DNA from: Panopea generosa
Taxonomy: Eukaryota; Mollusca; Bivalvia; Adapedonta; Hiatellidae
Direction of reading: 5' to 3'
NCBI GenBank assembly: GCA_029582155.1
Contig: CM055897.1
Coordinates: 3,393,001-3,457,000 of the forward strand
Length of the DNA: 64,000 nucleotides
Made by a program: the position numbers and the translations under genes. Below the pieces are notes generated by a model that was not told where the DNA came from, made no database searches, and worked only from the letters and a program-made list of their open reading frames with translations. Within the stretch, counting starts at the first letter, position 1; each line of letters begins with the position of its first letter. Positions 1-64,000 of the stretch are shown one piece after another.

Positions 1-345
1 GGCAGAGCATATATACTGTTTTAGTTGTCAACTGATTTTAAATAATGTTTATATACTTAGTAAGCTAACAAAACTGAAAAGATAACTAAAATCCATTATG
101 AAATGTAATGTTGTTCTAGAAAATATCAAGCTATTGAGAAGCAATCAACAATTACAGAAGATACATCCTTTCAAAATACGTACTGAAAATATAATATTTC
201 ACATGAAGTTCTGTAGTTATTTGAAATAAACATATTAAAATCGGATAATTTGAATTTGAAGTGCTTTGATTCGATTCTACACGCCATATGATTGCACCTA
301 TTATAAGGTATACAAATACATATGCATGTCTTCTTATGGATGTTT
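1..345. other. AT-rich intergenic sequence
   Basis: No credible gene or repeat is seen. Short ORFs here have no splice sites, no coding composition and no recognisable protein. Confidence 0.5.
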
Positions 346-549
346 AGTTTAAACTTTATTTTACTTCGATTGTGAAACAAGTTCTTACAACTTAGGTAAA
401 TCACGCTTGAAGTCTTCCTGGTTGGAATCAGTACTAAGCATATGCTGAAAAGGTGTCTTGCTCAAGGACACCACATATAGCCATGGCGGAGGACCGAACC
501 CACGACCCTCCGATCATGGGTTCGATGCTCTACCACTGGACCACGCTTC
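346..549 (-). repeat. tRNA-derived SINE, family C, copy 1
   Basis: Read on the minus strand, it opens with a tRNA-like head (GTGGTCCAGTGG, then the B-box-like GTGGGTTCGGTCC). This is followed by a body containing GTCCTTGAGCAAGACACC, CATATGCTTAGTACTG and a 3' part GTAAGAACTTGTTTCAC. The same order of blocks occurs at 34965-35160 (+) and 22953-23139 (-), which defines a dispersed family. A, B-box and family assignments are from direct comparison within this window. The letter name is mine. It is not a functional tRNA gene, because the acceptor arms do not pair. Confidence 0.8.
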
Positions 550-749
550 ACTATAGATGCTTATTATTTAAATCGTTTACCTTCACCTATTAAATGATCT
601 TGGTTAATACTTTTTGTTTTACCAGGAAAGTTTTATGTCTAGTTCCTTTTTACATGTACAGAGTTTCTCACCCAGTTACATAGTGACTAAACTTGATAAG
701 CATTTTCACGTTATACTGTATAGACAATTTCTATTAAATTTAAACATTT

Positions 750-985
750 ACTGTCCACCTCGCATGCGGAAGGTCGTGAGTTCGATCCCCGACCGGCTCA
801 TACCAAAGACTTGAAAATCGATACTAAAAGCGTCCTCATTTATCTCTCAACATTTAGAGGATAGTTCTAGCTCTGATCAGTTCGTTGTCAGTATAATGTG
901 ACTGGGTGGGGTATCATATCATGTGTCTGCGGCATAATACTTCAGTGTGGCAGCGCTTAAAATATTGTCTCAAAATTATTTTATT
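750..985 (+). repeat. tRNA-derived SINE, family D, copy 1
   Basis: The head carries a B-box-like GGTCGTGAGTTCGATCC. It is followed by CATACCAAAGACTTG and the family core TGTGACTGGGTGGGG, GTATCA and CATGTGTCTGCGGCA. Minus-strand copies lie at about 1800-2016 and 32338-32526. This copy sits immediately upstream of the first unit of the segmental duplication. Only the right half of the tRNA-like head is recognisable, so the 5' end is uncertain. Confidence 0.75.
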
Positions 986-1225
986 TCTTTAAACTGATGA
1001 ATGCTCACATCACTGACCTAGGTAGTGGACGTAGTGAAACTCTGTTTTGTTTAGCAGAGGGTTCGCTCTGTTGTTTATTAACTCTCGCTGCTAAAGTAAC
1101 GTAATTCGAGGAATACTAAAATATTATACTAAACTATCATAAAATACCAATAATTATATATTATATATAATTATCATTAACTTAGTTGAATGAATTAAAA
1201 CTCAAAAAGAAAACAACATAACTTC

Positions 1226-1247
1226 TTTTTTTTTTTTTTTTTTTTTG
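1226..1247. repeat. Poly(T) tract
   Basis: An uninterrupted T run of about 21 bases inside copy 1 of the duplication. No matching run is present in copy 2. It may be the A-tail of a decayed minus-strand retro-insertion, but no body of such an element is recognisable. Confidence 0.7.
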
Positions 1248-1799
1248 TATTTAATATTGTTTACACTGCAGCTGCTTTAGGTAATCTTTTAATTGTTAAA
1301 AATACACCAATTGACGTACGGGATATCTATTTTTACTTTGATTAATACCTATTTGTCTATTATGACTTAGTGATTGTGTAGAGTAGTTAACTAGTCATCT
1401 ATATGTATTAATTAACTTCACAAAAATAACAACATTTCCATCATTCATATTCAGATGTACCATAAAAACACGAACTATCGTTTTGGAAAAAACAGCTTGT
1501 TAATATATATGGTATGTTACTTCCGACATTTATTTAACGGAGGTGAAATTTACATGCCATATTTTACCATTTTTGTAACATGGCAATGAAAGACGAGCTT
1601 CCACACCCGCTTGCGGTGCACTTCTATTACTTTTGTCATGCAATTCAGGGATAGCGTAATGCGGTCGTTGTCAACAATGTAAAATTAAACTTGTGGATGA
1701 CATCAATCGAAATGTCATATTAAACTAAGTGTTATGCGAACTGGACAATTGAGATTACAAAATTGATACCATATCGATCGGTATATTAAAACGGAACAT

Positions 1800-2016
1800 A
1801 GTTTATTGTATATTTTTAGCGTCACTTTCAACAATTTTTCAATTGTATTGCAACTTTGTCTTAAGTATTCTAGGCGCCGTCACACTAGAGTATCATGCCG
1901 CATACACATGCTATGACACCCGAGTTGACTAGGCCTAGAACTGTCCTCTAACTGCTGAACGTCAAGCGAGGAAGCTTCTAGTACCATTAGTCAAGTTTTT
2001 GGTATGACCCGACCGA
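1800..2016 (-). repeat. tRNA-derived SINE, family D, copy 2
   Basis: On the minus strand it reads CATACCAAAAACTTG, GGTACTAGAAGCTTC, then GGTGTCATAGCATGTG, ATGCGGCATGATACTC and a tail containing TTGTTGAAAGTGACGC. The copy at 32338-32526 shares the tail GTTGAAAGCGAC and the core. It is truncated within the tRNA-like head. It lies in copy 1 of the segmental duplication, and no equivalent is seen between 4960 and 5250 of copy 2. Confidence 0.7.
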
Positions 2017-2306
2017 CGGAAACACCAGAAAGTGTATAATATAATTTTGAGATAATCAACTGACAAAACGGGTTTTCAAACAAGACATAAAACATGCATT
2101 TATTCATTGAGACGAAGGCGATGATTTATATGATTCTCATTTATAATAAAATGAATGGCATCTTTATATTAAACGCTTCCATGCGCATTTCATTTTATTG
2201 CCGTGCATTATCCTTAACAGATGTGACACAAACAATCTTATAGCTAAATTCATTTAAAGGAACTATTTGAAATTATTATGAAAACAGTAGGTTTCATATG
2301 GGCAAT

Positions 2307-2553
2307 TTAACCCTTTACTTCATATAGACACCTTGGACACCTCTAATATAGACGCCTTTGGACACCTCTAATATACATGTAGAAGGCTTTTGAATTATTG
2401 GGTGAAATATGTTATATTAACTGACAGAGTAGAAAACAGAACAGGAAGTGTTTAGATTGCTTGTAACGAGCAATCTGAACTCTTCCTGCACTGTTTTCAA
2501 AGGCCTTCTGTGATTGGTGTTGGAAAACGCGTATCTATGGAGTAAAAAGTTAA
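2307..2553. mobile_element. piggyBac-like MITE with TTAA flanks
   Basis: TTAA at 2307-2310 and again at 2550-2553 flanks a fold-back element. The left end reads CCCTTTACTTCATA and the right end, reverse-complemented, reads CTTTTTACTCCATA. Inside, a near-perfect stem of about 29 bp (ending AGATTGCT / AGCAATCT) closes on the seven-base loop TGTAACG near 2463. A TTAA target-site duplication and an end beginning CCC are hallmarks of piggyBac-group elements. There is no coding capacity. Two 24-28 bp near-copies containing GGACACCTCTAATAT lie near the left end. The element is absent at the matching place of copy 2 of the duplication. Confidence 0.7.
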
Positions 2554-2753
2554 ATAGCAGCAATTAGATGGGAAATCATGATTTAACATACTATTATATT
2601 AAAATACAGTTTTATCCAACCTGACATCGATTTACATCGTCATATTCACGTCAATTGGATCAGCATGCTCGTATAGTAAAATGAACAACGAGTTGTCAAG
2701 AAACCATTTGTCTTTACGAACATATCCAGCAGACTGCATTTTACCTTACAGTA

Positions 2754-2957
2754 CCTGGCTTCTGTTTCACCAAATTTTACTTAATTACTTAAAAACTTAA
2801 CTAAGTTTTGACTGGTTATTTATCTATTATATAATCAATATCATTGACACAATATGCAGTTTAACTGGAACCAATCTAAAATCATGATCACCTGGCTGCT
2901 TTTCTTAGATTTAAGTTTTTAAGTATTTAAGTATATGTTGGTGAAACAGGAGCCTGG
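2754..2957. mobile_element. 204-bp MITE with TA flanks, copy 1
   Basis: The ends are inverted repeats of roughly 45 bp: the left begins CCTGGCTTCTGTTTCACC and the right, reverse-complemented, begins CCAGGCTCCTGTTTCACC. Both continue through TACTTAAAAACTTAA. TA dinucleotides sit at 2752-2753 and 2958-2959. A second full-length copy of exactly 204 bp is at 61887-62090. A TA target site with long terminal inverted repeats and no ORF fits a non-autonomous Tc1/mariner-type element. The paralogous site in copy 2 of the segmental duplication (near 6055) is empty. Confidence 0.85.
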
Positions 2958-4020
2958 TATACTATTATTCGGATTCAGGTCTGTTAAAGCATGGAATTTC
3001 CCGTCTGTCCCACAATCCTTAGCACTATAATGTGTTTTATCAAACTATATGACGTAATTCAACTTCCGCTGAAGCAACAGACCTTCAGGGTGCTCGTATG
3101 TCACTCATATATGACGGTTCCTGGCAGGAAGAGCTATAATGGTTGTTTCTAATATCTAACTAGACAGGTTCATGCTACTTCCTTTTTAAAAAAAGTGACT
3201 ATACCTGCAATGGTTGCCATCTCGGTTTCAAACCTTCATTTGAAATCGAGCACCAACGACGAATCGTTAAAAATGTCTTAACAAATAATCCATCACAATT
3301 ATTATTCACCTTTTATGATCCGAAATGAAAGTTCGAAAAAATTAAATGGAAGCTGGACAATGACTCAATCTAATTTTTTAGACTGAAAATAACAAGTTTC
3401 TCTTCAGGATATGTTTACTGTAAAAATGCTGAACTGATACATAGGGTCACTTTCCAAAGGGTTTCAGGATATATCTGCAAAATAATCAATCAAAAATTTT
3501 AAAACATATGTATAAATCTGGACCCTATTCGAGGCGGTCAAGAAATCAATAATTATCTTTGAAAGCAGAATTGCGAAATATACCAAGATGCACTACATTT
3601 ATAACACCTCTCATACGTTTGTTTTGTCCTTACTTTGATTGCATGTGTTTGAACTGGTATTGGAGCTGTGTCATTTCAATGGTTCGTCTTCCTTTGAAGT
3701 TTGATAGTTACATTGTTCTCTGATGATGATATTTCCGTGTTTTGTTCCAAGTGTCAGGTATTCGGTCTGACGTTTGTCAGATTGTGTAATGGCGTGACAC
3801 ACTAATGTAAATATCAAACGCTCACTGTATAAGTATACCACCGACCAGTGCCTTAATTTATATTTAAACAATGACATCGAACGTAAGTGATTTTATTAAG
3901 TGGTTTTAAAAACTTCTCTGCTTGACTAGTAATGATTCTATATTTTGTGCTGAAGTTAAACGCAAATTATATTATTGTCAACATGATCAGACTGTTGTTC
4001 TCCAGTCTTAATGACATCTG

Positions 4021-4728
4021 AGACAAATGACGGCTTATATTGATAATAATCCTTGGCTTGGGGCTTGTTCCAAGGTCACAGTACCAATGACGGATTTCTG
4101 GCGTTATCCATATGTCTTGCTGCCAACTTCCCAAATGTGCAAAGTACTCCTCTATACGAGTGCGCAGTGAAAAGTAGTTCAACATGGACTCAACTGAACT
4201 GCATCTAACAGCTTCAGATGATGAATAATTAGCAAAAGAGACCACGCCTTGATGTTTCAATGAATTTGAAAGACTTAAGACTTTAATTAACTATTTTAAG
4301 TTTACCAAAAAATATAGAAATTATTGCGCGGCCATAACGCATCATATGGTGTGTAAAAGTGATTCAGAGTAAGGGAAAGGTGTAAAACATGGCGGTACTG
4401 TAATTCTTTTTAAGTGGAATATAGCGGTGCATATTATCCTCTTTGTTTATTAACCGATTTTATTAATGTTCAAGTTTTTAGAAAGTTTACGATATTTTGT
4501 TTCCGAAACTGAAAAAAAAATATTAATATCAAATTACAAATAAATGAGATACAAATATAACTGAGCTGGTCTTTGCTATTATATTTACACATTTTTTTTC
4601 GCTGAAACCCTGACGGTAATTTTAAACTTTTTCGTTTATTATTCGATTTTAATATTCTTTATATATCGATGTAAGAAACAAAATGTCAGTGACGTGATAT
4701 TCCAGGGTGGGACCTCTTAGAATGGTGT
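4021..4728. other. Spacer between duplicated segments
   Basis: Not shared with either copy. The minus strand between about 4020 and 4260 is open for 97 codons (including residues SWQQDIWITPEIRHWY), but it has no ATG at the proper place, no acceptor splice site and runs into the duplicated non-coding segment. I do not recognise a protein family. The rest is AT-rich and featureless. Confidence 0.4.
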
Positions 4729-7085
4729 CTCAAGTTTAAACTTATGACCATATGCTTACATTCTTGACCTATATATACCTAAGTGGGTAACACTCTATTG
4801 TTAGCTGACGTTTTGCTCCGTTGTTTACTAACTTTCGCCCCTATAGTAACGTATTTTAGGGAATACTTTTGTACTAAACTAGTATAACGTAATAATTACA
4901 TCGTATCTATATCATTATCATAGTTTAATGAATTAAAACACAAAATGCATTCTAAAGTTAAGAAAACATCATTATTTCTAATTATCCACTTAATTAGCAC
5001 GATAAGTTTCTAGTTAAATACTTAATTTTCGCGAAAATTTTCTAGTTATCTTATACGCTAGCACGATATGTTTCTAGTTAATATAAATAACTTAATATAA
5101 TAAATGTCTGTTAGTGCCCATTACTTCCACGACTTATCTTGCTAATAATCGCGAAAACTATCTTGTTATCTAGTTAGCTAACGCGATAAGTTTCCAGTTA
5201 AGATAAATATATTAACGCAAAAAGTGGTCTATTTACTGCTCTGTTGCCATGAGTTATAGAATTCTTATTAATAACATAATGGATGGTTTATTCATGTTAA
5301 ACGCTTTAAAACGCATTTCGTATTATTGCAGTGCACTATCCATACCAGATGTGACACAAGCAATCATAAGTCTCATTACACAGTTAAAATGTGTTGTTTT
5401 TCCTGAATATAATAATATCTAGGATTTCCACGATTAACAAAATTTTCCCCATAGAATCTTTTTCTGTATTATGTTCATGGCAGGAATGTATCCGCACATC
5501 AAAATGCCCAATAACTGGTTGGTTGACCAACTTGTTTAGTTTTGAAGAAAGTGCAGTGACCCCTTAAGATTTTTTAAAAAGAAGTCATCAAATGTTTATA
5601 AACACATGAATCTGTAAAAATCTTATTAAAGTGACTTTTTTACAACAGTAAAATACATGCTATGTCAATTTTTACTTTACTCATCTGCAGCAAGAAATCA
5701 CAGCCCCTATGAACCATTTTGAAAATATTTCAAACCAAATTACATAGGACTTTTTAAAGTGCAAGAATGACGTTACCGTGACAAAAAAAAATGGGTTGCA
5801 GCTGTGTGGTGAGACATATAGCGAACTTCATTTCAATGAATCATATATAGGTTTGTTACGAAAACCATGATCTAACAAAATAATATTAAACGGACTAATA
5901 ATTTCTTTAAATAGTCTAATCAAACCTGGCATTGGCACAGATCGTCATAGTCACGTCATTTGAACAAGCATATTCGTATGATAGAATGAACTACGAGTTG
6001 TTCCGAAAATATTTGTCTTTACGTACAAATCCAACAGACTGTAACCTACCGCGCAATACCACACGTCTGTTAAAAGCATGTAATTCCCCGTTTGTCCCAC
6101 AATCTTTAGCACTATAATGTGTTTTACCAAACTATGTAACTTCAGTAATTTAACTTCCGCTGAAGCAACTGACCTTCAGGGTGCTTGTATGTCACTGATA
6201 TATACTGGTCCCTCGCGGGGCGAGCTATAGCTGTTTCTAATATCTAACTAGACAAGTTCATGCTGCTTCCTTGTCAGAAAATTGACCATTCCTGCAATCT
6301 ACAGCCATTTCTTGTTGCTGTAAAACTCTGATTTCCATCTTTGTATCAAACCTTCATTTGAAATTAAGCACCAACGACGAACCGTTAAGAATGTCTTGAC
6401 AAATAAACAATCACAATTATGTTTCACCTTTTATGATCAGAAACGAAAACCCGACAGGTGAGCCTTGAATTTTTCACTTGAAAAATAACATGTTTCTCTT
6501 AAAGGTATTTTTACCGAAAAAAAAACTAAACTGGAACAAAAGGACGCTTTTCCAAATTGTAATGGGTTTCAGGGAATTTCTGCAAATAAAATCAATCAAA
6601 TAATTAAAAACACAGATATATAAATCTGGACCTTATACCGGGCTACCAATAAATGCACAATTATTATTTGTGGCAATATCTTTCGCACATCCTCTTCGTC
6701 TGTTTTGTCCTGATCATGAGTATGCAATGTTGAAAGTTATGTCTCCTTTTGAAGATACATGTATATCTTCAATGTTCTCTGATTGAGAATATATTATTTT
6801 TTTGTTTCAAGTGTCATGTTATAGATTTTACCTTTGTCAGGTTGTACAATGGCGTGATACACTATTGTAAATATTCAACGATCACTGTAGAAATATACCA
6901 CCGACCAGCGTCTTAATTCGTATTTGAACATAGAAATTGAACGTAAGTAATTGTATTAAGTGTTTTTGTTTTAAATTCTCTGCTTGACTAGCAATTATTC
7001 TATATTTTTCTGCTGAAGCTAACCGCGATTGTAATGTTTCCAGACTGATCAAACTGTTGTTCTTCAGTCTTAATGACATCTATGA
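4729..7085. repeat. Segmental duplication, copy 2 (about 2.36 kb)
   Basis: A direct paralogue of 965-4020, shown by ordered shared blocks up to a common end near the sequence CAGTCTTAATGACATC at 4008 and 7066. It lacks the SINE and both MITEs of copy 1. Between 4980 and 5220 it contains an extra degenerate repeat rich in CTAGTTA and CGCGA words (for example CGCGAAAATTTTCTAG and GCGATAAGTTTCCAGT), an AT-rich internal duplication with partial dyad symmetry. Confidence 0.85.
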
Positions 7086-7133
7086 CAAATCAAGCTCTAA
7101 ATATGCCTGGGTAGAATAGAAAACGTGGCAACA

Positions 7134-7196
7134 GTATCTTGCTGAAGGACAAAAATGTATCGCTCAAGGACAAAAAGTATCTTGCTAAAAGACACA
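7134..7196 (+). repeat. Short triple repeat resembling family C SINE core
   Basis: The words GTATCTTGCTGAAGGAC, GTATCGCTCAAGGAC and GTATCTTGCTAAAAGAC follow one another at 23- and 20-base spacing. The unit resembles the block GTATCTTGCTCAAAGACAC of the family C SINE seen at about 23041. This may be a decayed, internally amplified SINE fragment. Confidence 0.45.
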
Positions 7197-7199
7197 CGA

Positions 7200-8400
7200 T
7201 CCCCATTACTCCTTGAACTCGTATATATTTGTCTTACTTTGATTATGATTTGAAGTGCGTTAACTAGTGGAGTCGCTCCTTCGTTGAATACATATGGAGG
7301 TTTCATATTTCACGAAGGAAGACATGGAACGTCTATTTTTAGTTTCTGGTATTTTCTTTCAAATAAATCGTGTGTTTGTTTCTTCTGTTCTGATAACCAA
7401 CCTTCAAATCTAACAATTAATTAATCGGTGATAGCTAATTGAAAATACAAACTATGGTAGTGATAATCGAGTGCAAGGGTTCTATCATTAACTTCACACG
7501 ATCCCTAAGAAGCCAAAGAGACTTTATCAGCATTATATTTAATTCTGTTTTTATCGCAGAGGTCTTAAAGAATTCGTCTTTCATAACGTCAGCTTAAAAT
7601 ATGGTCTAAGTAAGAACAACTACAAATCCTGGAACTAAATTATCGTAATGGCAAAACAAACACAGTACCAAGCTAGTCCAACATCATGACTGCCATATGA
7701 AAAATGTTGGACTTCTTGACATACCGCCAGAAACATATACAATATATATTATGTTCATATGCTTGAAACTAGAAATGGCAGTAGCAATTTGTCATAGTAA
7801 CACGTTAGTATAAGTAAGATTTAATAGACAGTACTGTACAAGAGTTACATGTCCTTATATAGTACGTATATAAGGCATATATCTTCAGTGATCTGTTGAA
7901 TCAATTTATCATTGGTAGTTAAATAGGATTGTTATTTGTTCATGACTGATATGTCACTGTGTTACTGTGCAGTATTTTTTTTCTCTATTATTGACAGAAG
8001 TTCCAGTATCTCATTTGATAAATGAATACTTCCGTTCAAGATAATGTATTACAAACTCAATTACGAGTAATACACCCTGGTTGGAATTTCTATTTGTCAC
8101 GCAATCGTATCCAGACACAGTTGTGACCGACAAATCATGCTGTGTTGAAATAATTATTGAATTGATTTTTAATGTTCCCCGGGAAACCAATTAGATAAAT
8201 CACTACAAAATAATAGAAATAAAGGAATGATTTATTGCAAAACACGTCATGCATGTTTACGGAAATTGTGTTTTCCACAATAGCTCTACTTTGTAACATG
8301 TAACCCACCCCTACTAAAATTACAAGTTTTCTTTTTATAAATTCAGAATGGATTGTAACTTAAGTGCCGACTTCCTTTAACGGTCAAGGGATTTGGCAAT
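7200..8400. other. AT-rich intergenic sequence
   Basis: No gene, tRNA or clear repeat is recognisable. Small ORFs are short and uncharacteristic. Confidence 0.45.
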
Positions 8401-8411
8401 ATTTAAATTTT

Positions 8412-8528
8412 ACCTTTTTCCATGAATATTTTAAACTAAGCCTTCCGCCAAATATACAACAGGCTACTGTTAGAAATACCGTTGAATATACATCTAGATA
8501 CATTGATGATGTATTTAATATCTGTGTT
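8412..8528 (+). pseudogene. Reverse transcriptase palm-motif relic
   Basis: One frame translates to a segment ending TSRYIDDVFNI. The sequence RYIDDV is the catalytic YxDD-type motif (RT domain C) found in Penelope-like elements and some LINEs, where FRYIDDVLS is a typical form. About 25 residues upstream a FFHEYFKLSL-like stretch occupies the place where those proteins have a conserved SYEAEF-type motif. Only about 40 codons are recognisable, and the frame soon closes after 8575 with no neighbouring RT domains. If the reading is right, this is a tiny, dead fragment; a chance match cannot be excluded. Confidence 0.4.
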
Positions 8529-8683
8529 CAAAACACACTCTCTGTCGTTCTGGTACAATCAGTACCAAGTATTTAGTGTATTTCAAAATGACCTAGCTAA
8601 AGGACAAAACACGTGACTCTGATGGCAATGAACATACACTGACCCTGTATACGACGCCCTACCAAATAACTGTCTCAATGAAA

Positions 8684-8890
8684 TTCTTTGATTTGGAGTT
8701 GCAACACATATAATTAAATGTATCTTTGATTTGAAACAGACATGTATACAATCAATCTTTTCTTTGATTTGGAGTTGCAACATACATGTATACAATCAAA
8801 TGTTGTTTTATTTCTTTATTTTGGAGTTGCAAGGTATACAATGAAATGTTTCCTTGATTTTTAGCTCGACACATAGAATCAAATGTGTCA
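8684..8890 (+). repeat. 38-bp tandem repeat, five units
   Basis: Units begin CTTTGATTTGGAGTTG or variants at 8686, 8724, 8762, 8814 and 8852 (spacings 38, 38, 52, 38). Each continues with an ATGTATACAATCAAATG-like half. Confidence 0.75.
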
Positions 8891-8924
8891 TTATATATAT
8901 ACTATCTATCTGATGGTACCGTAT

Positions 8925-9170
8925 TTATATGGCACACTTTTCATATACAAAAGACACTCAAAAGTGCTTTACAAAACGAACAATACATACAGCGTATAAC
9001 ACAGACATATTTAAAAAAAACAACAACACACAAAAAAAACACGTCTTAAGAACAAGTTTAAATTGCGGGGATGGTGCAAACATATAAAAAATGTTGCAAG
9101 TAAAAATATACTGCAGCCATAATATAAGTAAGTGAATGTAAGAATATAAGTGTATTTCATTAAGAGGCAT
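8925..9170. other. Intergenic, possible old interspersed repeat
   Basis: The segment TTTATATGGCACACTTTT followed by AAAAGTGCTTTACAAA looks like a decayed dispersed repeat, but no second copy is in the window to confirm it. Confidence 0.3.
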
Positions 9171-9216
9171 GTTTCAGGAGAATATATCGTGTCGTTTACA
9201 TTTCAAACGTGGAACA

Positions 9217-10827
9217 AACGCCAGTATAAAAAAACGCCAGTATAAACATACGCCAGTATAAACATATGCGCCAGTATAAACATACACCAGTATAAACGTA
9301 AGTATAAACATACGCGCCAGTATACACGTACGCCAGTATAGACGAACGCCAGTATAAACATACGCCAGTATAAACGTACGCCAGTATAAACATACGCCAG
9401 TATAAACGTAAGTATAAACATACGCGCCAGTATACACGTACGCCAATATAAACGAACGCCAGTATAAACATACGCCAGTATAAACGTACGCCAGTATAAA
9501 TATACGCCAGTATACACGTACGCCAGTATAGACGAACGCCAGTATAAACGAACGCCAGTATAAACATACGCCAGTATACACGTACGCCAGTATAAACATA
9601 CGCCAGTATAAACGTAAGTATAAACATACGCGCCAGTATAAACATACACCAGTATAAACATACACCAGTATAAACGTAAGTATAAACATACGCCAGTATA
9701 AACGTAAGTATAAACATACGCCAGTATAAACATACACCAGTATAAACATACACCAGTATAAACATACACCAGTATAAACATACACCAGTATAAACATACA
9801 CCAGTATAAACATACACCAGTATAAACGTAAGTATAAACATACGCCAGTATAAACATACACCAGTATAAACATACACCAGTATAAACATACACCAGTATA
9901 AACATACGCCAGTATAAACGTAAGTATAAACATACGCCAGTATAAACGTAAGTATAAACATACGCCAGTATAAACATACACCAGTATAAACATACACCAG
10001 TATAAACATACACCAGTATAAACATACACCAGTATAAACATACACCAGTATAAACATACACCAGTATAAACGTAAGTATAAACATACGCCAGTATAAACA
10101 TACACCAGTATAAACGTAAGTATAAACATACGCGCCAGTATACACGTACGCCAGAATAAACGAGCGCCAGTATAAACATACGCCAGTATACACGTACGCC
10201 ATTATAAACGAACGCCAGTATACACATACGCCAGTATAAACGTAAGTATAAACATACCAGCCAGTATACACGTACGCCAGTATAAACGAACGTCAGTATA
10301 AACATACACCAGTATAAACGTAAGTATAAACATACCAGCCAGTATAAACGAACGTCAGTATAAACGAACGCCAGTATAAACATACACCAGTATAAACGTA
10401 AGTATAAACATACGCGCCAGTATACACGTACGCCAGTATAAACGAACGCCAGTATAAACATACGCCAGTATAAACGTACGCCAGTATAAACATACGCCAG
10501 TATAAACGAACGCCAGTATAAACATACACCAGTATAAACATAAGTATAAACATACCAGCCAGTATACACGTACGCCAGTATAAACGAACGCCAGTATAAA
10601 CATACGCCAGTATAAACGTACGCCAGTATAAACATACGCCAGTATAAACGTAAGTATAAACATACCAGCCAGTATACACGTACGCCAGTATAAACGAACG
10701 TCAGTATAAACATACGCCAGTATACACGTACGCCATTATAAACGAACGCCAGTATACACATACGCCAGTATAAACGTACGCCAGTATAAACATACACCAG
10801 TATAAACAAACGCCAGTATAAACAAAC
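9217..10827. repeat. 16-bp minisatellite array, about 100 units
   Basis: The consensus unit on the plus strand is CGCCAGTATAAACATA, with the variants CACCAGTATAAACATA, CGCCAGTATAAACGTA, CGCCAGTATACACGTA and a 12-bp short form AGTATAAACATA. Runs of the CACC variant cluster near 9725-9900 and 9965-10065, showing local homogenisation. The minus strand is open in three overlapping frames (up to 537 codons), because the unit has no stop on that strand and 16 bp rotates the frame every unit. The resulting Tyr/Leu/Val-rich peptides repeat every 16 residues. Being open in all frames argues against coding. Confidence 0.95.
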
Positions 10828-12235
10828 TCACATGGATGCTTTATATCGCAGAAGTTTCAAGATTAACATAGAGCAATTGTGCATTTAAAAACGTCGTCTA
10901 TAAATCAATGTTAACACCTGTACATTAATCCAAGGTTCTTTGTATCTTCTATTTCTACTAAATAGTGTTCTCTATGGGGTAGAATTTCTCAAAATATGTC
11001 AATAAATCGCACAATAGCGTGATAAAACAGTATATGTGCGACGGACTAACGTAGAATAACGAAAACAATAGAAACATAACTCTCAATAACAGTTAAATTT
11101 CATTTTGTTAAGTGCTACATTTCGTTGCTAAGTTTAAATGTGTATTCCAATCGTTAGTTGTTGTACTCTTTAATTCTCTAATCTCTGTCAATCGTAATAT
11201 CATACTTGTCATGAACAAGTTTTTTGTGATTGTAAAAATGTAAAATATTAATAACTATTTTTGGTAATATTCTGTATATTGCTGATTTCGTTATGTATTT
11301 GATAAACGTGTAAAGAGATGTATCAAATGAAGCTATGCAACTTTGATTTTGAAGCATACTATAATCTTGTTGGTAGATCTGTTTACCACCCGCGGTTGGC
11401 AGACCTTTTTACCCACGCTTTGCTTCTTTGGTTGTGTAACGATATGAATGACTTATTATATTAAAGTCATTCCTTTAATATCAAGCGAACATTAATCCGT
11501 ATCGCCATCTCGTCGTAAAATACTGAATACTCTTTTTTCACTTAAAAGACATCATTTATGTGTGTTTTTCAATATTTTTTTTAAAAAAAACGACGATGTT
11601 ACTTTAATCACTTTAATATCTTCTTTTCATCTGATGTGGTGACCGAGGTAAGAGTGAGAATGTAAATAACCATAAACCAGAATTAATATTCCTTCTAGTT
11701 GTCCCGTAGAAACTTGAATCCATTAACTATTAATAGTAGATTTATTTGCTTTAAAATTAAAACAATCGTATATACAAATCGTTTTAGTACTGTGATGAGA
11801 AGTTGGTGCTAATCAGTGCATTGTAGATCTGATCTGCAGTGATATTCGAGTTTAGAAAACATTGTTAAGCTTTGAATAGCGGTTGCGTTAGCAACTCTTT
11901 TTCTACATATGTTGTAACCATATAGATATTTAATAACCATTCAGATTATATGTCAACATTAGCACCGGCCTTGTATTGTTAAATAGTCTATGTTTAATAT
12001 TAGGCATGTTTATCAATAAGCTTTGCAGATATATAAACCGATGTGTGATAAAATGTTAAAATGTTTTGAAATGATTTGAATATAGTCTCTCATAATTCTT
12101 AGAAAATGGTATGGTTATTAGTAATAAATAAAGATTGTTTCATATGATGTTTATACTGTGTATTAACCATGATGAGACTGTAATAAAGAATTAAACCTAT
12201 ATTTCTAGAAATATAATAGGGGAAATTAATAACTA
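10828..12235. other. AT-rich intergenic sequence
   Basis: No gene, RNA or repeat was recognised on either strand. Confidence 0.5.
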
Positions 12236-12400
12236 AAGCGGGGCGATAGTATAGTTACATTATATTGCGGATTTGATCCAAAGCTCGATCTGATGTATCT
12301 CAAATAATATAGGTTCTACCTAGGAAGCAGGCACGTGAGCGATTCACGAAAAATTTGGCTTTTTTTCGTAATTGAGCTAAAATATATTATTAAAAACTAA
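12236..12400 (+). repeat. tRNA-derived SINE, family B, copy 1 (diverged)
   Basis: A GGGCGATAGTATAG head, B-box-like GCGGATTTGATCC, TTCTACCTAGGAAGC and the 3' end GTAATTGAGCTAAAAT align in order with copies at 22347-22603 and 58126-58320. The head is eroded. Confidence 0.7.
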
Positions 12401-13603
12401 TCACTTCACCAAATTAAAATGAAATAAGAATTTAATGACATTTGTGTCATTCTTCCTATTAGTCATTTTGAATAGTTAATGTTATACCCTTATAAACATA
12501 AACTGCATGTTCATCTACATTGTATTGCACCATTACAGAACATTATGAAACGTATAGCTAACTTCTCCATGACAGCAATTCCCCGTAAAATGATCAGTGA
12601 TAGCATTTTAAAGTAATGGATTATCAAGCAAATATGTTTTGTAGTTTCTTTTCAACTATTTTTATGATTGAAACAAAACATATCATATGCATGCCCCACT
12701 CACGCAATATTAACAGTTTGCCTGAGCTACATCGTAAATTAATATACTTGGTTATTGATTTTAATGGGGGTTAAGGCCATTCCATACTATTAGACAGTTT
12801 CGTATACTACTGTCTTAACTCATTTGTGAATATCATGTGTTTTCATGTCGGTACAAACAATGTCTTTTAAATGATGCACTTGGGAGGGAACAAAGCTGCT
12901 AATTTGTTTGAAAAGACATGTTATTGGAAAAGGTGATTTTAAATTGTGTAAACTGTCTCTTTGGGACTACGAAAGAACAGATTATCACCTAACTGATGTT
13001 TTTATGTTATAAATAGTTTATTTATATCACAATCCAAATTTAAAAAAACAAAAAACAATTTGATACTTTTTTACAATTCTATATACTGACACATATTTCA
13101 AATTTGATAAAAGCACCAGTTTTATAGTTAGAATTATCCAACAGTATTTTGGTTATACCATAGGATAAAGTTGCTCATTGTGTTTATACAATCGAGTATA
13201 GCAATTATTTCTGATATACTCCTTTTTAAGTACTTTTTCACTTTACTTTGCAAAGAAACCTGAGAGTTTATATGTATTGCTCTCGAAGACGCTTCTTGAA
13301 TAAAACCAAACTGAGTATTTTATGTAGTATTTTAAAGACCGCCGTATCGACCCTTTGATCGAACCACAACCTCTGGCTCGAGCGGCAAACACTATTAATT
13401 GTAGTACAGTCCGCTTATACATTGTTATAATATATTAACTAAGTCACTGTGGCACAGTATTGACAGCGTCTGAAGTTATCTCTAAATTTCTGATTGCACA
13501 CTTTAGCTGTACGGGTTATTAAGCCGATCAATCTAATGAAATAACAGGGGTTATTACCGTTACTCCATTTGAAATCCAAGTTCATCCTGTCGTCGTCAGC
13601 CAA
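12401..13603. other. AT-rich intergenic sequence
   Basis: Nothing recognised. Confidence 0.5.
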
Positions 13604-13897
13604 GCCCGATTAGCTCAGTCGACAGCGCGCATGACTATCAGTCCACAGGTCGTGAGTTCGAATCCCCGCCCTGCAACAGTCTCCGTGATGATTGATATAC
13701 GACATTGTGTCTCATTATCATTTGTCTCTCACCCCTGATTCAAGTGAGAAAGTTATTAGTTACTTGCAGAGACGGGGTGTGCTGTAGCACTGGTTAGCCT
13801 TTCAGGGTCCCAGGAAAGAATGGTTCGGTTAATTGGTCGTATGTTAGCATTCGATTGAATTAAATGACGCTAAATATCAATTAATTCAATCAATCAG
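13604..13897 (+). repeat. tRNA-derived SINE, family A, copy 1 (full length)
   Basis: The head GCCCGATTAGCTCAGTCG is a tRNA-like A box region and GGTCGTGAGTTCGAATCC is a B box, so the element has an internal Pol III promoter. The body carries TGATTGATATACGACA, TCTCATTATCATTTG, TCTCACCCCTGATTC, GGGGTGTGCT and AAATGACGCTAAATAT. It ends in a CAAT-type tail (TTCAATCAATCAG). Four more copies are present at 26827-27110, 31136-31417 (-), 32688-32954 and 58890-59094, making this the commonest dispersed element in the window. SINEs of this build depend on a partner LINE for copying. Confidence 0.9.
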
Positions 13898-14527
13898 TCG
13901 TTGTCGCACAATCAAATAGGAAAGTGTGATAGTGATACCAACAATAATAGCTGCAAAAAGCTGTAACATCAAAGTTGTTGACCTTCATGATCTGTTTAGC
14001 AAGTTAGAAGCTAAAGTGACAATATTCCAAAAGCTTGTAATACATACTTTTAAAGAGGAGGTAACGTTATTTTCAACACAAAAAATATATGGTTTCACGT
14101 TTAAATACGTATTTGTAGGAGCAACTACTGATATATTTGAGTAGAATAAACATTGCTCCTCGAGTAGCATCAAGTAAAAACTCTTTCTTTATATAACAAA
14201 CTTACATTTAGAAAATAGTTTTCCATTTATTTGTCATATAATTATTAAGGTGACGTTTGCCAAAGTCTTTTGGATTTTATACACCTTAAGAAGGAGAAAA
14301 AGAAATAAAGGACGAACAATAATGATATATGTTAACCACTGAATGTGTACCAGTTTCATGCTTCTTTAAATTTCAAAATAGATTTATGTCTGATGTTATA
14401 GCGTGTCAACTAGTCTATAACATTTTGCTTTGAGATTACGTTTATTTCGTTAAAACCATTTGTATTTTGAAATTTCCAATCATTGTATTTTTTTTTGTCA
14501 GAAAATGATTCTGTCTTTCGAAAGAAA
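13898..14527. other. AT-rich intergenic sequence
   Basis: Nothing firm. Overlapping small ORFs near 13926-14173 lie on opposite strands of the same DNA and neither shows splice or coding signals. Confidence 0.45.
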
Positions 14528-16935
14528 GGTAGTAGGTCTAGACTACGATTATTCTATAGATATGTTATTGTGTGGACAGTTTATCGTCAGGCATTATGTC
14601 TTGTATACTAGTATAGTAGGTCTACGGTTTTTCTATAAAGATTTTATTGTGTGGACATTTTGTGTTAAGGCATTATGTCTTTTATACAAGTACAGTAGGT
14701 CTATGGTTATTATACAGAGGTTTTATTGTGTGGACAGTTTATCGTAAGGCATGATGTCTTGTGTTCTAGTAAGTAGATAAACGGTTATTCTATAGTGATT
14801 TTATCGTGTAGACAGTTTATCGTAAGGTATTATAATGTATTGTATAATAGTATAGTAGGTATACGATTATTTTATATATATATTATTGTGTGGACAGTTT
14901 ATCGTAAGGCATTATGTCTTTTATACTAGTACAGTAGGTCTACGGTTATTATACAGAGATTTATTGTATGGACAGTTTATCGTAAGGCATGATGTCTTGA
15001 GTACTAGTAAAGTAGGTATACGGTTATTCTATAGTGATTTTATCGTGTAGAAAGTTTATCCTAATGCATTATGTCTTGTTAACTAGTATAGGAGGTATAC
15101 GGTTATTCTATAGAGATTTTATTGTGTGGACAGTTTATCGTAAGGCATTATGTCTTGAGTACTAGTAAAGAAGGTATACGGTTATTCTATAGTGATTTTA
15201 TCGTGCAGACAGTTTATCCTAATGCATTATGTCTTGTTAACTAGTATAGGAGGTATACGGTTATTCTATAGAGATTTTATTGTGTTAACAGTTTATCGTA
15301 AGGCATTATGTCTTGTGTACTAGTATAGTAGGTCTACGGTTATTATACAGAGATTTTATTGTGTGGACAGTTTATCGTAAGGCATTATGTCTTGAGTACT
15401 AGTAAAGTAGGTATACGGTTATTCTATAGTGATTTTATCGTGTAGACAGTTTATCCTAATGCATTATGTCTTGTTTACTAGTATAGGAGGTATACGGTTA
15501 TTCTATAGAGATTTTATTGTGTTAACAGTTTATCGTAAGGCATTATGTCTTGTGTACTAGTATAGTAGGTCTACGGTTATTATACAGAGTTTTATTGTGT
15601 GGACTGTCTATCTTAAGGCATTAGGTCCTGACGTGTACTAGTACAGTAGGTCTACGGTTATTCTATAGAAATTGTATTATGTGGACAGTTTATCGTAAGG
15701 CATTAAGTCTTGTGTACTAGTATTGTCGGTCTACGTTTATTCTATAGAGATTTTATTGTGTGGACAGTTTATCGTAAGGCATAATGTATTGTGTAATAGT
15801 ATAGTAGGTCTACGGTTATTCTTTAGAGATTTTATTGTGTGGACAGTTTATCGTAGGGCATAATGTCTTGTATAATAGTATAGTACGTCTACGGTTATTC
15901 TTTAGAGATTTTATTGTGTGGACAGTTTATCATTAAACATTATATCTTGTATACTAGTATAGTAAGTATTCGGTTATTCTATAGAGAATTAATTGTGTTG
16001 GCATTTTATCGTTACGCTTAATGTCTTGTATACTAGAATAGTAGGTCTACGGGTATTCTACAAAGATTTTATTGCCTTGACTGTTTATCGTACGGAATTA
16101 TGCCTTGTAGGCTAGTATAGTAGGTATACGGTTATTCTATAGATATTTTATTGTGCAGACAGTTTATCGTAAGGCATTATGTCTTGTGTTCTAGTATATT
16201 CGATCTACGGTTATTCTGTAGATATTTTATTGTGTAGACTGTTTGTCCTAAGGCATTATATCTTTTATACTAGTTTAGTAGGTCTACGGTTATTCTATAG
16301 AGATGTTATTGTGTAGACAGTTTATCGTTAGGCATTATGTCATGAATAATAAGATAGTAGGTCTACTGTTATTCTATAGATATGTTATTGTGTGAACAGG
16401 TGATCCTAAGGCATTTTGTCATGTATACTAGTATAGCAAGTCTACGGTTATTCTGAAGATATTTTATTGTGTAGACAGTTGATCGTAAGGCAAGGCTTTA
16501 TGTGCTTTATGCTTTATGCAAGGTGATCCTAAGGCATTATGTCTTGTTTACTAGTATAGTAGGTCTACGGTTATTCTATAGAGATTTCATTGTGTGGACA
16601 GGTGATCGTAAGGCATTATGTCTTGTTTACTGGTATAGTAGGTCTACGGTTATTCTATAGAGATTTCATTTTGTGGACAGGTGATCGTAAGGCATTATGT
16701 TTTGTATACTAGTATAGAGATTTTATTGTGTGGACAGGTGATTGTAAGGCATTATGTCTTGTATACTAGTATAGTAGGTCTACGGTTATTCTATAGATAT
16801 GTTATTGTGTGGACAGGTGATCCTAAGGCATTATGTCATGTATACAAGTATAGTATGGCTACGGTTATTCTATAGAGATTTTATTGTGTAGACGGTTTAT
16901 CGTCAGGCATTATTATGTCTTGTATACTGGTATAG
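14528..16935. repeat. 79-bp satellite-like array, about 30 units
   Basis: The unit contains GTAGGTCTACGGTTATTC, TATAGAGATTTTATTG, TGTGGACAGTTTATCG, TAAGGCATTATGTCTT and GTATACTAGTATA; the total is 79 bp. Higher-order structure is visible: the marked variant GGAGGTATACGG recurs at 15091, 15249 and 15486, that is at two and three unit lengths. The variants GTGATTTTATCGTG and TCCTAATGCATT travel with it. Near 16480-16530 one unit is disrupted by a short TTTATGC-rich insertion. The unit is not a multiple of three, so the ORFs found here are incidental. Confidence 0.95.
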
Positions 16936-17530
16936 TACACTGTTGTCTGTTTATTGACTGGTTTACATCATTCGCAATGGGAAAGTGTCGCGTATGTAAA
17001 ACGTAGTCTGGCAGAGCAACTGTGTTGTTTATAATGTGACTTTGATGATAGAGCGATGTTGGCGTGTCTGTTTGCGCTCCATTTATCTACCTTAAAACCC
17101 CAACTTTTACTGTCAGGAAAGAAATTATTTTTAAGAAAAAAATATCAAATTACAACGCTTCACTAGGCTATCTGCTGATGGTGAATTAACACAGATCTCT
17201 GAGTACAGAGTGCATATCACTCGAATTTCATTTTTTTTACAGTTAGAGTTAAACTGCATGTAACAAACATTGTTTGAAAACTATTTTTGCCAATTAAATG
17301 TATTAACACTATTCTGTAGTATGCAACATTTTAACAAAAACAATGCATTTATGACTTAAACATTTTGAAAAAGGATTCTCTGATTTGAATTATGCCCCAG
17401 AGCCATTTTGCGGCTTTTATATGGCAGTTTGGGGCCTTAAATGGGTTTACTCTCCCAAATGAGTGGTTTTCTATGTTCTCAAACATTCGATAATATTACC
17501 CACCTAACTGTGTAACAGAAAGAGCGGATA
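16936..17530. other. Intergenic sequence
   Basis: No gene or repeat recognised. Confidence 0.45.
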
Positions 17531-17534
17531 AATT

Positions 17535-17760
17535 AAAAGAGTTTATTTTCCATTACTGAAAAATAATTCACGAGGTTTTCGAGGATCATTCACGAGTGAA
17601 TCTTTCCATTCGCAAACGGTGAAGGAAATATTTTCAGTAAAGGAAATTAGCAGTGGAATAATCTATTCATAATTGTTCCAAAAATAAAACTGACACTAAA
17701 ACACCACGTAATTGTCTATGTGGTGACGTCAGTTCATAAACGTATTGACGTTTATGAAGT
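17535..17760. repeat. Imperfect inverted repeats (MITE-like)
   Basis: The left arm TTTTCCATTACTGAAAA near 17550 pairs imperfectly with ATTTTCAGTAAAGGAAA near 17630. The palindrome ATTCACGAGTGAAT lies between them. Downstream is a perfect 11-bp stem TTCATAAACGT / ACGTTTATGAA with a four-base loop at 17733-17758, preceded by CACCAC / GTGGTG. The architecture resembles small fold-back elements, but I cannot define ends or a target duplication. Confidence 0.5.
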
Positions 17761-18464
17761 CGTTCCAGGAACTAGTTAACTGTGATTAGTTAATAAATAT
17801 TAAGATCTACTTAAGTCTGAGATATCATTCTTTAAGATATCTAGATTATTCACCTTTAGAAATTAACACATATCGGTATTAGAGAGAATTGTGTATCTAA
17901 TGTAAATGCAACATTGGAAAAAAATGTATAAAATGTAAAAGAAGAAAATAGAATCTACTGAACGGAACTACAGATAAGAGGTCATTAGGATGGAACATAT
18001 TAGACGGAGAGAAAATGTAAGGCGAAATTGAGAGACAATAAAAAATAATTCATAAACTATAGAAGTGCAGACCTGACAGATATATATTAGAGGTGAATTG
18101 CAGATAAGGGAGCAATTGAATGTAAAGGGATGATATATTGCTACGTAACCAAGATAACCCTCAGCAAAACCAAAGCATTTCCGGTAACTCACAGTGCCTC
18201 GTATCTTAAACGGTCTAATCGCAACCGGGACAATTTAATAAAAAATGATATATAAATCATATATTCATAATAGTTGATCAAAATGCTATTACGGTGCATG
18301 TTACCCCAGACAGCTTTCATCAGTAGCATGTTTGTGAATCAGACATGGCAGTTCAGATGGTCAAGCTAACAACACTTTTTTCACATTTTCGTTGAATTTG
18401 AGATTATCAACATATCATAATATCATTCAAAGGTTATTGAAAGGAAAACAACCTTTTGTACATA
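17761..18464. other. AT-rich intergenic sequence
   Basis: Nothing recognised. Confidence 0.45.
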
Positions 18465-18535
18465 CGCACGCATGCCACGCACGGGTGCACGGACGCCACG
18501 CACCGGTGCACGGACGCAACGTACGCACACGTGAC
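18465..18535 (+). repeat. GC-rich 21-bp tandem repeat
   Basis: GTGCACGGACGCCACGCACC occurs at 18485, is followed by GTGCACGGACGCAACG at 18506, and has a partial unit before. It is a sharp GC-rich island in AT-rich DNA. Confidence 0.65.
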
Positions 18536-18602
18536 TATCGTTTAACGATCACTCCTCACATCGCTACGGTGAGCCAAGTTCGGTAAAGAATAATTTAAAA
18601 AA

Positions 18603-18705
18603 AAACTGTTAACTGAAGGACGCCGGTTCTACACCGATTATGTTGTAGCTCTTCGTCATCTAATTCGATCCTATTTATTACTTGTGTTGAAAGTGCCGTT
18701 TAACA
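18603..18705 (+). repeat. SINE family E, 3' fragment (diverged)
   Basis: GAAGGACGCCGGTTCTAC and the end TGTTGAAAGTGCCGTTTAAC parallel GAAGGACGGTGGTTCTAT and GTTGAACAGTGCGTTAAAC of the copy at 62276-62490. Confidence 0.5.
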
Positions 18706-19860
18706 GCATTGAAACGACTAGGATCAAATTCAGTTCTTCCACTGTTTGTGTAAGTTAACAAGGTCATGGAGACACGTTATCTTATTTAACTTTCAAAAAA
18801 GAGATAACATAGTGTGCTCCAAGTATCATTTAATCTGTGTTAAAAATAATTATTTAGCCAAGTCCGCTGTTTTATGAGGTGGTGCTATTTAAATTTATAG
18901 CCCAACCGGTGCCGTTTATTATAATACAGTACAAACAATGAAATTTATGTTGATTCAAGTCTCGTTTTATTTGTATCATAACGGTACCGGACCAATTTTT
19001 TTCCGAGATGATACTGTCTTGAAAGGAAATAGTTCACGTTATTGGCGGAGTAATATGATACGAAACAAAGGTAGAAAAGGCAGAAAACAATAGGTACATC
19101 TTCTTATGTTTTTAATATAAAAATAAAGTAACTTTATTCCATTGACTATAGATAGTAATTGAAACACATGCATGTTTTAAAACTTTCAATTAAACAGTCA
19201 CACTCATACATGCTTGTCTCTTGACACCTTACATAATGATCTTCTGAAATACGCAAAATTGTATATCATTTGAACACATACGAGTATAGGACTTTTGCGA
19301 AAAAAGTTCCAACAGATTTTTTTAACTCATTCTTTATTTTACTCTTTGCGTTTTAAACATCATCTTAAATATTTGAAATCTCATCATGTAAGATAAACAA
19401 CAGATCCTAAATTTGTAATTTAATTCATTATTTTCATATTGTTAGATTTTACATTTATAAAGTATTATATATATATGTGTATATATATATTGCAATGAAC
19501 TACGCTCATGTATTTGTGTTATATTCCAACAAACACATCAACATATATCCATAAAGAATAAATACTAGTTCTGAAATGCAGTATAAACCCGAAGTTGTGT
19601 CAACAACTTCTATATAAATCAAATAAAACAAATGCAAATCAACTGCAATGTAGAAATAAATAAATGAATTAAAGAAATAACACATAAAAAATCCTTGCAC
19701 TTTACTTAGACACTGCGCGCCAGTGTTAATCACTTACATACACAATTGATTGACCTCTTCAATTCCTGCGATTCGTGTATATGTTCAGTTATTATAATGT
19801 TCATAGGGCGTGACTGCTTTTGCAAATGCCCGTAGCATAAAGTTGAAAATAATAGCATGT
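18706..19860. other. AT-rich intergenic sequence
   Basis: A short TA-rich run lies near 19467-19490. No gene was recognised. On the minus strand this is downstream of the secreted-peptide gene. Confidence 0.45.
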
Positions 19861-19866
19861 CGTCTT

Positions 19867-19872
19867 TTTTAA
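19867..19872 (-). terminator. Possible poly(A) signal of the secreted-peptide gene
   Basis: ATTAAA on the minus strand, about 210 bases after the stop codon at 20081. It is the commonest variant of the AATAAA signal. The hexamer is frequent in AT-rich DNA, so the assignment is weak. Confidence 0.25.
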
Positions 19873-20080
19873 TGTCTTCATTGTGATTGTTCATTGTCTT
19901 TTAAAAGATTAATTAAGATACCCTGAAATAAATAAAACGTCAGCATTGTAAAACATAAAAGTGAGATCAAGAAGAAAAGTCGTTTTCCACTTCTGAATAT
20001 GAGATTCATTCCTTAAGATTCTTGTTGATATTGTTTAAAATGAAGAGCACAGTTCTTTATCATGTAGTTGGGGCATGCCA

Positions 20081-20335
20081 CTATCTGACTAGTCGCTTGC
20101 ACATGTCAACCACACTTTGGGAATCTCTATGGCAGCATTCGTTATAAAGTTGTAAACTGTTATACATTCTGGCACATACGTAGCAGGTCGTGTGCTCGTC
20201 CTCGTCAAATCCGCAGAAACCTGTCCTCAATGCTTTCGTCTGTTCATGATAACTTCTGCGGATTTCAACAGAAGGGAACGTAAGGACACCGGAAATGACG
20301 AAAAGTAAAATCTGTACAGTCGTGTAAGTGAACAT
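20081..20335 (-). CDS. Secreted six-cysteine peptide precursor, 84 aa
   Basis: The best gene in the window. From the ATG at 20335 the frame gives 84 residues and stops at TAG (20083-20081). Residues 1-20 form a typical signal peptide (MFTYTTVQILLFVISG, then VLTF), so the product should enter the secretory pathway. The remainder is compact and hydrophilic, with cysteines at 41, 51, 54, 67, 68 and 79 (CxxC at 51-54, adjacent CC at 67-68). Six cysteines suggest three disulphides. Arg-Arg lies at 26-27 and Lys-Arg at 80-81. The exon is preceded by a strong acceptor, a pyrimidine-rich run ending TATTTTCAG at 20339, just three bases before the ATG. An upstream TATA, initiator and donor complete a two-exon model. 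The size and CxxC...CC...C pattern recall small lophotrochozoan neuropeptide or hormone precursors (whitnin/SPTR- or PKYMDT-like), but that family name is a tentative recollection. The longer open frame upstream of the ATG crosses the acceptor and is not used in this model. Confidence 0.65.
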   Translation of the reverse strand: MFTYTTVQILLFVISGVLTFPSVEIRRSYHEQTKALRTGFCGFDEDEHTTCYVCARMYNSLQLYNECCHRDSQSVVDMCKRLVR

Positions 20336-20338
20336 ATT

Positions 20339-20936
20339 CTGAAAATAGACAAAGAAAACATTATTAAAAAACATGCTTGAATGCACGAGGATTGCACGTC
20401 GTCTATCCAATAATCACTTCAGTTTATGTTTGTTATGTTTGATTACACCGGAAGTCCGTTAACAAACCGAGAACTGAGTATTTTAAAAAGCCATCAGATC
20501 AAGTTTGAGATCAAATATGCGTCCTTTGGCATCAGATGTCAACACCCTATCCACGACACCATCACCACGCTTGAATACAATTTTATGATACATTTATCTT
20601 GAAAGAAACTGAGAAAGATAATATATTTAAAGACGTTGACAGAGGCAGGCAATCACTTGTCCACAGTTATGAGCTGACCAGTTGGTCTCGAACACAACGA
20701 TATTGGGTAATGAATCATTGGAAACAATATCTTATCGGGTTTTAATGGTGTAAATATAACAAACCGAATGATAAATAAGATTTGTAGGATTACATAATGT
20801 CATAAGTTTCCAATATATACAAAGATTCACTATCACTGACATTTGTAGAATTAATATATTCATTATATATAAGTATCGCCATGTTATCTTATATTATTTT
20901 TACGTTTAGAATAGCATACAACATGATATGAAATAC
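20339..20936 (-). other. Proposed intron of the secreted-peptide gene
   Basis: A GT (20936-20935, in AAG|GTATTT) to AG (20340-20339, in TTTTCAG) intron of 598 bases separates a 40-base non-coding exon from the coding exon. A splice just before the ATG is common in peptide-hormone genes. It is AT-rich with no other features. Confidence 0.45.
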
Positions 20937-20976
20937 CTTAATTCTCCCGGGTCAGACATAGTCTGAAGTACCGACT
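20937..20976 (-). other. Proposed 5' non-coding exon
   Basis: It runs from the initiator A at 20976 to the donor AAG|GTATTT. It includes the GC-rich word CCCGGGAG and has no in-frame start of its own that would compete strongly. Confidence 0.4.
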
Positions 20977-21003
20977 GATATACAGGTCCACTGTCTTTAT
21001 ATA
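20973..21003 (-). promoter_or_regulatory. Core promoter: TATA box and initiator
   Basis: On the minus strand TATATAAAG spans 21003-20995 and TCAGTC, an initiator-type sequence, spans 20978-20973. The first T of the TATA box is 27 bases from the initiator A, slightly closer than the usual 28-31. The pairing with a downstream donor, acceptor and signal-peptide ORF makes it more than a chance AT run. Confidence 0.45.
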
Positions 21004-22346
21004 CAGTATATATCATCTTTATATAGAAGTATGATTTTGTGACTTACATTTTAATTATAATTAATCTCAGCTGTCAGTACTAAATTAACAAATCTATTTT
21101 TTCATCATATTGAATTCTAATATGATTTGGAATATTTAATCATAATATGTTGGTTATTGGTTACAGTGTGTGTAGAGCGTCTAGTTTGTACCCTTATTTA
21201 TTTGTTTGTTGAGGAATGTGACAAGACTCACGTTTTGATTCAGGAAAATATGATATTTCTTTTCCTGTAGTCAGTTTTTTATGACTACTTAACTCAAATA
21301 TGCTTTTATTTCAGATAACGATGGAAACATGAGTTAGTACTGTCTGTAAGAAAGTATTTTGCTTTTATTTCAAACACGTTTATACTTAGCACAAAACGCT
21401 GCACCTGTCATCAAACATCCGTATCTGCGTGGTAGTTTGCATGATAAATGTCATGTGTGCATGCTTGGTAAAGATAAGTGAATGCCATTTTTATCAAATT
21501 TTCAAAACCGGCTGATTACGTTGAGAGCTTGTAGCTAGTATACTGTATAGTACGGAGCCATTACATTCTAAAATTTCTCAATATCGTCATCTTCCTTTGT
21601 AGTGTTTGGAAATTAAGAGCATTAAAACTGGAATATAGTATCTTGTTTTCTACTTATATATATAACGGTACGCTATGTGTCGCAAATGTTCACTATCATC
21701 TAGTCATCTAATGTAAGGTATTTTACTCACAATTATTTAAATATCATGTTTAAATAAATTATTTATAAATCATATATATGTAACTATAAACATATATCGT
21801 GATCACATTTTATTTCTTTACTTATTTAAAATCGATCAAACTTACACTCAGCATGTAGTCAAATGTTATTTTAAACCCTTATTATAAAGGAAGAATCTAA
21901 ATCACTGGTACAAAATGTTTTTACATAGAATTTACCTTTGTTTCCAAAACTATATCAAACTGAGTAGTAATTGAACACTTTTTAGTTATTTTAATAGTTA
22001 ATGCTTATTTACACGTAAGTAACTATCAACTGTGAATCAGTTTCTGTGTGTGCTCTTAGCAAAGGTTCGCTGTCCTTGTTCATGCCATCTTATATACACC
22101 CTTTGAAGGTTCTGGATTGTAACCTCACATCTCTGTTTAAAGGTACTCATACACATGCTATTGACGCTTTTGACCAAAGAGGTACCAGTTCATTTATGTC
22201 TGACCATTTTTAAGAAATACGAAGTTTTTTTAAGATTGTATAAATATCCTGTCAGCATTTGTTGTGTAACAATATCATACTCTTTTGTGAAATATTCCGT
22301 CACTGCATTGATTTATCTTAACATCTTGATTCAAAGGCATGAAAAA
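21004..22346. other. AT-rich intergenic sequence
   Basis: No gene recognised. It is the presumptive upstream region of the secreted-peptide gene on the minus strand. Confidence 0.45.
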
Positions 22347-22603
22347 CGGGGCGGTAGTGTAATGATAGAGTGTTGGCCGCTCACGCCAGAGGTTGCGGGT
22401 TCGATCCGCCGGTCGACCCGATGCCGCCCATAAAACAACACTCAGTACTGGTTCTTCCCAGGAAGCTGACAACACTCAGTACTGGTTCTTCCCAGGAAGC
22501 TGACAACACTCAGTTCTGGTTCTTCCCAGGAAGCGGAGTCGGGAGCGGATCATATAAGTTCTGAGTTTTCGTCGCAATTGAGCTAAAATAAATTAGTATA
22601 AAC
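22347..22603 (+). repeat. tRNA-derived SINE, family B, copy 2, with internal triplication
   Basis: The head GGGGCGGTAGTGTAATG and B box GGTTGCGGGTTCGATCC are the best preserved of this family. The body block AACACTCAGTACTGGTTC plus TTCCCAGGAAGCTGAC (34 bp) is repeated nearly three times at 22437, 22471 and 22505. The other copies have it once. The 3' end GTCGCAATTGAGCTAAAAT matches the copies at 12236 and 58126. Confidence 0.85.
22437..22535 (+). repeat. 34-bp tandem triplication inside the SINE
   Basis: Exact 34-base spacing between starts (22437, 22471, 22505). The third unit has one change (CAGTTCTGG for CAGTACTGG) and then continues into the normal SINE 3' part. Confidence 0.9.
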
Positions 22604-22715
22604 TTAAACATGAAATACACGACACAAGTAACATCGTTCTCACACTATATCAGAAGCAATGCGACATAATGTGATAGTGTCAAGTGTTGTTGAGTCGTTA
22701 ATTGATTCTGTGTAT

Positions 22716-22738
22716 GGGGTGGGAGGGGGGGGGGGGGT
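22716..22738 (+). repeat. Poly(G) tract
   Basis: GGGTGGGAGGG followed by a G run of about 12, the longest G run in the window. It could form a G-quadruplex and is a likely assembly or sequencing error hotspot. Confidence 0.7.
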
Positions 22739-22781
22739 GATTCCTTACACCATCGTCTTCCGTGATCGACTGATCTAAAGT

Positions 22782-22932
22782 GTTGCCGTATAATGACCAT
22801 TACCTTCTCATTGCTGGGATCGTGGGTTCGAGCTCAGCTTGGTCCAAAGACTTTAAGGGAGAAAGTTTTCTTATTACTTGAGATGATTCTACATAATTGT
22901 GAGGTCTGCCTCCACTACTAAAACTTGTTATT
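22782..22932 (+). repeat. tRNA-derived SINE, family E, copy 1
   Basis: ATAATGACCATTACC, B-box-like ATCGTGGGTTCGAGC, CCAAAGACTTTAAG and ACTACTAAAACTTG align in order with the copy at 62276-62490. Confidence 0.65.
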
Positions 22933-22952
22933 TGTCGGTATTTTTAGCTAAA

Positions 22953-23139
22953 TCTTATTTGTTTTACCCCGAATGTGAAACCAGATAAATCCTGTCTGAT
23001 GTCTCTCTGTGCAGAGCCAGTACTAAGCATATGCGGATAAAGTATCTTGCTCAAAGACACAATACCTGGCCGTTGTAAGGGAACGAACCCGCGACCCACT
23101 GATTCTAGGTTCGATGCTCTACCATTGGACCACGCGCTT
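22953..23139 (-). repeat. tRNA-derived SINE, family C, copy 2
   Basis: On the minus strand: GCGTGGTCCAATGGTAG, AGCATCGAACC, GTCGCGGGTTCGTTCC, then TGTCTTTGAGCAAGA, CATATGCTTAGTACTGG and GGTTTCACATTC. It is convergent with the family E SINE that ends about 20 bases away. Confidence 0.8.
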
Positions 23140-24636
<1,497 letters not shown>

Positions 24637-25379
24637 TTCGATTATAGAAATGTAACTATTTGATTGTGTAATATGTAAATCCATTTGTTTAGCCCAGGCA
24701 GGTAGATATTATTTCAGAAACACTGTTGAAAAATTATCAAAGTTGTTAGGTATCGCTTTAATGACAATGCTGTTGCTGAGCTAACTGGCCATTTAAGTTC
24801 ACACATGTCAGCAGTTATGAGTCAGATTAAAGTACTCGTCTAAAACTAGAACGTCAGTATTACGCTATATTTGTTTAACAAGGACGGTGGTCAGTGTTGA
24901 AACAGAACATACCTTGCAAACAAGGATGATCGTGTGTATATTAGGAATATTTGGTATGATAACCACACTTCTGTCCAGATATATAAATTGATATTTGACC
25001 ATATCTGTTCTTTTTATCACAGAAACCCCCAAATTTAGAATCATGTTTACGTTAACAAGATCGATTTTTATTTCTTACGAAAAGGAGCAATAAAACATTT
25101 TAGTTTCCATCAATTTTTAAAAGACACTCATGACTAGTGGGTAAAGCTGTAAGTATATGCTAAAGTATATCTAGATTGATTTAGTACGGTGGTACGTTAA
25201 GGCCACCGTTGCACATTTATGCCATATATAATACACGAAACAACAAGGAAAATACGATGAGGGAAATACAAATAGCAAAAACATAGTGATGAAACGTTAA
25301 AACATTCTTTCATCATTGTAGTTTCGAGTTTGTTTTTTTGTTTCGTTGTTACATCAATTTTACGTTTTACAATTGCAAT
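24637..25379. other. AT-rich intergenic sequence
   Basis: Nothing recognised until TTTCGA words appear from about 25322. Confidence 0.45.
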
Positions 25380-25860
25380 ATCGACATTTCAACATTTTTT
25401 AATCGTTCTGCTTTCGACTATTCAAAATCGTGTATTCGACTATTCAATATCTTGATTTCGACTATCCAATATCGTGGTTTCGACTATTCAATATCGTTGT
25501 TTCGACCATCAAAAAAACGTGGTTTCGACTATTCAATATTGTGGTTTTGACTATTCAGAATCGTGGTTTCGACTATCCAATATCGTGGTTTCAACAATCC
25601 AATATCGTGGTTTCGACTACTCAAAATCGTGGTTTCGACTATCCAATTCCGTTGTTTCGACTATCCAATATCGTGGTTTCGACTATTCAATATCGTGGTT
25701 TCGACTATTCAAAATCGTGGTTTCGACTATTCAATATCGTCGTTTCGACTATCCAATATCGTGGTTTCGACTATTCAATATCGTGGTTTTGACTAGTAAA
25801 TATCGTGGTTTCGACTTTTCAACAACGTTGTTTCGACTTTACATCATCTTGGTATCAGCG
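25380..25860 (+). repeat. 21-bp minisatellite array, about 22 units
   Basis: The unit is TTTCGACTATTCAATATCG plus TGG or variants; C/T alternates in TATCC/TATTC and AAAAT/AATAT. The length is a multiple of three and the consensus is stop-free in three plus frames, producing overlapping ORFs of up to 141 codons in different frames. That is evidence against any one being a gene. Edge units degrade into TTTCGACTTTTCAACAACG at the right end. Confidence 0.95.
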
Positions 25861-26364
25861 TTTTCTCTAAATTTTAACTCAACAAGTAGGCATAATTGAA
25901 TTCCGGACAGCCTTAATTGGACCATTAATGAACTGTAATTGTTTTGACGTATTCAATGTTACACTGTACCATACAATGAGGTACCAGCAAGAGTTTGGTA
26001 AATTGTTTATTCATATTAAGCTTGTAAAATAAAGGTGTGTGTTGTATTAGCCTACAATGCAGGAGATATCGGAATTAAGCTTTTTACATTAATACATTTT
26101 CATAATTGATTATGTGCGCGTTTTTGTTTTTTTTGGTTTGTTAATTTTTTTTCTCTCTTGAGGTGGTTCGTTAAACAAAAGCGTTTAAAAGTCACAATAT
26201 ATTGAATTAAATAATAACAACCATTGTTTAATCGTAAATTATTGCTATAATACTGCTTAAAGTGTTTAAACATTAACATTTCGAGGAAACACATGTGTTC
26301 AGATTGCAGATATCACTTTTGTGATTGGTTTTAATCAAACTATTGATGAACGGGTATTAAATGA
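25861..26364. other. AT-rich spacer between related repeats
   Basis: Nothing recognised. Confidence 0.4.
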
Positions 26365-26635
26365 TAATGAAAAGTCGAAATTTGCGATGGAGAAAAATCG
26401 AAAACACGATGGTGAAAAGTCGAAAAACACGATGGCAAAGACACGATGGTGAAAAGTCGAAATCATGATTGTTAAAAGTTGAGACAACGAAACAAAGACG
26501 TTGAAATATCTAAACTACGATAGTTCGAACTATTCATCAGCGCTGTTTCGTTGTTGTTTCGACTTTTCCTCATCGTAGTTTCGACTGTTTACCATCGTTG
26601 TTCATTTGTTTTGACTTTTCAACATCGCATTTTTG
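26365..26635. repeat. Dyad of short repeats related to the 21-bp array
   Basis: The left half (26365-26530) has repeated GAAAAGTCGAAA and ACACGATGG words. The right half (26540-26635) has the reverse complements TTTCGACTTTTC and CATCGTAGTTTCGAC. The right half is in the same orientation as the 21-bp array 700 bases upstream and the left half is inverted. The arrangement suggests inversion of part of an old array. Confidence 0.7.
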
Positions 26636-26826
26636 TTATTTCTTTGTTTCGTGTTTTCTGTATCGCAAAAATGTGCCGCGATGGTCTAAATGAGACACTA
26701 TGTTTTAAAGCCATTTTCAGCGCGTCACAGATAATATAAGACATAAGTTTTATTATTGTGAAAGACCTCGTATAAATTTTGAGTTGAACCTCCGCTCTGA
26801 AGCTTTATAAAAAAATCACCATACTA

Positions 26827-27110
26827 GGGAAAGATTAGTTCAGTCGGTACAGCGTCTTACTATCAATCTTGGGATCGTAAGTTCGAATCCCCAATCGGCC
26901 ACAGTCTCTGTGATAATTGATATACGACATTTGTCTCATTATCATTCGTCTCTCACCGCTGATTCAAGTGAAAAGGTTTTCAGTTACTTGCGGAGATGGG
27001 GTGTGCTCGAGTACTGGTTAACCTTTCAGGATCCCAGGTCACAGCGGTTATGTTAACTGATCGTCTGTTAGCCCTCGGTGGCATAAAATGACGCTTAGTA
27101 TTAAATCATT
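26827..27110 (+). repeat. tRNA-derived SINE, family A, copy 2
   Basis: A full-length head (GATTAGTTCAGTCGG), B box ATCGTAAGTTCGAATCC, and body words TGATATACGACATTTG, TCTCACCGCTGATTC, GGTGTGCTCGAGTACTGG and GTCTGTTAGCCCTCGG. The 3' tail is eroded. Confidence 0.9.
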
Positions 27111-28949
27111 ACCATACTCTACTCTAACCCACGAGGTAAATGGTAAGTAACCTTGACATTACTCGGGCACTGAAACAAAGACGACAATGTCAGGTAATAA
27201 CAACGGAATTATTGACAACGCCGATCAAATAATACTCGTCCAACAATGAGTTCGTCTAGATGCTTGAGAGGTTATCGATATATAGGCTAGGTTCATCGTT
27301 TCTGTGTAACAACATTAATTTCTTAATCGTTTAACTACATTGTCTGCAATCATGTATCACTGTGTCGACGAACATGTCAAGAGCTATGACACGACTAACG
27401 TCATTTCATGAAAACAAATACTTTGTAAACTAGTTAAATACAACTAAATTAATACGTTGCTAAACATTAGACAATCTGCTATTGAACCCGCCATATCAAC
27501 AAAGGTGAATAAACTATCTGCAGCTATGGAAGAAGGGTTACATTAATCAACTGAAGACAGATGTCGTTACAGATTTATCATTAAGTTGAATTAGATATCT
27601 AAACGGGCATAAAACTAATGGACCCCGCGAGTTTGTGCAGTCACTGTTAACAAAGAGTTTGCTGGCTTGGTTTATTTCAATGATGAGTTAGTTGCTTCCC
27701 TAAGAACCGTAGTAACGCTCTTATACTAAATGAATGTGGGATAATATTACCCATAAAAGCTGTAGATTTGTGAAAATGAACTAAACGGAAATGAAATTAA
27801 ATACACTGGTTATATTACAATGTCGTACATTGAATTTGTTAAATATAAATGTATACAAAAGCAGCAATTCCTGTGCTGGATTTGTATAAATGCAATGATA
27901 TAGTAGGTATATGTAGCGGCAGAAACTGTGACCTTTTTGTCAAGACATTTAAATGTAGAGTTATGAGAAAGATAAACAACAGAACCGATAAAACCATAAA
28001 GGGCGACAGTCGTATTAAAAAATATAAAATAATATGAGAAATAATGGAAGAAGCGGATAAAAGGTGGTGATGTGATATGTTTGCAGGAAAAGGTGTAGTG
28101 GTATGCGTATGCGTACAATCACACGTACATTCTGTTTTCAAGGTCGAGATTTTAACAATAAAAAACATTATACATGTATATATAAAGTTTAGGCAAATAG
28201 AACTTCATAGTTTAAACCGTGTCTGTGAAGATATTATATACATATTAGCGTAAACAAGATCGTCGGTAGAAACGTTGACTATATTATAAATCATATATTT
28301 ATATACATTAAGGACTACCTCCCCGTCCGATTTACCAATTCCAAACATTTTATTTATATTTCTAGTATGAAATCAAGTACTTTTTTTTTCTTCAAACGAG
28401 ACTTCAAACGAGATATTGCAATAAAGACAATCTTCAGACAGTTCAGGGAATTCATAGCATAAAATAAGATATGTATGTCAATCAAAGTATTAATTCCAAC
28501 CCTTGGAGTATTAGAGAGCAAAATGCCTTAATGTTTCATACATCTATGGCACTTAGATGTTCCAATGGGTCGAATTGAAGTACATTATGTTGACATGCAG
28601 ATGTTGGTAATCAAATACAAGTGGATTTAGATAAAGATTTATACCGAATGTAACATCCCCTGTGTTTATCACAAACTCTAGTCGGTTGCCCTTTATCGCT
28701 TTTTTATTTAAAAAAATACCAAATTAATGTCAAAATTAGAATAACTTTAGCAGGGAAGAAAACAACATTAAGTTAAGAATCTGTAATTGTCATTGCTCGT
28801 CACGTATAACTAAATAATTGGTTTCACATATAATTTAACTATGTAACTGTATCAAATATAGTCCCTGGAGAAAACGAGAACAAAGCAGACGATTTAATAG
28901 TTTATTCTTTAATTTAATGCAGAATGTTAAAGAATACAAAAGAGAATAC
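27111..28949. other. AT-rich intergenic sequence
   Basis: Several ORFs of about 100 codons overlap on both strands near 27810-28168. They share no protein features and have no splice context. A short poly(T) run lies at 28381. No gene is called. Confidence 0.45.
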
Positions 28950-29800
28950 TTTAAACTCCAATATCAAATATTAATGCTGAAATTGTATAATTTTCAAAAC
29001 TGCAATCAGTTGCGATGGTTCTGCTTCAGTATAATAGTGAAAGTGATGTTTGCGTTTAATTGTATACATGATTATAAATTCATGAGTGCAGTATGGCCAG
29101 AACGTATCATATACATGTTTTTTTAAAATCATGTAAATGGCATATCTATAATTTATCGTATGCATATACATGATTGAAAATTCATGTACACGGCGTAACC
29201 ATTACACACCTTACATTGAGATACGTATTGTGAATTCATAAACACAGTCGACACCTCATATACATAATTGTGAAATATAAAATAAAGATTCAGTATATGA
29301 CTCATGTGATTGACATCTATGTGCACAGTATGGCTACAAATTATCATATTGAATTTTGGTACAATTCATTTTAAATGTGGTCATGAATCATCATTGGACA
29401 GTTTGGCCACCATTAACCAGACGCGAACTGTCAATCAATCAAGTCGACAATCCAATCAGCGATATATATTGGTTCATGCAATGCAATATTTCCTTAAACA
29501 AACTGACGGTATGCACTACATTGTGTTTAGTTTTGAAACCAAAGCTTTGAGGCCATTGGACGGAGTGGTAAGCGTTCACATCTTATCACCTACATGGGTT
29601 CCAGGCAATATGCGCAGATTGTCTACATTTCACCATGTATACGTGAAGTAATGTACACAGATTGGTAACATTTTATCATGTACATTATTTTGAAAATAGG
29701 ATGTATGTTCATATTATGGCTACCTTTATATCATACATGATAACCAATCCATTATACAGTATTGCCAACATACATAGTATAAATTAATATACAATCATGA
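28950..29800 (+). repeat. Degenerate tandem repeat of about 50 bp
   Basis: The block CAGTATGGCCAG or variants (CAGTATGGCTAC, CAGTTTGGCCAC, CGGCGTAACCAT, CAGTCGACACC) follows ATTCATG and precedes TATCATATACATGATT at 29089, about 29139, 29191, 29245, 29326 and 29399. Looser versions run to 29710 and beyond. The spacing is mostly 48-54 bases. Small ORFs here arise from the repeat. Confidence 0.55.
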
Positions 29801-30217
29801 CTATGGAAATTATTGAAGTGCCGTATCAATCAGAAAATATCGACAACCTACAGAACAAGAACTGGTTTGCATTAATAGCATGCGGAGTTAAGAGTTCTGG
29901 GATTAAAAGTATCTTACATTCATACTTAATTATTATTTAAGTTATTAGAATTCGTTAGCCAAAATCAAATGATGTTCGTCAGAGCCTCGGATAATACAAT
30001 TTACCCACTCGATTAAATAATGCAACAATAAATGGACACTCGTTGAAATTATCTATTTATGATTTGATGTGTTTTCCGCAAAAATAGATGTAGTTTTAGA
30101 ACACAGTTTTGACATAACTTATCATATGTTAGATTGCGGAATCGCACACTCATACCCAGCATAGCCAAAGTTTGTCATATAGAAGTTTCTTAATTCATGT
30201 GCATAGTTTAGCAATAC
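29801..30217. other. AT-rich intergenic sequence
   Basis: Nothing firm beyond a possible further relic of the 50-bp repeat at 30190. Confidence 0.4.
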
Positions 30218-30275
30218 TTTACCACACAGTATCTGACACAAAACAGTGTCAGTTTGTGAACAAAACTGTGGTAAA
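30218..30275. repeat. Compound palindrome
   Basis: An outer stem TTTACCAC / GTGGTAAA (30218-30225 with 30268-30275, with further ACAGT / ACTGT pairing) encloses an inner perfect stem CTGACAC / GTGTCAG with a six-base loop (30233-30252). Confidence 0.6.
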
Positions 30276-30815
30276 TATAAGGTTTAATAAGGCCATAGCA
30301 TAGTTTGCATTAATTATATTCAGATAACCTCAAATGTTTACAAATGCAAGTCAAGCCTCAAACATTGTTTACCTTTAGCTATCAGTTGGCGAAAGTATTT
30401 GCTGTTGTCAATTGCATTACTAAACTATCATTTTCAAAAAGGAACTTCAGGATTTACACTAACAGTCGAGTGCATTTGTCATTATAGATATGTTTCAGAT
30501 AGGCAATGCATACGTGTATAAGACACAAATAGGAGATGTTCATATCATTCAAAGGACATAGCTATAACAGCAGCATAAACATAGTTAATATAAGGCATAA
30601 TTATAATAAATACAATGTATGCAAAGACTATTTGAATCTTGTACTAGGCTTTGAAGTTTGGGTATAAAATAAATATTTTGACGGGAAAGAAATTCTGCTG
30701 AATAGTTATCCCGAGGGACGTTCTTTCCTATCCGAACGGAAATAAACATGAATGATTATTTTTCTTGAATACTAAACAAGTTAAATATTTATTAGATTTA
30801 ATCCATCATTATATT
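30276..30815. other. AT-rich intergenic sequence
   Basis: Nothing recognised. Confidence 0.45.
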
Positions 30816-31107
30816 CAAGGAGGAGAACATACATCACGTGCAAACCTAAATACGGTGCCGGAACGTTGTTTCAAAATCTGGTTAAGTGATTTTCGTTTCG
30901 ATTTTTGTACATGTGCATATTTTATAGTTCTCACCGACCGTCTGGGTATTAGAGGGATATATGAATTAGAAATAGATTCCTCTAATACCAAGACGGTCGA
31001 TGAGAGCTATAAAATATACACATGCACGAAAAATCAATTTAACCAGCTTTTGAAACAACGTTCCTGCACCGTATTAGTGGTGCGCGTGACGTAGGTTCCA
31101 ACCCTTG
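30816..31107. repeat. Large fold-back hairpin (arms about 130-140 bp, loop 22 bp)
   Basis: The left arm 30816-30956 and right arm 30979-31107 are reverse complements with scattered mismatches. Paired words include TACGGTGC, GGAACGTTGTTTCAAAA, ATTTTATAG, GACCGTCT and GGTATTAGAGG. The loop is 30957-30978. The 109-codon ORF crossing it reads through both arms and is incidental. It could be a MITE whose termini are CAAGG / CCTTG, or a locus able to give a hairpin RNA. I see no clear target duplication. A family A SINE on the minus strand begins about 30 bases downstream. Confidence 0.85.
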
Positions 31108-31135
31108 TATTATTAACACGCCAACTTAAATATCG

Positions 31136-31417
31136 ATTGGTTGATTGAATATTAGGCATCATTTTTATGCCATCGAGGGCTAACAGACGATCAGTTAACC
31201 TAACCACTGTTTCCTGGGATTAACCAGTACTCGAGCACACCCAGTGTCTGCAAGTAACTGATAACTCTCCCACTTGAATCAGTGGTGAGAGACAAATGAT
31301 AATGGGACACAATGTCGTTCATCACTCATCACGGAGACTGTTGCCGGGCGGGGGATTCGAACTCACGACCCCTGGATTGATAGTCAGACGCGTAACCAAC
31401 TGAGCTAATCGGGCCCG
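31136..31417 (-). repeat. tRNA-derived SINE, family A, copy 3 (full length)
   Basis: On the minus strand the head is GCCCGATTAGCTCAGTTGG with B box GGTCGTGAGTTCGAATCC. The body contains GATTCAAGTGGGAGAG, GGGTGTGCTCGAGTACTGG and TCTGTTAGCCCTCG. It ends ATTCAATCAACCAATC. It is the best-preserved A box of the family here. Confidence 0.92.
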
Positions 31418-31699
31418 GCCAACTTAGATATAATGTACGTTATATACATCACGTCCTAGACAGTGTAAGTAAACATTTTCTCGCCAGACTCTTCTCTAGC
31501 GAATAAAGCAACATTCACATTTAGATGTTAAAAAAACAAAGAAATAGATATTTTAAAAAAAAATAATGCTTTTCTGTTATTTATTAAAACTGGATTTGAA
31601 GTAGAAATTGAACACTTCAATTTTCGTAGAACATATTTCTTAAAATATAAATTTTCTTTGTAATTGTGGAATATTAATCAGTTTTATGTTTACTGAAGG
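31418..31699. other. AT-rich spacer
   Basis: Nothing recognised. Confidence 0.4.
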
Positions 31700-31872
31700 T
31701 CAAATAACGTAGATACATATCTGGTCAGAATAATGTAGATACATATCTGGTCAGAAAACAAAGATACATATCTGGTCAGATAACGTAGATACATATCTGG
31801 TCAGATAACGTAGATACATATCTGGTCAGTGACAAAGATACATATCTTGTCAGATAACGTAGATACATTTCT
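31700..31872 (+). repeat. 25-bp tandem repeat, seven units
   Basis: The unit is GATACATATCTGGTCAG plus ATAACGTA, starting at 31712, 31738, 31763, 31788, 31813, 31837 and 31862. The variants are AATGTA and ACAAA in the spacer part. Confidence 0.92.
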
Positions 31873-32337
31873 GCATGTTGCGATATTTGTAAGAAAATGG
31901 TTTGACGGGGTTTATTTACACCGTTTTGGTTTTATAATGAAGCGACGAGGAAGAGTAAGATTTGGTCAATACATAAATTATGTTAAAGCTCCACAGTGAT
32001 ATTTTGTTTCTGACGTATTTAAGGCTGTGACTACCTGTTATTATTTTGTCTGTATATATGGTTCCAATCATGATTCCCTATGTGTTGTTTATGCTTATGC
32101 TGTTGTTCTGGCTGTTTGTTGAATGCAACACCTCCTGGTGGACATATACCTTCTTATTTTTGTTCCAGATGAGAATAATGCACCTTATTTCTGCTATAAC
32201 AGCTATGTGATAAAAATCCTACTTCATCACATTTTATAGTTTTATTTTGCGACTCAACAAGATCAATATGATACCGGGATAACGAATGGTCGATAACAGG
32301 AGAATTTCAAACTACGCAAGTTTTGTAAAAGAAAGTA
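31873..32337. other. Intergenic sequence
   Basis: An ATG-initiated frame of about 47 codons at 32070-32215 is very hydrophobic (MIPYVLFMLMLLFWLF), but there is no homology I can name and no promoter or splice context. It is not called as a gene. Confidence 0.35.
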
Positions 32338-32526
32338 TGTTGTTGTATCGTTTTTTGTGTCGCTTTCAACAATTTTGAGTATCCTGCCGCAGACACATGT
32401 TTTGATACCCCACCCAGTCACATTATAGCAACACCTGGCCGATCAGACCTTGAACTAAATGCTTAATGATGAGCGCCTAGCCAGCAAGCGTCTAGTACCA
32501 TTTATCAAGTCTTTTGGTATGGCTCG
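32338..32526 (-). repeat. tRNA-derived SINE, family D, copy 3
   Basis: The minus strand reads AGCCATACCAAAAGACTTG, GGTACTAGACGCTTGC, TGTGACTGGGTGGGGTATC, CATGTGTCTGCGGCAGG and the tail TTGTTGAAAGCGAC. These correspond closely to copy 1. Confidence 0.8.
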
Positions 32527-32543
32527 TATTTTAGTTTTAAATG

Positions 32544-32994
32544 TACGGTCAAACCTGCTTAAGCAGCCAGTCAAGGGAAGGAACAAAAATGGCCTTTTAA
32601 GACAGTTTGTGGCTTAATACAGATTAATTTGCTCTGACAGTATATAAAACGGATATAGTAAATATGGCTTCTCAAGACAAGTTGTTGTTTGATTACGCGT
32701 CTGACTATCAATCCAGGGGTCGTGAGTTCGAATCCCCCGCCTGGCAACAGTCTCCGTGATGATTGATATACGACATTGTGTCTCATTATCAATTGTCTCG
32801 CACCACGGATTCAAATGGGAAAGTTATCAGTTACTTTCGGAGACGGGGTGTGCTCGAGTACTGGTTAATCCCAGGAAACAGTGGTTTGGTTAACTGATCG
32901 TCTGTTAGCCCTCAATGGCATAAAATGACGCTTAACATTCAATCAATCAATCAATTTTTTGATAGATGTGGACGCTTACACAGGTTTGACTGTA
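32544..32994. mobile_element. MITE with GGTCAAACCTG termini, interrupted by a SINE
   Basis: The left end TACGGTCAAACCTG (32544) and right end CAGGTTTGACTGTA (ending 32994) are inverted. Adjacent words GCTTAAGCAGCC and TGGACGCTTACA continue the inverted relation. The interior between about 32688 and 32954 is a family A SINE, so the MITE proper is about 185 bp. Elements with this terminal sequence are, as I recall, widespread in invertebrate genomes. Confidence 0.65.
32688..32954 (+). repeat. tRNA-derived SINE, family A, copy 4 (5' truncated, nested)
   Basis: It begins at GATTACGCGTCTGAC inside the tRNA-like head. The B box is GTCGTGAGTTCGAATCC and it ends in ATTCAATCAATCAATC. It lies within the MITE at 32544-32994. 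The missing A box means it cannot be transcribed from its own promoter. Confidence 0.9.
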
Positions 32995-34964
32995 TGCATA
33001 ATGTCCGTTGACACAAAACAAGTATATTGACAAAGAAAAAAGAAACTTGAAGAAATCGGTACCTTTTCGGTGCGCTTTTCAATAAAAAATATTTCATTTT
33101 ATTATTTATTTTTAATAAACATAAATTATAATACTTTCCTTTTAGCTATGACTGTTGTAAGACAAACGTTTACGAATGTTCGATAAAACTGGCAAAGAAG
33201 AAAAAAAATGACGATAAAGAAATCAAATACATATTTCATGGTTGTTGACATTGCTACAAACATTTTCAAAAACAACATAGCGATTAAACGTAATCATTTT
33301 TTGTATAAATACTTGTTTATTTCCCCTTTTAAGTAAATTACTAATTTGAGATAAATCCATAACTCATGAGCAAATTAGACGATCTTTTCGGAAGCTCAAA
33401 TGTTTATCAAAAATACAAAATGTTTCCAATAAAATATACTCTGAAAAGATAACACTTATGTCACTGTCCATTCAAATGTCTTTAACTCGGCGAACTATGG
33501 GACGGGGTGTCCGCGGGTCAATGATGAATGTGGCGAGAAAGAGCACGACAAAATATTTCGTGTGTTTTTTTCTTTTTCTTTTTTAATTTTTTTAATGTAT
33601 TTTAATTTTCCAATTAATCATTTTTGAGCATTTTGAAATTGAAACTTTAATAAGAAAATTCTGTCATTATTTTGTTCAATTACTCAACCGCAATGGGGAG
33701 GGCTGTAACTAATGCTTTAATAACTTGTAGCCCCATCCAATTGCTTGTTTTATGTTTGTCAACGTAATGATTATATGTATATGTCATGCAATAACATATT
33801 ATTAACTTTAACCGTTTTATGAATAGACAAGTAAAAGATTGTTTTTGAGCATAAAAAGCACTAAAACAAAGACGAATGATATAAGAAAAACTTATTGAAT
33901 CTAGATGACGAGTACAAGGCTAGTATAGTATCTTAAAGATAATTTATTTCAATATTACGTTCGTTTTATTCGGAACACTGTTAATAAAATCCTACGTAAT
34001 AACATATGTAATATAACATTAACTTTAAACTTTATACTAACACTAACTAAATTTATAAGCAAATGACAAATATTCCGAATGATCACTCACCATAAAGTAT
34101 AAGGTATATCCTTATATCCAACAAGACTTCACGTCAAATACGGAATATTAGCAATAATGGAAGAAGAAATGGCTTGACAGTCATTTATACTAAATTTCAA
34201 CGACGTTATAGACTTTACCCACGGTCTTCCCACATGATGCTCACGTGACTGGTGACGTAGTAAGCGGTAATCCCATAGTACCTTAAACTAACAGTAATGC
34301 CACCATTTTAAAATTCTGACAAATTCTTAAGCAATGTCGATACGCAATGTTACTGTCACGGATTTATAAGTGCTTAATCGACGCCCAGATTGCTTAACAA
34401 ATACTGTTATCGAACAGTTAGATTTGTAGCCAATCTTTGATTTTAGCAACATTTGTATTACATTTCAGATAATAAAACAAACCATTAAAACTTATTCTTA
34501 GCACTTGTTGCTGAAGAGTATTACTAGACAAGGCAAATCTTTACTACGCTAAGGGTATTTGTATATAGGAAGTGAATATTGGAAGGCACGTGTGAAAATA
34601 TTTGTATTTTCGTAATAGTTGCTGCATTTTATCCAATATACACATCATTAGGAGAACCGATAGAATAACTGACAGTGAGCTCAATTAGTATTAATGGAAC
34701 GTTTTATTTATCTCCTAATATGTAACTGATTGTCCATTAATCCAATACACATTCAACCAGTAATTATTGCATTTTTACAAGCCAGATAAACATCATTGTA
34801 GACACTTGTTAATGAACGGCAGTGAATGCAAGTTTCATTGAATAAGCTTTTTGCCATTTGTCCATTTTGTTCTTATTGCAATGAAGTTTCCTATATTGGT
34901 TCGTGACTGTAAACATAATGTGTCTTCTTTCGTATAAGTAATTGATATTCACGATAAGAACGAC
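32995..34964. other. AT-rich intergenic sequence
   Basis: No gene, RNA or repeat recognised on either strand. Confidence 0.45.
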
Positions 34965-35160
34965 GTTGGTCTGGTCCAGGATCAGAGGACTGTAGGTTCG
35001 ATCCTCCGCCACGGCTATGTGTAATGCCATTATTTAGCACGTTACCTTATCCACATATGTTTAGTATCATACTGGTTTCACCAATGAAGACTTCGAGCGT
35101 GAATTGTCTACTTGTAAGAACTTGTTTCAAAATCGATATTAAGATAAATAAGTTTAAAAC
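34965..35160 (+). repeat. tRNA-derived SINE, family C, copy 3
   Basis: GGTCTGGTCCAGG, B box GACTGTAGGTTCGATCC, CCGCCACGGCTATGTG, CATATGTTTAGTATC, GAAGACTTCGAGCGTG and GTAAGAACTTGTTTC. Each has a counterpart, in order, in the copy at 346-549. Confidence 0.8.
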
Positions 35161-38100
35161 AATGAGCAGCATAAGACCATTTTACCGGTTATCGTCAATA
35201 ATACCACCACTGGGAATCTTAAACCTGGTTAATGGGAGCATAAAACCCGCTCTTCTCCCGTCCTCATATTATAAGACAAGAACGTGTAAGTAAACGTACG
35301 ACAGTTTGCACATGTGTTTATTGTAAAATACAGATAAGCTAAGCTGAAGAAATATAACAAGAAACTAATGATGTTGTACTGAAGTCATAGTAGAAATATG
35401 ATTGTAATTAACGGTATGGTAAGACAGGGGTACGGACAAGTAGTCAGCGCCATCGCTTTAGAAGAAAGTTGCCATCATTGAGGAAAGTGCAATGGGCAAC
35501 TGTAAAGGGGTTACAAACCAAGCATGCATAGTGCCCAACCAATTATGCAGTACGTAGTCGAATCAAAGGACCATAGACTCTATGAAAATAAACTTCTTAA
35601 TTTGTTCAAAAAGTATGTAATAAGATAACGGCCAAGATTATTAAGAAGCCTGAAAGGAGCTCAATTACGAGTATGCTTTCGTTCTAATCTTAAAATGTGT
35701 TGTCATTGGATGTACGTGCATACGTTGTCAATATCATGAATAAAATATGTTTAAACTATACTAAGAAACCTGACATTTACAACACTTTAAAAGTATGGTA
35801 AAGATAAACCATTTCGCAAAAATATTTTGTTGAAAATATATGTATATTTGCAAATTATAAGGGAATAACATTAGTCAAATTTAGAATCGTCTTGCTTTAT
35901 TTGTAATTAAGGTAGCCCTGTTTTAAAAGTTTTCTAGTTACAAAAAGAATAAGTTGACTGATATCGACAACGGAGCTGCATCTCTATAAAATTATATTAC
36001 ACAATTGCTAGGAGAGTGATATGATTAGCTAAACGAAAAGTACTCAGTTTCTAGGAGTGTAATATAATTCGTATTTCACATTTGCTCAACGTATTTGGGA
36101 AATATAAACCAAGTATGATGTAGCTCGGGACACATTCCTACCATAACAGGACAATTAACAAAATCGAAATCAAAATCACGTCTATTTCATATATTTTGTA
36201 ATTTTCATGTATTTTGTAAAACCATAGCTAGTAAAGAGATGTATGTCAAGAAAAGCAGATCCAGAATGAGAAGCTCACTAGGATACATTTTGACTACCAT
36301 TTGAGAGGAACAGGAATTATCGATATTAAGGTATCTAGAATTATTATTGGAGGGACTAAATCCTTTTCCCCTTTAACTGACTCTTCAATTTAGAATATTA
36401 AGCAAAGTTAAAAAGAACTACATTTTTTTTTACACGATTTGACTATTTTTTCCTTTGTGTGCCTATATGTTTTCGTTATTGGTATATTTTAATTCCAAAC
36501 ACTTGCGCGAAATCTTGTTAATGAAATGACGTATGTAGAGCTAATATCTGATTTCTCACAAATTTTACAGGGGAACATTTGTTGTTTTTCACACATTTAC
36601 CTATAGAATTGTTCAATATTTGGAGATATCCATGTATGAATGTTTCTATGGATACCATCACATTATTATATATGCTATTAAATATTGATTATCCTTGAGA
36701 AACACGTCAAGGTGTGCAAAAAAGCGATAAACTTCTAAAAATGGCGATTTTATTAAATTTGTCCTTGAGCATCTGAATAGCCCTCATACATAATGTAAAA
36801 TATAGCACGTATTCTTCTAACCACTTATTAAGCTCATTTGTTCATCAACCATTCAATATTATGCAATCGTGCAATTAAGTTCACGTTTTTAACGTATTTT
36901 TCGATCCCATACTGATATACATTTGTATATGTATCCATGCCTTCAGCTTCAGGTATGTATCTTTGAGAGAATAACAAGTAAATGCTCTATGTAAAATGAG
37001 ACAAAATACTTATTAGTAATAAAACATATTATTCACATGGTGTTCAAGTGGGTGATGTAACAACATTACTGTTACTTACGTGTCACTTTGTTATCAGTTA
37101 TATATATGACCTGGTGTGCGTGTTAGGCAAATGGCATTTAGTGAATATTGGAGGTAGATATGACACACTTGTATAGGAAAACATATAATGCTGTAATAAC
37201 TAAGACTGCCACACCTTACTTGGCTTTGATTATGCATGTAACCGTTCTTTGAACGTCTGACGCATTAAATTTCTCCAATATGGCTCGGTTGTTACGTTAT
37301 TAACTGCTGAATAATGAACTGATATTGTGTGTGGCCAAAGAAAAATGATATCTCTTCTTTATGTTTCTACTTTTATTTGATATATTGTTCTAAAACTTAA
37401 CTAAAAATCATATTTTTAAGTAGTGTACGCAGACTGGCGTCAAATTATCATACAAAACATTATTTTTATGGATGATATTTAACACCGTACACATTAAATC
37501 GCGATAATGTTTTATATTGTTATGAAAAAGCACGAAGGCTTGTTGAGCAGATGTTCCCTTTTAGTCTAACCTTTGCTACAGGCATCATTATCAACGATAG
37601 TATCTTGAGCGTTAACATTTAGAAATTTGAATACAACTGTTCAATATATGAGACATTCTGAACAGTTTCAAAACTAGTTCTGAGAGATGCTATGTTAGGA
37701 AAATATTTCATTTTATGCAATTCATGAAGTTTATTATTACATCGCAGATATCTTGTAAAACAAAACAGTGTTTCATATTGCTTGTATAAATATTATATTG
37801 CTTTTCCAAATCCTGTAACATTTATCATGTGATACGAACAATGTTTAGTTTTCCATATACAGTTTATGATATGCCCCGTCAAAGGTTTTGCCAAACGTCC
37901 ACCTGATTTCTTTTTTAGAATCAATATTTTGATTGAATATTTCTTACCTGATACTGGTTGATTAACGGTTGCATAATCAAGTCCAAATCTGGAATATAAC
38001 ATAGATAAAATGATATCAAAATTCGGAATTGAAAACAATGATAGTCTTGTAGTGAGCTGTGTGACGGCTGTAAATAGTCGCCCTGTACTTTGACTGAGGT

Positions 38101-38228
38101 ATATCTATGTAAATTCATGTTCAAGTATATCTTTAACCAAAATAAAAAAGACAATGTCCCTAACGAAACGCGCTTATATGTTCCCATACATGGTGATATA
38201 TTTATCTAACGTTGTTGCAACAGAAAAG
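35161..38228. other. AT-rich intergenic sequence, 3 kb
   Basis: No convincing exon, RNA gene or repeat. ORFs are short and uncharacteristic. Confidence 0.45.
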
Positions 38229-38261
38229 TGTTTCAGACATCTCCCGAAAATGTCTGAAACA
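38229..38261. repeat. Perfect 12-bp hairpin
   Basis: TGTTTCAGACAT and ATGTCTGAAACA are separated by a nine-base loop. There is no T run after it and no recognised element around it. Confidence 0.6.
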
Positions 38262-41200
38262 TACCAAGGTATTATGTCACAGAATCTTGCCATATACGTG
38301 ACACGGCAGATACCAGACACATAACTAGCTTCTAAATAATAGGAAAGAGAAAGTCACAGTTGCCAGCAATTGCAAGGTTCAATGTTCTTAAGACAACTAA
38401 ACATTTCGTTTGCCAGGTCTGCACTCTAATACTGTTATGAGATATATAATCGATTCGAAAATCTTAAGATGTACATTTGTATTTCTAAATCGAATAATGA
38501 AAAATGTATAATTCATGAGAATATAGATATACTTATTAAAATAGTTTAATTCACAGTTTTATTCTTATCAAAACTATTCTTATCGATATTTCAAATTCAA
38601 TTCAATATGGGAATCATGGTTTCAAAAGGGTACTCTGATGGTGAACTGCAAGAGCTTCTTTTACAGATATGACCTTTGATTTGTTCTAAAATTGTTTTGT
38701 TTCCATAGATTGTCCTATGTTAGTCCAAATATGTAGGAAAAACATGGGGTTGACAAGATTGCTTTTCCAAAATTTTGATATTTTGATGACACCCACTCAT
38801 TTTTTACAATTCTATCAATTTGATGCAGAGTATCACTACGCATCTTTAAACTGTTACATCTCCATCCAACAGTCCCCAATGCCATCCAAACTTGGCAAAA
38901 CTCATGAAAATGTTCTAATAATGTACAAAAAAATATGACCATTTTCAGCATTTTCAACACAAATAATGCCCAACCGATTTACATAGTTCTAATTTCTTGG
39001 GTGCAATTATCTTGTCACCGTTATAAAGGGAAAGAAATTAGTAACAAAAGACCTTAAGGTGGCATAACCTGTTTCTGAATATATTTCATTTATTAAGAAA
39101 GAATCAACTTGTTTATTAATGACAAACATTTTCGTGAACTAACATGGCTTTCGATGCATTTAAGACAGCCGTTACATCTCTAAAACGTGAATAAGTCGTG
39201 TTTTAAATTCAAATTGACTGATCAGTTATCATAAAATGCAAATAACTGCTTCGCTAACGAAAAATATCGTAACATTTCCGATTTAATCGTATACTCGGGA
39301 AATTCCGTTATATTTCAATATTAAAACAGTCGCTACATATGTGCAAAAATGTTTGTGCTTGCTTAATTGTTCCTGTTGGTTATTCAATACAATCATAGAA
39401 ATATAAAAAGACTGGCACTATAATAAAAATTCAAAGACTATATTATAATGCATTAAGTCATATACAAACAAATTGACTAGATTCTAAAAATCGTGTATGA
39501 CTAAATTCCAAGTTATTAACACAATACAATACACAATTCCCATATAAAAGGTGGGCAAATATCCGCCAATACAATCAGCTCATAAAATATAGAAATTAAA
39601 TTACTACAAATATAATCAATATGAGCTACTCACAATTATAGATAAATTTAGCGACTAACAAGAGCAATGAATAGAATTGAAGTCAATTGTAGATAATCAG
39701 CAGTCGAATCTGAAAGGTTACACAATTGATTATAGGGCGGTGAACTGGGGGAAGGTGTTGAGTCAAGATAATTTCTTCTCAATTTGAATGTACCGATTAT
39801 CGCTGATTATGTTGCCGTGTAGAAAATACATGGGTCCAGTGATCACGTGATACACTGTCAACAACATATACAGACAACGCGTAATAACCGAAATAAAGAT
39901 ATTTGAACCTAAATGACTGCTGATTAACCACACAAACCAAATTATTAAAAATGATTAACTTATATGCATTAATAGACATTTTTTTCCACTTTGTTCGAAT
40001 TTCATTTATTTTTTTAGAAACCTTTTATGAAGCAGTATAAATAATGTTGCAAGGATATGAATAAAATATATTTTGCTTGTTACAGGAATCGAATCCGGAT
40101 CGCCCGAGTGGCAATCCTCAGAAAAAAAACGCTATTTTATATAGGAATACAACAAACTCGGTTGTGTCAATTTATGTTGAAATATAATCGCTAAAACGCT
40201 TACATTTAATCAATAATAACGGAAAATGTTTCGACGTTAAGCGATATAATCATTAATGTCATTTTATGGGCTAGATCTTTTTCAAATATTGGCGATAATA
40301 GCAAGTTTAAATAAATGTTTGTTGAAAATGAACAACAGTGTTTTGCACCTGACATGATCAAGATGTTCATAGTTTATACCAAATATTACAACTATACCAG
40401 TTTCTTTATTCATTTGATAAAACATTAATACTCGTTGTGTCGTTTTAAACTTTGTTAGCAGGTACAACCTCGTTTTTTCCACGTATTCACATACTACAAC
40501 AAGTGTAATTTACAGTGTATTTACAGTGTAAATAAATATCACCTCAAGACAATTTTTTACACAAACGACAAACATGTCAATGATGCAAAACAGAAATGCA
40601 ACCGATTTACCAACTGTTATAATAAGGGATTTTAAACAGTCATAAGAAATATATTGGTAAAACATTGTCAAAATCATTTGCAACATTTCCCAATAATTCA
40701 CCTATAATTGGCTAAGTTAATAAAATGTTCAATCCTGTGGTTTTTTTATTGATTAGGTTTATAAATGTTTTCAGGTGGCTGTAATAGTATTATGTATAGT
40801 CTTGTAATAAGTCTGGCGTCTGCACATATGCTCGTAATGCTGATCATTAATCGTGAAATTGTACGAAAAGTTCCATTACTGCTTGTTATAACTGTAGTAT
40901 ACTGAAACATGTTCTCGCTGTGATTGTTGCACACGTCATTTTTATAGTTATACATCTGACAAACGTTGTGCTTACCCCCAATAAAGATTATCAGGTTATT
41001 AAATTGTATTGATATCTGGCGCATGTTCTGCTTCTGAAACATCGAAGTCTCTACTCATTTAAATAGTTCGGTCAGTCTCCAAATTTGTGACTAAATGCGG
41101 CATACATTATTAACGTTGTGTGATATGGTTATTACTAATGTATCCACTTATATATTATATATTTTGTATATAAAAGTTTTAACAACACCAAAAAAGCTAT

Positions 41201-42344
41201 ATCTACTATAGACTAGAAATTGTTGTTCCAATTAATATAAAGTACGTGTAATCTTGCCATTGTCACAACATGAAGAATCTACGACATTTAACATTCGTAT
41301 AACAAAAAACAAAATCAGTCTGTAACGAAACATTCAATTTGTGGAAAAAAATGATATTGAACGCGAAACTTTAAGTGATACAATGCAATAAATAAAGGCA
41401 CTCGAATCAATAGCAACATCTTTTGCATCTGTTTTAAATGAGTTAGTGGTTGCTATTCAGGGGCGTACATTTGCTATTTTTCAGCAAGTCATCTTTTAGT
41501 TGTCAATGGAAGGTTGATACATAATTTATTTGCTTATACACCTTTTCATGACGTAGACACCGACCGCCATGATGTTCTAGGAATGTTTTGTAGGCAATTA
41601 CTGTGGTGAATTACGAATTTAGAAAGCTTGTTTTTTGTTTTTCAAATATACCATTTTAGATTAAGAACTCTCTACTTTATGAATGTTCAGTATATGTTCA
41701 AGTTTCAGCGTCATGTAGCAAGTTACCGGTAGTGGTTGATATGTATGATGCGCATTCAAATAACACCTGAATGATAATAAAGTTATGCGTTACATCAATA
41801 TGTCATATCTTTTATAATATTAACATTTTATGGCGAATTCGATAGAATTGAACTTGCATTCCAAACTGTCGTTTAAATATGATAAATTGTTGTTTTAGAT
41901 ATTGTAATGTTTGGTTCAACAGGAAAACACACATCGTTATCACAATATAAACACCATTAAGGTTTAGAATTGCAAGAACTGTTAACATTATTGGTCATCT
42001 GCCATCAACATAAAATCAATTCCACTTCTTGATATTGTATAGGAAAGCAATATAAACTAGGTGGTATGTGAACATTATGATAATTTGCAGGCAGCATCTG
42101 CACATATCTGTTGTATTAAGTACGATCAAAATGTCATAAAAATGATTGATATGCTTTCTAACATTAATCGTCAAATTAACTGTGTCTATTCCTATATCAT
42201 TAAAATAAAATTATCTTATAAAGATTAGTAGTATCTAAAATACTTTATATAATGTAATTTTCCGGAATAGCCATTTCCTCTGTTTATGGTATACATGTCC
42301 ACTTTCAACCTAATATGTCTAGCTAAGCATAGATGTGCACTTTA
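38262..42344. other. AT-rich intergenic sequence, 4 kb
   Basis: No gene recognised. At 40083-40122 the minus strand has GATCCGGATTCGATTCC, a B-box-like word that may be a remnant of a tRNA-derived element; no head or body supports it. Confidence 0.4.
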
Positions 42345-42348
42345 CATA

Positions 42349-42395
42349 ACAAGAGCTGCCGGAGAGACAGTGCGTTCGACTTTTTCTATGCGTTC
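42349..42395 (+). repeat. Fragment of a dispersed bivalve repeat
   Basis: AACAAGAGCTGCCGG, AGAGACAGTGCG and TTCGAC match, from memory, the start of a high-copy element seen in bivalve genomes (ACAAGAGCTGTC...GACAGCGCGCTCGAC). The downstream extent is unknown. Confidence 0.5.
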
Positions 42396-44594
42396 CAAAA
42401 CAACAGCTATTTCAACAATTAGTACCAAAAAAATACTCGTATAAAGACGAAATTGAAATTTGGCAAATTTGGCGGCCATTTTGAAAGTAGGTCTCGGTGT
42501 TAAAATAATCAGTTATCCTTGTACTATGTGCGTGCAAAGTTTGGTGCTTTTCTAAAAAAAACACAATTCTCTCAATATACTGCACCAAATAGCCCCACTA
42601 AAATGGTAGAAAATCAATACAAAAATTGAGAGTAGTAAAATAAAGCTATAAACATTGCTTGTCTGTTAAAGGCGGCTTATTTTTATTATTTCTTTTTTTT
42701 AAAGCGAATGGGTGCTTTTTATTGCCTTAATTTTATGTATTAGCATTCAGTTACGTTTGTCTTTTAAACTTTAAAATTACTTTAGAATTTCATTAACAAT
42801 TGCTGACAAGTGTGCCAATACCTATCTTAAAGCACACTATGTACTTATAATAATCCTAAATATTACAATTGCATGAACAGAATAATAGCAACTCATATTT
42901 ATTAAATATTACAAGTAAGGCCCGGCTAAAAGTATATAAGTGTTGAAACTATTTACTATTTTAGATACATTAAAAATATGTAAAACAATAACTGTAAACA
43001 TTTGAATAATGTGTAACCAAAAATGTGATAGGATAGTGGAGCATTTAGGCTAGGAACACAAGTAACTTTCCGTTTAAACTTATAACATTAGACAGAGAGT
43101 TAATGTTATAATTATACAGAACATCGTTATTGGAAAATATCTCATTAAAAGACAGTTTTAAAACACCCATGCGTAAACAACGTAAACAGCTACACAAAGC
43201 GTGAATACCAACGCATACCTTGTTAATAAAACCTTGATTTGGCGCTACGTCACTTATTTCAAAATAAACTGTGTATATACGTATATACTAATCTTATTTG
43301 AGGAGAATACATAAATTACTAGAAAATATTTTTTATTAAATATGTTTTAATAAAAACCAGTTCTGATATAAATATACATTTACAGACGACATTACTCAAG
43401 TATGTTGGGGATGTTTGGATGATGGCTAATGTTTGTAAGAGTACAATACCTGTGTTAATAATTGTGATCCGCCCACATCGTATTGCAAAATCACTACTAA
43501 ACGCGATTTCATAGTTATGTTTAGCTTCTGTTTACATTTGATTTTAGTTTTAAGTACAACCACACACATCTTTTGTGACGTTTGGTTAAAAGCATCATGG
43601 CCTTAATAAATATACACCCACAAGGTCAATACAAACAAATAACCGTTCTACCCTGTGCTTTATCCCAATATGCCATTAATTCAATTTTAGACAATCGTTA
43701 CAAAACTGCTATGGTTGCAACGTTTATTATTGGTAACAAATAACGACTCGTTGTGACTACACTGAGCTATGGAAGGTGATATTTGCCATATTTCAGGTTG
43801 ATTTATTGCATATTTCAACAGTGTTGTAATCAACAGTTAGATGTGTTAAGTTTCATCTATGGTTATTAACTTTCAAATATTCTCATCTATGTTTTCAAGT
43901 ACTTCTATGGGCTTTTCTATTGCAGTGATACTGTGTGTATACAGTTAGTCGCAGCACAGCAACCAACGAGACAGAATCGATCGTTTAAAACAATACAGAC
44001 GGTAAAAAAGTACGTGATGATGCTATGCACTTATTTATTCTGTTCCTTAAGTGCACTGATTCCTCTTCACAACGGAGTTTGGACCTTTATATGAATGAAA
44101 ATTCATTTGAACATGTTAACGTATTTCTACGTTTACCTATCAATTACAATATATAAACCACTTGCCATTCATGTCAACAATTCGCCATAAATGACAGTTT
44201 GTTATATTTTTAAAATATGAACTCGTATGACCTTTGACATCGTTGTGACCTGAAATCATTAAAATCTATTCCATACAGTCTAGTGATAAATTGTTACTGT
44301 GTTAATGAAGCGCTTGTTATAATTTTTTGTCAAACAATCATTTTAAGCTTTCGCAACCAGTCAGTAAAGAAAATGACACATTGGTATAGATTTGGTACAA
44401 TGTTAATGTAAATATGAGGACACGAACTTCCAATTACTGCACAATCATGTGCTATTGATTACATGCTACTACTCATAGTAAAGTTCACTTTAAACCACAT
44501 CGAGTTTACGTTCATATATTACATACAAATACATAAATCAACATACGAAATGTATTTTTACATGAGCATTGCTATTTTCTGTACCGAGCTTTAA
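42396..44594. other. AT-rich intergenic sequence
   Basis: Nothing recognised. Confidence 0.45.
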
Positions 44595-47500
44595 CCACCT
44601 TAATAGAAAAGGGAAGAATATTACAATATATTCCCTCAGGAACTCCTTCAATAGAAATGGGGTGTATATTACAATATCTTCCTTCAGGAACACCTTCAAT
44701 AGAAGTGGGGCGTATATAACAATATCTTCACTCAGGAACCCCTTAAATAGAAGTGGGGCGTATATTACAATATATTCCTTCAGGACCCTCTTCAATAGAA
44801 GTGGAGCGTATATTACAACATCTTCCCTCGGGAACCCCTTCAATAGAAGTGGGGCGTATATTACAATATCTTCCCTCGGGAACCCCTTCAATAGAAGTGG
44901 GGCGTATATTACAATATCTTCCCTTAGTAACCCCTTCAATAGAAGTGGGGCGTATATTACAATATCTTCCTTCAGGACCCCCTTCAATAGAAGTGGGGCG
45001 TATATAACAATATCTTCCCTCAGTAACCCCTTCAATAGAAGTGGGGCGTATATTACAACATCTTCCCTCAGGACCCCCTTCAATAGAAGTGGGGCGTATA
45101 TTACAACATCTTCCCTCGGGAACCCCTTCAATAGAAGTGTGGCATAAATTACAATATCTTCCCTCAGGCACCTCTTCAATATAAGTGGGGCGTATATTAC
45201 AATATCTTCCCTCGGGAACCCCTTCAATAGAAGTGGGGCGTATATAACAATATCTTCCCTCAGGAACCACTTAAATAGAAGTGGGGCGTATATTACAATA
45301 TATTCCTTCAGGACCCCCTTCAATAGAATTGGGGCGTATGTTACAACATCTTCTCTCGGGAGCCCCTTCAATAGAAGTGGGCGTACATTACAATAGCTTC
45401 CCTCGGGAACCCCTTTAATAGAAGTTGGGCGTATATTACAACATCTTCCCTCGGGAACCCCTTCAATAGAAGTGTGGCATAAATTACAATATCTTTCCTC
45501 AGGCACCTCTTCAATATAAGTGGGGCGTATATTACAATATCTTCCCTCGGGAACCCCTTCAATAGAAGTGGGGTGTATATTACAACATCTTCCCTCAGGA
45601 CCCCCTTCAATAGAAGTGGGGCGTATATTACAACATCTTCCCTCGGGAACCCCTTCAATAGAAGTGGGGCGTATATTACAATATCTTCCCTCGGGAACCC
45701 CTTCAATAGAAGTGGGGCGTATATTATGATATCTTCCCTCAGGACCCCCCTTCAATAAAAGTGGGGCGTATATTACAATATCTTCCCTCAGGAACCCCTT
45801 AAATAGAAGTGGGGCGTAAATTACAATACATTCATTCAGGACCCCCTTCAATAGAAGTGGGGCGTATATTACAACATCTTCTCTCGGGAACCCCTTCAAT
45901 AGAAGTGGGGCGTACATTACAATAGCTTCCCTCGGGAACCCCTTTAATAGAAGTGGAGCGTATATTACAACATCTTCCCTCGGGAACCCCTTCAATAGAA
46001 GTGGGGCGTATATAACAATATCTTCCCTCAGGAACCCCTTAAATAGAAGTGGGGCGTATATTACAACATCTTCCCTCGGGAACCCCTTCAATAGAAGTGG
46101 GGCGTATAACACAATATCTTCCCTCAGGAACCCCTTAAATAGAAGTGGGGCGTATATTACAACATCTTCCCTCGGGAACCCCTTCAATAGAAGTGGGGCG
46201 TATATTACAATATCTTCCCACGGGAACCCCTTCAATAGAAGTGGGGCGTATATTACAATATCTTCCCTTAGTAACCCCTTCAATAGAAGTGGGGCGTATA
46301 TTACAATATCTTCTTTCAGGACCCCCTTCAATAGAAGTGGGGCGTATATAACAATATCTTCCCTCAGTAACCCCTTCAATAGAAGTTGGGCGTATATTAC
46401 AACATCTTCCCTCAGGACCCCCTTCAATAGAAGTGGGGCGTATATTACAACATCTTCCCTCGGGAACCCCTTCAATAGAAGTGGGGCGTATATTACAATA
46501 TCTTCCCTCGGGAACCCCTTCAATAGAAGTGGGGCGTATATTATGATATCTTCTCTCAGGACCCCCTTCAATAGAAGTGGGGCGTATATAACAATATCTT
46601 CCCTCAGGAACCCCTTAAATAGAAGTGGGGCGTATATTACAATATATTCCTTCAGGACCCCTTTTCAATAGAAGTGGGGCGTATATTACAACATCTTCTC
46701 TCGGGAACCCCTTCAATAGAAGTGTGGCATCAATTACAATATCTTCCCTCAGTCACCTCTTCAATATAAGTGGGGCGTATATTACAATATTTTCCCTCGG
46801 GAACCCCTTCAATAGAAGTGGGGTGTATATTACAACATCTTCCCTCAGGACCCCCTTCAATAGAAGTGGGGCGTATATTACAATAGCTTCCCTCGGGAAC
46901 CCCTTCAATAGAAGTGGGGCGTATATTACAATATCTTCCCTCGGGAACCCCTTCAACAGAAGTGGGGCGTATATAACAATATCTTCCCTCAGGAACCCCT
47001 TCAATAGAAGTGGGGTGTATATTACAATATATTCCTTCAGGACCCCCTTCAATAGAAGTGGAGCGTATATTACAACATTTTCCCTCGGGAACCCCTTCAA
47101 AAGAAGTGGGGCGTAAATTACAATATCTTCCCTCAGGAACCTTTTCAATAGAATCGGGGCGTATATTACAATATCTTCCCTCGGGAACCCCTTCAATAGA
47201 AGTGGGGCGTATATTACAACATCTTCCCTCGGGAACCCCTTCAATAGAAGTTGGGCGTATATTACAATATCTTCCCTCGGGAACCCCTTCAATAGAAGTG
47301 CGGCGTATATAACAATATCTTCCCTCAGGAACCCCTTAAATAGAAGTGGGGCGTATATTACAATATATTCCTTCAGGACCCCCTTCAATAGAAGTGGAGC
47401 GTATATTACAACATCTTCCCTCGGGAACCCCTTCAATAGAAGTGGGGCGTATATTACAATATCTTCCCACGGGAACCCCTTCAATAGAAGTGGGGCGTAT

Positions 47501-49069
47501 ATTACAATATCTTCCCTTAGTAACCCCTTCAATAGAAGTGGGGCGTATATTACAATATCTTCCTTCAGGACCCCCTTCAATAGAAGTGGGGCGTATATAA
47601 CAATATCTTCCCTCAGTAACCCCTTCAATAGAAGTTGGGCGTATATTACAACATCTTCCCTCAGGACCCCCTTCAATAGAAGTGGGGCGTATATTACAAC
47701 ATCTTCCCTCGGGAACCCCTTCAATAGAAGTGGGGCGTATATTACAATATCTTCCCTCGGGAACCCCTTCAATAGAAGTGGGGCGTATATTATGATATCT
47801 TCTCTCAGGACCCCCTTCAATAGAAGTGGGGCGTATATAACAATATCTTCCCTCAGGAACCCCTTAAATAGAAGTGGGGCGTATATTACAATATATTCCT
47901 TCAGGACCCCCTTCAATAGAAGTGGGGCGTATATTACAACATCTTCTCTCGGGAACCCCTTCAATAGAAGTGGGCGTACATTACAATAGCTTCCCTCGGG
48001 AACCCCTTTAATAGAAGTGGAGCGTATATTACAACATCTTCCCTCGGGAACCCCTTCAATAGAAGTGTGGCATAAATTACAATATCTTCCCTCAGGCACC
48101 TCTTCAATATAAGTGGGGCGTATATTACAATATCTTCCCTCGGGAACCCCTTCAATAGAAGTGGGGTGTATATTACAACATCTTCCCTCAGGACCCCCTT
48201 CAATAGAAGTGGGGCGTATATTACAACATCTTCCCTCGGGAACCCCTTCAATAGAAGTGGGGCATATATTACAATATCTTCCCTCGGGAACCCCTTCAAT
48301 AGAAGTGGGGCGTATATAACAATATCTTCCCTCGGGAACCCCTTAAATAGAAGTGGGACGTATATTACAATATATTCCTTCAGGACCCCCTTCAATAGAA
48401 GTGGAGCATATATTACAACATTTTCCCTCGGGAACCCCTTCAAAAGAAGTGGGGCGTAAATTACAATATCTTCCCTCAGGAACCTTTTCAATAAAATCGG
48501 GGCGTATATTACAATATCTTCCCTCGGGAACCCCTTCAATAGAAGTGGGGTGTATATTACAACATCTTCCCTCAGGACCCCTTTCAATAGAAGTGCGGCG
48601 TATATTACAACATCTTCCCTCGGGAACCCCTTCAATAGAAGTGGGGCGTATATTACAATATCTTCCCTCGGGAACCCCTTCAATAGAAGTGGGGCGTATA
48701 TAACAATATCTTCCCTCAGGAACCCCTTAAATAGAAGTGGGGCGTATATTACAATATATTCCTTCAGGACCCCCTTCAATAGAAGTGGAGCGTTTATTAC
48801 AACATTTTCCCTCGGGAACCCCTTCAAAAGAAGTGGGGCGTAAATAACAATATCTTCCCTCAGGAACCTTTTCAATAGAATCGGGGCGTATATTACAATA
48901 TCTTCCCTCGGGAACCCCTTCAATAGAAGTGGGGCGTATATTACAATAGCTTTCCTCGGGAACCCCTTCAATAGAAGTTGGGCGTATATTACAACATCTT
49001 CCCTCGGGAACCCCTTTAATAGAAGTGGGGTGTATATTACAATATCTTCCCTCAGGAACCTCTTCAATC
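44595..49069. repeat. 48-bp minisatellite array, about 93 units, with higher-order repeats
   Basis: The plus-strand unit reads CCTTCAATAGAAGTGGGG, CGTATATTACAATATC, TTCCCTCGGGAACC (48 bp). Variants are shared in long blocks: CCCTTAGTAACC occurs at about 44918, 46261 and 47510; CCTTCAAAAGAAG at 47098, 48441 and 48825; GTGGCATAAATTAC or close forms at about 45140, 45476, 46716 and 48068. Recurrence distances are near 1344 (28 units), 1249 (26 units), 384 (8 units) and 336 (7 units). Because the unit is 16 codons long and four of six frames lack stops, ORFs of 677, 448 and 380 codons appear on the minus strand (repeat peptide LLLKGFPREDIVIYAP) and shorter ones on the plus strand. One-base indels (for example GTGGGCGTACATT) break every frame. 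Confidence 0.97.
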
Positions 49070-49597
49070 CAAACTGAGCATCTTTTTTTTTTCTTGGTTG
49101 CATTCTATGTTGTTATCAGACGTTACTGTTCATTTTCACGGTGACGAACCCATGTGACTTAATATTCTGATGCAAAAGAGTTTTGCCTGGCCACTTAAGA
49201 GCACCGATTGGTCATACATCTACAGAGACGGTGTTCGTCTTTGTTTCGTGTATTTTCATGAAATATTATGAAAGTTATCTGCAACAATGTTACATGAATC
49301 GATCAACTCGGCGTAAGTACAATGCAATACTGTCCGATAAAGTAACCTTTTTGTCCTATAAAATGTTATCCATTAGATATGATAAGAGTCAGTCAAGTAC
49401 TTAATGATAGTTTTGTTTACTCCATCCATCACGCCCGATGGATTACAGGTAATTAAATAAACTATCCCATGAACTCGTGTAACTGTAACGTCGATATGAC
49501 CTTGCTATTAATAAATACCATTGTTTGTTGTTCATCTGTTTAAATAGATACATGGCAAAATTGATATTGAAACTTTTGAACTTGAAAAAAATATATA
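49070..49597. other. Intergenic sequence
   Basis: Nothing recognised. Confidence 0.4.
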
Positions 49598-49862
49598 GGC
49601 GGTGGGCGTGGTGATGGGAGTGTTGTTGCTGATGGTGACGGTGGTGATGGTGTTGTTGCTGTTGATTTTGTTGTTGGTGGTGTTGTTGGTGTTGTCGTTG
49701 TTTATTTTGTTGTTGGTGGTGGAGATGTCGGTAATGTTTTTGTTTTTGTAATTGTTGTTGTTGTTGTTTTTGTTGTTGTTGTTGATTTTCTTGGTGGTGG
49801 TGTCGCTGGTGTTATCGTTGTTTTTTGTTGGTGTGGTGGTGTTGGTGTTGGTGGTGTTAAAT
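49598..49862. repeat. GTT/GGT trinucleotide-rich tract
   Basis: Interrupted GTT and GGT triplets over about 265 bases. Asn/Thr-rich ORFs on the minus strand are by-products. Confidence 0.9.
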
Positions 49863-50653
49863 GGGTTTTTTTTATCGTCATACACAAAATAAAATAATAG
49901 ACATCCAACACTCTAAACGACATACTTGTAACCATCACACTAGAATGTTTTAAACAAAACGTACAAAATACGTACAATACAGCTATGCGTGCAAGGTGGC
50001 AGCATGGAAAGGTCAGTAGAAAACCCACAGTTGCGATGACTATGTTCCAAATCCTGCACTCTCTATTACAGTTGGCTCATACCATTCTTGAATACGTCTT
50101 ACGAACGATTACTCTGCGAAGACAGGTTATAAATCTAGCTATTTTTTATATCGTCGCAACATCATGAAACGAGACAAAGGTGATTAAAGAAACACCGGCA
50201 AACTATTCTCTGTTTCTTTAATACGGCAACATACAAATGTGGTATGTGTACGGTATAAAACAAAGAAATGCTCAGGTAACCATACATGTATATATATATA
50301 TATATATTGCTATACGTTGATCGTTGCATTATCAGAGCTGCAAGAGGTGCCAATTCAAGGAACGACAAGACGGAGATCATGTGATTAAAGTACTACACTG
50401 AAACTACCCTAAAGCACAAGTTTACGGAGAGTACTGCATACTACATACTCAAGTATGCACTTATGTTGTAATATAAATTTTATATAGAACATATACGCTT
50501 TAATCAAATAATTCATTTCCATTTTTTTAGTTAATTTCATTATCTTACATTGACGTCTTTGAAGAGATCTGAAGCCATCTCCTATGCAGTTACTCTTATT
50601 AACAATTTGTCTTTTACCATGTTATGAAGAGATTAAAGAGCAACATTGATAGC
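49863..50653. other. Intergenic sequence
   Basis: A short TATATA run lies at 50289-50309. Nothing else was recognised. Confidence 0.4.
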
Positions 50654-50712
50654 GGGCGTACTATAGACCATAGCTCAGTGGCATAGCTGCCTTTCCGCTA
50701 CAACGCCCGGAC
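50654..50712 (+). repeat. Possible tRNA-like fragment
   Basis: GACCATAGCTCAGTGGCAT resembles an A-box region and is followed by GCCTTTCCGCTACAACGCC. No B box follows, so it may be a decayed SINE head. Confidence 0.3.
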
Positions 50713-52311
50713 TTGCATTTCTTTTATTACTTTATGTCGTTATATTTCCTGGCAACGTTCCCCACATCACAGGAAATGCGTCCTTAAAATATTTGTGTTT
50801 ATAGGAGGGGGATTGGTGTCATGTTTCCAGACACCTGTCTCCAACCTGGCGGGCTGGCCAATCCTGTTAGCTATGTTACAAGCTCAGGTTTGCCAGTTCC
50901 CTTTCAGCCCGTCAAACACCCTTTATTACCGATGGTGTGTGTTGTGTTGTTGTTGTTTGTTTTGCACTTCCCCAATCTTATCGTAATCATCTATACATTG
51001 ATTATAATGTGTATTTTCATTACATAGTTTTGGGTAACAATACAGTATATTATATAATGCTGCTTAATATTTAAATTATCAAAAACATACTAGTTTTAGA
51101 CCTATAAAGAATTGTTTCTGATGATTGTAAACTAATACAGAATGGGTATCAATCGAGCGGCGACAAAGTATATATTTTGATTTTGTTATTTATATTCAGA
51201 TACAGTTCTTGAAATATTTTATAAAACGCATAGAAACGTTACAAATTGAATATAAGCATATTTTACATAACATATATATAATAGCCACAAGCCTTAATAA
51301 TTAACAGACGGCAAACATTCTTTTTATATTAACGTTACATAAGAAAGGGGGAAGCGATATTTGTTCTTCACTAAGGTGACACAAAAGCTTATTACAAGAA
51401 GCGTTTATTACATGTGGTTGATTAGATTAACCCCAAAGCATATTCGGGATATTGTAGGAGTGGTGTTATTTTAGACGCATTGTGATGTTGATATTCATAA
51501 TACAGCATAGAATACAGGACAATTATAATAGACATGTTACACGGATATTGAACCAAGACATGTTTACATTGTGATCAATACTCGAATTATATGTATAAAC
51601 ATTTTAGTTACGTGAACACTACTCATATCATTAATTTAATATTATAAAGCAAAGAGGGTACAACAAACATCCTTACTGTCATTTGGTTGTGAAATGAGAA
51701 CTATTATCGTCATTGTTATTTTATAATAAACGTTGTGAATTAACTATTCTTAGTGAATAAAATATGAAGAACACACAGTATTAAGTTTTGCATTATAACA
51801 ACAACCCAAATTATCTAGTTTAAAAAATGATAAAATTTACCCATCATAATACATTGATTGTAACAATATATTTGTGACGATTGGAAAGATAGGTTTCTTT
51901 CTGTATCACAGAAAAACACAACGGTATTTTTCAATCTATACAAGCTTTCCAACAAAACATAAAGGCATTACAACGGAATGCCAGCTGCACAAATGTTGGT
52001 ACTTTAAACTTTCCGTCATCAAATTACAATTATCGCATGCACTGGTCGTTTCGTATTATAAACCAAGGACGTTGACGGTGAAATAAAAACGTTATTACTA
52101 ATCCCTAGACGAATATACGTGGTTATATCTTAATTTCATTATTATGGTAAGGGACTAAACTACTGGGAAATATGAGTGTTTTACAGTTTAGTCTATTACA
52201 CTGAAGTACCAATCAGCATTAATAACTACTACAACTACCGCGCTTTCCAGCTAAATAAACACATGTCACGTATATATAATTTTGATCACCCTTATGTACT
52301 CAGATAATGAA
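50713..52311. other. AT-rich intergenic sequence
   Basis: A less AT-rich patch at 50815-50945 is open in two plus frames, but neither resembles a known protein. Confidence 0.4.
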
Positions 52312-52512
52312 TAACCGATTTCAAGGCCATTTTCTGTCATCACATGTCTATATCAAATCTTGTCGTGTCCCAAGGCCATTTTCTGTCGTAAATGTTTGTA
52401 TAAACTCTTGCTATGTCTAAAGGTCATTTGCCGATGTTACATTTTTGTATGACTTGTCCGGTTTCAAGGCCATTTGCCGCCGTTAAATACTTATATAAGA
52501 CTTTGTCTATTG
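52312..52512 (+). repeat. Degenerate 48-bp tandem repeat, four units
   Basis: TCAAGGCCATTTTCTGTC or variants (AAAGGTCATTTGCCG, CAAGGCCATTTGCCGCC) occur at 52321, 52370, 52419 and 52465. Each is followed by a TGTATAAACTCTTG-like half. Confidence 0.75.
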
Positions 52513-53310
52513 ATAATGGCAATAAATATGTTTTAAAAAATATACAAAATATGAATAAATATACCAAAACGAAATAATAACGTAACTAATAACCATTTAT
52601 TGCTTTTCCTTAGTACAAATAGTTCACTTGGCCTCAAAGCAATAATGATACGTTCTCTGGAATAACTTCATTTATGTCACTTCCAGTAATTACGTGTAAT
52701 AAATGAAAAAAAAATTTACTTCGTTCATAATCCGTCTTTAGAACGTTCGTTATTTCAAACTGGCTAAAACAAATACAATACTGATTATAGTTAGCAGAAT
52801 GGTGGCGTGCAGCGGTTATATTATTTCCTGTACACATTAAATGTCTGTTGAAATTGGTAACTTTACCTGCTAAAACTGTTATTTTAGGACTCTCTTAACA
52901 TAAAATCAATTAGGCACAGGCTTTGTATAACTAATTAAATAAGATCTGTTTAAACGCATGCATTACTACAATTACATTTAAATTATCTTAAAATGAAATG
53001 TGTCATGGCATAAGAATTTTATAAAAATCAAATGATAAAAACATGTCGACAGACTAGATGAAAAAAAAACGTTTCATATAACTCCAATTTTTATACACAT
53101 TTTACATTATGGGACCATCTAATAGAAATTACAAACACTGTGACCCCATATAAGGAGACAATAAGAGGTAATTATCCTGATTAATATTAGTTTTGCATCA
53201 GAATGAATACATAAAATGGAAGTATGTTGATACAAATATTCAATGTTTAATTAATCATTTAGTTTAACAGTAATATTCTTTGTTATTTTCCATATGTTCT
53301 GGTGGCATAT
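52513..53310. other. AT-rich intergenic sequence
   Basis: Nothing recognised. Confidence 0.45.
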
Positions 53311-53375
53311 TCAGTTTTAGAATCTGAGTAGAACCACCGTCCTTTCGCAAGTAACCAACAAACTCTATCGCATAC
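53311..53375 (-). repeat. SINE family E fragment
   Basis: The minus strand reads GGTTACTTGCGAAAGGACG and GTGGTTCTACTCAGATTC, matching the core of the 62276-62490 copy. Confidence 0.65.
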
Positions 53376-54185
53376 AGTTTTTTAAGCGAGCTTAATTGGA
53401 ACTTTAGCGATGAGAAGTAAGTGATCTTGAGACGGCGTCTTCGACAACTCGGTCAAGGAAGACCCATAGAGGGTATGTAGGTTTTTTCTGTAACTGTTTT
53501 ACAGATCTTAGTTCAGGTGAGATAAATGGTCATGCGCCAATGGCAAACCTTTCATGTAAATGCATTTCTTAAATAGTATTTATTTACATGGTGCAAATAT
53601 AAATTACCTTTATTTTCGATTTATTTCGGTAAAAACGCATATCTCTTGTAAATGGACGAAATATATTAAATTTCCCATATTCGTGGTACTATATGACAAA
53701 AATTGGTTTTATACAAAATGAATATCTAATAATAGTTACTTATATTTGTTTTATCATTAAAATGTTTATTATCAAATTGCATAGACAATAACAGTATTTT
53801 TATTGGAAAAGGATTCAAATTCTTAAAGGAAAGAAAACTATATATATATAAACATTTTATAAGATGCTATGTTGTGCTAAACAAATTTTCAAATACTCGG
53901 GCTGATGTCAATGATTTTAATAATGTATCCGTTACCTGGACTGAATATAATGGAAGCAATTTTTTATGAGATTTGGTTTCAGTTGAACAAAGCAAATTTT
54001 CAAATGATGTTTTTTAAATTATTCGCATGAGTATATCAGAAAAGAAATCAGTTTGATTTTGATTTTTTTAAATTCTCATTCGGATTGGATTTTGACAACG
54101 AGCAACATTTTATTTGGAAGGCACTCCCCAAACCTAAGTTAGTACATATGTGCCGCCGTTTTTTTTTACCTTTCTTTTTATATGT
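53376..54185. other. AT-rich intergenic sequence
   Basis: Nothing recognised. Confidence 0.4.
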
Positions 54186-54535
54186 ATGCTTTAGAGTGTC
54201 GATCTCTTATTTATTTCATGTGATGCGATGTAGAGCTTTGACCCTCCTTTCTGGAGACACAATGTAGACTTTTGGCCCATTGTTCAATCCGGGATTCAAT
54301 TCAATCCTGCCTAGGAACTCCAGGGCAGGGCCCTCTTGGCTTTTATTCTTAATGAATTCCAAGAGCTTATGCCATTGTGTAAACAAAGTTTTATTCATAT
54401 AAATGTTGAGTTTTTACCCCTTTATAGTTTGCTTGAAAGTAGAGTTTCGGCTCCTATTATTGGTTTAAATTTAGAGTATTGACTCCCAAATTTTAAGCTG
54501 CAATGTAGAGATTGTGCCTATGTTTTGAAGCTTAA
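54186..54535 (+). repeat. Degenerate 34-bp tandem repeat with an inserted block
   Basis: GATGTAGAGCTTTGACCC, AATGTAGACTTTTGGCCC, AATGTTGAGTTTTTACCCC, AAGTAGAGTTTCGGCTCC, ATTTAGAGTATTGACTCCC and AATGTAGAGATTGTGCC recur at 33-39 base spacing. A block of about 120 bases (54280-54400, containing CCAGGGCAGGGCCCT) interrupts the series after the third unit. Confidence 0.6.
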
Positions 54536-54580
54536 AGCGCACATATATACCCATTTTCATTTCATTTTTTTGTCTTCAGG

Positions 54581-54662
54581 ATGCAGATTTATAGCACATA
54601 ACAATAAATGTAGACAATGTATTCCGAATAAAACCCTCCAAAATCAGCACTTCCAAATCACA
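54581..54662 (+). other. Candidate isolated exon (low confidence)
   Basis: A pyrimidine-rich stretch ending TTTTTTTGTCTTCAG precedes an 82-base open segment that ends CACAG|GTAATG, a good donor. The frame reads GCRFIAHNNKCRQC then IPNKTLQNQHFQIT. I recognise no family. The splice sites are consensus-like, but such pairs arise by chance in this much DNA. Confidence 0.25.
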
Positions 54663-54832
54663 GGTAATGTAAAATATTTGTTAAACTTGACCTATGTTAT
54701 TTTCATCTCCAATGCATATACAATACCGATTAACCTCTTCAATATGGGTTTTCTGAGCGTTTTAAGACACTCATGCATTATGCTTTCTAAATCCCTATTT
54801 GCTTAAGAAAACAGATATTTTAATTCTGTTGC

Positions 54833-55020
54833 GTACCTGGTTTAAGTTCTTCCGAGAAACCATAGGTTGCATCAGGTATTCATTACAGTTTAACCAGTTT
54901 AAGCATATTTGTTTACGTGTACCAGGCAGAACAATGCTTGTAAACACTTGATTAGTCATTATGTCACTGTTTTGTCTTAGAAACATTGGAGGTTGTTCGG
55001 AATTTGCCAGTTTAAAATGC
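54833..55020 (-). other. Candidate isolated exon (low confidence)
   Basis: The minus strand is open from an AG at about 55021 (GTTTGTTTTAAG) to AACCAG|GTACGC at 54833, a strong donor. It encodes about 62 residues including KLANSEQPPMFLRQNS and TRKQICLNWLNCNEY. It is less AT-rich than its flanks. There is no family I can name and no adjoining exon. Confidence 0.3.
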
Positions 55021-57790
55021 ACTTAAAACAAACTGTTGCAGGTAAAATTAACAAACATAAATGCATGAAATAAACATGTGTTTAATCCTTTTAAGCAAAC
55101 TATTTCGAATCAAGGGAATATAAAATGTATATGTTAATTTGGAAAGATATTGATATCATTAGTATTGACAAATGTAGTAGAAAATTATTATTTAATTCAA
55201 ACATAGCCTACCAAGATATAACCTATAAATTCAAAAATATGTTCAAGAGATGTTTTATAATGATTGGCAAAAGTAAACTTTTTAATTAATTTGAAAGTCA
55301 CAAATTATATGGAATAATAAATTTATAAAAGTATAATAAAACGTTAGTTTATAGTGAATGGCAAGATAAAGGAATAAACTATATACAGCAACTTTATGAT
55401 TATTGAGCACAGCCGTTATAATGTTGATATGACAGAACAAACAGTTTTCGTCACAAAACGTTTTTCGTTAATAGAATTTTAAATGAGTTTAAACTAATCA
55501 AATTAAATACGAGATATACATTTTGAAATGTACTATACATGTAAAAAATAAAGATCAACAAAAAAAATCAAAAGAACTCACATGAAAATCTGAACTAGAA
55601 AAATCTTTCTATCCACATTTATATGTACTATTAACTCGTAATTGAGTTTATTTCGATATAAAAAAATATGTATAAATATACCCACAAATAATTTCTCACA
55701 CAAAAGGCATATAATAAACTCAAGATTATGTTAATTTTGCTACAACATATTTTGCTTATATACAAAATTTGTGGACAAAAAAATTATTTGTGTACGCGAG
55801 ACGGTTTTTATATACAAATTGATCTGAAACTATAACACTCGATACCCATGACATCAATGACGACAATACAAATATATATATATATCATTTTTTATCATGT
55901 TATAGTAACATATTTCATTTTTTTAATATAAATGCAGTTTTTAATAGAAAGAAAACACGCAGAAAACAATATCAGCCAGGCGAAATCTTAACTAGAACTG
56001 CATAATAAAAAATGGCTATCAATAAATTTCAAAACAATAAGTAGAATTGTATTTGTATTTGGGAAAATGAAAATAACATATATATTTGTACTTTCGGTTA
56101 TTCCAAATGATCTATACACGGAAACGTATCGTACAAAAATAATATGCAAATAATGAAAGTTATTTGCCAGGTTCTTTGGCCAGTCCACGCATTGAATGGG
56201 ATATTTTCACATTTATAAAGAATGCGCAGATGATATTGGTGACAAAAACGCATTGTGTATTAGATGACTTACTACAACAAATGTTTTTAAAGCGCAGTGT
56301 CGATATCGATGCTTGAATATTAGCAGAAGTCAGTTAGTATACACATATGGATTTTTTTAGCTCTGCAATATGATGAGCTATGTACCAGAAGAAAAATATT
56401 GACCAAGGCGGCATAGCACATTATATTGCACAACTAAAAAGTCTATATATTTTTTATTAAATAAACTGTAAATAAATAAATTCTGATTGGCCAGTTTTAG
56501 CCTTTACTAGCTCTTTCGTATAGGAAATGAAAACGTATCAATATCTCATGTTGATGTTAAGTGTCTTTTGATTCAATGACGCAGTGCATTAAATGAAGTC
56601 TTTTTGATACCTCCCCATTCTGTTTCCTTGCTTCAGTGTCAAATTTTGCCAGTGTCTCTTCTAACTGTGTCTTTGCATAGCTCTCAAACTGATCATTCAA
56701 TCGTTTCTCTCGTAAATAATGGTATAATATATAAACTGAATAGTTTTTTTTTCTTTCGGCATCTTTTTAACAATAATTTTGCTGAAAATGGCGTTTGACA
56801 AGGATGCAAATCTCTTATTGTCAGCCATTTATAAACAATGCCAGTACATGTCAGTTTTCATCGTTGTGTTCAGCTAACATTCGGAACTCCTTTTGTTAGT
56901 AACTGTTGCATATCGAAAGTGTATGCATAGTTTTGCAATCTCGAGAGTTAAAAACGGTTAAGTTAGTGGGACCGTAACTATATTTCAAATCTTTTAGAGC
57001 CTTTTATTTTTATTAACTATATAATATCACTGACTTATTTCCAAATTTTTAGAAACTTTTACCGTCTAAAAAAAGTTATCCGCATTTACTTTACCATATC
57101 CCATTTTCAAAAGGCCGCAAAAAAATTACAAAGTCCAAAATAGGTTAAATTGCTGCAATTTTATTAATTTTCAATATTTTTTACATTTTTTAGTATCAGT
57201 GTATTCTAAAAGCATTTGTTTTAAGAAAAAATATGAGCCTGCAACATTAAATTGAAAAAAATAGTCTGAAATGAGCTCATTTGTATTCTAGCGGACAGAA
57301 GAAAGCCATTTTTTTATAGTTTTGAAAAAAGTTGTTCTAAAAATAAAAGTGTAGAGAATCCATTCATCTATTGGGGCATCAATACTATATGACTAACTTT
57401 TATATATATACTATTCCACATATGATATCAAAAGATAAGGAAGTTTTACCATCCGATTTTTTCTAAATCATGTTTTTAATATGATAAGTTCAAAATTTCA
57501 TAATCAGCACTTCTATAGAAATAAATGTTTATCTTAAAAGTAATGTTAATGCTTCCAAGTTTTTATACAAAAACTAAAATGACAAATATTATTGAAATAA
57601 AGATGTTCCCACATTATACAGAAATAGCATAAAAGCAATAATATGTACTTTTTATGTGAAAATTGAACATGGAATCAGAACCCCACCCACCCCCACCCCA
57701 TTACATGGATTTATTCTCGTGCTTAAACACTTAATTATTTATCTTGCGAAAACAAACATAGTATGACGTTAAATATTGATACTATGTAAA
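55021..57790. other. AT-rich intergenic sequence
   Basis: A TATATA run lies at 55869-55884 and an A/C-rich tract (CCCCACCCACCCCCACCCC) at 57682. No genes recognised. Confidence 0.45.
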
Positions 57791-57794
57791 AAAG

Positions 57795-58006
57795 TTCACA
57801 TTAACAGTATAACAGGATAGAACCCCTTCTGATGGTATAGGCAATCCTGGTCTAACATAGGTGGCAAATGTTTGTGAAGACTCGACTTCCACTGCAGCTA
57901 TCATAGATGTAATGTATGGCATCAGTCCACTACGTTCTACAAATACAGAATAAAGTACTGTTATTATTTGAGACTGCTTTGAGCTAATATTTTCAAGAAG
58001 TGACTA
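57795..58006 (-). pseudogene. DEDDh exonuclease-like relic
   Basis: The minus strand is open for about 70 codons without an ATG start. The middle reads VFVERSGLMPYITSMIAA, then VEVESSQTFATYVRPGLPIP. In DEDDh 3'-5' exonucleases the first motif is DxETTGL, followed by an I(T)xIAAV strand, then a (T)F.TYVxPxxPI segment. The order and spacing here match that pattern, with ERSGL in place of ETTGL. The motif I aspartate is not present and the usual VTGI after PI is replaced, so it would not be catalytic. In molluscs such exonuclease domains often occur in multicopy, element-associated genes. It is isolated, with no motif II or III nearby. A possible acceptor (TTTGTAG) lies just before ERSGL. The assignment is by eye. 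Confidence 0.45.
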
Positions 58007-58125
58007 ATAATTGAATACTATTATTTTCTCTTTATCTTCTTCATATATGTCATTTTTTGCTCATCCTAATGTCCCAAAATGAATGACCTCACTGCTGTAA
58101 ACACAAATTCTCAAAACACTCAAAG

Positions 58126-58320
58126 TGAGCGGTAGTTTCATGGATAGCGTTGGCAGCTCACGCCAGAGATTGTGGGTTTGATCCCCATCTCTACCCAGTG
58201 CCTCTGAAAAAGCAACACGCAGGACTGGTTTTACTCGGGAAGCGGACTCAAGAGCGCTTAATAAAAGGTCAGAGCTTTCTTTGCAATCGAGCTAAAATAA
58301 GTTGGTATAAACCAATTAAA
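58126..58320 (+). repeat. tRNA-derived SINE, family B, copy 3
   Basis: GAGCGGTAGTTTCATGG, B-box-like GATTGTGGGTTTGATCC, AGGACTGGTTTTACTCGGG, AAGCGGACTCAAGAGC and GCAATCGAGCTAAAATAAG. It carries the 34-bp body block only once. Confidence 0.85.
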
Positions 58321-58889
58321 TTCATTAAAGAGGGTTTGTATTGATTGTTAAATATGAAACTAAACATCTACACAGATGTATCTGACTGCATTCTATAATA
58401 GAACATATGGCAGAGCGATAATGACAGATAATGGGTATCTAGTCCTGGTTAAACCATTGCATATCTACAAAAACCCGATGACTATGTACATCAAGGACTT
58501 GTATAGCTCTATATAATTCCTTGTGTACATGTAAGGGCATCAATACAATTGTCTAATTAAAAAACAGCGTAAAATTCAATGCAATTAATCAATTATAGAT
58601 TATTAAATATATACATGTTTAACTATCAAAGTCTTGTGTGTGCAATCCAGCGTCTACTGCACAGAACATTGCACTTATTGTCCAACAGGAAAACGTGGCT
58701 TACTCTGTGTGACAGACCTCCAGACAGTAGAGAGCCGACAGTGAATTGCTGTCTTCAGTGTAACTGGATTACTGAAATCAACATACAAAACATTCTAACT
58801 GTAATATATTTTATCTTGTATCATTGTATCTACATGTATATAAAAACAATTCTTACTACTTGTTTACATTTTAGTTTAATGTATTTGTT
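58321..58889. other. Intergenic sequence
   Basis: A less AT-rich patch at 58635-58770 is open on both strands, but I could not tie it to a family. Confidence 0.35.
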
Positions 58890-59094
58890 GATATGAGACA
58901 ATGTGTCTCATTGTCAATATCATTCATCTCTCACCGCTGATTGATGTGGGAAAGTTATCAACTACTTTTAGAAATAGGTGTACTCGAGTACAGGTTAAGC
59001 TTCCAGGATCCCGTAAAGAGTGGTTAGATTAGCTGATCGTCCGTTTTGTCTCGATGGCACGAAAATGATATTTTATATATTCAATCATCAGTCA
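58890..59094 (+). repeat. tRNA-derived SINE, family A, copy 5 (5' truncated)
   Basis: It lacks the tRNA-like head and starts at GATATGAGACAATGTGTC. It then has TCTCACCGCTGATTG, GTGTACTCGAGTACAGG, AGCTGATCGTCCGTTTTG and a TTCAATCATCAGTCA tail. It is the most diverged copy. Confidence 0.8.
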
Positions 59095-59230
59095 AGGTCT
59101 AGCAACAAAAAAATTATAGATATGTATCTCAGCATTTTTTAAATTCTGGATAATTGAACAGATTCATCGCAACTAATTACTATCAGTTCTAATAAAAACT
59201 CAACGTTATACAACAGACAGTCATCAATAC

Positions 59231-59509
59231 TATCTTACCTGGCCTAGTTTTGTGTTGGCTGCAAAACAGGGCATTCTTTTAGATCTTTGATTGTGTGTTT
59301 TTGCCATAGGCAACTCTGTTGACATGTCCAAAGTCACTATTCTGACGCACAACATACACATATTCGCCTAACCCTTTCTGATTTTTTCCAGCAATGCTGT
59401 CATAAGTAACTGGTACAGAGCTAAGTCTGCATAATTGACAACGTTTTAGGTTTGACAACAAAACTTCGAACACAACAAATTTTCGATCACTTTTTTCCAA
59501 CGCGCTTCA
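59231..59509 (-). pseudogene. Mutator-like transposase N-terminal relic
   Basis: The minus strand reads FVVFEVLLSNLKRCQLCRL, then SSVPVTYDSIAGKNQKGLGE, YVYVVRQNSDFGHVN and RVAYGK. After a one-base frameshift it continues MPCFAANTKLGQ directly before a donor-like CAG|GTAAG at about 59236. This order (CxLCRL, VPxTY, KGxGxYxYV, xxCGxxNxVxYGK, FxxNTKLG) is what I recall from the N-terminal zinc-binding part of mollusc proteins carrying a Mutator-like transposase domain. In YVVRQNSDFGHVN the two positions usually held by cysteine are Arg and Phe, so the second zinc ligand pair is lost. The frameshift, missing ligands, lack of an ATG and lack of downstream catalytic domain point to a dead fragment. 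Confidence 0.5.
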
Positions 59510-61640
59510 TCAATTCTTCATTTGATATTGATACACTGGCTCTGACACATTACAAGCGGTCTGATTGCTATATTTGTGATCAATGTTCCCACCAATCGAA
59601 GGAGACTTCGCTGTTGTTGTTTTTTATTCGAACAAAAACATCTTCGACGATCGTAAAAATCCATTTCTGTTTACAACCGGAAGTGAGCCATTATCGTTTA
59701 TTTTATTTATTTTTTTTTAAATTTAACGTTAATGACGATAAAATGATATCAAAAGCAATGAAACAAAACAGGATATGGGATTTATTGTTACGAATTAAAA
59801 AAAAATCTATACATTATGTATTTTATAAGTTTATTCCGATCTATACCGAGGTGCTCCGAAATCGTTACTGAGGAAACCGACATCGCACGAAAGTTAACGA
59901 GCCCATTACGGGTCCACTACTTTAAATACCATATAGTATTTTGAGGGGTCATTCTAGCCAATCAGAACTCATTTATTTATAGATCATATATTTAACAGAA
60001 AGATACATATATCCCATCCTTTAATCAGCATATTTAAAGTAGGCAGAACATGTGTTTCACTATAGTTGTCTGTTCAAGCCTGTTTCTTTTTATTAAAGTG
60101 ACAAATGTTACTCATATATTTAACATCATACACTAATTTTAAAAGGGCCGAGATAAAATTCTCGCGCTGTAACTTTAAGACTCATTTATGACGTAGCGTA
60201 AAAATATATGTCGTAAATCATATGATTTAACGTCTTAAAGCGACTGTTGTAAAAAATATAATGATACAATAAGTAAATAATAATTTAATATGTTTGGAAT
60301 ACAAGAAAAATAATCATTCATGGCCTATTCGGTTCGGATAGAAAATTCCGTCTCGACTGACTGTTTTGGCGTGAAAGTGACTCCCGGACCTCAAGCCGAT
60401 GTAAGATTCTCATAATCAATGAACGTTTATATTTAGCTTCCAGCATATATCGGCGAAATTATGTGACTGCTTATGTCGTAATTTACGTTATGTGTCTGTT
60501 ATAATTTTATGCTTTCATGAATGAATTATGAACTTTACCTTTCCGTTTACATAACTTAAATATGATTCAGCATTTAACACACCTTTAGGTACTGGATAAA
60601 TGACAAACATGACGTATTAGTGTTAATGGCGTTTATTAGTAATATTGATTTACTGATAAAAAAATATCTGTTGAATGTTGTAATGCGAACTGGGCTTACA
60701 TAAAGCGTGTAAAGATTACGCAAACTTCTTTGGATTCTTTTCCTTAAGCAAATGTGTCCAAAAACTTAAATGGAGTTTTCTATTTTATTGGAAATGCTTA
60801 ATATGCGTATTAAATGGACAGCCACTAGATGAACAACATGTATTACTTAGTAACAAATTGCTGACATTAATATATCATTCTCATCTTTGCGTAAAACGGA
60901 CAATAACATATTGTCTCATAATCTAATATATCGAAAATAAACTTAATATGTAGTGAAAATAATGTGATTTAAATCACGCATATTTTATTTCATTATCACA
61001 AAACAGAACTCTTCAAAAATCTCACCATTATCACAATGAGACGCCATACCAATATCAAAGTCAAGCAGCCCCTCAATTAAACACACTTTTGTACACGTAC
61101 ACCAGCAAAATATATTCAAATATGTGACTGCTGCATCTCTTTTCCGCTGTCGTATTATTATGGTCAGATAACCTTGACTTTAGATAATACGAACATGTAA
61201 ACTGTATTCCACCACGTTAACCACAGATGGCATGATCTTGGTTATTTCCAAATAAAGTGTCACTGTTACACACGAATTCAAGGTGATAGCGTTTGTTGTT
61301 CATGTCCTGTATCTATGTGACCTCTCTGATAAGTTATTCTGTTGATACACGATCTAGTGAACTTTTAAATGAGCTGATGTTTGCGTTATTTCCATGGAAA
61401 ATATATTTATATAAGCCCATTCATTACAAATATAAAGTTCAAAGTAAAAATGCATCACTTTTATAAATAGTATTAAAGAAGAATTTTAAGATACTCGTAA
61501 TCAATCTATTATGAAAAAAATCATTCAACTTAACAACGGAGAGAACTTTATCAAATATTCAACTGAAGATCACCCTAATGTATACTTTTCATATTGTTTT
61601 GAGGAGAAATTTATGATTCACTATGTTGTACTTACATTTC
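59510..61640. other. AT-rich intergenic sequence
   Basis: No gene recognised. The plus ORF of 139 codons at 59452-59871 overlaps the relic above on the opposite strand and has no protein-like features. CTTTAAGAC / GTCTTAAAG near 60173 and 60230 are inverted and may bound a small decayed element. Confidence 0.4.
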
Positions 61641-61779
61641 CTAGGTACTTGTGGAAGAACGTTGGTTCCATTCAGATACAGGCATCACGTAATTTTCCAC
61701 CAATAACACTAGTTGCAATATTAATTAATAATCTGTAATGTGTTTAAAATGACGGTAAACCTCATTTAAACAAATATAA
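61641..61779 (+). repeat. SINE family E, copy (5' truncated)
   Basis: GGTACTTGTGGAAGAACG, TTGGTTCCATTCAGATAC, ATGTGTTTAAAATGACGG and TAAACCTCATTTAAAC parallel the 62276-62490 copy and the neighbouring copy at 61810. The 75-codon ORF across it is not a gene. Confidence 0.6.
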
Positions 61780-61809
61780 AAAAATCAATATGTTTTGGTG
61801 AAGTTTTTC

Positions 61810-62158
61810 AGGTATACAGTGGTGGAAGGACGTCAGTTACATTCAGAGTCATGGATATGCATTGCATGGCTTTATCCATCAATAAACCTTACTTCTGTTC
61901 CACCAATTTTTTTCTTTAATACTTAAAAACCTGACTATGTTTAGACTGGTTGTGATTTATTACATAATAAATACAAATGAAACCATATACAGTTTTACTG
62001 GACCCAGTCTAAAATCATGATTATCCGGCAATTTTTCTTAGATTTAAGTTTTTAAGTATTTGAATATATGTTGGTGAAACAGGAGCCTGGTAACATACAA
62101 TCTGTGACGTGTTTATGACGTTAAATATCATTTAAACAATTCAAAAATAAATAAATAG
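61810..62158 (+). repeat. SINE family E copy split by a MITE
   Basis: The first part (61810-61886: GTGGTGGAAGGACGTC, AGTTACATTCAGAGTC) resumes after the MITE as GTGACGTGTTTATGACG, TTAAATATCATTTAAAC (62093-62158). The equivalent words are adjacent in the copy at 61641-61779. Confidence 0.6.
61887..62090. mobile_element. 204-bp MITE, copy 2, inserted in a SINE
   Basis: It has the same length and ends as 2754-2957, with CTTCTGTTCCACCAA at the left and TTGGTGAAACAGGAGCC at the right, and internal AGTCTAAAATCATGAT. The right flank is TA (62091-62092). The left flank is AA, presumably a mutated TA. The left end is more decayed than in copy 1. Confidence 0.85.
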
Positions 62159-62275
62159 CTTCTTCCATAAAAATGTTAACACACTTCCGGTTGTCACTCT
62201 TTGTTGAAAAGTATATAATGAATAAACTAATGGATAAAACATCGATATGTTCGTCGAGTTCTTCCATGCCACGTG

Positions 62276-62490
62276 GGCGCTGTCGTTTAATGACCACTTA
62301 CCTCTCACCGCTGAAGACGTGGGTTTGAGTTTCGTATACTCCAAACAATTTATGTGAGAAGTTTGCCAGTTTCTTGCAGAAGGACGGTGGTTCTATTCAG
62401 ATCCATTCTAAGGTCTTCATCTACATTTAAAACTTGAATATGCCATATATAACATTTCACGTGTTGAACAGTGCGTTAAACCTAATTAAA
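62276..62490 (+). repeat. tRNA-derived SINE, family E, copy 2 (longest)
   Basis: TTTAATGACCACTTACC, B-box-like GACGTGGGTTTGAGTTTC, ATGTGAGAAGTTTGCC, GCAGAAGGACGGTGGTTC and the tail TTGAACAGTGCGTTAAACC followed by A-rich DNA. It defines the family for the other fragments. Confidence 0.75.
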
Positions 62491-63191
62491 AAAAAAGAAG
62501 TGATCTGTTCAGAAATTTACATGTGTAACATGTACTTAATGACTAAGAACATTATCTAAACTTATCTAAAATCATCAGATTTAGCATGAACGTATTGCAC
62601 TTCTCGGGCTGACGATTTATTTTCTAATTTGAAATGTTGAGAATAAATTCATAAATGAATATTACCATGAAAGAACTAAAATACAGATGGTGGCATTTAC
62701 AAAGCACTTATCTACAGAGGTTATATACGTCATTTTATAAAGATGTGGGTGCCTTGAGACACTTAATTTACTTAAAATGACATTATGTTTACGATATTAA
62801 ACAGAATACCACTCTAAAGATGGCAAGAATATGTTAAAATTACGAAATGATTCTACTTAAAAAGTATATGTTGTGACTAATCACCAATATAAAAATAATT
62901 GGTTCAGCAAATTAGCTTGAAAGGCCACTTAAGATGTTAGTCTGCATCTGTTGCCAGTTAAGACAACGCGTTTTTTTACATGCTGAAACTATTACTCTAT
63001 ACAGTTATAATAAGGTCGGAAGTACCCTGTACAATAGCTTCATGGCGTCGTTATTTCTAGTTCTAAGTTCTAGTACATGTATCGATTGATCAAGATGTAT
63101 AGAAACATGTCGTCTGTTGCTCTGTATTACCACATTGTCCTTCAGACATCATTTGTTAAGTAATATTTGGTTTGTGTTTATTTTCCATTAT
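62491..63191. other. AT-rich intergenic sequence
   Basis: Nothing recognised. Confidence 0.45.
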
Positions 63192-63356
63192 TTAATACAT
63201 TCTTTTAATAAATGGAATCACTTTATAACTAACTTGTTTAACATGTGATGCACCAGCCAAAGGAGATAAACAACTAGCTTTACCAGGGTACAGACATGAG
63301 TGTGTTGCTGCACAAGATGAACAGCTTATGTAGTTCAATAACAATAAAGTAACCAT
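63192..63356 (-). CDS. Hypothetical small Cys-containing ORF, 54 aa
   Basis: From the ATG at 63356 the frame begins MVTLLLLNYISCSSCAA, which has the hydrophobic shape of a signal peptide. It has cysteines at 12, 15, 21 and 29 and ends in a basic segment. I see no splice sites, Kozak-like context, promoter or poly(A) signal that I can defend, and I recognise no family. The less AT-rich composition (GCACCAGCCAAAGG region) sets it apart from its flanks. It may be a chance ORF. Confidence 0.2.
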   Translation of the reverse strand: MVTLLLLNYISCSSCAATHSCLYPGKASCLSPLAGASHVKQVSYKVIPFIKRMY

Positions 63357-64000
63357 GGATATATCCAATCTCAAGTTACAACTGTATGTCTGCTCTCATT
63401 TTCTAGTACGACACTGATTTAGTACAACTTTTGCTACTATGCATTCCAATGTTTTGACACCTGTTGGAACTTGTTATCTTATTTCAAAGCAAAACAATAA
63501 GAAAAAATAAGTTCATTTTCCATCACATGAATAAACTTAAAATAAAGTAAACCAAAATGTATGCTTTCTTTTTCCTTTAAGTGTATATATATATATGAAT
63601 GAATGTTACAACTTGACTGATACATATATTTGTACGGTTTGTTTAGAGATGGCCCACCCCGACCCTCACAGACCTATTACGGGGTGATTAAATAGATCAC
63701 TTTTCAATGATTGAAATTAAAAGAAAAAATCTTAATATTTATTGAATTTATTATAAGTATTCCTTATTGTCAATGCTACGTCTCCTATTTGTTACATGCT
63801 TTCTTATATTTTATCATGCATTTAAATCATATCTATTGGATAAAATCAATTTTTAAAGTATTTTACTCTTCGATAAAACTTCTAGTGCCGGTGTAACATT
63901 AAAATTTGATCCTGTTGAAAATTGACCCGGGTCACATTTCAACATTAAATTCTGCTCAAAAAAGTAGTTGAAAACTGATCAGTGTTAAAATTTTAATCAG
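63357..64000. other. AT-rich intergenic sequence to window end
   Basis: CACCCCG and CGGGGTG near 63655 and 63678 are inverted. The last 100 bases hold GTTGAAAATTGACCCG followed by related words (CATTTCAACATTAAA, AGTTGAAAACTGATC, AGTGTTAAAATTTTAATC) and look like the start of a further repeat cut by the window edge. Confidence 0.4.

Follow-up and report, generated by a model that had tools for sequence, protein, structure and literature searches.

The stretch of Panopea generosa DNA analysed here (64,000 nucleotides, referred to as the window; C4:3393001-3457000 of the 1.47 Gb, 39-contig genome) carries on its minus strand a compact putative gene for a small cysteine-rich peptide, P0001. We put at roughly 50% the probability that P0001 is a divergent, secreted, hormone-like member of the fold class of eclosion hormone (EH) and the CHH/ITP hormones, distinct from the canonical EH gene of the same genome. 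One copy of the peptide gene was found in the genome: the search with the locus DNA returned one match, and the search with the protein returned one full match at 100% identity (the best candidates were scored). The features of the gene, in window coordinates, are as follows.

20995..21003, minus strand: TATA-like box TATATAAAG, identified by sequence and fitting the TATA plus initiator pattern
20973..20978, minus strand: initiator-like TCAGTC, with the A at 20976 as the putative transcription start
20957..20959, minus strand: ATG of exon 1, upstream of the main one and 17 bases past the putative start site
20937..20976, minus strand: putative 5' non-coding exon 1 of 40 bases, with the donor AAG/GTATTT after 20937
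20339..20936, minus strand: putative intron of 598 bases, judged by donor and acceptor sequence
20081..20335, minus strand: coding sequence of P0001, 84 codons plus TAG, uninterrupted, by ORF translation
20279..20335, minus strand: predicted signal peptide, approximately residues 1-19, cleavage site judged by eye
20255..20260, minus strand: dibasic Arg26-Arg27, a possible convertase site freeing residues 28-84
20084..20254, minus strand: possible mature peptide, residues 28-84, 57 amino acids with six cysteines

The TATA box, the initiator and the donor described in the earlier note were all located at the positions that it reported, as was its putative 598-base intron with a strong acceptor three bases before the ATG. 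The note had overlooked the out-of-frame ATG at 20959, which, once spliced, would open a frame of 44 codons overlapping the main ATG. The TATA plus initiator pattern occurs twice within the window, and a second copy of TATATAAAG starts at 21025 on the minus strand. The acceptor, TTTGTCTATTTTCAG, is pyrimidine-rich and places the exon start at 20338, the main ATG being at 20335. According to simple self-made scores applied window-wide, 61 of 6108 AGs, the acceptor itself included, scored equal or better, which places it within the best 1%, and the donor was equalled or exceeded by 258 of 7700 GTs. These signals point to a short leader exon joined to a single coding exon. The main frame stays open 5' of the acceptor and contains another in-frame ATG there; given this codon, an unspliced start is possible. 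Both this ATG and the one at 20959 speak against the leader exon.

Translation confirmed the 84-residue frame with cysteines at positions 41, 51, 54, 67, 68, and 79, that is, a spacing of C-x9-C-x2-C-x12-CC-x10-C, followed by a tail of only five residues after C6. The leader reached a hydropathy mean of 2.7 over its best 11 residues. The sequence, and to a weak degree the predicted fold discussed below, backs the description of the product as a secreted peptide with six cysteines that may be a hormone. A Pfam scan of P0001 at E-values up to 10, with the HMMER filters on, listed neither Eclosion nor Crust_neurohorm (PF01147). The sole listing was Colipase (E 0.25, 21 residues), and a colipase/prokineticin identity was rejected, the colipase domains described in the literature having ten cysteines. 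The PDB sequence search with P0001 gave a single chance-like listing, the viral_contigs scan with the same query was without a match, and scanning the window for Rfam families and tRNAs returned 0 matches. The earlier note had also tentatively compared the peptide with whitnin/PKYMDT, and this comparison failed: the Haliotis whitnin precursor is described as a 114-amino acid protein that holds the SPTR, PKYMDT, and ERYM peptides, ERYM having a single disulfide (PMC3434067), so its disulfide peptide carries two cysteines, arranged differently from the six of P0001. With that proposal as its only backing, a whitnin/PKYMDT-like precursor is highly improbable.

The coding frame was also compared with chance expectation. 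Loose criteria (60-150 amino acids, a hydrophobic leader, and at least six cysteines past residue 20) selected two ORFs in the whole window, namely P0001 and one within a 16-base tandem array; after removal of the main arrays, P0001 was the sole such ORF in the remaining 55,000 bases. First-order Markov re-samplings of these bases yielded one or two such ORFs in 4 of 30 cases, so the ORF alone is mildly unusual and not decisive. Frames of at least 84 codons starting with ATG numbered eight, against one to six in 10 re-samplings. A further genome match of P0001 (L003, C3:77385336, positions 1501-1659) had an E-value of 0.065, 35% identity, and two internal stops. By eye, C54 and C68 are present in it and C41, C51, and C67 are absent (two of the five cysteines spanned are kept), and it may be either a chance match or a decayed relative. 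The stops in this match, the comparable ORFs among the re-samplings and the out-of-frame ATG in exon 1 would all suit a chance ORF or a decaying gene without expression. Against this stand the GC content of the third codon positions, which is 49% (42% and 39% at the first and second) amid surroundings of 32% GC, the rank of the acceptor and the coherence of the helical model. Codon composition, acceptor and model add to the weak case made by the ORF alone, and we regard a chance or decaying origin as distinctly unlikely.

Repeats occur in other parts of the window. A 48-base tandem array of approximately 93 copies at 44618-49068 can be read without stops in several frames of either strand, with repetitive ORFs of up to 708 amino acids, and is probably a satellite. 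Further tandem arrays lie at 9213-10824 (16-base unit, approximately 103 copies), 14543-16937 (79-base unit, approximately 25 copies plus further ones), and 25412-25838 (22-base unit, approximately 19 copies). By eye, stretches at approximately 22340-22420 and 23060-23140, as well as at approximately 20505-20585 (minus strand) in the intron, resemble the heads of tRNA-derived SINEs with box A/B-like motifs; the intronic one appears degenerate, and neither the tRNA nor the Rfam scan gave a match.

The AlphaFold model of residues 21-84, built from the single sequence with no alignment, was all-helical with a mean pLDDT of 73, and its six cysteines lie in the CHH order relative to the predicted helices. 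Foldseek returned five matches, of which three were sensible, the centipede peptides 2mun, 2m35, and 2mvt, at non-significant E-values of 2-3; CHH, MIH, and Ta1a chains were absent among the five. Published work relates the centipede peptides to the CHH/ITP hormones, and 2m35 and 2mvt are also reported among the top PDB matches of the Aplysia CHH DREP, whose fold matches, unlike those of P0001, included CHH and Ta1a (PMC10501145). When an insect ITP was used as a PDB sequence query, CHH, CHH-L, and MIH chains were retrieved together with two chance-like ferredoxins. No centipede chains were obtained, so that starting from ITP, too, sequence alone did not lead to the centipede folds. A different kind of secreted cysteine-rich effector (antimicrobial, mantle, or salivary) could have converged on a helical fold with three disulfides, as such small folds are reported to recur, for example, in shrew and centipede peptides, and the weak fold scores and the lack of a significant profile match agree with it. 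We nevertheless consider such an effector rather doubtful, since the cysteine order and helix placement follow CHH and the putative gene layout resembles that of the genome's EH gene.

That EH gene is likely the locus L004 (C4:92541849, positions 1405-1833). Its product, P0002, consists of a leader and a pair of EH domains with KR (GKR) between them, all in a single open frame; a KR-separated pair is also described for oyster EH (PMC8398477), and the arrangement by itself would suggest a mollusc, perhaps a bivalve. The PF04736 score of L004 was 25.7 bits when the genome was searched and 24.7 bits (E 1.9e-5) in hmmscan, the Pfam cut-off being 25. The genome search with this profile listed eight places, and the peptide locus was not among them; L005, L006, L007, and L011 look like chance as ORF lists, and L008, L009, and L010 were left out. 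In L004, TTTTTACCTATTTCAG AA ATG opens an unbroken frame through the leader and the two EH domains, and the acceptor score is the same as that of the peptide gene. In sequence, both genes have one uninterrupted coding stretch with the ATG 2-3 bases past a strong acceptor. Since an in-frame ATG lies upstream of the acceptor in each of them, we only infer splicing at both loci.

The cysteine spacing is x3-x2-x12-x3-x11 in EH1 and x3-x2-x13-x3-x11 in EH2, as against x9-x2-x12-x0-x10 in P0001, and the three CHH/ITP sequences compared have x15-x2-x12-x3-x8. P0001 differs from both groups at C1-C2 and C4-C5. Similarity beyond the cysteines was assessed by permutation tests on blocks that began at C2 and ended four residues past C6, each allowed a single gap at most. 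P0001 scored z 2.2 against EH1 (p 0.02-0.03), which is not strong because five comparisons were made with P0001; its similarity to EH2 (p 0.19) and to the three CHH/ITP sequences (p 0.07-0.13) was not significant. As yardsticks, EH1 and EH2 gave z 3.0 and the CHH/ITP pairs 5.6-7.0, and EH and CHH/ITP showed no similarity to each other in six pairs (p 0.11-0.71). MAFFT aligned five P0001 cysteines with both EH domains at identities of 24% and 19%. Membership of P0001 in EH was rejected, as the PF04736 profile did not list it and its spacing has x9 and x0 where EH has x3 both times.

CHH DREP was presented in 2023 as the first peptide of the CHH group outside Ecdysozoa (PMC10501145), and it is described as having two disulfides and two exons with a phase-2 intron between them. 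P0001, with its six cysteines in a single unbroken coding exon, shows neither the four-cysteine layout nor the phase-2 coding intron, and membership in CHH DREP was rejected as well. With the tested EH profile and spacing and both CHH DREP features lacking, P0001 was filed under neither, and it may function like peptides of either group. It could still be orthologous to the spiralian CHH DREP (Koch 2023), having diverged, gained the third disulfide and lost the coding intron; the two share two PDB neighbours at similar identity, a comparable size, and a place after the signal peptide. We judge this unlikely in view of the differences in disulfides and gene structure.

If P0001 is indeed a divergent hormone-like peptide of the EH/CHH-ITP fold class, the leader exon would be spliced to the coding exon and an 84-residue precursor produced. 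The precursor would then lose its signal peptide and perhaps the short stretch ending at Arg26-Arg27, or undergo signal cleavage alone. Approximately 57 residues would remain, held by three disulfides that may pair C41-C68, C51-C67, and C54-C79 (1-5, 2-4, 3-6), as suggested by the resemblance of the predicted fold and cysteine order to CHH/ITP and EH peptides. By analogy with EH, the peptide might be released from neurosecretory cells and act on a membrane guanylyl cyclase receptor. EH receptors are described as membrane guanylyl cyclases (PMC5627052); for ITP, GPCRs have been reported in silkworm and a guanylate cyclase in Drosophila (PMC12611267).

A link between EH and ITP/CHH is no more than a suggestion in the literature, since their cysteines align incompletely (PMC8398477, PMC5627052), and in the portions of the published literature consulted EH was the one CHH-like mollusc peptide with six cysteines to appear. 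We tentatively propose, as a minority possibility, that P0001 represents a spiralian lineage of its own within the EH/CHH-ITP fold, marked by adjacent C4-C5, a cysteine layout between those of EH and CHH/ITP and an EH-like gene layout, and that it is a new molluscan hormone with a guanylyl cyclase receptor. If true, this lineage would be a candidate link for one common origin of the EH and CHH/ITP hormones. Should this third arrangement of six cysteines prove conserved, it would offer a concrete sequence for testing that connection and a new hormone candidate in mollusc physiology.

Compared with known systems, P0001 resembles EH in being a predicted secreted peptide with six cysteines, a CxxC-x12-C core and a C-x10/11-C end, whereas EH1 has C-x3-C at the start and in the middle in place of the x9 and the adjacent CC, and L004 differs in having two EH domains and in its listing by Pfam Eclosion. 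The arthropod CHH/ITP peptides share with P0001 the six cysteines, the same core, the predicted helix order, and a dibasic site that may precede the mature part; however, they have x15, x3, and x8 spacings in the three sequences compared and extend well beyond C6 in a long C-terminal tail. The CHH DREP peptides of molluscs and annelids are small, secreted, and spiralian, as P0001 is predicted to be, with 2m35 and 2mvt as neighbours (PMC10501145); they are described with two disulfides and a phase-2 intron, whereas P0001 may form three disulfides and lacks a coding intron. The best structural neighbours are the centipede HAND/SLPTX peptides (2mun, 2m35, and 2mvt), which are arthropod venom peptides. 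The weak fold match is uninformative on function; like the P0001 model, the centipede peptides are compact and helical, without a long tail.
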